NCBI GenBank assembly: GCA_003024175.1
Contig: MDYQ01000093.1
Span: 79,686-143,685 of the forward strand
Source: Planoprotostelium fungivorum
Taxonomy: Eukaryota; Evosea; Variosea; Cavosteliida; Cavosteliaceae
Direction of reading: 5' to 3'
DNA: 64,000 bases
Of this stretch, positions 1 through 64,000 are shown piece by piece. The notes under the pieces were generated by a model. The model made no database searches, was not told the origin of the DNA, and saw only the letters and a list, made by a program, of their open reading frames with translations. A program made the translations under genes and the position numbers. Positions within the stretch are counted from its first letter, which is position 1. Each line of letters starts with the position of its first letter.

Positions 1-6533
<6,533 letters not shown>

Positions 6534-6655
6534 CGTTAGATCTTTATATTTATATTGTGAATCTGATTCTCTGTTTCCGCTTTCAGAATGTGAGGGTGAT
6601 GTGATGATGTCCGTTCCGAGCACATCAATCGATCCACAGCGACGAGGACAAGAAT

Positions 6656-8152
6656 TTATATCCAATCCATCTTCTTCATCTTAGATGGCAGCCACACTTG
6701 AGAGAGATACGAGACAGAGATGGAAGCCAGGGATTGGATCTCGGCTTTAACTCCATTTTCCAACATCCACACTACCTCATTCCTGTACGATATCCTCAAT
6801 CCAAACGTGATTCGAATATTATACCTCCAGGAAGGTTTGTTCTTTAAGATGTCCCATTCTAACATGTTCTCCAACATCCTCTTGTCGTGCTTAGTGATGG
6901 AGATCAGGGCAGATCTGTTCATCCATTCAGAGTCTCCGATTTGAGATCATCTCGTTCACTCACTTTGGAACATCATGTTCCGTCAGATCATTCGAGCGGA
7001 TACCCAACCATCGTACAGAGGGAACAGCCAAGTGAGAGTCGTATGACATCTTTCTAGAACCACCGCTGTAGACCGTCATGATCTGTATACCACTCTGCAT
7101 GGACAGGTCAATCATCGAGATGTCCTCCATCTTCTCACAGGATCGAAGTCCATGATGCCAAATATGGGCAAATTCATCTGTTCCATTCTCTTGAGGAACA
7201 GACGTGTGGACACATCAGGAAAACCTTTCCCCGTGACCAAAATGCACCCACACGTTTCGTGCACTCCTTCGCTCACCACTGCGACGCATGAGTGAAAGAG
7301 ATGAATTGATGATCACTCTTGATGAACGTGGCATCCTTTTCGATCAATAGAACGTAGCGTGCGTTGGTCTTGAGGTCTCGTATGTGCTCTATGTTCGGGG
7401 GAATGGTCTGTCCCTACTCTGTATCAGACGTGTGATCTCATTCGAACCGTCTTCGTGATCGTCACCTCTTTGTGGAAGGAAGAACAGTCGATGAGACGAC
7501 CATCGTCCGTGAATGACACATCGCCACACACTCTACCCTTGCGAGAGGCGTACTGGAATCAGTGTGAAGGATTGAGATGATGTAGATGATTCACGATGTT
7601 CAACGAGTTCCTAGGGACACAGAGGCAAGCTGCGACGTCTTCCACGGCTGAATCGGTGAGTTTCTGATTCCCAAAGAATCCAGCCCAAGTGTAGTAAGTG
7701 TCTCTGTGGGTCGTGGGTCTGCTGTGTGCACGTGTGATCACCTCTTCGTTGCATGCTTTCCTTTCATCACAAGTTCATGTGATGTGTCGAGCACACGAGC
7801 CATGGCCGCTGAATAGACGTGAGATGGATCCTCTCTCCCTGTCTCTCACCAAACTTCTTAGCCGACCGAAATGAATTAAATTCTATTCTTCTCTTGCCCT
7901 CTTTCCTTGCAACTAATCTTTCCGTCTCTTCCTCAAAGAGGACATCTCTCGAGTTCGTGGAGAGGAGCTCGAAGTGTGCTTTTGGGACGTCTCTCAATAT
8001 CTATCTCTTATCTCATCAGATGATCTCAAGATGGTCTCCACCTGGAGTACTACGAGATGAATTCTGTTCAAGACGTGTTCTCTTTGATCTAACATGCATC
8101 AAACGCTGAGTCTCTTCGTCTTCTCACCCTTCTGCTCTCGTTCCTCACTCAT
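6656..8152 (-). CDS. SPO11: SPO11, meiotic topoisomerase VI A-like transesterase
   Basis: SPO11 makes the double-strand breaks that start meiotic recombination, using an active-site tyrosine. The start at 8152 (MSEEREQK) splices in frame through 39- and 42-base introns to ILRDVPKAHFELL. The winged-helix domain holds the catalytic segment HRDTYYTWAGFF (7680-7720), followed by VPRNSLNIV. The Toprim domain shows IEKDATF (about 7350), TGKGFPD (about 7225) and the metal site MDFDP (about 7150). The family C-terminus follows: VPSVRWLG, then TKHDKRMLENML, GVKAEIQSL and a final DWI before the stop at 6656. All expected catalytic residues are present and the length of roughly 400 residues is normal, so the gene looks functional. 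It lies 123 bases downstream of GCN2's start, on the same strand. Confidence 0.95.
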
Positions 8153-8329
8153 ACCCCCATCAATTATAATTCTAGAAAAAAATATCCAGTTCATTGTAGA
8201 TGGACAATAAATGACCCCGAAAAGAGATGATTTATTTAGATCTCCATAGCCTCCACGCCACTCTCGATCACATCCACACGCTGACGAACAGGTGTCGTCT
8301 TTGTCTCCATGACAGCTGCATCGACTCAG

Positions 8330-9230
8330 TCATGCACACCCACTCGAATCAAACTCACTGGTCGTGCCCCTGGGGAAGTTGTATTGTCGAGTGTACGGCC
8401 TGCCGTTTGGCTTCTCGTAGTTTCTGAGGACGTCCACCTTGTCTTTGGTGATGACGGTGATGTCGACGTTGCTGCCTGAGCCGAGATCATTGAAGATACC
8501 GGCAGAGATAGCCTTATGTACAAGCTTGATGCCTTCTTCTATGGAGAGATTCGGCTTATATTCTGCCTCGAAGATGGACATGGCAGCGAGAGAACCTGAA
8601 CCCATGGTGACGAAGGGAAGACCGTCGGTGGATCCGTGAGGGTAAACTGTGTACAATGAAGGTCCGGTGATGTCGACTCCTGATTCGAATCAGGGGCTGG
8701 TGCGATGTGAGACGATGTCACCTCCCAAGATGAGAGCGGCAGATACGTGACCCTGGTACTTGAATAAGTACTGACGCAGAAGAGTGAGAGCGGTGGCAAC
8801 ACGGCTCTGTCTCGCGGTGTTCAATCTGTGTAATTCTAATTGAGAACTGACGAGACCAGTGGTGTTTTCTGTGTCAGCGGAAGTTCCGGCTCCACAGCAG
8901 TAGATGTTGGGGGCGATGTAATGGATCTTCTCACAGTTCTTGTCACAAACCAAAGAACCAGAAGTGGCACGCGTATCTGCGCCTAATACGACGGCGTCCT
9001 ATTTCACATGAATTTGTGATGATATGTATCATTCATTACCTTGCAGACAATACCGACGATTGTTGTTCCCGTCTTCTTTGTCTTTGGTACTTTTGTTCCA
9101 GCTTGTTGAATGTATTCGTTTCTGTGATGTGTGAGTCAACAGCTGCAGATCAATGGACGCCACATTACCTGCTGACCAAATCAAAGTTGAAGCCTCCCTT
9201 GGGGATACATGATGCAATAGGTGCTTCCAT
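8330..9230 (-). CDS. PSMB7: 20S proteasome subunit beta type-7 (beta2, trypsin-like site)
   Basis: This is a catalytic subunit of the 20S core particle. The ATG at 9230 opens a short propeptide ([11 protein letters not shown], spliced across an intron at 9168), which ends before the catalytic threonine in [12 protein letters not shown] (about 9040-9075). The mature part shows [10 protein letters not shown], the [11 protein letters not shown] block, [23 protein letters not shown] across a further intron near 8700, [11 protein letters not shown] and GSGSLAAMS. These are hallmarks of beta2 rather than beta1 or beta5. The protein ends at 8330 after a divergent tail. It is head-to-head with the alpha-SNAP gene, with about 400 bases between the starts. 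There is no sign of inactivation. Confidence 0.96.
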
Positions 9231-9633
9231 TTGTTCTTCTTGATGATGTCTGAGGACGAATGCAACGATCTCTTTTGCACGTCGAATGACGTATGCACGT
9301 GTAAATCGAAATATTGGGACATTTTTCTTCCTTTTATTGTCCCTCACCCCTCTTCAGAACCAACGTAAGACACTCCTGCCAGCTCGACTTCTTAGTATAC
9401 TTGATTGTGCCAACGAGTGCATTAACGATCGATGATGATGTTCACCAAGTCTTATCACGACTTTCTCTTATCATGTCGTCGTTATGTCGAAGACAAAAGC
9501 AGAGGTCCTGCAGATGGTTCAGCATAAGCCCAATCATTCTATCATCATCGCTGAATCGCAGAAACAATAAAAGTCAACGAAGCACACAAATAAATTCAGA
9601 AAGAGATCGCATCACAAGCACGAAACAACAAAG
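9231..9633. promoter_or_regulatory. Shared upstream region of PSMB7 and NAPA
   Basis: About 400 bases separate two divergent start codons. An open frame crosses part of it, but it has no family resemblance and merges into the NAPA frame. I see no TATA box or other recognisable element. The span probably holds both promoters and 5' leaders. Confidence 0.4.
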
Positions 9634-10708
9634 ATGGGAGGAGAAGAGTATATGGCTCAAGCCGACAAGAAGCTGAAATCATTCGGCTGGTTTTCTGGAG
9701 ACCAGAAGTTTGAAGACGCAGCTGAGCTCTACACGAAAGCAGCCAATCAATTCAAAAACAACAAGCAGTGTGAGTGTCCATATTATTCACCATTTTGGAT
9801 GGGACTGATGTTCATACAGGGGACCAAGCAGCCAATGCTTTCTGCCGGTCTGCAGAATGCCACGCCAAATTGGGCTCAAAGCACGAGACAGCCACAGACT
9901 ATATCAGCGCTGGTACTTGCTATTCCAAAACAAATGTGAATGGTGGGCATTTGAGGATTTCAGGATCAGCGATTAACTCTCTATAGAGGCAGTTAACTGT
10001 ATTACCAACGCCGTCCAATTGTATGTCGACGAGGGAAGGTGAAGTCAGCCACCAACATTCTTTGTCGATTCACACCACACAGATTCTCAATCGCAGCCAA
10101 GCACCAAAAGGAGATTGGGGAGATGTACGAAAAAGCGAACGAAATCGAAAAGGCAGTTGAGGCATTCCAGAAGGCCGCCGACTTTTACGATGGAGAAAAC
10201 ACCACCAGGTACGATCTAATCGACCATCTTCCACCTCTGACCTCTACAGTGCCGCCAACGGTTGTCTTCTCAAAGTCGCCGAGATGTCGGCCAAGCTGTC
10301 CAACTACGAGAGAGCCATCGGCATCTACGAAGAGGTCGGAAAGAAGTCATTGGACAACAACCTCACCAAGTGGAGCGTCAAAGACTACCTCTTCCGAGGC
10401 ATGCTGTGTCGCCTCTGCACCACGGTCCGTCCAACATCCATCTCCATCTTCTGATTGTCCATCAGGATCTCGTGTCGAGCAAGAAGGCTATCGATCGATA
10501 CAAGGACTTGGACGTGTCCTTCCCATCATCAAGAGAGTGCAAGTTCCTCGAGCAGATCCTGGCTGCCGTGGAGAACTACGACAAGGAAGCTTTCACACAA
10601 GCCGTGGTGGATTATGACTCCATCTCTAAGCTCGACCAGTGGAAGACAACCATGCTGCTGCGCATCAAGAACGGCATCGCCAGTGCCGAAGATGAGGACC
10701 TCGCTTGA
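9634..10708 (+). CDS. NAPA: Alpha-SNAP (NSF attachment protein alpha)
   Basis: Alpha-SNAP recruits NSF to SNARE complexes and stimulates their disassembly after membrane fusion. Six exons join cleanly in frame. The product begins MGGEEYMAQADKKL, then GWFSGDQKFEDAAELYTKAA, NAFCRSAECHAKL, the TPR-like helices HQKEIGEMYEKANEIEKA, YERAIGIYEEVGKKSLDN and DYLFRGMLCRLC. It ends DQWKTTMLLRIKNGI with an acidic tail ending in Leu-Ala. The penultimate leucine of SNAPs, which activates the NSF ATPase, is present. Length is about 290 residues, as expected. Introns lie at about 9769, 9942, 10041, 10209 and 10425. It is cytosolic and peripheral to membranes. Confidence 0.96.
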
Positions 10709-11063
10709 GGGGTGTCTATGAATGAAACGAGTTGATAGCTTCTCATCGTCTTCTCTTGACGTGACGTGTGTGATGGAGTTGTGATTCTGTGAGGAGTAAG
10801 GATGAGAGGATGAGGGATTGTGGGTTATCTGTGTGAAGATTGCATCTGGAGGCTTATCTTCGTGAATGCAATAGTTTCACCCAAAAATTATTGGCCAATT
10901 GATTCGGTTTTTCCGGTTGGTAGTCAAATGGTGCATTGAGAAGTGATCACTTCTGCTGGAATATGCACGACAAAAAAATTAGTGATCCAAATGCGTGGAC
11001 ACCAACCAGAAAAACCAAATCAATTCTCCTTGTAAACTAAAAAATCAAACACATCACATCAGC
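10709..11063. other. Intergenic spacer
   Basis: This holds the 3' flank of alpha-SNAP and the upstream region of the F-box gene. It is A/T-richer than its surroundings after 10870. I see no convincing coding, RNA or repeat feature in it. Confidence 0.5.
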
Positions 11064-12892
11064 ATGCAACACATCCCGGACGAATTGTGGACAAACGTGT
11101 TCGATTTCTTACCCACACCTGATCTTTGTTCCCCTTGCTTCACTTCTACGACTTTCCTTGATGCCGCTCGTCACATCATCAACAACCGCATCTCTGACAG
11201 CAGCAACTGGTGGCGTCATAGGAAGCAATTACCAGTGCACAGCAAAGACGTCATCCAGTGGTGGTTGTCTACCATCAGAGAGCCCACAAGATTAGAAGTG
11301 ATGGAGGTGATCCAACGAGATGTTGTAGAAGCGCTCCACCTTCTGGGCTGGAGCGACGAACACCTCTCCTCTCGTCACCGACTACTCACTCGCGAGGATG
11401 AGGACGAACGAGGATGGTGCTGGAAAGACATTCTAGAAGAAGCCACGATCAGAGGCAGCAAGAAGACAATCAGCATTCTCCATGCGAGAGAGGAGACGAT
11501 AGACGATGAGGAGCAATGGTTGAGTTCTTCCGATCGTCTCGGACGAACAGGAAATTTGGAGATGATTCGATGGGCTCTCAACGATGCCGTGGACGGTCTT
11601 CCTAATTTCGATTGGTGTGATCTCGATCCTGACCAGTTGCATTCCCTCGCATGGGAGGCATCAAAAAGTGGACACAGCCACGTCATCGTTTGGCTCAAGC
11701 AGAGAGGACTCATCGACGAGGAGATCGGCACTGCGATGTGAGTCGATGATGGAAGGTGTGGAAGCTGACGGAGGAAGGTACGGAGGAGCAGGAGAGGGAG
11801 GGAGAATGGACATGCTCATGTGGTTGGTGAGTTGTCTGTGGATTAGGAAGAGGGCTGACAGAGACAAAGGAAGAGAGTGAGATCCCGTGTGAATTTGAAG
11901 ATCTTAGTTTGTTCGAATTCATTGGATCGTTATCCGCCCTCGAATGGGCCAAAAAGGTAATTATATGGAAGAGATGCAAGATAGGATGATTCTGATCGCT
12001 TTATAGCACGATGTCGAGAATAAATCTCCTTACCCAACCATCTACGAGTCAGCTCTGGAAGGTGGCTGTACTGATGTGAGATGCACGCGACGTGTTGAAA
12101 TTCACTTTGTGTTAAGAGAAGCAGGTGATGAGATATTGCTTCGAAAATCGAGAAGGTCTGCCCGAGACTGAGATCATCGAAAGTTATCCGATGCATAATG
12201 ATTGTCTTTCTTACGAGGTAGAGTCGATTGGAACGATTGAAAGTTCCAAACAAATGATCATCTCAGGCCATTCAATTGGCAATCGACCACAAGTTGATCA
12301 CAAAAGACAGTGCGGTACTTATGCAAGAAAACTCTACGATGGACTTGTCCTTCCTCCAATGGATGCACGACAGGGGCACTCTCAATGCAGATTTGTGTGT
12401 TATCGGCGATGACGGCATCTACTGATCATCGATAGTGTAGAAGAGGCAGCGAGTCGCGATCACCTCGGCATCTTACAATGGGCAGTCGAGAAGGGTTATT
12501 CCTTCGATCGACAGTCGATGAACATCGCCATGCATTGTGGATCACCCGATCTGTTGGAGTGGCTCATAGAGAGTGAGGGTGAAGGTGAAAGTGTGGATGT
12601 TGATGGTACGACAGAATACGATGTGAAGGAAGAGCAGATGTACGAGAAGATCGTTGAGAGATCTTCCGACCAGTACGAAAATCCTAGGCCATTCAATCTA
12701 TTGGGACTAGAATGGTTGTTGCAGAGAAAGTGGAAGAAGAGTGAAGAAGAGGTGCGGAGGTGCATCGAGAGAGTGTGCACGGGATATCGATCGAAAAAGT
12801 GGATCACACCGCTTTGGGAGGAGGGAGAGGACAAGAGAATGGATGACAAGAAAGGAAAGAAGCGAAGCTCGAAGAAGATAAGAAGTGAATGA
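11064..12892 (+). CDS. F-box protein with ankyrin-like repeats
   Basis: The ATG at 11064 gives an N-terminal F-box-like segment (HIPDELWTNVFDFLPTPDL). A region of degenerate ankyrin-like repeats follows, of the type that amoebae expand: GRTGNLEMIRWAL, SKSGHSHVIVWLKQRG, LSALEWAKKH, ALEGGCTDVMRYCFENREG, DHLGILQWAVEKGY and CGSPDLLEWLIESEGEG. Such proteins usually act as substrate adaptors of SCF ubiquitin ligases; here that role is inferred from architecture. The frame stays open to about 11740, and short introns near 11740-12430 carry it on. The last exon ends in a Lys/Arg-rich tail at 12892 (GKKRSSKKIRSE). Exons between 11741 and 12430 are approximate. A start 69 bases upstream in the same frame would need a GTG and is rejected. 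Confidence 0.75.
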
Positions 12893-12964
12893 AAGAACAT
12901 CATCACCTGCTCTTGTGTGGAGACACTATTCACTTCAACATGTCTTGAGTCTACCCTCCACAGA

Positions 12965-14081
12965 ATGACCGTTCTGCTCGAGTTTCGTTACTTCTGGTTC
13001 GCATTCGCAGGTGCGAAACGCGAGAGGTAGAAAACTAACAGAAACGATCACCAACCAAGTTGATCCGCAGACTCTCGCCCTCAAAACGATCTTTTTCTAA
13101 AAGATCTCAAGACGACCAACAACAAGAGAGACGTTCTCGCTGCCAACCTTAGGAGACTCACCGATGAAGAGGCCGATGGCCCAAACAAGGTGGCCACTGC
13201 TGCATGGATTACCACAGCTTCTGAGAGAGAATTGAATGGCTGGCTTACATTTTCTAAACAGGCATTCATTGACGCCGTAAAGGCGAAAGGACCCACAACC
13301 CAGGCCAGTGGTGAGTCGATTTTGATGTTCTTGATGTCGTCGTAAATAACATGTTTAAAAATGGTATCATTGAAATCAGGTATCAAACAGAGGATGGAGC
13401 AGGCAGCACAGGAATTTCCAATCATTTATTCTCGTCGACTTGCTGCAGTGAGCCCGTTCTTCTTCCTGGAACCCTTCCAGCAAGCCATCTTCTACACTGC
13501 AACATTCAACGCCTTCCTCATAATAACCTTCTTTGCAACCAGGCGCGCGATACTGGCTTCGTAAATTCTCTACCGCAACAGAGGAGGAGGCATTAGGCTC
13601 TGGCGAATCAGACTCAACCAGCCCACGGCAAACCCAAGCTCCGTGGAAAAGGACCTTTGTACCTGGTCCGCAGCTAGCTTCTATGGCCGTGGAGCGGCGC
13701 TTGCCTACATCGCAACGTTCATCGGGGTCAGAACCCCCGAGTACTTCCGCAGGAGTCGTCTCACAAAGACTGCCAACACCGTGTCCAAGACCACTGACGC
13801 TACAACCAAGTGCTGATACTGCAACTAAGGCCACTGGCACCACAACAAAGGCCGTCGACACTGCAACGAAGACTGTCAACGCCACAACAAAGGCGATTGA
13901 CACTGCCACACCTCCCACTAGTATATCCTCCAATCTATTTTATATTGTTGGATGCTGTCCAGCGTGTGGTTGCATTGTTTGGCATGCAGCGGCCTGTGTG
14001 TGCTGTGTGTTTCTATTTGGGATTGTTTTAGAGTATGTCCACAGTACACCACACCTACAACAAGCTTATAAATATCAGTAA
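12965..14081 (+). CDS. Unrecognised membrane-anchored protein, paralog A of a two-member family
   Basis: I do not recognise this family. Exon 1 (ATG at 12965) splices across a 60-base intron to an exon carrying DVLAANLRRLTDEEADGP, then AWITTASERELNGWLT and QAFIDAVKAKG (13130-13290). A third exon (13380-13563) carries a hydrophobic stretch (AIFYTATFNAFLIITFFA). The frame then meets a TAA inside a 36-base GT-AG candidate intron (13563-13598). It continues with TWSAASFYGRGAALAYIATF to about 13800, where a Thr/Ala/Lys repeat (DTATKA-like, 30-base period) slips by one base. A further hydrophobic segment ends at 14081. The minus-strand gene at 44.6-45.0 kb shares the domain (32 of 47 residues identical by hand alignment). 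The 3' structure is uncertain; a true end near 13805 is possible. Confidence 0.6.
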
Positions 14082-14344
14082 AGTGATTTCAAGGTAAGAA
14101 GAGAGGCGTGTGAGCAGACACAGATGGAAATACAAAGCACCAGGATGGCCACTGTGTGGCAAGGCTACTATTATTTAGTGTGCAGTGTTTTCCACCCAGT
14201 CTGTACAAAGCATACTCTGAGCACAAAAGCTTACAAATATTATGCAGAGAATTTACAAATTGATCACAGGAAGCAAACATCCAGTGTGTGGTGAGTTGTA
14301 GATAAATCCGCTATTACACATGAAAGGAGATGGTAACAAATCAT

Positions 14345-17300
14345 TTATAAAAAGGAATAGAGGACGGGAGCTAACATGAGACCATGAAACATGGCCAAGA
14401 GGAAGACAGAGAAGAAAAACTTGAACATGATTCGCAACAGTTCGTGGGAAGCGAATCCCAGGACACTGACACCAATGAAGCTCGTGAGACTGGCACTGAA
14501 CACACTCGGTCCTCTACTCGTGTTCAGCACTATCTTCACATGTCTCTTCTCACATCTTGCTGAGACCACTGATGATGGCATCGTATCTCAGATTCATCGG
14601 CTGTGGCTCATCTTCCTCCAGACGATCGAGAGCCCTCCTGTATTCCGTGTGAATGGAGTGTCCAACGTGAGTGCAAGCGTCCACTGCCAATCCCAAATTG
14701 AGAAGGAGAACGGTGAGGGTCATGTTGTTCAGCCCGATGTTCCACAGCCACATCATCCCCAGTAGATCTGCGTACCATTCAGAACGAAAGAGAAGCGGAA
14801 AGTATCACCCAACATCGTGGCAAAGAGAGATACGACGACTAGAATGGATATCTTGATGTCACCCAAGAAGAAAAAGGTGAACAAGAAGATGCATGCTGGA
14901 CGATGATGAGATCAGATGAGATCAGATGATCAGATGATCAGATGATCAGATGATCAGATGATCAGATGATCAGATGATCAGATGAGAGATCACCCGCGAC
15001 AGCCGAATAGCTCTTGACATTGTTCTTCACCATGCCAACGTACTGTTCCCAGTACAGATACCTCATAGAGTACGGATAGATCTGTACATCAGCATAAGCT
15101 CTGCACTGTCTTCGAGTCGTTATCATTGCCTCCGCCTTCTCTGTGTCAGTGTCCAGCGTGATGTGCTTTCCCTGCATTCTCGCCGCCTTGATCGTTCCTG
15201 TTTTCACATCATCATCCACACTTGGTCTCTGTCTCACCGAATTGGAAGATGATATCGTCGATGTACTTGTACCCCCCTCTTGGATCAGCCAGGAACAGAT
15301 AGAGGTAGATGTAAAAGTCTTTCTCCGTCGTGGGACGTCCTTCTTCTGTGACTGTGATGTTGTCGATGCTCTCCACATACATCTCGATCAGATTCTCGAT
15401 GAAATTTGCGCTACCTGAAACATTCAGTTCGTGATGATACATGGTGAGATGGAATGACCTGGAGGTAAAAGTTGACGACTCTGTCTCAACATCGCTTCAA
15501 AGTCCTTCAGATCGGGTAGAGGCTTCTTCACGTACTCTAAGTAGTCACACATCCAACAGGAGATGGTACCGACGATGTAAGGTGACGATGTCATCTTCGA
15601 TACGTCAGTGAGAGCAACACGGATGACTCACGTTACGGTGGAAGTAGATCAATTGATCTTGCACGGCTGGCTTGTGATAATCTGCGGGACCGCTGACGAA
15701 ATCAACGGCGTCTTCTAAGCCTTTAAAGTATCTGGAGAGATAAGATGGACGTTAGCACGGTGAACCCACTCGTCCACTTTGATCGTGAAGGGAAGGATGT
15801 ACGTATCGTGAGGTAGTACATCGGCGTCTGTCAATCCACCCTCCTGTGGGGGATTTAGCACCGATAGTGATGACTCCATTCACCAATTGTGTGGTACCGT
15901 AGATAGAAACGGAGGCAAGAGCGATGGCCAATAGGATCTATGTTACATCAATGATGAAATCGAATCGTATGACATCGTCCTTCTGATGAGAGCTACGAAG
16001 ATGATGTGACGTCGATGTACTCGATAGATGATGGATGGATCACCATAACGATGCGAGTGACACGATGGAGGAGGAAGGGTCCGAAATATCTCCTGACGAA
16101 CCATTCTCCCATCGACTGTGGTGTCTCTTGGGTCATCTCTTGCATCTCTTCCTCGTTCATCCTCTCGTACTGATCTGCCCTCTTGATGCAAGGCACACAA
16201 TCGAATCTGTTCTGCTCTGCCCTCCTCTCGTTGATGGCCAGTAAAGCCACGAAGAGTGTCATCTGATAGATGAAATCGATCAACACCGCCACCGCATTGA
16301 AGAGACAGAATCCAGATATGCCCGGAAGTGGACTGGTTGATCCTGCGATGAACGCGATGAAGTCTGTCGATTCGAATTTGCATTTCGTGTGGATGGAGAG
16401 ACTCACTTGTTAGTGAAGTGAGGGTGATGGATGAGCCAACTTGAGACAAAGCGGTGGAGATCCTCTGCTCGTGATGTCCCCTGGGGAGTCTCTCGTAAGC
16501 GCTCATCAATATGAACTGTTGATATCAATCGACGATGACGTGGATCACATCACGATGTCATCCGTTCCGATGCTTAAGATGAGGAAGGGCATGACCAATA
16601 CGGCGGAGGAGAAGGTGGCATTCAACCAGCCACAGATTCCAAAGGAAGTGATGATGGCCAACAAGATACCCACCACACCACAGAATCCTATTTGAATCAG
16701 ATGTAAGAGGGAGAGAATGGATCACCCAGTGTGACTTTGGATCGAATCAAATTGATGCGAAAGAGTGCGAAGGAGATGTAAGCCACCATGAGAGAGAATG
16801 TGATGACAAAGAGTGGGATGTCGTTCTTCGTTCCTCTCTGTACTTCCTGTGCTTGACTCACCTGTTCTTCGTTACAAACTTATTTTTATCTCTCTCCTAC
16901 ACGATTACATTCGACATGGATGATTCAACGATGTTCATCATTAAACGAAAGACATTTAACTTACGGGAGCTCTTCGATAGACTGTAAAGTGAGCCGATTC
17001 AAATCGACCCAAGACATTGACAAAGTGGGTCTCCCACAGATCAGCCTTCTCTTTCGTCCCCTCGTTGTTCTTGATGAGATAAGCGAAAGCCATGGCAGAC
17101 GCCCGGACGATAAGTTGTCCAGTCACATTGTAACCTCCCAATAAACTCGTGCTCGGTATCTGATCGGTGTGTCACGATCATCACGTCGTGGAGATCCATC
17201 ACCTGAAACGGTGTATTGTCCACTCTCGATACTGTGGCGTGGATGTCTCTGTCCATCTGGATCTCACTTTCCTTCTCTCCCCACAACCTCAAGATCGAAC

Positions 17301-17855
17301 TGATCGATCAGTCGTTACATACAATGGCGAAACACACCTCTGCATGCATGGAGCGGAGGGATAGGGTTTGAAACACAGGTCAGAGTAGGTGAAGTTCTCT
17401 CCGGACGGGGTCTGCAGCACGATGGAAGATGCGAGCTGATGGAGTCGAAGGGCGTCGAGAAGGAAATCCGTGTATAGAATGTCCTTTCCCTCAGGTTTTC
17501 CTACCAGTATGCCCATGGAGAGACGGAAATCACCAAAGTTGGAAACGTGATCATTTCGATCGTGGCTGGGATTAACGTCACATCGTAATTATTTGGTGGG
17601 TGTGATGGTATAGACTCACACTGCTTCTGATCCTACAGGGATCCACACTTTCTCGATCGGTTCTGTGAAATCTAATCTTGTGATCCCTACAGCACTGACG
17701 GCTGTGATGATGAAACAGACGAAGAGGATGAGCCAGGGTCGTGTCGCACAGAAGAGTCCGAGGTGGGAGTAGAAAGTGGACAGTTTGGACTCGATTGCAT
17801 CGTGGCACAAATGGAAGAATAAAGCCGTCTTATGGGCAACTGAACGAATTGTCAT
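14345..17855 (-). CDS. Patched/NPC1-type protein with sterol-sensing domain (PTCHD-like)
   Basis: This is an RND-superfamily membrane protein with two repeated halves of one plus five transmembrane segments and two large lumenal loops. From the ATG at 17855, the first TM (LILFVCFIITAVSAVG) is followed by FTEPIEKVWIPVGSEA, the family W-x-P-x-GS signature. The sterol-sensing region shows FVITFSLMVAYISFALF, SKVTLG, a stretch with MPFLILSIGTDDI, and TALSQVGSSITLTSLTS. After it comes GISGFCLFNAVAVLIDFIYQ and a cytosolic Cys-rich loop. The second lumenal loop has YWEQYVGMVKNN. The second TM group has LGLAVDACTHVGHSIHTEY and ends FHGLMLAPVLYSFL at 14345. Lipid or sterol transport is inferred from the superfamily; I cannot tell patched from patched-domain-containing types. 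About ten introns are present, one carrying the GATGATCA repeat. Confidence 0.88.
14902..14988. repeat. Tandem 8-base repeat (GATGATCA)n in an intron
   Basis: About nine near-perfect copies of ATGATCAG/GATGATCA are preceded by variant GATGAGATCA units. They lie in an intron of the patched-like gene, between the exons ending near 14990 and starting near 14885 on the minus strand. Each unit holds a TGATCA palindrome, so the array can fold on either strand. There are no spacers, so it is not a CRISPR array. Confidence 0.9.
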
Positions 17856-18389
17856 TCGGTCTCAATCATCCAGATGTGACAGAATGAGGCCGACAAATTT
17901 AATCCTCTAAAAGAACTTTAAATCCCAAACAGGGGGTGACCGATCACCCGCACTGCGGAATGAAGCCAACTGTTCGTTGGTGCCGCGGTCACCTCCGTGG
18001 CGTCTTCAATGATATCACTTCGTTGTTCGTCGACGAAATCTATCTATAAAGCCAATACAAACCGTGAGACGGCAAGTTCGCTAATGAATAAGTCTGATTG
18101 TTTGTTGTGAAGCATCTTGAAGGTGGATGTCCACAGTGGATTGAAGTAAGCTATCACTACGGGCGTCAATTCTAGAGTTCTCTCGGAGGTTTCGGGGTGA
18201 AATCTGTCCAAAAGCAGTTTTACTCCAGTTTTCCATAGATGCCACAGACAAACGAAAAAACATCTTTCATACACAAACCACACCAGCCCACGTGCCACGC
18301 ACCAACCACAGCCGTATTTAAGGTAAGAGATTTAGTTATATCCATGTTTGTTCAATCCGCTATCGCAGCCCAAACACCAACACGTATCA
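17856..18389. promoter_or_regulatory. Divergent upstream region with a 5' UTR intron of the repeat-protein gene
   Basis: This lies between the patched-like start (17855) and the coiled-coil gene start (18390). A good intron fits at 18323-18368 (AG|GTAAGAG ... CTATCGCAG|CC), just before the first usable ATG, so the downstream gene probably has a spliced 5' leader. A small hairpin-forming sequence, GGGTGA-CCGA-TCACCC, sits at about 17934-17949. A minus-strand open frame at 18044-18298 has no support. Confidence 0.5.
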
Positions 18390-20011
18390 ATGTCTGTTTT
18401 GAATGTTCTCGATCCCCTCTCAAAGCAACAAGCCGTTCTCAAAGCTGAAGCCGAGAAGCACATCCTCACAGAGGTCCACGACCGAGTGATTCATCAAGAG
18501 CAGACGATTCGCATGCACGATGTCCAAGAGGAGATTAAGAGACTCCCTCACGAAGAAGCAAAGTTCAGAGCCCAAGAAGAACTGCTGAGAACACAGAATG
18601 CCAAGAGCTCTGAACAAGCATACAAGGAAGAACAAGCCCTCCGTGCCGCAGAGAACACAAGAAACAACACACTCGAGGAGCTCTCTCGTAAGACCAGCTC
18701 AAAGGAGGCCGATCGTCTGATGGTGAGTTTTACATTCCATCCATCTGGATCTAACATTTTAAAGGACGAGGAGAGAAAGGAGAGATTAGCTCAAGAAGTG
18801 CGAACACACGCACAAGAGGAACTGCTCCGCACAAAGAATGCAGAGCTGGCCTCTCGCCTCTCCGACGAGGAGCTCGCCAGAGCCGTCGAAGCCGACAGAC
18901 GTGCTCACATCCACGAGGACATGTCCAGAAAGATGTCCGCCAGAGAGGCTTCCCACCTCGAAGACCAAGAACAAGCCGAGAGAGTCGCCGCCGTACGCCG
19001 TAACTCCATCAACGAGGAGATCGCCCACAAGAGTGCCGCAAAGGAAGCAGGCAGAATGGAAGACGCCGAGCAGAAGGAGAGAATACTGAGAGATCAGACT
19101 CACTTTGCGGCCCAGGAGGAGCTGCTGAGAAAGACGGGAGGAAAGGAAGTCGTCAAGGCCCAGGAAGAGGAGAGAAAGGAGCAGATCCTCCGCAACGAGA
19201 CACACTACACCGCCCAGGAGGAGCTGCTGAGAAAGGTGGCAGGAAAGGAAGCCGTTGCCTCTTACACCGTCGGTCAGCAGGAGAATCTCCAGGTGCGATG
19301 CTGACAAAGAAGAGCGAACGTGACTGTCTGCAGGCACCCAGGCTGACACCCAGAGAGGACGAAGCTCATGCGAAGGTGCAAGAGCAGTTCATCAGCACCT
19401 GGTCCAAGGCAGAAGCAGACCGTCTCGTCAGCGAAGAGCGAACGGAGAGATTGACGGACAACAAGCACTTTGTCACCACCGAGCAACTCTTACACCACCA
19501 GAACGGAAAGCTCGCCGGACAACTCGAAGACCAAGAACAAGCCGAGAGAATCGCCGCCGTCCGCCGTAACTCCATCAACGAGGAGATCGCCCACAAGAGT
19601 GCTGCAAAGGAAGCAGGCAGAATGGAAGATGCCGAGCAGAAGGAGAGAGTGCTGAGAGATCAGACTCACTATGCCGCACAAGAAGAGCTGCTGAGAAAGA
19701 CGGGAGGAAAGGAAGTCGTCAAGGCTCAGGAAGAGGAGAGAAAGGAGAGGATCCTGAGGGAGCAGACGCACTACGCCGCCCAGGAGGAGCTGCTGAGAAA
19801 GACGGGAGCGAAGAGCGTGAACGAGCAGATGGAGATCGAGAGACAAGAGAGAATGCAGGAGGATAGAAAGGCCTCCGCTCACGAAGAGATGGTGAGAAAG
19901 CAGAACGCTCTTCAGGCGAGAAAGGCAGCCGAGGAGGAGCAGCAGAGACTCATCCAAGACCTCGAGGCCAGAGCTGCCGCCAGAGGACCCCAGCCCGTCT
20001 TCAAGTCGTAA
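18390..20011 (+). CDS. Coiled-coil protein built of 34-residue repeats
   Basis: I do not recognise a named family. The ATG at 18390 starts MSVLNVLDPLSKQQAVLKAE. The rest is highly charged helix made of a 34-residue unit typified by AQEELLRKTGGKEV, then EEERKEQILRNETHY. A block containing RRNSINEEIAHKSAAKEAGR followed by two such units occurs twice (about 18985-19245 and 19555-19810), nearly identical at DNA level, so it is a recent internal duplication. Two short introns (after 18722, and after 19292 with the acceptor at 19332) keep the frame. The protein ends ARGPQPVFKS. Period and composition suggest a rod-like filament or cytoskeletal component; this is inferred only. No membrane segment or signal peptide is seen. 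Confidence 0.8.
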
Positions 20012-20072
20012 TTCATAAAGGAATGGGATAAGAAAATGTTGAAATGTGTTACAATGTAAGATTTGTTTGTAT

Positions 20073-22024
20073 TTAGACGAAGGCCGTGATCTCGTAGGTT
20101 CGAATGGATTGAGAGGGAAGGACGTCGAGTAAGATGGTGCCCTTCACTGTCTTCTGCATCTGAGCGTACTTTTCTCCTCCCACCGTGGTGCTCCACACGT
20201 TAGCCGTGGCATTCACTTTGGAAAAGAGAGATAGATCGAAGGTGAACCTTGTGGTGTCAATCTCTTCCTCTCTCATCTCCTCACCCTGCTTGTTCCTTGT
20301 CGTTGTTGAAGCTGACGATGACCAACTTGTTCTCCTTCGCATCGTAAGCCGCTGCAGATGATCCAGAGAAGCCAGCGTTCATGATCTGCATGCCCGGACG
20401 GATGTGTCTGTCTCTCATCAGCCTCCACATGCATCTACACCTTCACCTGGTGTAGTGAGCCATCACGTAATGCTTATCACTGGGTCCAAACAGTGTCTTG
20501 TTTCCAATATCACCCCAGAACAGTCCCCAGCCCTGAATTCGTTCAATCAGGCCAACGGATACACGCAGAAGTGAAGAGATGATCTCACCTGAGCGCTGTC
20601 GATGGGTTGCCAGTAACACCAAGCAGTGGGGTGGAGAGACAACAGATCCATGTTCAGAGCGGCAGCCATGGACATACCCGATCCATCACCGTCTCCATAC
20701 TCTGTGTTCCACAGCTTCTTCCCATTCACCGCATTGTACAATGCTCCTCTGTCACCTCCCATCTGTTCCTGTCACTCTCCTCTCCTCCGAATCACTCACG
20801 TATTGATATCCATGCACGTTCACTCTTCCCACCATCTCTTGTACCTGACATCATCAATGATTCTCCTCTCGTTTCCTCACATTGGATGGTGTCTGAGTCC
20901 AAGTGAAGCGAGCGTAATCGTAAGTGTTCTCGTCTGCGGCAGAGACGATGGTGTCGTTCATTCCCAAGCGGTCGAGTTGTTTTCTGAGTCGAATGATGAC
21001 GTCTGCCATCTCTAATATGTCAAAGTGGCATCCTGTCTCGATTGAGTGGGAGACGATCACTCATCTCTTCACCTTCTTGGTTTCCTACGGCCAGCCAGAA
21101 ATGGTTGCTCGGCTCGTTGAACGCATCGACTGAAGTGAACTCGAGGCCAAAGTTGTCCTTGAAGTATCTGAACGTCATCAGAGTGGTGCAGATGGAAGAG
21201 GAGGGTCACACCTGGCGATCGTGGCCAGGTAGATGGCGTGATCATCTCTGTGAGATTCATCCAAATTGCTCAGACCTAAGTGAGTTAATCATCTGGTGAT
21301 CGATCATCGGAATTTGCACCAAAGAGACCTCCGGAGGGGTTCAAATCTTTGCACTGATGACCTTCAACGTTTCATTTGCCTCGTGTCTCTCACCTGCCAC
21401 CAGACGGGAGAGTTTGAAAAGAGCTCGAAGAGGTTGGCACCTCTCTTCTTCGCCTTCAAGAGCATGTCCCTCTGATTCGCATCTCGAGTCCAGTTCCATG
21501 AGCTGCTGCTCGGGTCTTGGCTTCCCCAGTCCACCCAGAGTGCATCGATCTGCGATGGTGTCGGTTTGTATGTTCACAACACAACATCGGTTGAGATGAT
21601 TACTCTGCTTACCTGTCTCTCGGGAGGAATGAGCCAAGATTCAGACATGCTCTTTCCGTCGTAAGGCTTGTGACTTGTGGCGCCAGCATTGTACCGCACG
21701 ATGTTGAAACCGAGTCCTGGTAGCACCCAGCTGTCAGCTCCGTTGGTGATGTTGACCTTTTATTGTTCATTTGTTGGTGATTCATGTTGCCTCACCTGGT
21801 CCATAGTGAAGAACAGATCAGCGAAATCATCGCGATCACCAAACTGTTTTCCCCACCTAGAAGGTCAACAAGATCCGACACAGAAGAAAGATCGAAACTC
21901 ACCAAGCTAAACTGGCACCCCAGCCCTCCCAGACGCCATACTGGATGGAAGGTATGATACGAACCTCGTCACAGGCACAATAGGCAACCAGACAGGAGAA
22001 GAGAAGTAACTGTGCTCCCCTCAT
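20073..22024 (-). CDS. Secreted GH30-type endo-beta-1,6-galactanase/glucanase
   Basis: The ATG at 22024 begins a signal peptide (MRGAQLLLFSCLVAYCACDE). The mature enzyme follows the endo-beta-1,6-galactanase pattern: YGVWEGWGASLAWW, GLGFNIVRYNAGA, RDMLLKAKKRGANLFELFSN, the acid/base motif VDAFNEPSNHFW (about 21100), the nucleophile motif LWNTEYGDGDGSGM (about 20690) and PTAWCYWQPIDSAQ. Then comes GMQIMNAGFSG and a beta-sandwich C-terminus ending YEITAFV at 20073. Both catalytic glutamates are present. It probably digests beta-1,6-linked glycans of fungal, algal or plant walls outside the cell or in food vacuoles, which fits a microbe-eating amoeba. About eight introns are present. It lies downstream of EGF-7TM protein 1 on the same strand, 98 bases away. 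Confidence 0.88.
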
Positions 22025-22122
22025 GTCGCGTGATAAAGCGAATGCCGGGTCGGTTCGGAGAATTATCATCTACATCACGCACCAACGGTTTGTAATTTAC
22101 TATTTTATTGGTCATACTATCA

Positions 22123-23494
22123 TCACACGCGTGTGTTAGACCTTGTCTGCAGACTGAGCTCAGTGGATGTCTCTATTCGATCTGGTCTCTTCCTCGATAA
22201 GATGTGAATGACACTCAGACATAACAGGAACTCCTCCACTACAAGAGTCACTCTCCGTGTTGTACGCGATACTCACCTCTTATAGTCCAGTGTATTCCTA
22301 TAAACCACCATTTGTTCTTGGCATAGAACAGATAGACGACGAGACTCACTACCACTCCAATCAGCACCAATACAATCGCCGCCATGTGGACTACGATCTA
22401 CAGCGAGTCAGACACATAACGTTGATTTGTATCACTTTTCGGAGGAAGCTTCTCAGCTTGTTCAACTTTTCACTGTCTTCGATGATGGTGTACAATTTAG
22501 AGCCAAAGAAGACGGTGATGCCCACGAAGGTGAAGAGGAGGAGGAGAGCGCAGATGTCGTAGGCAACGATGGAGGGGAGATCGTTCGAGATGGCGATCCA
22601 GATGCAAGTCGGGAGGAGAAGGATGTAACTCAGAGCTACCAGAGCTCGAAAGAGGTGACGGAACCTGTTGAAAGGTGAGGAGGATGAAAGAGAGGACGGT
22701 GGTGATGGGGGTGATGGAGACGATGAGCAGTAGTAGACATATTACCTCTTGACGTGAAGACCTACTCGCGAGCGACTCGTTACCGCTAATTCGATCCTGA
22801 AGACAGTCAGATCGAATCAGAAGAGATAACAATAGACACCATACCAGTAGACACACAAGCCGAAACCTTGGAGTTTTAGTTCCATAAGATATAGATAAAT
22901 TCACCTGAACTGAACCACACGATCTGAGAGAGAGTGAATAGGATCTGATAGGGTATGCGTGGTATGATCCTCCGAATCGTGTGAGGGTCGATGGCAAATG
23001 TGATCACTCTCACTGCATGAAATCAGACTCCATGGAAGACGACGGTGACTCACAGAGAGCTCCAAAGGCGACCAGACTGAGGGAATAAGATACGACGGTG
23101 TATCCGGACCAATATTTGATTCCATGTTTATAGACCTCGTAGCCCACCCAGACGATCAGCAGGAAATTGATAATGATTGTGAAGGAGGCGTAGATGTTTA
23201 CGAAAGTCATGAATCTGTCGAGGTCAGAAGAGAACGGAATGGTGAATGCACCTCGGCTCGTCCCCCCACGGTGTATCGCAGATGGGACCGTCGTATTGGT
23301 AGTCACAATTGCAGCTGAACGTGTGATATATTGTTCCATTTTTATCCGTGTTCTATGGCTGTGAGAAAGATGGAGTCTCAGGTAATCACCTCTTGAACTT
23401 TACATACACCTCGATTTTGGCATGGAAGAGGACAATCGATACTCTCCGCAGATGAGAGTATAAAGAGGAGGAGGAAGATGAGAGCACTTCTCAT
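22123..23494 (-). CDS. EGF-like domain plus seven-transmembrane protein (copy 1)
   Basis: The signal peptide (MRSALIFLLLFILSSAES, ATG at 23494) precedes an EGF-like domain (DCPLPCQNRGVCK, then FSCNCDYQYDGPICD). Seven hydrophobic segments follow, among them YASFTIIINFLLIVWVGYEV, GYTVVSYSLSLVAFGALL, an ITFAIDPHTIRRIIP motif, FTLSQIVWFSS, ALVALSYILLLPTCIWIAI, ALLLLFTFVGITVFFG and MAAIVLVLIGVVVSLVVYLF. A basic cytosolic tail ends at 22123. The gene at 26.9-28.5 kb on the other strand has the same order, the same x-DPH-x motif and a matching E-x-x-x-L-L end. A surface receptor or adhesion role is inferred. No named family is claimed; it could belong to a lineage-specific EGF-7TM group. Confidence 0.78.
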
Positions 23495-23747
23495 CCTTGC
23501 CGTATTGTTGTGTCTATTCGTTGTCAACAGACCAACGTCAGACGTGTCATCTGTGAAGTTCCTTGGAGGATCTCCGAACGATATCGGCGCCTGCGGTGCT
23601 CCAACGGAGGACACAAGTGATCTCCCCATGCTCATGCACCTCCAGAGTGGATATGAAGGAAACGACATCTCATCATGAATCATCATCGTCTTGAAAGGTT
23701 CTTGCAGGTGATAACATGAATATGAAAGTGATAGTAGTACAACAAGT

Positions 23748-26146
23748 TTATAATTGACTCTGACCGCATCCTGTGCAAAATTTGGCCGTAGCGCTGATCA
23801 TCTTCTTGCAACCTGCAATCTTGTCAGCTTCACTTTTAAGACTCTTCTATCACTCACTCTTGCACGGTTTGGTTCCCGCTGCTGGTGTTGTCTTTGGTGA
23901 TGCGGCTGCTTCTCTGGTCTTTCGCTCTGCCTCTTCCTTGGCCTTTCTGTCTGACTCCTCCTTGGCCTTCCTGTCTGCCTCTTCTCTCGCTCTTCTGTCT
24001 GCCTCCTCCTTGGCCTTTCTGTCTCCCTCTGCCTTAGCCTTTGCTTCTGCCTCAGCCTTCGCTCTCTTCTCCGCTTCTTCTCTCGTCTTCCTCTCTGCTT
24101 CTTCCTTGGCTCTTCGATCCGATTCCTCCTTTGCCTTTCTATCTGATTCTTCCTTTGCCTTTCTGTCTGACTCTGCCTTGCTCTTTCGGTCAGCTTCCTC
24201 CTTGGCTCTTCTATCTGACTCTTCCTTGGCTCTTCTATCTGACTCTTCCTTGGCTCTTCTATCAGCATCCTCCTTGGACTTCTTGTCAGCGTCCGCCTTG
24301 GCTTTGGCATCTGCATCAGCCTTCTGTCTCGCATCTGCCTCTGCCTTCTGTCTCTTCTCTGACTCTTCCTTGCTCTTTCTATCTGCCTCCTCCTTCGCCT
24401 TTCTGTCTGACTCTTCCTTGCTCTTTCTGTCTGCCTCCGATTTGGCATCTGCCTTCGCCTTCCGGTCTGCTTCCTCCTTGCTCTTTCTGTCTGCTTCTTC
24501 CTTGGCTCTTCTGTCTGCTTCCTCCTTGTTCTTTCTGTCTGACTCTTCCTTGGCTCTTCTGTCCGATTCTTCCTTGTTCTTTCTGTCTGATTCTTCCTTG
24601 GCTCTTCTGTCTGACTCTTCCTTGTTCTTTCTGTCAGACTCGGCCTTTGCCTTCTTTTCGGCCTCTTCTTTCGCCTTTCTCTCAGTTTCCTCTTTCGCCT
24701 TTCTCTCAGCTTCCTCTTTCGCCTTTCTCTCAGCTTCAGCCTTGGCCTTCTTCTCGGAATCATCTTCGGATGGCTTCGGAGCGGATGTGGGGACGGGCGA
24801 GGGGGCAGCCACCTTGACGGGAGTAGGTGCTCCCGCTGCGGCCGGCTTCAACACGTCCTTCGGATTGATCGCACCCGTATTGACTGGAGCTGGTGTGACG
24901 GCGGCATCCACCTTCGGAGAGCTCTGTCTCCCATCACTCTCTCGCTCCTTCGTTTCTCTCACCTTCAGATTGGCCGCAAAATTGGGCTGAGTTGCGGAGG
25001 TCTCTCGGTTGGGCTCCGCCTGAGAGGGTGCCTTCTTCAAGACGCTGGGTCCCAGAGCGGGTGAAGAAGAGGCGGGCTCTCGGTTGGGCTCTGCCTGAGA
25101 GGGTGCCTTCTTGAGTAGATTGGGACCGGCTGGGGTGGGAGAAGAGGCGGACTCTCGGTTGGACTCCGCTTGAGAGGGTGCTCTCTTCAATAGGTTGGGA
25201 CCGGCAGGGGAGGCGGAGGAAGTGGGCTCTCGGTTGACTTCGGCTTGGGAGGGAGCTCTCTTCAACAGACTGGGACCGATGGACGGACTGCTGGTGTTGG
25301 TGTTGGGTGCTGGTGGGTTAGTGGACGATGCACTACGCTTGAGTAGGGAAGGACCGAGGGAGGGAGAGGATGCTTCTCCTCCTGCTGGTTTGGGGCTAGC
25401 GGGTGATCGTTCCGTCTGTACATGGTACTTGAGATGGTGTGACGTTGATAGTATGACGCACCGCGGCTCTCAATTTGGGTACACCGTTGGCGAAGATGTT
25501 TCCTAGACCAGGGGCACCGAGCATGGGCTTACCTCCTCCCGAGCCACCGCCTGAACCGCCAGCAGGTGCAGGTGAGTCCGGTCGATCCTCTACGGAGAGT
25601 GAGCTCATTGTCATCTCTTCTCACTCACTTGACAGGGCAGACGATCGGTCGTTCGTCTTCGCCTTCTTAAGTCCTCCCTTCTTGAAACCATTGATGGAGT
25701 CCAACAAGGCGTTTCTCTGTTTTCATGAGGACAAAAGGACAAAGCATGGAAGAATACGCACGGGAGGTCCAGCGCCAGCTGGTTTAGAAGAGGGTGCAGG
25801 TGGTGGTGGTGGAGCACCTCCTTCTCCGTCCAAGGCACTCGGTAATCTCTTGGTCTTACCTGAAATCATATTCAGTGTGATGTTCGAGTGCGATGAAATC
25901 GTGACTGTATAGAAGAGAAACTGAGAGAAGGATCGAGTGAGATTGATGGAAAAGGATGGACGAGATACCCATAGGTGGAGGTGGCGGTCCAGGTGGAGGT
26001 GGTGGAGGAGGTCCACCAGCAGATTCCTCAGCGTCTTCGGAGGGAGAATCAGCAGCAGGAGCGCCACCTGGCAGGAGCATGCCCAAAAGTTGCTCTCTGG
26101 TCATCCCCGAAGAGGCCAAGAGAGCCTGTAACTTGTCCTCATCCAT
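23748..26146 (-). CDS. WIP/verprolin-like actin regulator with WH2 domain and C-terminal zinc ribbon
   Basis: The ATG at 26146 gives a short acidic helix (MDEDKLQALLASSGMTREQL) and polyproline. A WH2 motif follows (RNALLDSINGFKKGGLKKAK, 25640-25700), then a Gly-rich linker and the second actin/WIP motif LGNIFANGVPKLR (about 25490). About five copies of GP-S/N-LLK-R/K-APSQAE follow (25330-25000). A very long Ala-Lys-Glu-rich single helix (KAKEEADRKAKEESDR-type, 24750-23900) comes next. Splicing at 23855 joins a final exon with CKSCKKMISATAKFCTGCG, a CxxC...CxxC zinc-ribbon-like end, stopping at 23748. WH2 plus the LF-x-x-G-x-PKLR motif marks verprolin/WIP proteins, which bind actin monomers. 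The helix and zinc ribbon are not part of the usual family. It is head-to-head with SSNA1, 148 bases between starts. Confidence 0.82.
23930..24760 (-). repeat. Coding tandem repeat: Ala/Lys/Glu/Asp/Arg helix of the WIP-like protein
   Basis: About 830 bases encode dozens of imperfect 8-residue units (D/E-R-K-A/S-K-E-E-A/S), with a 24-base DNA period. Strand asymmetry makes all six frames open here, which produces long false frames on both strands. Composition predicts a stable single alpha-helix or coiled coil between the proline-rich and zinc-ribbon parts. Confidence 0.85.
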
Positions 26147-26294
26147 GTTATCTCTGTGTTGCTGCCGATGGTCTTTTGGATATGAGCAATTTGTTGCGAA
26201 GAAATGCGTCTGCAGTCGTCGACGAATCGGAAGGGAGTGACACCTGAGAGAATATTTTTCCCTTTTTCCTGTCGAGAGACCTCATCACAGGGAG

Positions 26295-26764
26295 ATGAAT
26301 CACCACGGGGAGCTCGTCCAATGTGATCATAGAGGTCTTATGCTCGGCTCACTATCCTAGGCTTAGACGAGCTCAAGTCGAGAAGGGAGCAGTTGCTGCA
26401 TCTCATCGAGAAAGAAGAAGAGGAAAAGAGCAGGATACAAGGAGAAATCAAAAGATTGCAGGGTCGTGTAACGCGACTCGATGAGTCACTGCAGTCTCGC
26501 TATTCGGCCAGGGATGAGTATGATAAAACGATCAAAGAATCTGAAGTAGCTTTTTTGAAGGTTGAAAGCTGATGATCAGATGGTACGTCAACTCACCCAC
26601 ATGTAGATCCTCGAATCATCTCAAACTCTGCTTCAAGTTTTAAAGAAGGAAACTATGAATCTCGACAAGAAGAACCAGAAGGAAGGTAAAAGCTAGGCTG
26701 TTTTTGGTTCAGTACTTCACACATCTTCGCCTCAAAAGGCTCTCCAGCCGTCATCACGAAGTAA
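26295..26764 (+). CDS. SSNA1: SSNA1 / NA14 / DIP13, microtubule and basal-body coiled coil
   Basis: This is a small fibril-forming coiled-coil protein that binds microtubules at basal bodies, centrioles and branch points. The ATG at 26295 starts MNHHGELVQCDHR, which splices to LDELKSRREQLLHLIEKEEE, then IQGEIKRLQGRV, SRYSARDEYDKTIKESEVAF and the family signature ILESSQTLLQVLKKE (26607-26650). It ends after about 118 residues at 26764 (SPAVITK). Four exons, all GT-AG. The match to the family is strong along the whole length. Its presence argues for basal bodies in this organism. It shares a 148-base divergent upstream region with the WIP-like gene. Confidence 0.93.
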
Positions 26765-26919
26765 AAGCGGATATTTGAGTGAACTATTCATATTGATGAT
26801 CTATTACTCATTCTGCTCCACATCGATCTGTTAAACCTCAAAGCCGATATCTGAAGTCATCTGTGTATGCTCCTCGAGTCATGAGGTAATCGTTGAACGT
26901 TGTCAAGTGTGAATGATAT

Positions 26920-28470
26920 ATGAAGCGGTGCTCAGAGTCAATAAATTGTCAGCCAGGTCACGTGACCACGGAATCTTCCAATCTGGTCTCCTTCGAGAAG
27001 AATTTTTCGTATTTGTCGTGCGCCATGGATGAACCAACACTGCTAAGCAGCTCTTGGCGTATCTATTCACGTCTATTATCTAGTCCCGTCGTTGACTGTT
27101 CAGGTATGAGGTTTGCGATCGAAGTCTGATGTAAACAGAGATCGGAGTATGTACCAATGGAGGACAGTGCTCAAGAGGGATATGTTTTTGTCCTTTCAAC
27201 TGGACTGGTGATCGATGCGAAACCAATTATTCGCTGTTATATAACATATACTTCTACCTCTTCACGTGGGTATGAGCCACAAAGACGATGTAACAGAGAC
27301 AGATCAATCTTCGGTCTCCTATTTTGCTTGTGCTGTTTCCACTTGGTGAGACTGTGTCATCACTGTGATTCAAGGTATATTTTCTACTCATCCATTCTGT
27401 GACATCTCCCAGGTGGTACACGCCAACCATTCCAAAGGTCTTATCTATCATGTACATCACATTATGCATCGGTGGGTCGTCAGGGAGATGTGATCTGAGA
27501 AAATTCAGATCGACTGGTTTGGTTGTCCTTCGATCCGCATGTCCTGAAGGGAAATCTGATCTTTTCCATCCTGGAGAACGTCTTAGGCGGCATTTCTTGG
27601 TGGTGAGACAATTCATGTGGATCATCACACCTGACGCGGTGTAAGGATCATCTACACGTCCTATCTGATCGTCGTGATGTTCTGGTGCGTAGGATGATGA
27701 GAGTGAAGAGATTGAGATACACAGGGCGAGAGTACACAGGAGTGCCACGTGGGGAACAAAGAAGCACAAGTCAAACCTCCCTGGAATGTTTCTGACGCTG
27801 TATGCATCCAGTCTCTCGGCAGACATCATCTGCCGAGTCCTTTGGAGATATTACCCTCCCTATTCGAACGCTTATTTTACGGTACATTTTACTCATCACC
27901 GAAAGCTCACACGTGCAGGTGCTGGCCGTCTACTTTATATTCGAGATGGCTTTCGTGGCGGGTGCCATGAGATTAACCATCTTCTATGGAATGAGATTGC
28001 GATACAATCTCCTTCAATTGTGTGGGAGTCACGCCGATGTCACATCCAGATTGAATCGAGTGAGTGGTGATGTGCATTCCGTTCGTTGATCATCGCAGAT
28101 CAACCATCTGATGATGGGGTCGGTCTCTCTGTCTCTCTTCATTCTCCTGTGCATGGTTGGAAACATCGTCTTACCTTATGCCTTCCCCTCCTGTGAGTCA
28201 TAGATGTGAACTTCAAGTTGATGTGGACAGTGACGACATCGAGAACTCAATTCTACCTCGCAGGCCAATTTGTGTACAGAGCGTTCGAGGTGAAGTCATG
28301 ACGAGAAGTCTAGTTGATGAGAGCAGGTGGCCTGTACTCTTCTGATGGTCTACGAACTGAGATCCAGCGAATTGGGGTCCAAAAAGTTATCCGATCACTT
28401 GAGCTTGAATCGGGATTCATTCTACGACAGAGACAGCAACGTGGGACTGCTAACGAGCGATCGAGAGTAG
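26920..28470 (+). CDS. EGF-like domain plus seven-transmembrane protein (copy 2)
   Basis: This is a paralog of the gene at 22.1-23.5 kb. The EGF-like part reads GVCTNGGQC, then GICFCPFNWTGDRCETN (27140-27230). Hydrophobic segments follow: an uncertain one near 27250-27345, then VLSIMYITLCI, the LSFDPHVLKGN motif, IFSILENVLGGISWW, IIYTSYLIVVMFW, GMFLTLYASSLSADIICRVL, VLAVYFIFEMAFVAGAMRL and SVSLSLFILLCMVGNIVLPY. The end reads QFVYRAFEVACTLLMVYEL, with a Ser-rich tail stopping at 28470. Introns of 28 to about 70 bases were resolved by keeping frame and hydrophobicity. The start at 26920 lacks a signal peptide, so the true first exon may be missed. The stop is 50 bases from the end of nicastrin (convergent). 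Confidence 0.72.
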
Positions 28471-28519
28471 AAGAAGAGACGGAAGATGAGATGAATGTAT
28501 CGAGTGAATAAATGCACAT

Positions 28520-31052
28520 TCAAGAGCGGCTGAATGGATAATATCTTCCAATGGCCCATACAGTCAGCATCGAGGCGAGGGTGATGACTACACCGAAAGA
28601 GAGGACCACCAACTCACTCGATGGACTGTCCGCCTGATAGATCTCCAGCACAGTAGAGTCCCATCTGAAAAGATGAGTATCCCTCTTCCTTCTCCTCTCA
28701 CCGGCTCTCCGTCCAAGTTGCACCGTTCTTGTCCCATTCATCGTTCTCGATGTATCCACCACCACCGTTGTAATCAAAGTCGAGTCCAATGGATAAGGCG
28801 TCGTGGTAGTGTGTCCATCCGTATGTACAATTTCCTGCGATACAATCGGCTCCCACTGCACAATCAGAGGCGGTGGAGCACGCAGTGTTCGTCGTGTTGC
28901 TCTGCACTCTCTCAGTTCACTTCTCGACGCGTTGTTCTCACCTTTGTCACGTCAAAGAGAACGTCGTGGGCCAGTTTGCTCTGTGCGCTGACGGAGCCCC
29001 AGTTCCACACACCAGTATATTGGGTCGGGTATACAGGTAATCCTGTTCTCATTCAATACAAACTCATCCATGTTTTCCTATGTATATCGACACGATCCAT
29101 CCACTCACCACCTCCGAGGTATCGATCAGTCAGATCGCAGTGGAATGAATTCGAAAAGCAGTAGATCAATTGAGAAGTCTAGATGATTCAGCTGAGATTC
29201 CGAGAAGAATCCCACCAGGTTAGCGTCGATCGAAACGTTCGAAGAGCTGGAGCCAGCCAAAGTCAAGACTGTGTTCGCGATCAATTGGGCGACACGTGTG
29301 ACGTGATCCGAGTTGATGTTCTTGAAGTCATCCAGATGACTTCCATAGTATCTGAACACGTGTGAGTGAAGGAAGATGAGAAATAGTGATCGAAGAGAAG
29401 GGAAGCTCACGGGTTGGTGTAGGGACCAGAGTGTTCGGCGATTACGACGGACTTGATCGGCTTCTTCAACAAGAACGACATGACAGAGGATGGTGGTAGT
29501 TCAGCGGCAGAATGACTCGATGCGACATCATTCACAGTGATGTTCAGACTCTGTCCTTCTTCAATTTCGATTGAAAATGATCCTTACCTGTCCAGCGGCC
29601 TGGAAGAAAGCGGGAAGAGCTGAGCTTCCGGGTGCTTTCGTGTTGTCGGTGTGAGCGTAGAGGGTTGTGTTGCCTCCTGTGGTCTGCAGATTTCCCACCA
29701 TACCAATCTCCACGATGGTGTCGATCTTGTCGAATTGGATGTCTTTGAATGCCATGGAGATGCTGTACGGGTCCAAGCACACGTCCTCAGTGGCTCCCTT
29801 TCCCCTTCAGCTCTCCATCTGACATCTCCCTCACCCTCTGCTTGCAGTTGAAGCTCTGAATGTCTCTGACGAATCTCTTGCTGCCAAGGTAACCCCATGA
29901 CTCACCGTCAAAGAGTGCCACGATCACCTGAGAAGGTTACCACGGTAACCGAGAGATTGATCGATCACCTGCTTGTTGAAGGGGCCGTAGGAGCGATAGG
30001 CTTGGGATAAAGCTTTGGCGGCTACGATGGCAGCGACTTTACCTGACACGGTTGCGTCTGCACCGATGGCTTTATCGTGGAAGAGAGCTGTGGCATCCAA
30101 GTGGGCCACGAGCAAGACGATGTCTTTCGACTGATCGATTGATCCTCCTATCGCTGACCATGTGCTCTTTCCTCCCTATTCTTCTGTCAGGTGCGGACTG
30201 ATGCAGAGAGGAACGTGATGTAGAGAGAGAGGAAGGGATGGGAAAGAAGAGAGAGTCAAGTGATTCACCAGAGGATCACACTGAGTGCGACGGAGGCAAG
30301 TCGAAGTGGGACCTGAGGCCGCCATCCACGAAGACAATCTGGCACCCCACTTGGGATATCCATCGGTATGCGCGTTGCTCTTTGCTTTCTTCTCATGTCA
30401 TTCATCGTCTCAACTCTCACTTCACCTCCAGTACACCCTCAGTGACATAATCTGTGTACGGAATGTAATAGACGGGTATGTGGATCTGATCGTAGCTGAG
30501 AGTGTTTCCCTTCTTCAGTCAGTCGCTGTCATCTCTTCATCACCACACCTTTGGATTCCAGACTACCGTACTGTTGGGATAGAGACCGTATTTCTTGTTG
30601 GGGTGTTCCTCTTCGAGAGATAGAGAAGTGGGATAGGTGTCGTTTCCCGTCGGTGAGACGATGAATCCTGCGATCTTGCTCTCCGAATACAATTTGTTGA
30701 TGATTTTCCTTTCATCGTCAGGACCCACTGGAGCATCAGACTCACGCGTTGAGGAGTGAAGGAGATAAAACGATTATCTTTGCAGTGCGACTCTTGTGAT
30801 TGTGGAAATCATCTATATCCGCTTCACTTTGGATGGGCCAAAGTTCCCCAGCATCTCCGTTCTTCGAGGCTGTGTATTTCAATTTTGAATATATGCCAGT
30901 GACTTACAAGTGCAGCCAATCAAGTTTGTCGTATTAGCCAATCTGGTGCATGGAAAAGATGTGACGGAGGTGTAAAGATGTTCATAGACCCCTGCACTAT
31001 TTACAATACTCACACAAGCACATAGTCCTAACAGGACAGTTGTTGCCCACAT
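28520..31052 (-). CDS. NCSTN: Nicastrin, gamma-secretase subunit
   Basis: Nicastrin is the large glycosylated ectodomain subunit of gamma-secretase. The ATG at 31052 gives a signal peptide (MWATTVLLGLCACVSIVNSA), then SFPCTRLANTTNLIGCTS and GDAGELWPIQSEADIDDF. KIAGFIVSPTGNDTYP and YGLYPNSTVVWNPKG follow, then GNTLSYDQIHIPVYY and CLRRTQCDPL. The peptidase-like lobe has VAHLDATALFHDKAIGADA and FDGESWGYLGSKRFVRDI. Later come HSGPYTNPYYGSHLDDF, YHDALSIGLDF and WTESRWDSTV, with a single TM (LASMLTVWAIGRYYPF) at the C-terminus, ending at 28520. Several N-x-S/T sites are present. One exon join near 30755 is off by a base in my reading, so an exon border or base there may be wrong. It is head-to-head with HAL. 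Confidence 0.93.
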
Positions 31053-31164
31053 GAGGTGTCTGTCTGGAATAATTGTTTGAAAAAGACAAATTTATTCCAG
31101 GGTTGTAATTCCGAATCCCCACTTTCTGAGAAGGGTTACAAACAACTTCTAAAGCCTGATCATC
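31053..31164. promoter_or_regulatory. 112-base bidirectional upstream region of nicastrin and HAL
   Basis: Only 112 bases lie between the two divergent start codons, so promoter and both 5' leaders must overlap. A short A/T-rich run (TTTGAAAAAGACAAATTTATT) is central. No clear TATA box is seen. Confidence 0.45.
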
Positions 31165-33003
31165 ATGTCTGACGACCAACAGAATACTGTCACGTTAGAT
31201 GGAGAGTCACTGACTATCGAAGGACTCATGTCATTGGACAATCCATCTGTCGGTGTTCGTCTCTCGCCAGAGGCCAAGACCCGCATTTTAGATGGCAGGA
31301 AGGTTGTTGAAGAGGTGTGAATCGTTCTACATCGAATTGCAGCATGTTATCTCAATGTTGACAATCTCTCAGATCCTTACGGGAGAGAAACTGGTGTACG
31401 GTATCAACACTGGATTTGGACTCTTTTCAAATGTTGCCATTCCTAAAGAAGATTTGAATCTGCTTCAAGTGAATCTCATCCGTTCGCACAGTGCTGGAGT
31501 GGGAGAGCCTTTGACGCCAGCGCGAGTCAGACGATTACTTGCTCTGAGAATCAATGTCTTGGCCAAAGGAAGAAGTGGAATCCGATTAGAGACTGTGGAG
31601 ACGCTCATCAACGCCTGCAATCTGTGGTGTCTTCCCTTTGTCCCTCAGGTGTGTTGTTCGAGAGAAAGAGAGATGCTGAACGATCGTCAGCGGGGTACGG
31701 TGGGAGCATCGGGAGATCTGGCTCCACTAGCTCACTTGGCGCTGGGTATGATTGGAGAGGGTAGAATGTGGGACCCGAAACGAAAGGTCTGGGGAGAGGC
31801 CGAGGAGATTCTTCGAGAGAACGGGATAGAGCCGATCTCATTGACGGCCAAAGAGGGTCTGGCCATGATCAACGGCACTCAGCTCATCACCAGCATCGGT
31901 GCTGAAGCTGTACACAGAGCGATCAACATTACCACTGCAGCTGACGTCGCATCTGCCATGACCTTGGAGTCATTGAGAGGTACTGTTCATGATATGATAC
32001 CTCTATACAGCTAGCTCATCAATAGTTGATATTGATACGAACGAAAGGAACTACCAAGGCGTTCGATCCGTCGATTCATCTGGCAAGACCGCACAGAGGA
32101 CAGAAGGAATGTGCAGAGAGAATGAGACAGCTCCTGCATTCCAAGGAGAACCCCTCCGAGATCTACCAATCCCATCAGTACTGTGGAATGGTGCAGGACA
32201 GCTACACACTGAGATGCATCCCTCAAGTGCACGGAATCTCCATCGACACCATCGAGTTTGTCAAGGGGATCATCGAGACCGAGATGAACTCCGCCACAGA
32301 TAATCCTATGGTCTTCTCCGAGAGAAACGAGATCATCAGCGGTGGAAATTTCCACGGTGAGTCCTTCCTGCTGGATGTTGGCTCACATGACGCAGGAGAG
32401 TATCCGGCTAAGGCGTTGGACTATCTGGCCATCGCAGTTCACGAGTACGCAAACATCAGCGAGGTGAGGGGAGAGAGAGAGGAAGAGTGTGACCAAGAGC
32501 AGCGGAGAATCGAACGTCTGGTCAACCCGGCTCTCAGTGGACTGCCCGCCTTCCTGGTGAAGGAGGGAGGGCTGAACAGTGGCTTCATGATTGCACACTG
32601 CACGGCTGCGGCGCTCGTCTCAGAGAACAAGGTCCTGTGTCATCCATCGTCCATCGACAGCATCTCCACGTCGGCGGCGAAAGAAGATCACGTGAGGGAG
32701 AAGGAGAGGGAGAGAGAGTGACAGAGACAGGTGTCCATGGGAGGGTGGTCAGCCAGAAAGGCCCTGCAGGTGGTAGAGCACGTGGAGTACGTCTTGTCCA
32801 TCGAGATGCTGGCGGCCTGCCAGGCCATCGATTTCCTCCGACCTCTAAAGACGACGAGACCCCTGGAGGCTGTCTACGGGACGATCCGAGCGGTTGTTCC
32901 CACCTACGAGATGGATCGATTCATGCAGCCAGACATCGAAAAGACGAGAGAGCTCCTCCAGAAGGGACACATCGTCGGGGCTGTTCGAGAGTACTTGCAT
33001 TAA
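31165..33003 (+). CDS. HAL: Histidine ammonia-lyase
   Basis: HAL deaminates L-histidine to urocanate, the first step of histidine breakdown. The ATG at 31165 leads to [44 protein letters not shown] and [19 protein letters not shown]. The Ala-Ser-Gly triad of that last motif (about 31705) cyclises to the MIO electrophile. [40 protein letters not shown] and GGNFHGEYPAK follow. [37 protein letters not shown] and a helical C-terminus end at 33003. The QD-x-Y-x-LRC-x-PQVHG and [10 protein letters not shown] motifs favour HAL over PAL or TAL. Introns are near 31315, 31645, 31980, 32358, 32464 and 32690. All catalytic motifs are intact. Confidence 0.94.
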
Positions 33004-33034
33004 ACGTTTATTCAATGTATGCATTACAATGAGT

Positions 33035-35959
33035 CTACATGACCACGGCACTGGACGAGTGCAGGAGGCCTTTCATCTCCGTCCTCCTTTGGTGTATCGT
33101 GCGGGCCATCTCTTCGGCGTATTTCTCTATGCTATCCAATAGCAGTCGTCGATTGGCCAGCGTCAGTGTGTAATCCTCTAAACACCATCAGATGGGCTCA
33201 ACCTATTTCTCACCTTTCAAGTCACCATCCACGTAGCATTGTCGTTTGGGTACAAATGTCCCCGCCAGTCTCTCTTCATCCTTCTCCGTCTCGATCCTGT
33301 GCATGATCTGTCTCGTCTCTTCAAACTTCTTCTCTTGTTCCACCTGTCTGGGTCACTCTCCTGTGACTATAAGATATCACCTCTCTCTGCAACAGGGCTT
33401 GCAATTTCAACTGTTGCTCTCTCTCCATATCTGCCTTCTTCGTATAGTCGATGGCTTTGCTCAACATCTGCTCCTGGTCCACGACACCAGCCAACATGCT
33501 CGACACCGTCTTCCTCTCTCTCGTGTTCCTCTTGTGCGCTCCCTGTGACAGAAACTTGGCCGCTTCTTCTTGTATGGAAGATCGTTTCGAATACTTCCTC
33601 TTCTCCTTCGTCTCTTGTTCCGTCTTCTGCTCTGTCTTCTCTCTCCTCGCTGGTCTTCCCGGTCCCCTCCTCGCTGGTCTTCCCGGTCCTCTCCTCGCTG
33701 GTCTCTCTTCCTGCTCTCTCTCTTCCTGCTCTCTCTCTTCCTGCTCTCTCTCACACTCTCTCCTCTTCCTATCCTCACCTCTCTCTCTTCCTTCTTCACT
33801 TGCGTCTTCTCCTCCACTCGTCTCACAGTGCGCGGTCTACCCCTTCCTCTCTTCACGGGAACAACTGCAGGCTTCTCCTTCTGTTCTTCTTCACTGCTAG
33901 AAGAGGTGCTGCTGCCACTGCTGCTGCTCGAAGTGCCGGAGGAGCTATCTGTGTGAGAGAGTATGAAGAGGACAGGACACACCTAGAGCTATCCGAGGAC
34001 GAGTCATCAGAGGATGAATCGTCATCAGAAGAGGCAGAAGAGTGATCGGAGGGTAGGCGAGGGAGCTCCATCCACACGAATCTGCGATAATCTCCCTCAC
34101 AGTCCCAATCATTCGGTTCATCCAGTGAATCTTCACTTGTGTACCCTCCATCCTCCGAGAGGTTCTCTCTCTGTCTCTCTTCACTCCTCCTCTTCTTTTC
34201 TCTCCTCACCTTTGGTTTACTGAACGGCTTATCACTGCTCAAAATCTTGTACGACTTCCTCTCTTCTTTCTTCTCTTCTACCTTCTTCTCTTCTACCTTC
34301 TTCTCTTCTACCTTCTTCTCTTCTACCTTCTTCTCTTCCTTCTTCTTCTCTTCCTTCTTCTCTTCCTTCTTCTTCTCTTCTGCCTTCTTCTCTTCTGCCT
34401 TCTTCTCTTCCACCTTCTTCTCTATCTGTTTCGTTGTTCGGTTCACTACATGTGATCCCTTCCTCTCTCGCGGCGTCTTCTGATGTGATGAACGAGGCTT
34501 ACTGACAACAGATTAGCTCATACTTTCACCTCTCTTCTCACGTGTCTTCGATTGAACTAGTCTCTGAATCACTGCTACTGAATCTATATCATCGATCGAT
34601 CAGATCACTGTGACGCACCTGCTTGATGTTGAACTACTGTCGCTCGAGCTATCACTTAAACTATCGCTGGAACTTTCGCTCTTCTTTTTCTTCTTATCCT
34701 TCGTCTTTCAGCTGTATTTCTCAATCGATCATCTCACCCCTGATGCAGATGAACGTTTCGTGGGCTGTGTCTCCTTGCTTTCGTTTTTTCTCTTCCTCGG
34801 CTTCGGTAGTGTCTCTGTCTTCTTCTCTTCTCTCACTCCATTCTTCTTGTTCTTGCTTCCTTTCGGTCTGCCCACTTTCCTTTTCTCTTGTACTATCGTT
34901 TTCTTCTGATCTCTCGTCATCATTTTCACTCTCCCTCCTCTCACCTCTTCTCTTCCTTTCCCCTTCTCTCTCTGAATTGTCCCTTTCTCCATCTGCGTTG
35001 TCCCTTTCTCTATCGGTGTTGTCCCTTTCTCCCTCTGTGTTGTCACTTTATTCGTCGGCTTCTGAATCATCTTCTTCTCTACCACTTTGTGTGGAGAAGT
35101 CATCAATGGGGGTCTAGTGGTCTGTCTGGGTGAGTGGGTGGACACATAGAGATGAGCTCACAATAATTTTCGTCGGTGATGGTGTGTCCTTATCGTCTTT
35201 CGTGTGGTCGATTCCGCCTCTCACTTGTTCTTCTCTCTGCTCTTTCGTCTCGTTTGGTTCCGTCTTGATCATAACGATTGGAGTGTTCTTATCGTCAGAT
35301 CCATTCGTAAAATCTCTCGCGAATCTCTTCTTTAGAGGAACAGAGATGGTAGGTGCGGATGTTCCATCCTGTCTTTGTTAACATGGTTGAAGCTTTTTGT
35401 AGATCTCACTGTGTCTTGCTTCTCCTCGTCTGACATGATACGCATCTTCTTTCGACGGCGGTCCATTATATTTGATCTCACCGCGGGAGTCTGATTGAAC
35501 GAGTGATTAACGGCGGACACACGTGGTTACGCAGGGCTCACCTGTTGCTGCGGAGAAGAGGAGGGAGATGTGGTGGCTGAGGAGGCAATTGGTTTGATTG
35601 TAGATTCGTCCGATGAAGCATGCTGATCAGCAAACACTCTCTCGCTACAGTCTTCCCTTTGGTCTGACCGTTGAAAAGCTGTTAACATATACGAGTGGTT
35701 GGAATGCACACTGTGACAAGATCAGGCGTAAAACGACAAGAAGAAATAGAACGTTCTAATAGAGCGACAAAGGCAGACACAGGAGGAGATATGGGTGATC
35801 AGATGATGAGAACAGAGAACATACCGGACGACTCACCCTGACAATGTGTTCTAGAACTCTAAATGGTAATTCTGACACAAGATGAGGTCGTGGTGGTTGA
35901 TTATTTCCTCGTTTTTTGTGGCGCGAACAATCCGACGAGGCAAGACTACAACGGCGCAT
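33035..35959 (-). CDS. AT-hook, lysine/serine-rich putative chromatin protein
   Basis: I cannot assign an orthologue. Exons from 35959 join in frame: MRRCSLASSDCSRHKKRGNN, DRRRKKMRIMSDEEKQD, then PLKKRFARDFTNGSDDKNTP. Two AT-hook-like motifs are present: KRKVGRPKGSKNKKNG (about 34870) and KRGRGRPRTVRR (about 33840). Long low-complexity runs surround them: EKGTT repeats (34970-35040), VEEKK/AEEKK repeats (34255-34430), and Ser/Asp/Glu tracts (33900-34060). The C-terminus is more ordered and helical (MLAGVVDQEQMLSKAIDYTK; RRLLLDSIEKYAEEMARTIH) and ends at 33035. DNA-binding in the nucleus is inferred from the AT-hooks. Its proposed start is only seven bases after the stop codon of epsilon-COP, so a later start (MDRRRKK exon, 35467) is possible. 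Confidence 0.65.
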
Positions 35960-35965
35960 ATTTAT

Positions 35966-37052
35966 TTAGGCAAATTGCTTCTGTAAACGGTCGAACTGAT
36001 CCTCGAGAGCGGCACGAGATGTCAAGGTGGGGTGCTGGGGAGATATGCTGGCCAGTTGACTGATATCATCAGACCACATCACGTGTTTGGACTCACTTGA
36101 GCTGTCTTTGTATGACTTCAGAGGACTTGTTCTGGTGAGAGTACGTGGTGATCAGATTCGAGATGGCGTCTGTGTCGCTGGGCTTCTTCTCAAGGGCCCG
36201 AAGGAAACACTGCTCAGCCTCTCCAAACTGTTGTTGCTGTAGAGCGGCCACACCTGTACATTCTGTTCACATCGAGAAGAGTGTGTGATCCTGATTACCT
36301 AATCCGTTGAGAAGAGTGGCAGAGGATCCGTATCTCTCTGATAAAGTAGTCAAGGTCTGCACGGCTTCTTCTACCTTCTCTCCTCCCTGTCTTGTATGAG
36401 GATGAAAAGACTTTTCTCTCATCACCTCTGCAATACCGACCCAAGCGCGGGTCAGTTGAGTGAGGGTGTGGTCGTCATCGGTCTGCTCCATTCTTCTCAT
36501 CTCCTTGGACGCTAGATCAAGTCTGTTGATTCTCAAGTAGATCTGAGCCAACAGAGCCAAACTAACGGTGGTGAGACAAGCAAATAGAACACACTCACCA
36601 TTCGATGTTGCTGGATTGGTGAACACATCGCAGAGCGTCTTGAAGGTTACCATGGGCAAAGAAGATGGTTGCAGCGATGAGTTGCTGTAGAGGGTCGTTG
36701 GCCCTAACACCGTCCTTCATCCATTCTTTCAGAGCATTGACGATTCCATCCTTTGCTTCTTCTCGGTACGAATACGTTGCGAGGAGTTTCACAATCTTTC
36801 AGAAATCAGTGGAATACTGCTGAGTCAGCATACCTGGAGAGCTGCCGGAGCGTTGTCTTTGATCTCTGATAATACAAGTTGGTAGTTTCCTTGAGCGATA
36901 TAGCTGCGGTATACATAGAAGTCTCTCAAGACAAGATCTCCCTCTCTCAGTTGCCCGGTGCCAAAGGAAACTCCTTCATTGATGGCTGCCTGATAGTTCC
37001 CGAGAACAAAGAAGTTAATCAATTCAAATAGATCGCTCGCTGCGTTGGACAT
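35966..37052 (-). CDS. COPE: Coatomer subunit epsilon (epsilon-COP)
   Basis: This is a TPR-like solenoid subunit of the COPI coat on Golgi vesicles, which binds alpha-COP. The ATG at 37052 gives SDLFELINFFVLGNYQAAIN, DLVLRDFYVYRSYIAQGNYQ and ALKEWMKDGV. Next come TIFFAHGNLQDALRCVHQSS, EWLALLAQIYLRINRLDLA, QLTRAWVGIAEV and YGSSATLLNGLGVAALQQQQ. FGEAEQCFLRALEKKPSDTD and ISNLITTYSHQNK lead to the stop at 35966. Order and spacing match the family over its whole length, about 300 residues. Introns are near 36825, 36590, 36285 and 36095. It is head-to-head with TMEM138, 88 bases between starts. Confidence 0.95.
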
Positions 37053-37140
37053 GATGAAGAGTCAGCAGATGACCGCACGAATTTCATTGTAGATGGCCAG
37101 GATATAATTCGCTCAGGTTATTTTTGGTGATGTGGCCTCC

Positions 37141-37760
37141 ATGAACAGCTTCACACTCTCTGCTGGACTAATCTATGGAGTACTCGTCGTGGACGTAATT
37201 TTGAACAATATTTTAGAACCACCAACAAATTCTAATCTTGGACCGCTCTTGGTATTATTCGCGTGAGCCAACTTCAATCAATTACCACCGCTGAATCCCT
37301 TCATGCAGATGTCAATTCTTTGCAGTGGTAGTCAACATCTTTTTATTCTTCGCATTGTTCTCGAAGACTTGGTTCTTCCAAGCTGGCCTGTTTGGGGAGT
37401 TCCTTAAGACATTCAAATGGCTATTAATGGCTTTTGGGATGCATCTCGTCCTCCTGTCCATGACCAGAGGCTATAGAGTGGTGAAGATCTTTTTTCTTCG
37501 CATAATCTTGTCATTGAATGATCAATAGTATTACGCGGTCAACTCTGCCTTCCAAACAGACGTATGGTATGCACCTGGATTTTTCATCGTTTATGTGACA
37601 CAGCGTTTGGGTGAGTTAATGTGGATTCATCGTGTTCACACTTACAGCGAGCGTTGGCTATTATGTACTTCTCATCTGGACGTTGAGAAGTCTTTGTCAT
37701 CCGTCGATGTACCTTCAGGATTCGAACTACTACAAGATTCAATCCAATACTTGGCGATAA
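37141..37760 (+). CDS. TMEM138: TMEM138, ciliary transition-zone membrane protein
   Basis: This is a four-pass membrane protein needed for ciliogenesis (a Joubert-syndrome gene in humans). The ATG at 37141 gives MNSFTLSAGLIYGVLVVDVI. The frame splices at 37259 to VVVNIFLFFALFSKTWFFQA and GLFGEFLKTFKWLLMAFGMH, the family's F-x-F-x-x-GL-x-x-x-F block. Then come YYAVNSAFQTDVWYAPGFF, VYVTQRLASVGYYVLLIW, and the conserved end YLQDSNYYKIQSNTWR at 37760. Length is about 165 residues, like animal TMEM138. Four exons, all introns GT-AG. It is convergent with PPP1R42, another cilium-linked gene, with 25 bases between the stops. Confidence 0.93.
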
Positions 37761-37785
37761 ATCTTATACGATGTTTATCGTGTGA

Positions 37786-38771
37786 TTAGAAGAGGTCATC
37801 CTGCGGAAGCTCAGACTTCTCTTGACGCGATGATTTCTTCAGCGCCAGCTTTTGTAAAAATTGCCGTTCATTGGACGGTACCTCCTTTCCATCTAAGTCG
37901 CCTGATTGCTGGTTAATCACTGATGTATAATAGATTCTACCTAACGATCGTGCTGCAGTGACGATTCGCTTCCTGTATTGGATATCTTTACACACTAGAT
38001 TCTCTTTCAAATCTAGAGACGTTATTGAAGTTTGAGAGAGGAATTCCTCCAGAGGCTGATGGTATCAGACATTTGATGCTGACAAGATCTTATGACTCTC
38101 ACCTCAAATGACTCGAATTGACAAGCCGTGAGATGCATTACCTTGAGTCTATGAAGCTTGACCAGGGGTGTGAGGTCAGGTGATTGATTTCTGGATATAT
38201 CCAGAGTTGTGAGAGTGTTCTACCGTCGAATTGGATCTTCTGTATATCGAACGAACATACCTGTATTCCGCTGATGGATTCTGGCTCGAAAGTCAACTGC
38301 GTGCCTTGATTCGATACATTCAATTCTACAAGGTGCTCCATGTATCTCAAATCCTCTACCATACTGATTTGGTTTCCGCTTCATGAGGTTCGATCAACCA
38401 CATCTCATTCGACCGGACTTGCCTGAGATATAGTTTCGTAAGCTGCTTCAACAGCCCCAGTCCCTTCATTGAGGTGATACGATTGTTTTGGAGATACAGC
38501 GCGGTTAGGTGGCTGCCGAGAGACCCCAGATTCTCTATCACTGTTATCTTATTATCGTAGAGATACAGCGTCTCCAGCTTGTGGCATTGTTCTAATCGTT
38601 CCTGATAGTCTTTTAAAATACCGATCAGCTGAATGAGTCACACACAATCTTGGTTATCCCCTTGTCATTCAGTGATAGATGGGTGATTCTCTGTATGAAC
38701 TGTGGTGCAGGTTCAGATTTAGACTTAACTTGCTTACTGGAGGCTATTAGCAAGTCCTCTGTTATCTTCAT
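37786..38771 (-). CDS. PPP1R42: PPP1R42 / LRRC67-like leucine-rich repeat protein
   Basis: The ATG at 38771 starts MKITEDLLIASSKQ, and the frame splices through QFIQRITHLSLNDKGITKI. The LRRs include CHKLETLYLYDNKITVIENL, LTALYLQNNRITSMKGLGLL and TKLYL. The family's variable segment follows (VVEDLRYMEHLVELNVSNQG, then FEPESISGI). The LRR cap reads SLDLKENLVCKDIQYRKRIV and AARSLGRI, then LDGKEVPSNERQFLQ, and a basic tail ends at 37786. The NQ-x-x-L-x-FEP and LDGKEV-x-x-x-ERQFL motifs are diagnostic of PPP1R42 among LRR proteins. In animals it interacts with protein phosphatase 1 and sits at centrosomes and manchettes. It is head-to-head with the helicase-associated-domain gene, 105 bases apart. 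Confidence 0.88.
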
Positions 38772-38876
38772 ATTGAAAGCCGAAAATGCCACGGTTTTAG
38801 GTCAGGAAGACGTGTTGTAGATGCATGCACGATTGCTAACATGCACTTTTTTGCGCATGGATTGAGTGATTGAAAC

Positions 38877-41002
38877 ATGGAGGAGCATTTCGAAACGCTA
38901 ATGGCGGGCTCCGTCCCAGAGAATTTATTTATGATCATGGACAGCAAATTCGATCAAAGACCAAATGAGAGCGGGGAGGTATATGAGGAAGATGTGGAGA
39001 CATACCGAACGAATGATGGAAGGAGAGATAATGAAACATATCACCACGACGATGTTCACCATGTCCACCACGATGTTCCCCAATCTGAGGACGATGAACA
39101 CCATTCCCTTCAACACGAGGTGTGTCTATATTTCTCATAATTCCAAAACAGCTAAGCGCTATAGATGGAGACATCCGTAGGAGGAATGAAACGTGTGATG
39201 GATGACATGTCTATGTCCGCCGATCTTGGCATTATATCCAGTCCTGCCTCACCGCATAAGAGAATGAAACTCGTGGAAGATAGAGAGAGATCTCTACTCA
39301 TTCGGATACGAACTCTGGAACATGAGGTGGGATCGGTGAGAAAGAGAAGGGGAGTGAGAGAACAAAGGTACATAAATGGAAAGAAATGTATGAAGAAGAG
39401 AGAGCCCGCAGATTGGAGGAGCAAGCCCACAATGCCTATCCTCCTATGGTCTCCGAATCGGTCCATCTACCCTCCACGACATCCGTGTTTGATCCACCGA
39501 CTATCGATGTAACGGAAGAAGACGACGAACATAGTCGAGATCACGAGCAAGTGTGAGTGAGACCCATGTGGGCTCTTCTAACGGATGAAGATTTTCGGCT
39601 GACGTAGAAGATGGCCATCATCAGATCATATCCGATGTCGATGTGGTGACGGAAGAGGTGAGGAATATGGGGAGCGAAAGTGACGAGGGAAGGTGGAGGA
39701 ACACGATGAGAACCTACTGTCTGAAGACACGAACGAGGGAGAGGATTCACTGCACCACCACGTGCCTGAGGTGAGAAAACGAGAGGGAGAGAAGGAGACG
39801 ATGAACAGGTACACCATGTCTTACCCTCTGCCACCCCCACACGACGGAGACGGAAAGACATGACCCTCGCCGCTCCCATCGAGGAGCTGTCAGAGGAAGA
39901 AGAGATGGACGACTGTGATGTAGACATGACCACCATAGACAACAATTCGGAAGAGAACTGGATGAAAATCTACTCCGAACTGGAGGCCCTCTACGCTCGG
40001 AAGAGGCGTTTACCCCGCCTGGACTACTATCACCACCCTCACTTGTATCTGTGGATCAACAAACAGGTGAAGGAGAGTCAACAACTCGACTCACACGCAA
40101 AGGTGGAGCGGAGGGAGAGGGGAGAGCTAGAGGAGAGGTTCGCCCAGATGCTGACCAATCTGGGCTTCGACTGGAGGAAGAGGAGGACCCTGATCTCCTG
40201 GGAGGAGCACTACAAGAAGCTGACCAAGGTGAGAGGGAGGACATCTCAGCGCTGAGACGGGCAGGTGAAAGAGGAGACGGGGGGGTTCTCGTTGAGTAAC
40301 ACCAAGTACCATAAGAATCAGACGTTCTTCTACTGGATCAGAAACCAAAAGAGAGAGCTGAAGAGGGGTGTGGTGCCTGTGGACCGATTGGAGAAGTTGC
40401 GAGAGATTGGATTCGTGGACTGGGTGATGAGTAAGCTACCCTCTGCCACGGAAGAGGAGCTGGTGAGATCCGAGGAGGAGGTCAAGCTGACACCCTGGGA
40501 GGGTCTGACGGTTCCCACGGAGAACAACCACACGGATAACGATCCCCTCCGAATGACCGTCGACCTCGATTCTCTTGCCCCCGATCTCGTCGAGGCCTCC
40601 ATGATGCCACAGATTCCAGCGAGGAAGTTTACGAAACAAGAACTAGACAAGACGCCATGGAGGTGGAGACTGATCTGCTTCTTCACTGAGCGAGACAGGT
40701 ATTGGATACCGAAATTGGAAGAGTACAAGGCAAAGTTTGGACACTTGAATCCTCCTTTTACGAACGGAGAGCACCACGATCTGGCGTGCTGGGTGTATTA
40801 TCTTCGGGCAGCGCGAAAGAAGAATAAGCCAATGCCCGAGCATCTGATCCATCAGCTCGATTCGATGGGATTCGATTGGCAACTTCAAGAGACGGCACAA
40901 GCGACAACGAAGAAGACGAAGAAGACGAAAACATCAAAGACAAAGAAGGAACCGCAGAACACATCATCAACCACTGTCATGGCAGCCTCCGGTCCCACAT
41001 AA
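38877..41002 (+). CDS. Protein with helicase-associated (HA) domains, no helicase core
   Basis: The N-terminal half (ATG at 38877) is acidic and His/Asp-rich, then holds a coiled coil (LLIRIRTLEHEVGS; EEERARRLEEQAHNA) and an acidic stretch. From 39955 three HA-type domains appear, each ending in a G-F-x-W box. The first reads WMKIYSELEALYARKRRLPR ... LYLWINKQVKESQQ ... LGFDWRKRR. The second reads FFYWIRNQKRELKRGVVP ... IGFVDW. The third reads WIPKLEEYKAKFGHLNPP ... CWVYYLRAARKK ... MGFDWQL. A Lys/Thr-rich tail ends at 41002. HA domains are thought to bind nucleic acid; here they stand without helicase motifs. Nuclear function is inferred. Exons between 39130 and 39860 are approximate. It is convergent with ATG3, 34 bases between the stops. 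Confidence 0.78.
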
Positions 41003-41036
41003 ATAGTATATTCGATTCTCTGTACTCCTTTATCTC

Positions 41037-42158
41037 TTACAACTCCATTTGGAATGTGTGGTCATACTGTCCATGTCAGCTCTTCCGCAGGAGTGGACTC
41101 ACCTCGATGGTGGGTATGGCAGCGTGAAGAAACTTTAAGAAGAGGAAGAGATACTGGTCCACTCGAGGTGTCTTTCCGCTGTCGACCATTCTGCCGATGA
41201 TCTTCTTCATGACGAGAGCGTGCTTGCAGGGGTGAATGTATGCCTGAGGGATGCCCGTGTGAGGGTGAGAGGCGATGGTCACCGTCTTGTTGACGTGCTC
41301 CTGAGAGATATCCTCCAGCACTTGCTCTGGTGTCAACGCCTTTCCGTTCTCATCGTAACCAAACAGCCACAGACGAGGAGTCTGGTGGTACTGATCATAA
41401 CATATGCTCAGATCGTACGTCCTCGTCCGTACGATGTTCGTGTTCCTCAGCGTCCCCTGTACAATGAGAAACTCAACGTCATGTCTGCCTCACCTCATCC
41501 TCGTTCTCTGCATCTCCCACGGTGAGAGAGTCTAAATCGATCTCAGGTATGTTGTCGTCGTCGCTGTTTGTGTCCCTCTTCTCGTTCGTCGTGGGGATCT
41601 CTGGAATGTCTTCTGCCTCTTCGCTGAGAGCACTCTCTGTTCTCTCTCACTCGTCGGTTCACACAGACTCTCACTCACCGTTGATGTGAGTGGCTATCCA
41701 TTCACCATCCTCGATCTCTCTGTTCTCTGATAAGGCCGAGCGAGATTCCAAAGCGCTTATTCTCATGCTCGATGGAACTGGATGTTTCTTCAATTTCAGA
41801 CCGAGAAATGTGACTGTCACCATTCTTTATGACTATGTAATGTTTGTCCTTCGGAAGTCCTTTCTGCAGCATTTTGGGGTTTCCTGGCTGCCTGCATACA
41901 TCTGTTACTTCCGGTTCCACATTATGTTTCGCGAAAGACAGAATTCAACCCACCAAGTCCATGAGGGCGTCTTTAAAACTAAAAGATCTCCAGCGGCAAC
42001 AAACTGGTGATAAGTGAGCGAACGTGAAGTGGAAACCCGTGTACCTCCTCGGGAGTGAGTACACCCTCCTCGAGAAACTTGGAGGTGGAAAGAGGGTTTG
42101 TCATCATGTTGGAGAGATCAGTCATCTTCTCATAGAAGAGAGTTTTTAACCCAGCCAT
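41037..42158 (-). CDS. ATG3: ATG3, E2-like enzyme of ATG8 lipidation
   Basis: ATG3 transfers ATG8 to phosphatidylethanolamine during autophagosome formation. The ATG at 42158 gives the membrane-sensing N-terminal helix ([19 protein letters not shown]), then [28 protein letters not shown] and [11 protein letters not shown]. The acidic flexible region follows (41540-41640). The E2 core shows [35 protein letters not shown] and the active cysteine in [15 protein letters not shown] (about 41205). Then come [17 protein letters not shown] and a spliced end, YDHTFQMEL, at 41037, like the conserved YDYT tail. All catalytic parts are present. Length is about 300 residues. There are about six introns. 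Confidence 0.94.
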
Positions 42159-42225
42159 GTTCGTGTGTGATGACTGACCGATGAGAAATTTGAAAATGAC
42201 CAAAATAAAAGACGAAACGATTTAT

Positions 42226-44504
42226 TTATATGAAGTCTTGTTGTGGAGTGAACAACTTCCTCTTCTTCTGCGGCTGGCGTCTTCCCTCGCACCTGCCACA
42301 GACATATCCACCTACCCTCGTCACTCTCCTTCTCTTTCACCCTCACCCTCTCTCTCTGCACTCCCAGGGCTGGTGCATATGACGTGACAGAAGGTACCAC
42401 ACTCCCTGCACTTGAGCTTCCTGCCTTCTTCATCTCCTCCTCTCCCTTCAGACTCACCTTCCCTCCGATGCTGGTCCATCGCACACGTAGCACCTCTCGT
42501 TCAACTTCCTGTCGTTCCTCTCGATTCCTCGCTCGAGCACGGCGATCTTCTCCTCTATGTCCGTCCTCTGCTCCCTCTCAGACGTACCCCTCTATCCTGT
42601 CACCTCATCCACTCTCTCCCTTCCCCCTTCCTTCCTCTTCTCTCTCTTGCCTCTCTTCTTACTCTCTCCTGATTCCTCCCTCTTGTTCTCTCCCTTCTCT
42701 TCTATCTCGGTGTGGCTTCCCATCGTCCTCTTCATCTGTCCCCTCAACTTGCTATTCTCAGCTTCCAGTATCTTGATTCTTTGTTCGAGAGCCACGTCTT
42801 TCGTGTTGTGTGAGTGCATACGAGACCAAGAGTCCCACCATTAGACGACGGTAGAATGGATGGATCGGGAGGGGCTTGATCTCTCTGGTGAATGCGATGG
42901 GTGAACTCTCTCAGGTCCTCGCGGTAAAGTTTCAATTCGCCCTGAACGATCAAGTTCTCGTTCTCTTGGACTCTCAGTGCTCTTTCATGATCCTCCGCTC
43001 TGAAAGGAATGAATGGACACATCGATTGCTTCTTCACCTCTTCCTCTGCTCGTTCAAGCTATTCCGTAGAGACAGGCTTGCCTCTTCCTGTTGATTCCTC
43101 TCTTCTTCAGCTCGACACAGTCTGCGATTCAAAGAATCGACTTCCATCTCCCTCTTCTTTCTCTCCACTGAAAGTTCCCTCTCAGACTGGGCTAACCTCT
43201 CTTCTAGCTGTTGGATTACAGCACGGTTGCACTCGTTCATCTGACACAAGATGGATCATATGTCGATGCAGATCGATGTGTTCTTCACCTCAGTCAAGGC
43301 ATCTTCCTTTCCCTTCAACTTCGAAGCCATCTCCAGAAGCTGATTACTCCTTACCTCTTCTCCCTGAATCATGTCGTTCATCCTCTCAACAGTCTTCTCA
43401 TTCAACTCTGTAAGTGACTACACAATGGTCAGGTGCACTTGTATGAAGATCTTGACCATTTTTTCTCTGTGAGACTCGGCTAATTGAAGGAAGGCACTCT
43501 CTCTTTCTCGAAGGAGGTAAATACGTTAAGATCACCTAACGGATCAGGTGAGGAAAGGATATAGATTCCATCTCTACGTGAAGGCGCTCCTCCTTCTGCT
43601 GTATGGCAGTGATTCTTGCCTCTAGTTCCAATTGTTTGGTTCTTGCAACTAGCGCTGCTTCAGAGGATTCCTTGCTCGCAGTCTGAAATTGGGCAGCCTT
43701 CTCTGTCGGTATTTCAGCGAGAAACTACGTGTCGTCTCACCCCTGAGATTCTCATTCTCTACAATAATGCGGTTGATCTCATTCTGTGTATGTACGGCTA
43801 CTTGTATTAACATATTTTTGACTAACTCAAGCACCCACCTGACTCTTCATGATTCCTCAACAATCCGGATAACAGCTCAATCTGAGCTCGAAGTTGGTTT
43901 CGCTCATTGGAACATTGGCGAATATCATCTTCCAGACGTTGGATAATTCTCCTCGATGTTGCTTGTTCAGTTTCCTTATCTCTCAATCTCAGTTCTGCTT
44001 CGTGCAGTTTGAACTGTAATTCTCAGCCTTAATACGGCTAAATTGCAATGGTTCACCCTGGATTCCTCTGTTACTCTTCTGTTTGTGTCAAGTTTTGTCT
44101 TCAAACTCTCGTTCTCTCGACTCAGTCTCTCATTTTCTTGTTTCGATTGAATCTTCAACTCATTCAACTGAGAGAGTTAGAATTGAACTCATGATATGAA
44201 GACAACCTCTGTGTCCGTAGAATCTCTTCCACACTTCATGTCGTTGTCTGATGGCTCATGTTCCAGATTTCTTTGATTCAACAATTCAGCAATGTAATTT
44301 CGATGCTTCGAATCACAATCCTATCCATGTCAACTCATCGAGAGACGGAGGATATAATCTCACTCTAACTGCTTGTAGGTCTTCAAAGATCTCTCTGCAA
44401 CAGCTTCTTAATCTTGCATAAATCATGCAGCGCTCTTCATATCCCTTGCACTTCTCATTGTAATCCTTGTCCATCGTGATGTGTTCCGTCTGAAATGACA
44501 TCAT
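42226..44504 (-). CDS. Coiled-coil protein with C-terminal PHD finger
   Basis: No orthologue recognised. The start at 44504 is provisional (MMSFQTEHITMDKDYNEKCK); an upstream exon is possible. Nearly all of the protein is coiled coil in short exons: YEERCMIYARLRSCCREIFE, ENERLSRENESLKTKLDTN, NQLRAQIELLSGLLRNHEES, NRIIVENENLRGE, QQLEERLAQSERELSVERKK and IKILEAENSKLRGQMKR. The end splices into a complete PHD finger: CYVCDGPASEGR, then CRECGTFCHVICTSP, then CGRC. Its spacing is C-x2-C, C-x2-C, x4, H-x2-C, C-x2-C. A basic tail ends DFI at 42226. PHD fingers mostly read histone tails; a chromatin role for a long coiled coil is inferred. Joins among the roughly ten exons are approximate. Confidence 0.65.
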
Positions 44505-44595
44505 ATAAAAAGAGGGTATTATGTTTTTTAATAGCGGATTTCGAAAGATATACAGTCTACAAATTAATTTTACTCTGTTTTTATTTTATCAAGAC

Positions 44596-45018
44596 TTATT
44601 TGTGAGATATCGACCTTAGGTAGAAGGCTCCTCCTGTAAAAAAAGTAACTCCCCCAAGAATCACGGCCGCGTCCTTGGTCCTCTCGAGCCAGGTTGATGT
44701 TGCCCACGTTCGCCCGTCCATTCTTGTGTCTTCTTCCTCTTGGTCTGGCTACCAGTTGATTAAAAGTGTGTATTAGACATACAGTAACTCACCTTTACTA
44801 TTTACGGCGTCGATAAACGCCTGATCGGATAATGTGAGCCAGATGTCTAACTCTATTTCTGTAGCCGTATTTATCCATGTACCAGTGGCCGCCTTCGCTG
44901 GTCCGCTCGCCTCTTGATCTGTTAGACGTCGAACATCAGCGGCGAGAGCGTGTCTCTTGGCGTCGATAATTGTAAGTTGACTCAAATCAGAGACATCTCG
45001 AGGGCGAGGAGTGGTCAT
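44596..45018 (-). CDS. Unrecognised small membrane-anchored protein, paralog B
   Basis: The ATG at 45018 (MTTPRPRDVSDL) leads to ALAADVRRLTDQEASGP, GTWINTATEIELDIWLT and QAFIDAVNSKG. This is the same domain as the gene at 13.0-14.1 kb, with the intron in the same phase after the Lys-Gly. Splicing across 44747-44791 can give DQEEEDTRMDGRTWATS and a hydrophobic anchor (AAVILGGVTFFTGGAFYL), ending at 44596. The alternative acceptor three bases into the same region gives a basic tail without an anchor. The helical domain plus anchor resembles nothing I can name. It is head-to-head with the gene at 45166 (147 bases between starts), with a TATA box between them. Confidence 0.68.
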
Positions 45019-45051
45019 TTCAACTGCAAAGGGTAAAGATTCAATCTTTGG

Positions 45052-45062
45052 TATATATATAA
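45052..45062 (+). promoter_or_regulatory. TATA box between divergent genes
   Basis: TATATATATAA lies 104 bases upstream of the ATG at 45166 and 34 bases upstream of the minus-strand start at 45018. The plus-strand gene is the likelier target by distance and orientation. It is the clearest TATA element in the window. Confidence 0.5.
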
Positions 45063-45165
45063 CAAGAAAGAATATCCAAATAAACCGGTTGGTGATCCGT
45101 TTCGTTCAGCGAAGAAAACTCGTACCTGCGAATGCGAATCTGAAATTGAACACAATCACATCACA

Positions 45166-46375
45166 ATGGACAACACGACACCTACCGTTCAACCCACTCT
45201 CAGCCAGCTCCTCCCAATGGCTGCGTCAGACCAATTCAAATCCTTCACTGGTCACTTCGATAATGCAAGAAATGATACCGTCCAGACAATGAAGATTCTT
45301 CAGACCTTCTGGGCTCTAGCACAAAACGAGGGCGCTCGTCTCGTATCTGCTGAACAACGCCTCAACAGTTGCACTGCGGCATCGGAGGAAATGCTTGGTC
45401 AGACCGACGCTCTCGTTAATCGTCTTCTTGAAAACGGCCTCTTCGAGTTCAACCTCCCTCCTGCTCTATGGGTGGACCCTAATTCGCAACAGTATCAAGA
45501 TACGTACAACGACCTCGCCACTCAATACCGAGCCGCCGACGAGAAATTTGGGTCAAGGACGCTAATCAGCGTGAGTTTCGTCGCCTGAAGAGGTCCATGC
45601 AGGACAGACGCGTTGAGGAGGATCGCCAGCTGAAGGCGATAGAAGCCCAAATTAAATCTGGTGGAGCAGTCCCTTTTGCCGCCAAGCCTGGACCCAAACG
45701 CCAAATGATTGCCGGTCCTGCCACCCCTGGCCTTCGACTCTATATAGAGGGTGTTCAGAGGGATATATCCCATATTAACCTGGATGAGGATGCCGATCAC
45801 CGAGTTTCTACATAGAAGGGAATCCCTTAATATGTGAACATATCGACGCGTTATCCACTCTGACCTGTCAACAGTTACAACGCGACCCAACCTTAGCAGA
45901 CCTCCCATCAGATACAGCTGTGAAGTCCAATTCACTCCTGACTTGTGCGCCTGTAAGGAGATTACAGATCTGAGGGATGATCGTTCTGATAGTGAGATAT
46001 TGTCATCCATCATTATAGTTGCCATCATCATCGTCACTCTTCATCATTGCTGCTTGTCATCGTCATCATCAACGTTACTCATCATCATCATCGTTACTCA
46101 TCATCATCATCAACGTTACTCATCATCATCATCATCGTTACTCATCATCAACCACCCTTCTGATGAGTCCATCCTGACGTCTCTGATCACTGCATCATCT
46201 ATCACAGCCGCAAGGTCAAGATCATGTTCAAGATGCGAGCTCTTGGATCAGGATAAGCACGCGGAATCTGCTGGCTCCCTTGGGTCCTCAACAGAGCACT
46301 CGGGCCTCTCATTTACCATCGGACACCAGTAAAAGCCTTCCAAGTCTCATACCCCAAGACCTCCTTCAACGTTAA
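45166..46375 (+). CDS. Unrecognised protein, divergent partner of paralog B
   Basis: No family is recognised. The ATG at 45166 opens a helical, Gln/Asn-rich sequence: QLLPMAASDQFKSFTGHFDN, MKILQTFWALAQNEGARLVS, RLLENGLFEFNLPPALWVD and YNDLATQYRAADEKF. At about 45549 the coding frame changes by one base and continues WVKDANQREFRRLKRSMQD and AAKPGPKRQMIAGPATPGL. Either a very short intron (for example 45508-45536) or a frameshift lies there. A GT-AG intron (45752-45809) leads to EGNPLICEHIDALSTLTCQQ. A donor at 45953 and an acceptor before 46210 enclose the CAT-rich microsatellite. The last exon would end at 46375. Coding texture is good, but the 3' half is tentative. Confidence 0.5.
46012..46150. 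repeat. CAT/ATC-rich microsatellite, probably intronic
   Basis: Runs of CATCATCAT are punctuated by CGTTACT, giving an imperfect period of about 24 bases (GTTACTCATCATCATCATC). It follows a strong GTAAGG donor at 45955 and precedes a CACAG acceptor at 46209, which supports an intronic position. Confidence 0.8.
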
Positions 46376-46527
46376 CATCCCTGCCGGAAAAGTCCCCTCT
46401 TTTGCCTCTGAAAGAGCACATCACAAACAAACCAAACTTACAAACTCAACACACACTGGGCAAGCGATCTAATTGTGGATTGCACTAATTTGTGACGAAA
46501 TAAAAACGAAACGAAACGATATGATGA

Positions 46528-49500
46528 ATGACAAGAAATAAATTCCGAGAAAATGTTCGTCGGGAGTCCATCTCAAACGAACCGGAAGGGACCACACCAG
46601 TCATGCTTCTAAAAAGCATCGAGGATCTCGGATTCTTAAAGGCTGACCCAGGTGAGACGAATCGAACAAGTTATTGGTAATGTGACCTCGGATCAGAATC
46701 TGGGTTATTCCTGTTATTTCCAGTTGCCACAAGAGGCATCATCGCTCAGCAGGTGATTCATCATGTCTTGAGTCATCTTTACAAAAAGGATTTAGGTGAC
46801 CGAGCATTTATTGTCTGAGAACTGCGGAAAGCAGATCGTGGAGAGACAAACACATGTACAACTTATAATGGAATGTGTTGGGGGTGCTTTCACGTTACCC
46901 ATGGAGCACAGCGCCATCATAAGGAATGCAACAGAACTGTATCGCAAATGGCTGATTGATGTGAGCAGTCTATGTCTGAACAATCTGAATGACAATGACA
47001 TAGCCCAAATTGCGCCCAGTACCCGTGGCAGACAATCTGAGCGACATCACGAAGGTGAGCAGGTCCATCAGATCTTTCTGAAGGGTGATCGTAGCGTATA
47101 TTTCGTCAGTTCTCGATGTTGTTTGCACCGAGGGACAGTGGTCATGATGTCCACGGAGAGTTATGCATAAATGTATTGAGCGTCATCTTAAAGACGGTAC
47201 ACGGTGACCAGGTATGTCTTTGATGAGTCATATCGTCATTCCTTTCTAGGTCAACGGAGAGGTGTGGGAAGAACTCCTTCGCATCATGTTGGGAATCGCA
47301 GACTCTCTTCTCAAATGTGAGTCAATCTTCTTTTCATTCCTCTCATCCACTCTCAGTTCGAAAAGAGCCCACACCAGTGGGAGACCGAATCGCTTCACTC
47401 GTGTTGCAGGTGTGTATCCTTGACTGTTCAACTAACACCCATAGGCACTGTTTGAGCTGTGGCTACGATCTGCCACCAGGTAGAAGACTACGGAGAGATG
47501 TTTCTGACGTCATCAGATCGGAGGCCCTCTGGAGTGACTTCAAAAGGTTATTCATGACTTGGAGACATCGTACTCCAGTAGTCACCCAGTGGAACATGAC
47601 CATCGATGGAATCACTGCCAGAGTCATACGCTTGCTCTACGGCTCCCCCCACGGAAGCGACAGTGTCGTCATTCGAGTGTGAGTCCCTCGTTGAGATTCT
47701 CGCTGACAGGTGTAGTGACGGATCAATCACTCGAGTGTCCCTACCCGATGAGCACGTCTTTTATGCTTGGCATCGTGTCATCGGTGAGAAGACAGCTGTG
47801 ACCGTTCTGAAGGATTGTAGATATGATTGGAGACATCCAGACCATCGAGTCATCTCAGAACTATCACGAGGCCATCCGAGGAATAGCAGGACTGATGAAA
47901 GATCTCCTGGGTGTACAGACGGTGGCGGTGAGGAAGAGGAGAGTGTTGATCTGACAGTAGCAGCCTGGACCAGCACCACCGAGTGGAAACACCATCCTAT
48001 CCGTAGTGGGGCCCTTCTTACTGCGAGCTGTCAATGTACACAAGACGGACACCACATTCGACAGTGGAATCGCAGAGGCCATCAAGGCCTTGATTCAACT
48101 CTTTTCCAGTCGTCACGAGTTCACGGGATTATACTTGGCCTCCTTCTACCGAGGCATCTCCATGGTGAGATGGTCCGAGGGGTGAGCTGACTGTTTCAGG
48201 CACTGAGGCGGGGAAATTATCTGATGGATGTGATTCTCACCCACTGCGTCGATTTCTTCCAACTCGAACTACCGGGAAGTCACGTCCTCATGCCTGATTT
48301 CCTCAAAGCCATTCGGACTGTCTTAGAGACCAAGACGGTGAGAACGAACGAACGAACCCTCTGACCGCTTCAGATGGAAGAGAAGAGGCCGGCTGCCATC
48401 TCTGCAGCAGATCCAGAGATGAAGCCGAGCAACAGCCTCGCGGACAACAGACGCAAGCACAAGAATGACGCACCCCCAGAGACAAGAAAGATAGGAGAGG
48501 AAGTGCATGAGGTACCCAAAGGTGAGATGGAGAAAATACATAGATGACACATAGATGACATATGAGAGTGGTGTCTAAAGAGGCTAACACACATCAGTGA
48601 CAGGGAATCGTTTGCTGCCGGGGATCATATCGAACATGTCAGTCCTGCGTCGATCTTGTATACGTCTGTTGGGTAACTTCATCGCCCTCTCTTCCTTCTA
48701 CTCCACAGCTCCCTTCCACGGTGCAGAAGACGTGAGTTCCATCGATTGAGGGAGTTTATTTCTGACCGTGCACAGAGTCAATTGGCTACGTACCGTGATG
48801 TCTCTGTGGTGATCGAGAATGGACTCCTTCGACTGGCCATCCGAAACGAAGATAATCCACAGAATCTCCAGATACTGCTTTGGATGGCATGCAGCTATCT
48901 CTACGAGAATGCCTCGGCTGAGAATCCCTTTGGCTCCTTGGTCTTGAAAGATCTCCTCTCCTATGTCGCCGACAGAAGTTGGGCTGAGCCAGAGACCCTC
49001 ACCGCAATCAAGGTGAACCGATCTTCTGCATTAGTGCTATGGAGATGAATCATCCACTCACCTCAGTAGGTCATTGGAGAGCTATCCCATCTGATCGATC
49101 GTATGTACAAGGAGCAGAAGGTGAGCTTCATCATCATGTCACACTGATGGGTGCAGCCGGTGATTGTATCAGTGCTGGAGACATTGTGCCGACTGATTGA
49201 AATCCAATACTCTTCCGGCAGAAGATCAGAAGACCTTGTTGTGGCGACACTTCAATCGTGAGTGGACGAATGGCTCGGAGCTGAGTGAAACAGGATCACC
49301 AAATGGGTTATTGCCGATCAATCGGTGTATCGAGAGGAGAAGGTGTTCAGACGATTGCTCCAGTGCATCATGATCTCCATCACAGAGAGGAGGGGCTCGG
49401 AAGACATCAGCGACATCAATCAATCGGGCACAACGGTGAGTGCATAGGAGACCCTCACTTCTGACACCTCAGGTCAATCGGCCCCTGAGGACCATCAGCA

Positions 49501-51250
49501 TTGCTAGGCATCTCCTCTACATCCTCCTGGAGAGAGTGGATATGACTTCAGCTCAACTGAATCACCGTATCTGTGAGAGAGATGAGCAGACCCTGACCAA
49601 CGAGTGAGGAAGAAACGGATTGAATCATCTGACAGTACAGGGTTGGAACGGAGCGGAGGAACATGAAGGTGTTATCTTGGGATTCGAACATCATGACATT
49701 CGTCAACGATCCAAGGATTGAATGTGAGGAAGAAGAATGTTCTCTCCTCATCCAATCCAGCGCTGTCCAGCCCAACATTATTCACCATCATTCGAAACCA
49801 GTGGGGAAAGAGTCTTTGGAAGTTATCTCTTCGCTACACCCGACCCGATCAGCTTGGTAAGATGAACAGAGTTGACTTGTTGACAGTCCACAGTGTACAG
49901 AGAGCACAACGGTCCTTCCGTCAGATTTGCACCTCAACCAAGACCAGCAGAGTGAGTTGTGATGCAGACTATAATGGCATGGATTGATGTGTCATCAGAG
50001 CCGAGAAACCAGAGGCGGCAGATCCAAAGCGAGAGATCGTTGAGGTGAGAGAGGAGACAAGTGCAAAAGTGAAGTGTACAGTTGACGGATCTGCTGGCGG
50101 CAGCGGAGAGAAGGAAGCAGGAGATGATTTTGAGAAAGAGTCAAGAGAGACAAGTGATGGAGGTGCAGCACCTGGAGAGCAGCAACTACGGGTGGGCTCA
50201 ATACATAGAAAGAAGCTAAAGCATGTCAGACTCGAGCCGGACATTCACGCTCGGCGGCCTTCACCCTTGAAAGCAGGAGTGATCAGCCCCACTCAACTCT
50301 TCTTGTCTCACTTTGGGTTTCTGGGACTATCCAATGTATGGAGGATCAATGCCATGGAGCCATTCAAGACCGACTCTTCTCCTCAGTTCGACCTCGCCCA
50401 CTTGAAGAAATTAGACGGAACACCAGAGTGAGTGGAGAGAACTCTCTGACCTAACAAGCACAGGAAGGACTGTTTCTCCGTCTCAGTGGCCTACTTGAAT
50501 CGAGAATCAGATGATCCGGTCATCGCCCTCCTCTCCGATACCTCTGAGGATTTCCGTTATACTGTGGAAAGATTGGGAAGAATGGTGAGCCACAATGCTA
50601 TGCTGTGACTCAATAGAACAGGTGAAACTATCAGACCATCGAGGATATGTCGGTGGATTAGAGGGAAGACAGTTTGGAGACTACGCTCCATACTTTTCGG
50701 ATTTTGACACGGAGGTCATCTATTATGTGGCTCCTCTGATGGAAAGATATCGAAGAGAGGTAGAATCTGGCACCAACAAGAACAATCTGATAGAACACGC
50801 TGAAGTGGGCGGAAAAGAAAAGGAGAGTTCGCGAAAGGCCTTGATTCACTCCACGAGCGTGCTCATTGCATGGTGCGAGGACTCCAAGACCCCAGCGCTG
50901 AGGGCATGCAAGGTGAATCGATCGAGATGTCTATCATCTGACTCTCGAAGAACGAGCTGGTCATTATGGTCCACCCCATGCGATCGGGTTTATTCACCAT
51001 CAAGTTACTGGGTCCAGCTGCTGGTGCAGCTTTGGGACCGCTAGTCAGCGATTTGATTGTGTCTAGAGCCAAACTGCCCACCTTACTCCGTCGCACGGCC
51101 ATCAACGCTGCTCGACTCTTTGCGGACGGAAAGATGAGACCTTGGATGATCCGAAGAGCTGGAATTGATGGCATCATCACCTCCAACTGTGTTGAGGAAC
51201 CTCTCCACCATTTCCTCCCCATGGTATTGAAGAATAATGCGGCACAATAG
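46528..51250 (+). CDS. RALGAPB: Ral GTPase-activating protein subunit beta
   Basis: This is the large non-catalytic partner of RalGAP-alpha, in a tuberin-hamartin-like complex that down-regulates Ral/Rheb-type GTPases. The ATG at 46528 (MTRNKFRENVRRES) is in frame with LLKSIEDLGFLKADP, IVERQTHVQLIMECVGGAFT, and NATELYRKWLID. FMTWRHRTPVVTQWN and ARVIRLLYGSPHG follow. Near the C-terminus are PTQLFLSHFGFLGL, VAYLNRESDDPVIALLSDTS, RGYVGGLEGRQFGDYAPYF and VIMVHPMRSGLFTIKLLGPA. PLVSDLIVSRAKLPTLLRRT and MIRRAGIDGI lead to the stop at 51250. The HP-x-x-x-GLF-x-IK and IVSR-x-x-L blocks are characteristic of the beta subunit. About twenty short introns; exon limits in 47200-50000 are not individually verified. 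Confidence 0.9.
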
Positions 51251-51349
51251 ATGTTACTGTACACTAGCTTGTCACACGCACTTCAAGATGAAACATGACT
51301 TTTGGAAGAATTCATCCAAGCACGCTTGGAAAACGTTCTAGTTCTATTT

Positions 51350-53869
<2,520 letters not shown>

Positions 53870-53920
53870 TCAGAAAAACAATAAAAGATATTTTGTTATA
53901 TTAATATATACTGAAGTGGT

Positions 53921-56900
53921 TTATGGTTGGCTTGCTTCAGAAGCTTCAATACGCCTTCTTCTTTCCTCTCGTTTTTTCTCCAGTTCCTCCTCCTCTCTCT
54001 TAACTTGTTCTTCACGTTCCTTCCTTCTCTGCTCTCTTTGTTTGTTGGCCTCGTCCCGATCTATACTGCGAGAGAGGGCATTACGCATGTTCCCTCCCTG
54101 AGCCATGGAAGAGAGGGCACCCATGACGTTGTTCAGTGCGTTCTCCTGCTCCTCTAGTCTCTCTGACATTCATTTCAGTAGGCTCAGTGGCAGTAGTCGC
54201 TCACTCTCTCTTCGCTGCTTCAGCTTGCTGGACCATAAGTCACCATCCCTAACTTGATTGAGTGCATCGTCTACGAGTCCCTTCTCTCCCACGGGAGTGG
54301 AGATTTTGTTAGATGCTGCCGCCAGCTGATCGAGCGTTAATCGTTGCAGGTTGTTCAATAGTCACCCTATTCTTTTTGTCCTCCTCCTTTTGTCTCTCCT
54401 TCTCTTCTTTCTGCCTCTGCTTCGCCTCTGCTTCTTCTGCTCGTTTGCGTGCCTTCTCTTCCTTCAATGCTTGTTCGTCCATCTCATTCACAGTTTTCTG
54501 CTCTTCTATCAAAAGAGGATCTCAATGGTGCATTACCTGGAACATATCCATAAATTGCATCAACGTGCCGAAGAATTGATCGGGGCCCAACACTTTTCCG
54601 TTCTCTCCAAACAAATCGGCAGTTGTTTGAAATTCCTGCCATCATCAACAACAGACATGAGGTCATCCTACCTTCTCTGCCTCCTTGAAGGCAGCGTCCA
54701 GCCGATTCAGTTCGTTCTTGTCCTTCTCCATCATCACGGGTATGATCTTGTGGAACACATCGGGCATTTTCGTTCCGTCAGACTTGGGGATTTGAGACAG
54801 GACTTCATTCGTTTCCCTCAATCCTTTGTTCAGCTCGGCAATCTACCATTCGTTCAACATTTGTCACCATTTCATTCAATCTTTGTATCATCAATGGATC
54901 ACCTCAGATTGGATGGCAGGCAGAGACACCTTTTGTGCTTCCCTGCAACTCTTGATCTCATCGATGAAGGAGACGACGTCTTCGTTCGCAAACTTGGTTC
55001 GGATCACCTGCTTGGAATCAGCTACACAGCGACAAATCGATGTACGGTTTGAAATGTACGACTTTTGATCCACTCACTCGGATCAGATAGTGCAGTAACG
55101 ATGATCGATCGGAAGCCTTCGTGTCAAGGAGTTTTGGAAGCAGAGATAACTTGAAGCCCATAGCGTCTCCCTTGGTTGTTCCACCATTCAAAAAGTTACC
55201 CATGGCCAAGACAACTTGTATGATCTGTCCTTATGTTACTGCTGTCCGTGTCTTCGGTCTCACCCTGGAGAATTTCTTGCTCTTTCGGAGTTGCTTGCTA
55301 GCATCTCTCAACAAGGATATGTTGGGCTTGATCTCTGCCAACTTGGTAGGGAAAAGGTACTGGTAGGATAAACATTTCATCCGATGACCAAATCCAGGAA
55401 TCTGATCGATCTCCAGAAAGTATCTCTCCACATCCCCCAACAGTGTTATTCCGGAGGCACTCACATAGTTGCGTATCGTCACCATCTGACCGAATCTCAA
55501 TGATGATCATGTCTATCATGCGCATGTCTATCATGTGCATGTCTATCGTGTGCATGTCAGACACCTCACCTCCTCCGCTGTAGGTGCATTCGCTGCTAAA
55601 CGTTGCGAAGTCTCGAGATCTAGAAACCTCTCATCAATGGCGAGAACTTTAGCCCGGATATCAGCTGGTGGTAGCTTGATTGTGTTGATGAAGATTCCAA
55701 CGTTTTGAGATCGACGGGGGTCTACCAACGTGACCTTCTCAGGCTTCGGTGCCTTCTTCCCTGTAGTGGGTGAATGACAGCACTCCTCTTCACTTCACCA
55801 TCTTCCTTCTTTTCGATGATCTTCTTGCCAAACATGACTTCCATCTCTCCAAAATCGATGTCCAGCTTCTCATTACTGAGCTGCCCGAATATAGTGCTTC
55901 CAATTTTGTTGTTTGGTATCTTTGTCCAGTTTAGGTTCTTCATGGGTTGAGAGGGCTTTGGTACGAAGCTCTTGGCCTTTCCTGCTCAGAGATGAGATTT
56001 CATTCGTCTCTTTTCTGTACCTCCTAATCCCGGTGGTCCCGGGGGGCCTGGTGGACCTGGTGGGCCTGGTGGGCCTGGTGGAGGTGGAGGTCCCGGTGGT
56101 CCCGGTGGGGGTGGTGGTCCTGGTGGTCCTCCCATGGGGGGAGGGGGAGGGGGAGGACCACCACCCATGGGAGGAGGGGGGGGTGGAGGTGGAGCGGTGT
56201 CCATGGGAGGGGGAGGGGGGATTGGAGCAGCTGCCATCGGAGGGGGCGGAGGGGGTACGCTGTCCGCAGGAGGGGGAGGGACACTTTCAGTGTGAGCATC
56301 ACCAACAGGGGGAGAAGAAGTGGTTTGGGTAGAAGGTCCTGCAGAATGTGAGAATAGAAGGGAACACACTTCACCTGATGGGGCAGGGGGTTGTCCAGTG
56401 CCTGTAGAGAGTCAACAAACAAGAGAGATCACGTCTCTCACCAGGATGACCAACTAGGCGAATCTTCTCAATCTCAGCAGCCAACGCATCTAGCTTCTCC
56501 TTCAATTCGTCTCTTTCATTTTTCAGTCTCTGATTTTTGGCCTTTTGTTGTTCCATTTCTTTTGTGTGCGATGCCTAGACCGTCAGAGGAGTAAGACGAT
56601 TCAAATCACCTGCATCTGCTGATGAGCATGTTTGGTGGCATCAGATTGGATGTTGAGTGTGTCGTACTTCTCCCTCATGACTTCCAGTTCAGCCCTGTCT
56701 TCACTACCCGAAAGTAGTTCATCAAAATCAAATTTATCTGGTAGGTTCAGTGCGTACAATGGCGTAACAACCACCCACGTTGGGCAATGGTGATCGTTTC
56801 TACTTGAAGCGCTATTTGCTGCACGATCTTCTCCACCATCATCCATATCTTCAGTCTATTTCGATTAGATGACACTCGTAATAGAGTTGCTCACCCTTGC

Positions 56901-58559
56901 TCCTTATCATGAGGTAAGATGGTCATATACTTGAGGATGCTAGCAAAAGGACGCTTCGTCCATGGAAGGTCTTGGGATACAGATTTGATATAATTGAATA
57001 GTTCGTTGATGTCTGTTTGGTTCATCATACGTGAGTTACCATACCTTTGATCATGTGAGTGTCCATCGCATATTCACCCTCACTTCTGATTGAATTCATC
57101 TCGGTCCTCCTCCATGTTCTCCTCGTAAGCCGCGATCTGTTGTTCTAAAGCTGCCGGTAAAGATTTCGTTCTTTCCTTGATACTCTACTGAAGAGTTATT
57201 TCTTTTAAAGAAGAGGATGAGATGTCGTACCTTGAGAATCTCGGACAGATGGAGAACTTCGAATTCTTGTCTCAATTCGAACCTCTCTCCAAGCGATTCT
57301 GGAATATTGGTGAATGTGTTGACTAAGATCATGCAATTCGTCTGTCGGTCTCAGTCACATCGCCTCTCACACATGATGATGATATGTAGTTCATCTCCTC
57401 ACTGAGAGATCAAATGAGCTGTCTTCCGACTCCACTTCGTACTTGAGTACGTCCACTAATGGAGTAAATCGTGATACTTCAGACTTCCTGTTGGCATAGA
57501 ATACCATCAAATCTACGACAGTCCTATCGTTGTCAATGCATCATCGCATGAATGGTCTCACTTGTGCCCAGCAGATCCATTGACTAGAATGATGACGCTC
57601 AGCACTTCGTAGACAATGACGCGAACTCTTGTTCCTATGTCTTTGTCCAAGAATTGAACTAAGCGCTCCAATATACTTTGGCTGCTGAGCACCCTCTTCA
57701 TTCCGTTCTACGCAATGATCAGATGAGAGAAGATGCTGCTGGTACCTTGTTGTTGACCAGTGCCTTGAAACATAGGACCCATTGGTAGGCCAAATCCTGC
57801 GTAAGTCGCGTCTTTCCACTGTTCGTCATCAGCGATCGTTCCTGAGAGACCTCTCACTCCATTTTCTGAATATTTTGTGCTTCAGCGGCCAGGGCATTGA
57901 TCCCTTGTCTGTCACAAAACCCACTGACCCAGTATACAGGTTCAGTGAGTAGAGAGACTCTCAGCTTTGATAGTAGCTCTAGATTGGAGTTAGGATCCTT
58001 GCCTATCCGAGTGGTAAAGTATTGTGGATTCCTTTGATCCTCTGCCGCGTTCGTCCCTTCACTCTCCGAGACCTTGCTTTTCATTTGACAGATCTGTTGC
58101 CACTTCATCCGATTCGGTGTGTCCCGCAGCATGACTGCTCTCTTGGTGGCTTCAATATCCAAGTCTTCCAACAGTGCAACGTACATCTTGTCCAATTCAG
58201 TCTGCTCTGGTTCTGGAGGCAGTTCGAAGCCTGCTGACTCCTTCTCGCTTCAGCAACAAATCTCTGTTGGTATTTACTTACTCTTGGGCTCATCATTGCG
58301 GGAGATTTGGTTGAAGCCGAATTAACCATTCCACGATTGGCATCTACGCACGCATCAACTCCACCTCATCTTCGCGGTACTCACACATTCGAGGCGACAT
58401 AGGGGACTTCAGAGACTTTCGACGATCCTCCTTCTCTAATCTCTCTCGTAGCTTCTTCTCCTTTTTCTCCTTCTTCTCTTCTTTCTTCACTTCTTTCATT
58501 TTAGAGGTCTGAAGAGCGAGAGGGGGTACCTCCTTCGATGATGGAGAGCTCTTACTCAT
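53921..58559 (-). CDS. Diaphanous-related formin
   Basis: This nucleates and elongates unbranched actin filaments under Rho-GTPase control. The ATG at 58559 begins a Lys/Ser-rich N-terminus. The GTPase-binding/FH3 region runs from about 58330 to 56850 (DKMYVALLEDLDIEATKRAV; NPQYFTTRIGKDPNSNLELL; VYWVSGFCDRQGINALAAEA). A coiled coil (NQRLKNERDELKEKLDALAA, 56460-56550) follows, then the FH1 polyproline-glycine tract (56030-56290). FH2 starts at MKNLNWTKIPNNKIGSTIFG (55943) and includes VTLVDPRRSQNVGIFINTIK and IKSCREAQKVSLPAIQSEV. A DAD-like end (ALNNVMGALSSMAQGGNMRN, then a basic Arg/Lys/Glu tail) stops at 53921. FH3-FH1-FH2-DAD is the autoinhibited DRF layout. About fifteen introns are present. 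Confidence 0.93.
56030..56290 (-). repeat. FH1 proline/glycine tract of the formin
   Basis: Near-continuous G-rich plus strand (GGTGG, GGAGGGGG) encodes PPPPP and GPPGPPG runs on the minus strand. It has a 9- to 15-base quasi-period and binds profilin-actin in known formins. It makes other frames spuriously open. Confidence 0.85.
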
Positions 58560-58719
58560 AGTAAGTCTCGTCGGTGTCTTTGAAGGAAAACCTGCACGAT
58601 CGGAACGATTGCTATAGTGCTACCACGCCGTTTATGAAGATTCGGCGAAAATCGTGTTGCGACTTTCCACAACGCGGGTCAACAAGCAGCGCCCAAGACG
58701 ACGTGAATCATATGTTTCA

Positions 58720-59060
58720 ATGGCGTATCTGAACGATAGTCTTCTTTATGTGTATAGATACATTCAGTCAAGGTGGGTGGCACTGTTTGATCGTCCACTT
58801 GAGAATTAGATTGATTAGAATCGTAATCGATCTACTGACACGATATTCGACGAGGTGGCTGAAGAAATTGAGAGGTGGTTCAAGGAGGCCGCTAGGCTAC
58901 AAAACATATTGGTGGGTGTTTCAAGGTGGCGGCCTCCTTGACCCACGTCCAACTCGTTCGTGTCATTGTGGGCACCACCCCATTCTGGTCAACTGTCCAG
59001 TTGATCCAACTGGTGGCAGGCATCAATGTGAAGTTGGACATTCCACGCACCATTCTGTGA
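58720..59060 (+). CDS. Possible small unrecognised gene
   Basis: A tentative model. The ATG at 58720 gives MAYLNDSLLYVYRYIQSRW. A 42-base GT-AG intron removes two in-frame stops and joins NRNRSTDTIFDEVAEEIERW and FKEAARLQNIL. From there either a 94-base intron joins LIQLVAGINVKLDIPRTIL, or the region is read through with a frame change (VAASLTHVQLVRVIVGTT). The sequence has fair coding texture and ends at 59060, with perhaps another exon. No family is recognised. It lies head-to-head with the formin and convergent with Hsp33, and overlaps an inverted repeat. It could be spurious. Confidence 0.3.
58880..58941. repeat. 13-base perfect inverted repeat with 36-base loop
   Basis: TCAAGGAGGCCGC at 58880-58892 is exactly complementary to GCGGCCTCCTTGA at 58929-58941. 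With one mismatch the stem extends by two more G-C pairs. The loop is TAGGCTACAAAACATATTGG followed by TGGGTGTTTCAAGGTG. It could be an RNA hairpin or a chance feature of a small coding exon. Confidence 0.6.
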
Positions 59061-59262
59061 GTAGCCTTGTCCGAAAAATAATCAGATTTCCAAAATTTAA
59101 TATATAACCAAAGCAGCCGTGACCCGTGTGGCCACTGCTGAGCGAGCTGGAGCCTGAGAGGTCAAGAGACACATGTAAGCGCAGGATCGCAATCTGTTGA
59201 CCAATCGTGAAATGCGCAGAATAGAATTACAACCTTGCGCTTCGGTTTTCAAATATTGACAT

Positions 59263-60456
59263 TTACTGTGATAACCTTAGCTTCTGCTTATCAATCACGT
59301 GATACGTGTTGCAATAGTGACAATGCACTTCCTATTGTCCATGAAAACGTATTCAACTTTCTTGACTCACTATGTTCTGTTCAGATGCGATGAGCTCATC
59401 CAATTGAAGGGCATTTATCGTGGCTACGGCTGCTGTTGCCTTATCTGTTGAACACCGACAATGGAAATCTGTCACGATAAATCGCTCATATTCTAAGCCA
59501 TGATAGAACCTAAACACCTAATCTGGTCTTCTGAATTTCAGAAACAGAAGCTAACTCGTCCTTTGGTAGAAGAGAAGACAGTACTTCCTCAATGGACATG
59601 GTGTACAGATTCCTTACCAATCTCTGCTGTCTCAACCTCTCGGTGATTCCCTCGATCAAACTTGGATCAGCAAAGGGAAGTGTTTGGACTATAATTCCTC
59701 CACTGTACGAAACTGATATTCTTCAATCCTCATCCTTTTCTGATCTCACCTATTCCTTCTTCTATTTTTGTTTCCAAATTGATTGCTGTCGGCACTTGTT
59801 CTGACTGCTCAAAGTACTGTAAATATAAGTCACTATTGATCTGTGGAGCAATACCTTTTGCAATGAGGATTGTACAGAATCGGACGTTTCAACGCTGCTG
59901 GTAACTGGTTGTTGGAGTCCATATAAGACTTTGCTCACTGTGAGTACACCTCCCTCTGTCCCCTCTACATCCGGTTGGGCTGTGTCTATGTACCCCCTTA
60001 CTTCTCCAACTTGGATGGCTTCTGCTTCGATAGTCTTTGGTGTTTATCAGTTCGATCAGTATACGATAGTTGTGGAGGTGTCACTTTGATCTTCAGACTG
60101 TCATACGAGAACATCAGTTTGACTCTTTCCTCGCCATGTAACATAGAGGACATGATGGCTGCCCCCGTCAATACCTGGCCTTTTCAATTGGTTATATTTC
60201 TCTAACTGAGATGTTCACCAAGCAGGGTAGCTTCTACAGGTCTGTCTAATAGTGCATGTTTATCAACAGCTGTTTGAACTGTATTCTTGTTTCGGAGTAT
60301 AACAAACCGCAAATTCTTGGTGAAGGATTGTTGGGCTAGGTCTGGCTCCCTCAAGCGGTGTTTTGCAAATTCTGAAGGTTGTGAGAACCTTCTGAGGAAA
60401 GTTGATTTGATTTCATGTGGATACAGGCGTAGCGATTGGGATCTCAACTTGAGCAT
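59263..60456 (-). CDS. Hsp33 (HslO) redox-regulated chaperone, mitochondrial-type
   Basis: Hsp33 is a holdase activated by oxidation of a zinc-bound cysteine cluster. The ATG at 60456 gives a basic amphipathic leader (MLKLRSQSLRLYPHEIKS, then FLRRFSQ), typical of mitochondrial targeting. The core shows RFVILRNKNTVQTAVDKHA, LLGQVLTGAAIMSSMLHGEE, EVRGYIDTAQ, GGVLTVSKVLYGLQQPVTS, YFEQSEQVPTAINLETKIEE and SYSGGIIVQTLPFADPSLIE. The C-terminal redox switch has CxC (DFHCRCSTDKAT, about 59455) and, after splicing, CxxC (VHCHYCNTYHV, about 59325). So all four zinc-binding cysteines are present. Six to eight exons with eukaryotic introns rule out bacterial contamination. The stop is at 59263. Hsp33 is chiefly bacterial, with scattered occurrence in protists and algae. 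Confidence 0.9.
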
Positions 60457-60763
60457 GATCGCGATCTGATCTTTTATTCGCGAGAAAAAAACGGGTTTCT
60501 TTTCTTTTAGGCTGTGAAAAAAACGCGCTTCACGTGCATCGGTTGTCGCGCATCGTTCATCATTCCTCGTGCACCGCTCATCGTTGATCTAAGCCGATGA
60601 ATCAATGTTACCTCCTGCCCCTGATCTGTCCCTCTACACTCGTAGGGCTCACCCGAAATCCGTCAACACAGTCATCATCATCTGAGCTAGTCATGGGTCT
60701 CCCATCTCTGCCCTCAAGAGCGAGCAATTCGGTTTCTGACCTCTTTCGTATGCGTATTCTTAT
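60457..60763. other. Intergenic spacer
   Basis: Lies between the Hsp33 start and the end of the LRR-WD40 gene (both minus). It holds Hsp33's upstream region, with short T-rich runs near 60480-60520 and several CGTGCATCG-like repeats near 60530-60585. No gene is seen. Confidence 0.5.
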
Positions 60764-63557
60764 TTATTCTGTTTCAGCTGGTTGTAACAAATGGACATTC
60801 AATAATTGGGATTGCCTTGTTGCTGGTTTGTACGATAATAACACTGTGAACATGAAAGGATCATGAGGACTCCCTCTCAAACTTTGTATAACTGAAGAGT
60901 TAAGGAATAACAGATGGTCAGATATAAAGGAAGGATACAAGGTGTTTGTGGCACTCGATCTGATTTCAGCTCCACTTGAGTAAGCATCCTTCCTGAATGA
61001 GAACAATAGACTCTAGCCACTGACTCTTCACAACTGCCCACAACGATGTAATCGCCTACTCTTTGTCATTCATTATGCACCTGTATTACTTGCACCTCTA
61101 TTCATGTAGTACGCCCGAGTGTAATTATACGGACTGCCAGTTTGTTTGATTCTGAACCTTCATAAAGTAAGAGAGGATGAGAGAAAAGAGAGATACTTGG
61201 TGTGAAGTTGACCTGTGAGGCTGTGATATTGCCTGACTTCATTGTCTCCGCCACTACTCAATATCATCTCATCACACGGTGACCATGTGACCATGACGAG
61301 TGGCATTGTAGATGCCCTCGTGTAAATGGGTTGCTGTAGTTGGTCACTCGGACAACGATTGACTACATACTGTAAGAGGTTGTCGGATATCCCATAGCTT
61401 GATCGTCTTATCAAAAGAGCTTGTTGCAAACAGGTTGGGGTTTGTGTTAGAGAACTTGAGTACATTGATACTATCTAATGTAGGTCAGAACAAGGAGAGA
61501 GATGCACGCTCACCTAAATGTAGATCTTCAACAGTTACAAGAGTCTTTGCAGTGGCCATGTCAAACAATCGAATTTCACCCCTCGCACCTCCTTCTGTCA
61601 ATATCAAGTGAACATTCATCCCTCACTAGCCAATAGTTTACTATCATCAGAGTTGATTGACACTGAACTCAATCTGGAGAATTTTTGAAACTCCGCGATG
61701 ATAGGCCTCTCGCCTATCAACGGTTGAGTGGTCAAGTCCATGCCATAACAGATAGGAGATAGGATCGAAGATAAGATCATCACCTGTCCTCATTGATTCA
61801 GCATTGAACAGCAAGATGTCCCCCGAATCATTTCCAGCTAAGAATCGAGTAGGTCCATGTCTCAACCAATTGATTCCAAAGATGTTACTGCCTCGTCTGT
61901 TGATCTGTTCAGTCATGTATACAACCTTTGGTTCTACCTCATCTGAAACCCTCCCAAATGGCAATTCTGCACGTGATTGTGCAGACACACCAATCCATCA
62001 CTCGTTCCGTACACCATCCAACCCAGGTCTTACATCGTTAGTTCTCTTTCCGTGTTTATCGACTCACTTGGATCCGGACAATACTCGAATTGCCTTGGAG
62101 AGTGATGAGCAGCTGATAGAGGATGGTCTTGGTCATCGGATTCCATCAGACTATGAGCTGAACTCGGCATCTGCCCCCTTCCACTCAACATGAATCGGGT
62201 ATCCACATCCCGATCATACACTGAATGGGATGCCAAATTCCTCTCTTTCAGAGGTGCAATTTCTGTGATTCTAGGTCGTCTATCAACATTGACACTCTCT
62301 GTTCTCTCGTAGATCTTCTCTCTCATGCCTCTGAACAAGCTACTATGCACTCGTTCCTTCTCAAGTCAGCTTAATAAAAGGCGATGACTTGCATGAAATA
62401 TTTCGTGAGACAAGCTTCCCATTCTTCGCTTGGATAGTAATTTTGTAAGATGAGAGGGTGGTCCGTATGCGCTTAAATCCAGCAGAAATTTTTTCTCTAC
62501 CAATTCTGAGCTATGAGACCTCTCCATGCTGGAGATCTCGATGCCGTCTAAATGTTGCAGTTGGGGTATTGCGCTTATAGTATAACCCCTGTAGTATGGT
62601 TCTGTACATATGGGTGACTGTTGATACCGATCCACCTCTCTTCCGTGAAATTCCTCGACCTATTGAATCAGCATCTCCTTAATATTGCAAGCAGATCCAC
62701 CTCTAGCACACCACTCCAATGGTCGACTTCGTCGTGATTCAATTCTGTCGGACTATCGTCTTCTGATTCGTCTGCAGATGCTGAGATATTTGTACAAGAT
62801 CGATAGTCACCCGTATCGTCTCCAATCTCAGTATCTTCAAGTTGTAATTGTGCGTCTGGCGAGGTCACTTGACTCAACTGCTATCGTTATTTATGCCCAT
62901 CTGATCTCCAAATGATGATAGAGTAAATGATGTTCACGTGTTCAGCTAGCATCTGAAATGAATTTCGCAGCTGATCTAGTATATTGGTTCTGTCCGGTAT
63001 CTCATCTGGCTGTCTGCATTCTTGGAAGAAGAGTTTATGTAGAGATGGTAATGAAGCTGCTAAGATCTGTGCAACTGCCGTGATGTTGTACACATGTGTC
63101 CCACGTAGAGATAATGTATGAAGTTGTGTGAGAGGCACTTTTACCGGTCAGATCAAAGAAATTATCTGAGACTCACTTAGACTTGAATATTGGACGGACC
63201 GGATGGGATTATGATCCAATACTAACACTCTCAAATTGGTGTTACGGTTGAGATTATCAATCTTGCTAATGCGGTTCTGAGTCAAATTGAGAACCTCTAA
63301 GTGGATCAAATTATGGAGACTGTATTTGTCATTTGAATGTTCTCAATCGGCACTTCACTTTTCGATTTCCAGGATCTGTCCGTTGACGAGAGATAACTCC
63401 CTGATCATACATAATCGAGAGAAATAACGAGATATAGATGCTGCGTTCAATTAATCAAACCCGAAGAGCTCTACGCACAGAAGCCATTGAGGTGCAATCT
63501 CTCCAGCTCAACGTCTGTGACCTTTTGAATATATGATTGATTAGGATCTTCTTCCAT
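60764..63557 (-). CDS. Leucine-rich repeat plus WD40 repeat protein
   Basis: The ATG at 63557 opens MEEDPNQSYIQKVTDVELER, then LRRs (about 63500-62560: LHTLSLRGTHVYNITAVAQI, LPSLHKLFFQECRQP) capped by ISAIPQLQHLDGIEISSMER. A linker (62350-62040) leads to WD40 repeats: GINWLRHGPTRFLAGNDSGD, TSSFDKTIKLWDIRQ, MVTWSPCDEMILSSGGDNEV and DYIVVGSCEESVARVYCSHS. The end reads IQSLRGSPHDPFMFTVLLSY and stops at 60764. The final QSLRG-x-P-x-x-x-F motif recurs in a plant/protist LRR-WD40 family of unknown function, as far as I recall. It is a scaffold by architecture. About twelve introns; some LRR exons near 63150-63400 are not exactly placed. Confidence 0.78.
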
Positions 63558-63988
63558 TGATCTGAATGGATGTGGTTCGATGTCCTCCCCACCTTTAAAA
63601 CATTTGGAATTTATATTAAATCTAAATCTAAAAGATACCCGAGCGCGGCAGCCCGTTTTAACGTTGTGATAGTCGCACCCTACAATACCCTAAAGAATGA
63701 TCCCAATGCTCTAGCTGAAGACACAATATAACAAAGCGCCGCCAAACCTCGAGAGTTTTCACAAATGTAGACTTTGATAGAATTTGACAGCCCGATGGCA
63801 GAGAAATTCAAATTGTCACCAACGTGAAACTCGAATAGAACCGACCAGTTGCGCGCGGAATTCCGCGCTTCGTAGTTCCTTCTTTTGAATATTATTCACT
63901 AATCCCCTCTCCTACAGTCTACAACGAGATTACTCGTGAAGACTATTTTTAGATTTTCAGCGGAGCAGGCACACAATTCAACACCACC
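63558..63988. promoter_or_regulatory. Divergent intergenic region with 16-base GC palindrome
   Basis: About 430 bases separate the LRR-WD40 start from the next plus-strand ATG. GCGCGGAATTCCGCGC at 63853-63868 is a perfect palindrome. A TTTTTAGATTTTCAG acceptor-like sequence ending near 63960 suggests a 5' UTR intron for the plus-strand gene. No coding sequence is seen. Confidence 0.5.
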
Positions 63989-64000
63989 ATGTTCAAAAAC
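63989..64000 (+). CDS. First four codons of a further gene, cut by the window edge
   Basis: ACCACCATGTTCAAAAAC is an ATG in strong eukaryotic context, reading Met-Phe-Lys-Asn. CFAP20/BUG22, a highly conserved ciliary protein, starts with these same residues, and cilia genes are present in this window. Four residues cannot establish identity, so this is only a suggestion. Confidence 0.25.

What the first reader, a model, noticed from the sequence alone, without database searches (positions are those of the whole stretch)
12965..14081. Unassigned domain family, copy A: helical RLTDxEAxGP ... WLTxSxQAFIDAV protein with membrane anchor
A and B (44.6-45.0 kb) align over 47 residues with 32 identities by hand, including RLTD-x-EA-x-GP-x-K and QAFIDAV-x-x-KG, and share the phase-1 intron directly after that block or just beyond it. 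The N-terminal stretch (ALAA/VLAA-N/D-x-RRL) also aligns. I know no family with this pattern. Two dispersed copies with a C-terminal hydrophobic segment suggest a lineage-specific membrane-anchored adaptor or defence/recognition family.
Basis: partly seen in the sequence, partly recalled or inferred. Interest (0 to 1): 0.72.

Follow-up and report, generated by a model that had tools for sequence, protein, structure and literature searches.

The report
Shared protein header with swapped tails
A protist-like genome carries about 27 copies of one small unnamed helical protein front piece joined, mostly through an intron, to different back ends (some membrane-like, some resembling a DNA-cutting enzyme plus kinase), which suggests a modular toolkit for biological conflict whose function is still untested.

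Summary
The core observation holds. Blocks A (13073-13291, +) and B (44791-45018, -) are homologous: 41 of 72 residues, and 32 of 47 in the named block. Each is followed by a phase-1 splice donor.

The block is a header domain with 28 matches, 27 copies by my count, in the 36.9 Mb assembly. dN/dS is below 1 in 55 of 55 pairs of 11 copies. It is modelled as four helices (pLDDT 83.7), with no relative found in Pfam, PDB, Foldseek, viral or prokaryotic collections. DNA similarity centres on the promoter/5'UTR and header exon; beyond it I read at least eight tail types.

Four copies carry a kinase-containing module (Pfam PF17667; best E 3.1e-11) with a PD...EFK nuclease-like motif. One copy, L040, is a clear exon swap at the 5' splice site.

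B's tail frame is unresolved, so "membrane-anchored" is not a family trait.

Best reading: a new header domain in a CR-effector-like or EAD-like modular system, partly pseudogenised. Function is inferred.

The parts
12965..13010 (+). Copy A, exon 1 (corresponds to a 5'UTR exon in B); supplies A's only in-frame ATG in this model
   Evidence: in frame through splice to the header exon; header-exon ATG absent in A
12998..13016 (+). 19-base element TTCGCATTCGCAGGTGCGA holding the inferred 5' splice site of intron 1
   Evidence: 14 exact and 7 one-mismatch places in the assembly
13011..13070 (+). A, intron 1 (60 bases, phase 1), model
13071..13310 (+). A, header exon
13073..13291 (+). A, header domain
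   Evidence: 41/72 identical to B; alignment A1
13311..13379 (+). A, intron 2 (69 bases, phase 1), model
   Evidence: intron homologous in L031 and L040
13380..13564 (+). A, tail exon of type T1 with one hydrophobic segment (about 13484-13540), ending at TAA 13562-13564
13565..14081 (+). Frame-broken remainder of the T1 tail, plus sequence past the relatives' stop; not part of A's open frame
45120..45138 (-). Copy B, 19-base element
45024..45125 (-). B, inferred 5'UTR intron
   Evidence: donor and acceptor signals
44791..45018 (-). B, header domain from its ATG; exon ends at 44793
   Evidence: modelled as four helices
44745..44792 (-). B, intron after the header, phase 1; acceptor either after 44749 or after 44745
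   Evidence: two AG acceptors 4 bases apart
44596..44744 (-). B, tail exon T3 in the membrane-like frame (alternative frame is basic and hydrophilic)
   Evidence: hydropathy 1.39; L045 has a stop in this frame
45166..45588 (+). Divergent neighbour gene (first open stretch), repeated in the genome and found in pieces upstream of several headers
   Evidence: 29 matches; upstream DNA 42 match pieces

Best explanation
A and B belong to a family of about 27 genes and gene remnants built on one plan: a shared promoter/5'UTR region, one exon encoding a ~75-residue four-helix header, an intron (phase 1 in most copies read), and a tail that differs between groups. Shown: homology, copy number, purifying selection on the header, different tails, one clean header/tail exchange at the 5' splice site, and a kinase-type tail with a nuclease-like motif on four copies. 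Inferred: the header is a non-catalytic recruiting or targeting module and the tails are the active parts (membrane-acting, or nuclease plus kinase). New combinations arise by recombination at the splice site while promoter and header stay constant. The proteins serve in biological conflict (against prey, parasites or invading DNA), working like the headers of CR (Crinkler-RHS) effectors or bacterial effector-associated domains. Many copies, A probably among them, are decaying.
For: 28 matches in the assembly; similarity centred on promoter, 5'UTR and header; dN/dS below 1 in 55 of 55 pairs, median 0.21; four-helix model, pLDDT 83.7; L040 header 190/234 to L034 and 144/231 to L031, but 471/504 to L031 after the splice site, T1 as one clade rejected, p-AU 2e-63; PF17667 in L038 (E 3.1e-11) and L044 over cut-off, L046 under it, L026 over it in one of two pieces; PD...EFK motif in four of four; the same module at C17 with another N-terminal exon; analogous plans described in passages of PMC5289972 and PMC8195603.
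Against: No transcripts. Many copies are broken, A included. The tails of A and B match no described domain; the L031 (T1), L029, L035 and L036 tails were scanned and empty, L035 and L039 again. PF17667's kinase part also matches ordinary kinases: the family search rang in 6 of 14 control genomes, 2 over cut-off, and L038's best PDB matches are tau-tubulin kinases. The nuclease fold could not be tested (pLDDT 35). T4, T5 and T8 as single clades are not rejected (p 0.052, 0.154, 0.134). L031-L040 tails show weak constraint (dN 0.044, dS 0.064). No sensor protein with a header was seen.
Confidence: 0.5

Rival explanations
1. Mobile promoter-plus-first-exon. The duplicating unit is a passively or selfishly copied 5' segment (part of the divergent gene, promoter, header exon) that lands upstream of arbitrary sequence; most chimeras have no function and decay.
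For: Similarity centred on the 5' part; divergent-gene fragments at many places; 9 of the 21 near-exact 19-base elements lie at no known header, one beside weak Sortilin-Vps10 matches (L051); many broken copies.
Against: Header under purifying selection; the same tails recur with several headers; a 523-residue open kinase-type tail on L038.
Confidence: 0.27
2. Plain membrane-anchored adaptor family: the header is the working domain and the hydrophobic tail only holds it in a membrane.
For: Hydrophobic segments in the tails of A, L035 and L039.
Against: Four copies carry a kinase-type tail instead; T4 is better read as hydrophilic; B is ambiguous.
Confidence: 0.12
3. The header and its neighbour are genes of a transposable element.
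For: Dispersed copies and a repeated divergent gene. Downstream of the 19-base element at C1 (L050) I recognised by eye a stretch like a retrotransposon reverse transcriptase; this was not searched.
Against: No transposase or integrase family came up in the tails scanned; the header is selected as protein. Terminal repeats and target-site duplications were not specifically searched for.
Confidence: 0.08

Closest known systems
CR (Crinkler-RHS-type) effectors with REase plus kinase C-termini (Pfam PF17667, FunK1-type; the link between the two is recalled)
   Same: N-terminal header plus variable C-terminal module; four copies carry a PF17667-type module with a PD...EFK motif; helical headers exist in that class (PMC5289972, passages).
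   Different: No ubiquitin-like fold and no LFLAK or HVLVVVP motif in the header; the joint is an intron; several tails, those of A and B included, are not recognised enzymes; delivery untested.
Bacterial effector-associated domains (EADs) and Death-like adaptors
   Same: Small terminal, probably non-catalytic helical domain coupled to many different effectors within one genome (PMC8195603, passages).
   Different: No sequence or convincing structural match; no sensor or NTPase partner with the header found; homotypic binding untested.
Exon shuffling by recombination at introns
   Same: Exchange at a splice junction keeps the frame and swaps the downstream exon; L040 shows one event.
   Different: Promoter and first coding exon are the constant part, and it is seen within one genome.

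Membership tests
CR (Crinkler-RHS-type) effectors | N-terminal header joined to variable C-terminal domains | tested here: met
   One header, at least eight tail types by my reading; genome searches of tails
CR (Crinkler-RHS-type) effectors | REase plus kinase (or similar) C-terminal domain, family level | tested here: inconclusive
   PF17667 over cut-off in L038, L044 and one piece of L026, under it in L046; PD...EFK in four of four; REase fold not testable because the model failed
CR (Crinkler-RHS-type) effectors | Recognised catalytic C-terminal domain in A and B themselves | tested here: inconclusive
   The T1 tail of L031, homologous to A's, matches no Pfam family; B's tail was not scanned and its frame is unresolved
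CR (Crinkler-RHS-type) effectors | Ubiquitin-like header with LxLFLAK motif (Phytophthora type; not needed of all CR headers) | tested here: not met
   Header is modelled as four helices; no such motif in A1
CR (Crinkler-RHS-type) effectors | HVLVVVP junction motif | tested here: not met
   Not in A1 or the junctions read
CR (Crinkler-RHS-type) effectors | Translocation into a target cell or nucleus | not testable with these tools
   needs experiment
EAD / Death-like adaptor domains | Small terminal helical domain coupled to many different effectors | tested here: met
EAD / Death-like adaptor domains | Sequence or fold relation to a known EAD or Death-like domain | tested here: inconclusive
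   No Pfam match; no clear structural match; profile-profile search against EADs not available
EAD / Death-like adaptor domains | The same domain on a sensor or core protein of the system | tested here: inconclusive
   None noticed at the loci read; not all copies were read in full
   hydropathy 1.63 over 19 residues, borderline
   1.39, and frame depends on acceptor

The most novel reading that the evidence does not exclude
An undescribed eukaryotic conflict system in which one promoter-plus-header exon acts as a plug: a new helical recruiting domain is recombined at its 5' splice site with membrane-acting, nuclease/kinase-like and other tails, giving the cell a polymorphic effector repertoire under one regulatory switch, a eukaryotic counterpart of bacterial polymorphic effector and EAD systems.
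Probability: 0.27. Interest if true: 0.8.

Novelty: new variant of a known kind. Interest (0 to 1): 0.55.

Why it matters
If right, it is a compact and testable case of how a eukaryote builds a polymorphic effector family: constant promoter and header, a defined recombination point, and several alternative tails in one small genome. It would also add a new header or adaptor domain to the CR-effector and EAD-like repertoire.

Tried and rejected

Dropped ideas: that L050 and L052 encode remote header relatives (the header profile did not find them); that the T4 tails are membrane-like (pN/pS 0.54 in that frame against 0.32 in the hydrophilic one, which is also the frame reached by the phase-1 donor). 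I guessed from memory that the host is the amoebozoan Planoprotostelium fungivorum; no call confirms it and nothing depends on it.

Literature: searches were. Passages seen: PMC5289972 and PMC8195603. Everything else was seen in listings with the starts of abstracts. The primary CR paper (Zhang et al. 2016) was not read. That this header is undescribed rests on the Pfam and PDB scans and on these searches, which cannot search by sequence.

Full report
WHAT WAS CHECKED. BLASTP between window:13073-13291:+ and window:44791-45018:- gives 41/72 identities (E 2e-27 for that single comparison); the RRLTD...KG stretch has 32/47 by hand on that alignment. Splice signals give A as 12965-13010, 13071-13310 and 13380-13564, introns of 60 and 69 bases, both phase 1; B's header exon ends at 44793, phase 1. 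These are models from sequence; no transcript data were at hand.

HOW MANY. A 55-residue query finds 28 places in the 36.86 Mb, 471-contig assembly. L020 and L028 are two pieces of one frame-broken copy, which leaves 27 copies on 24 contigs; the tool calls such counts lower bounds. A degenerate copy was seen besides at C465 (L049). In 22 sources scanned (window, L029-L048, L026) 10 uninterrupted headers from ATG to the final KG or KD were found. Others have a lost start, a stop or a frameshift, for example L030, L039, L045 and L046.

THE DOMAIN. An alignment of 11 of the 27 copies has 23 invariant columns. NG86 dN/dS is below 1 in 55 of 55 pairs, 0.08 to 0.68, median 0.21, A-B 0.23; the alignment holds the ten copies with intact headers plus A, and some pairs have saturated dS, so the values are rough. 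The model has four helices (9-31, 39-51, 54-61, 65-75), mean pLDDT 83.7, pTM 0.67. No described family was found. No eukaryotic collection was available, so lineage restriction is untested.

THE PLAN OF THE GENES. DNA similarity between copies centres on about 500 bases before to 250 after the header start. The 19-base element TTCGCATTCGCAGGTRCGA holds the inferred donor of a 5'UTR intron in B and of intron 1 in A. The assembly has 14 exact and 7 one-mismatch places, and 31 places at up to 2 mismatches against 1 for the reversed-pattern control. By coordinates 12 of those 21 lie within about 1.3 kb upstream of a header copy (C465 counted; at C448 the element is inverted). The other 9 include one by weak, below-cut-off Sortilin-Vps10 matches (L051) and two copies of another coding exon (L050, L052). 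DNA upstream of B gives 42 match pieces and the divergent gene 29 matches, so the copied unit often includes part of that neighbour.

THE TAILS. Beyond the intron the copies differ. By my reading the donor is phase 1 in A, B, L030, L031, L033-L038, L040, L041 and L043, phase 2 in L029, and not placed in L032 and L039. Types, assigned by eye from translations and DNA matches and genome searches: T1 (A, L031, L040; 4 matches with C465); T2 (L029, L033); T3 (B, L041, L045; 3 matches); T4 (L030, L036, L037 and the C47 and C274 copies; 9 matches, of which 6 strong ones at header loci, 2 partial at C219 and 1 weak at C62); T5 (L038, L046, L044, L026); T6 (L035; 5 matches, the best other one, C267:3082, without a header in the 1.05 kb read); T7 (L034); T8 (L032, L039; the L039 tail also at C469, without a header in the 1.65 kb read). 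In T4 the frame first taken as membrane-like has pN/pS 0.54 and the hydrophilic one 0.32.

THE KINASE-TYPE TAIL. T5 matches PF17667: L038 43.1 bits, E 3.1e-11, two stretches; L044 25.0; L046 16.9, under the cut-off of 24.1; L026 26.7 in one piece and 24.0 in another. Caution: the family search of the assembly gave 10 matches, 6 over cut-off, and rang in 6 of 14 control genomes, 2 over cut-off, and L038's best PDB matches are tau-tubulin kinases, so the kinase part alone is not specific. The upstream part (profile positions 15-69) matched at two places, both at header loci. A PD...EFK motif is present in all four copies; that this region is a restriction-endonuclease fold is recalled and fits the motif, but the structure model failed (pLDDT 35). 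A 153-residue query over it gives 6 matches at 5 loci; 4 are header loci and the fifth, C17, has another N-terminal exon and also a PD...EFK motif. One of the four, L026, has a stop inside.

EXON EXCHANGE. L040's header is 190/234 identical to L034 and 187/234 to L030, but 144/231 to L031; after the GGTGAGTC at the 5' splice site it is 471/504 identical to L031. In a header tree of 18 copies the two main clades have support 100/100, and holding the three T1 copies together is rejected (log-likelihood 74.9 lower, p-AU 2e-63). T4 (0.052), T5 (0.154) and T8 (0.134) are not rejected. Of the 27 copies, six (L042, L048, L025, L023, L024, L027) were in neither tree, and L026, L043 and L047 were only in the first. 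One exchange is strongly shown; others remain possible.

A is either a shortened protein with one borderline hydrophobic segment (1.63) or a pseudogene; its header's dN/dS (A-L031 0.33) averages over history and does not decide. B's header is intact. Two AG acceptors 4 bases apart lead to a membrane-like tail (1.39) or a basic hydrophilic one; L045 has a stop in the membrane-like frame, and there are too few changes to decide. The L031-L040 T1 tails show only weak constraint (dN 0.044, dS 0.064).

READING. Promoter and header are constant, the tail is variable, and the joint is a splice site. This is the plan of CR effectors (header plus variable C-terminus, REase plus kinase in about one-sixth of C-termini, helical headers known; PMC5289972, passages), and it works like the EAD principle (small helical domains that recruit different effectors; PMC8195603, passages). 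Membership in the CR class is met for architecture, inconclusive for the C-terminal domain, and not met for the ubiquitin-like header and junction motif. I file the family as a new variant of a known kind, function inferred. On checking I lowered two odds slightly (best reading to 0.50, novel case to 0.27), because the PF17667 control had been left out and the phase-1 statement had been too wide.

LIMITS. One genome, no transcripts, no eukaryotic comparison set, partial gene models, recalled fold and host identity, and many broken copies, which keep the mobile-first-exon rival alive.

Noticed in passing
window 45166-45588 (+) and beyond: Divergent neighbour of B (MDNTTPTVQ...) is a repeated gene: 29 matches in the assembly, a 326-residue open frame at C396, fragments upstream of several headers; no Pfam match to its first 140 residues.
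   Followed up: partly
L051 (C321), L050 (C1), L052 (C412), L053 (C469): The 19-base 5' element also sits upstream of sequence without a header: weak Sortilin-Vps10 matches at L051, another shared coding exon at L050 and L052, a T8-type tail further on at L053.
   Followed up: partly
L054 (C17:42200-44500): A kinase-type tail with PD...EFK motif but a different N-terminal exon (LTAWKNAVQGAGPAQGATG at its end), perhaps a second header type; the header profile does not match it.
   Followed up: partly
L040, oriented +900 to +1400 from its header: A second copy of the promoter/5' region lies downstream of the T1 tail, ahead of a reading frame with a signal-peptide-like start (MRICSLLLILVATSTS); no Pfam match.
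   Followed up: partly
L024/L027 (C47:8833-12526): Two headerlike copies about 600 bases apart in tandem; both lack the first half of the header.
   Followed up: no
window 14925-14985 and 46030-46150: Simple repeats (GATCAGAT-type; CATCAT-rich) near the two copies.
   Followed up: no
window 10995-12892 (+): Open frames just upstream of A that look by eye like an F-box-type start (IPDELWTNVFDFLP) and following repeats; not searched.
   Followed up: no
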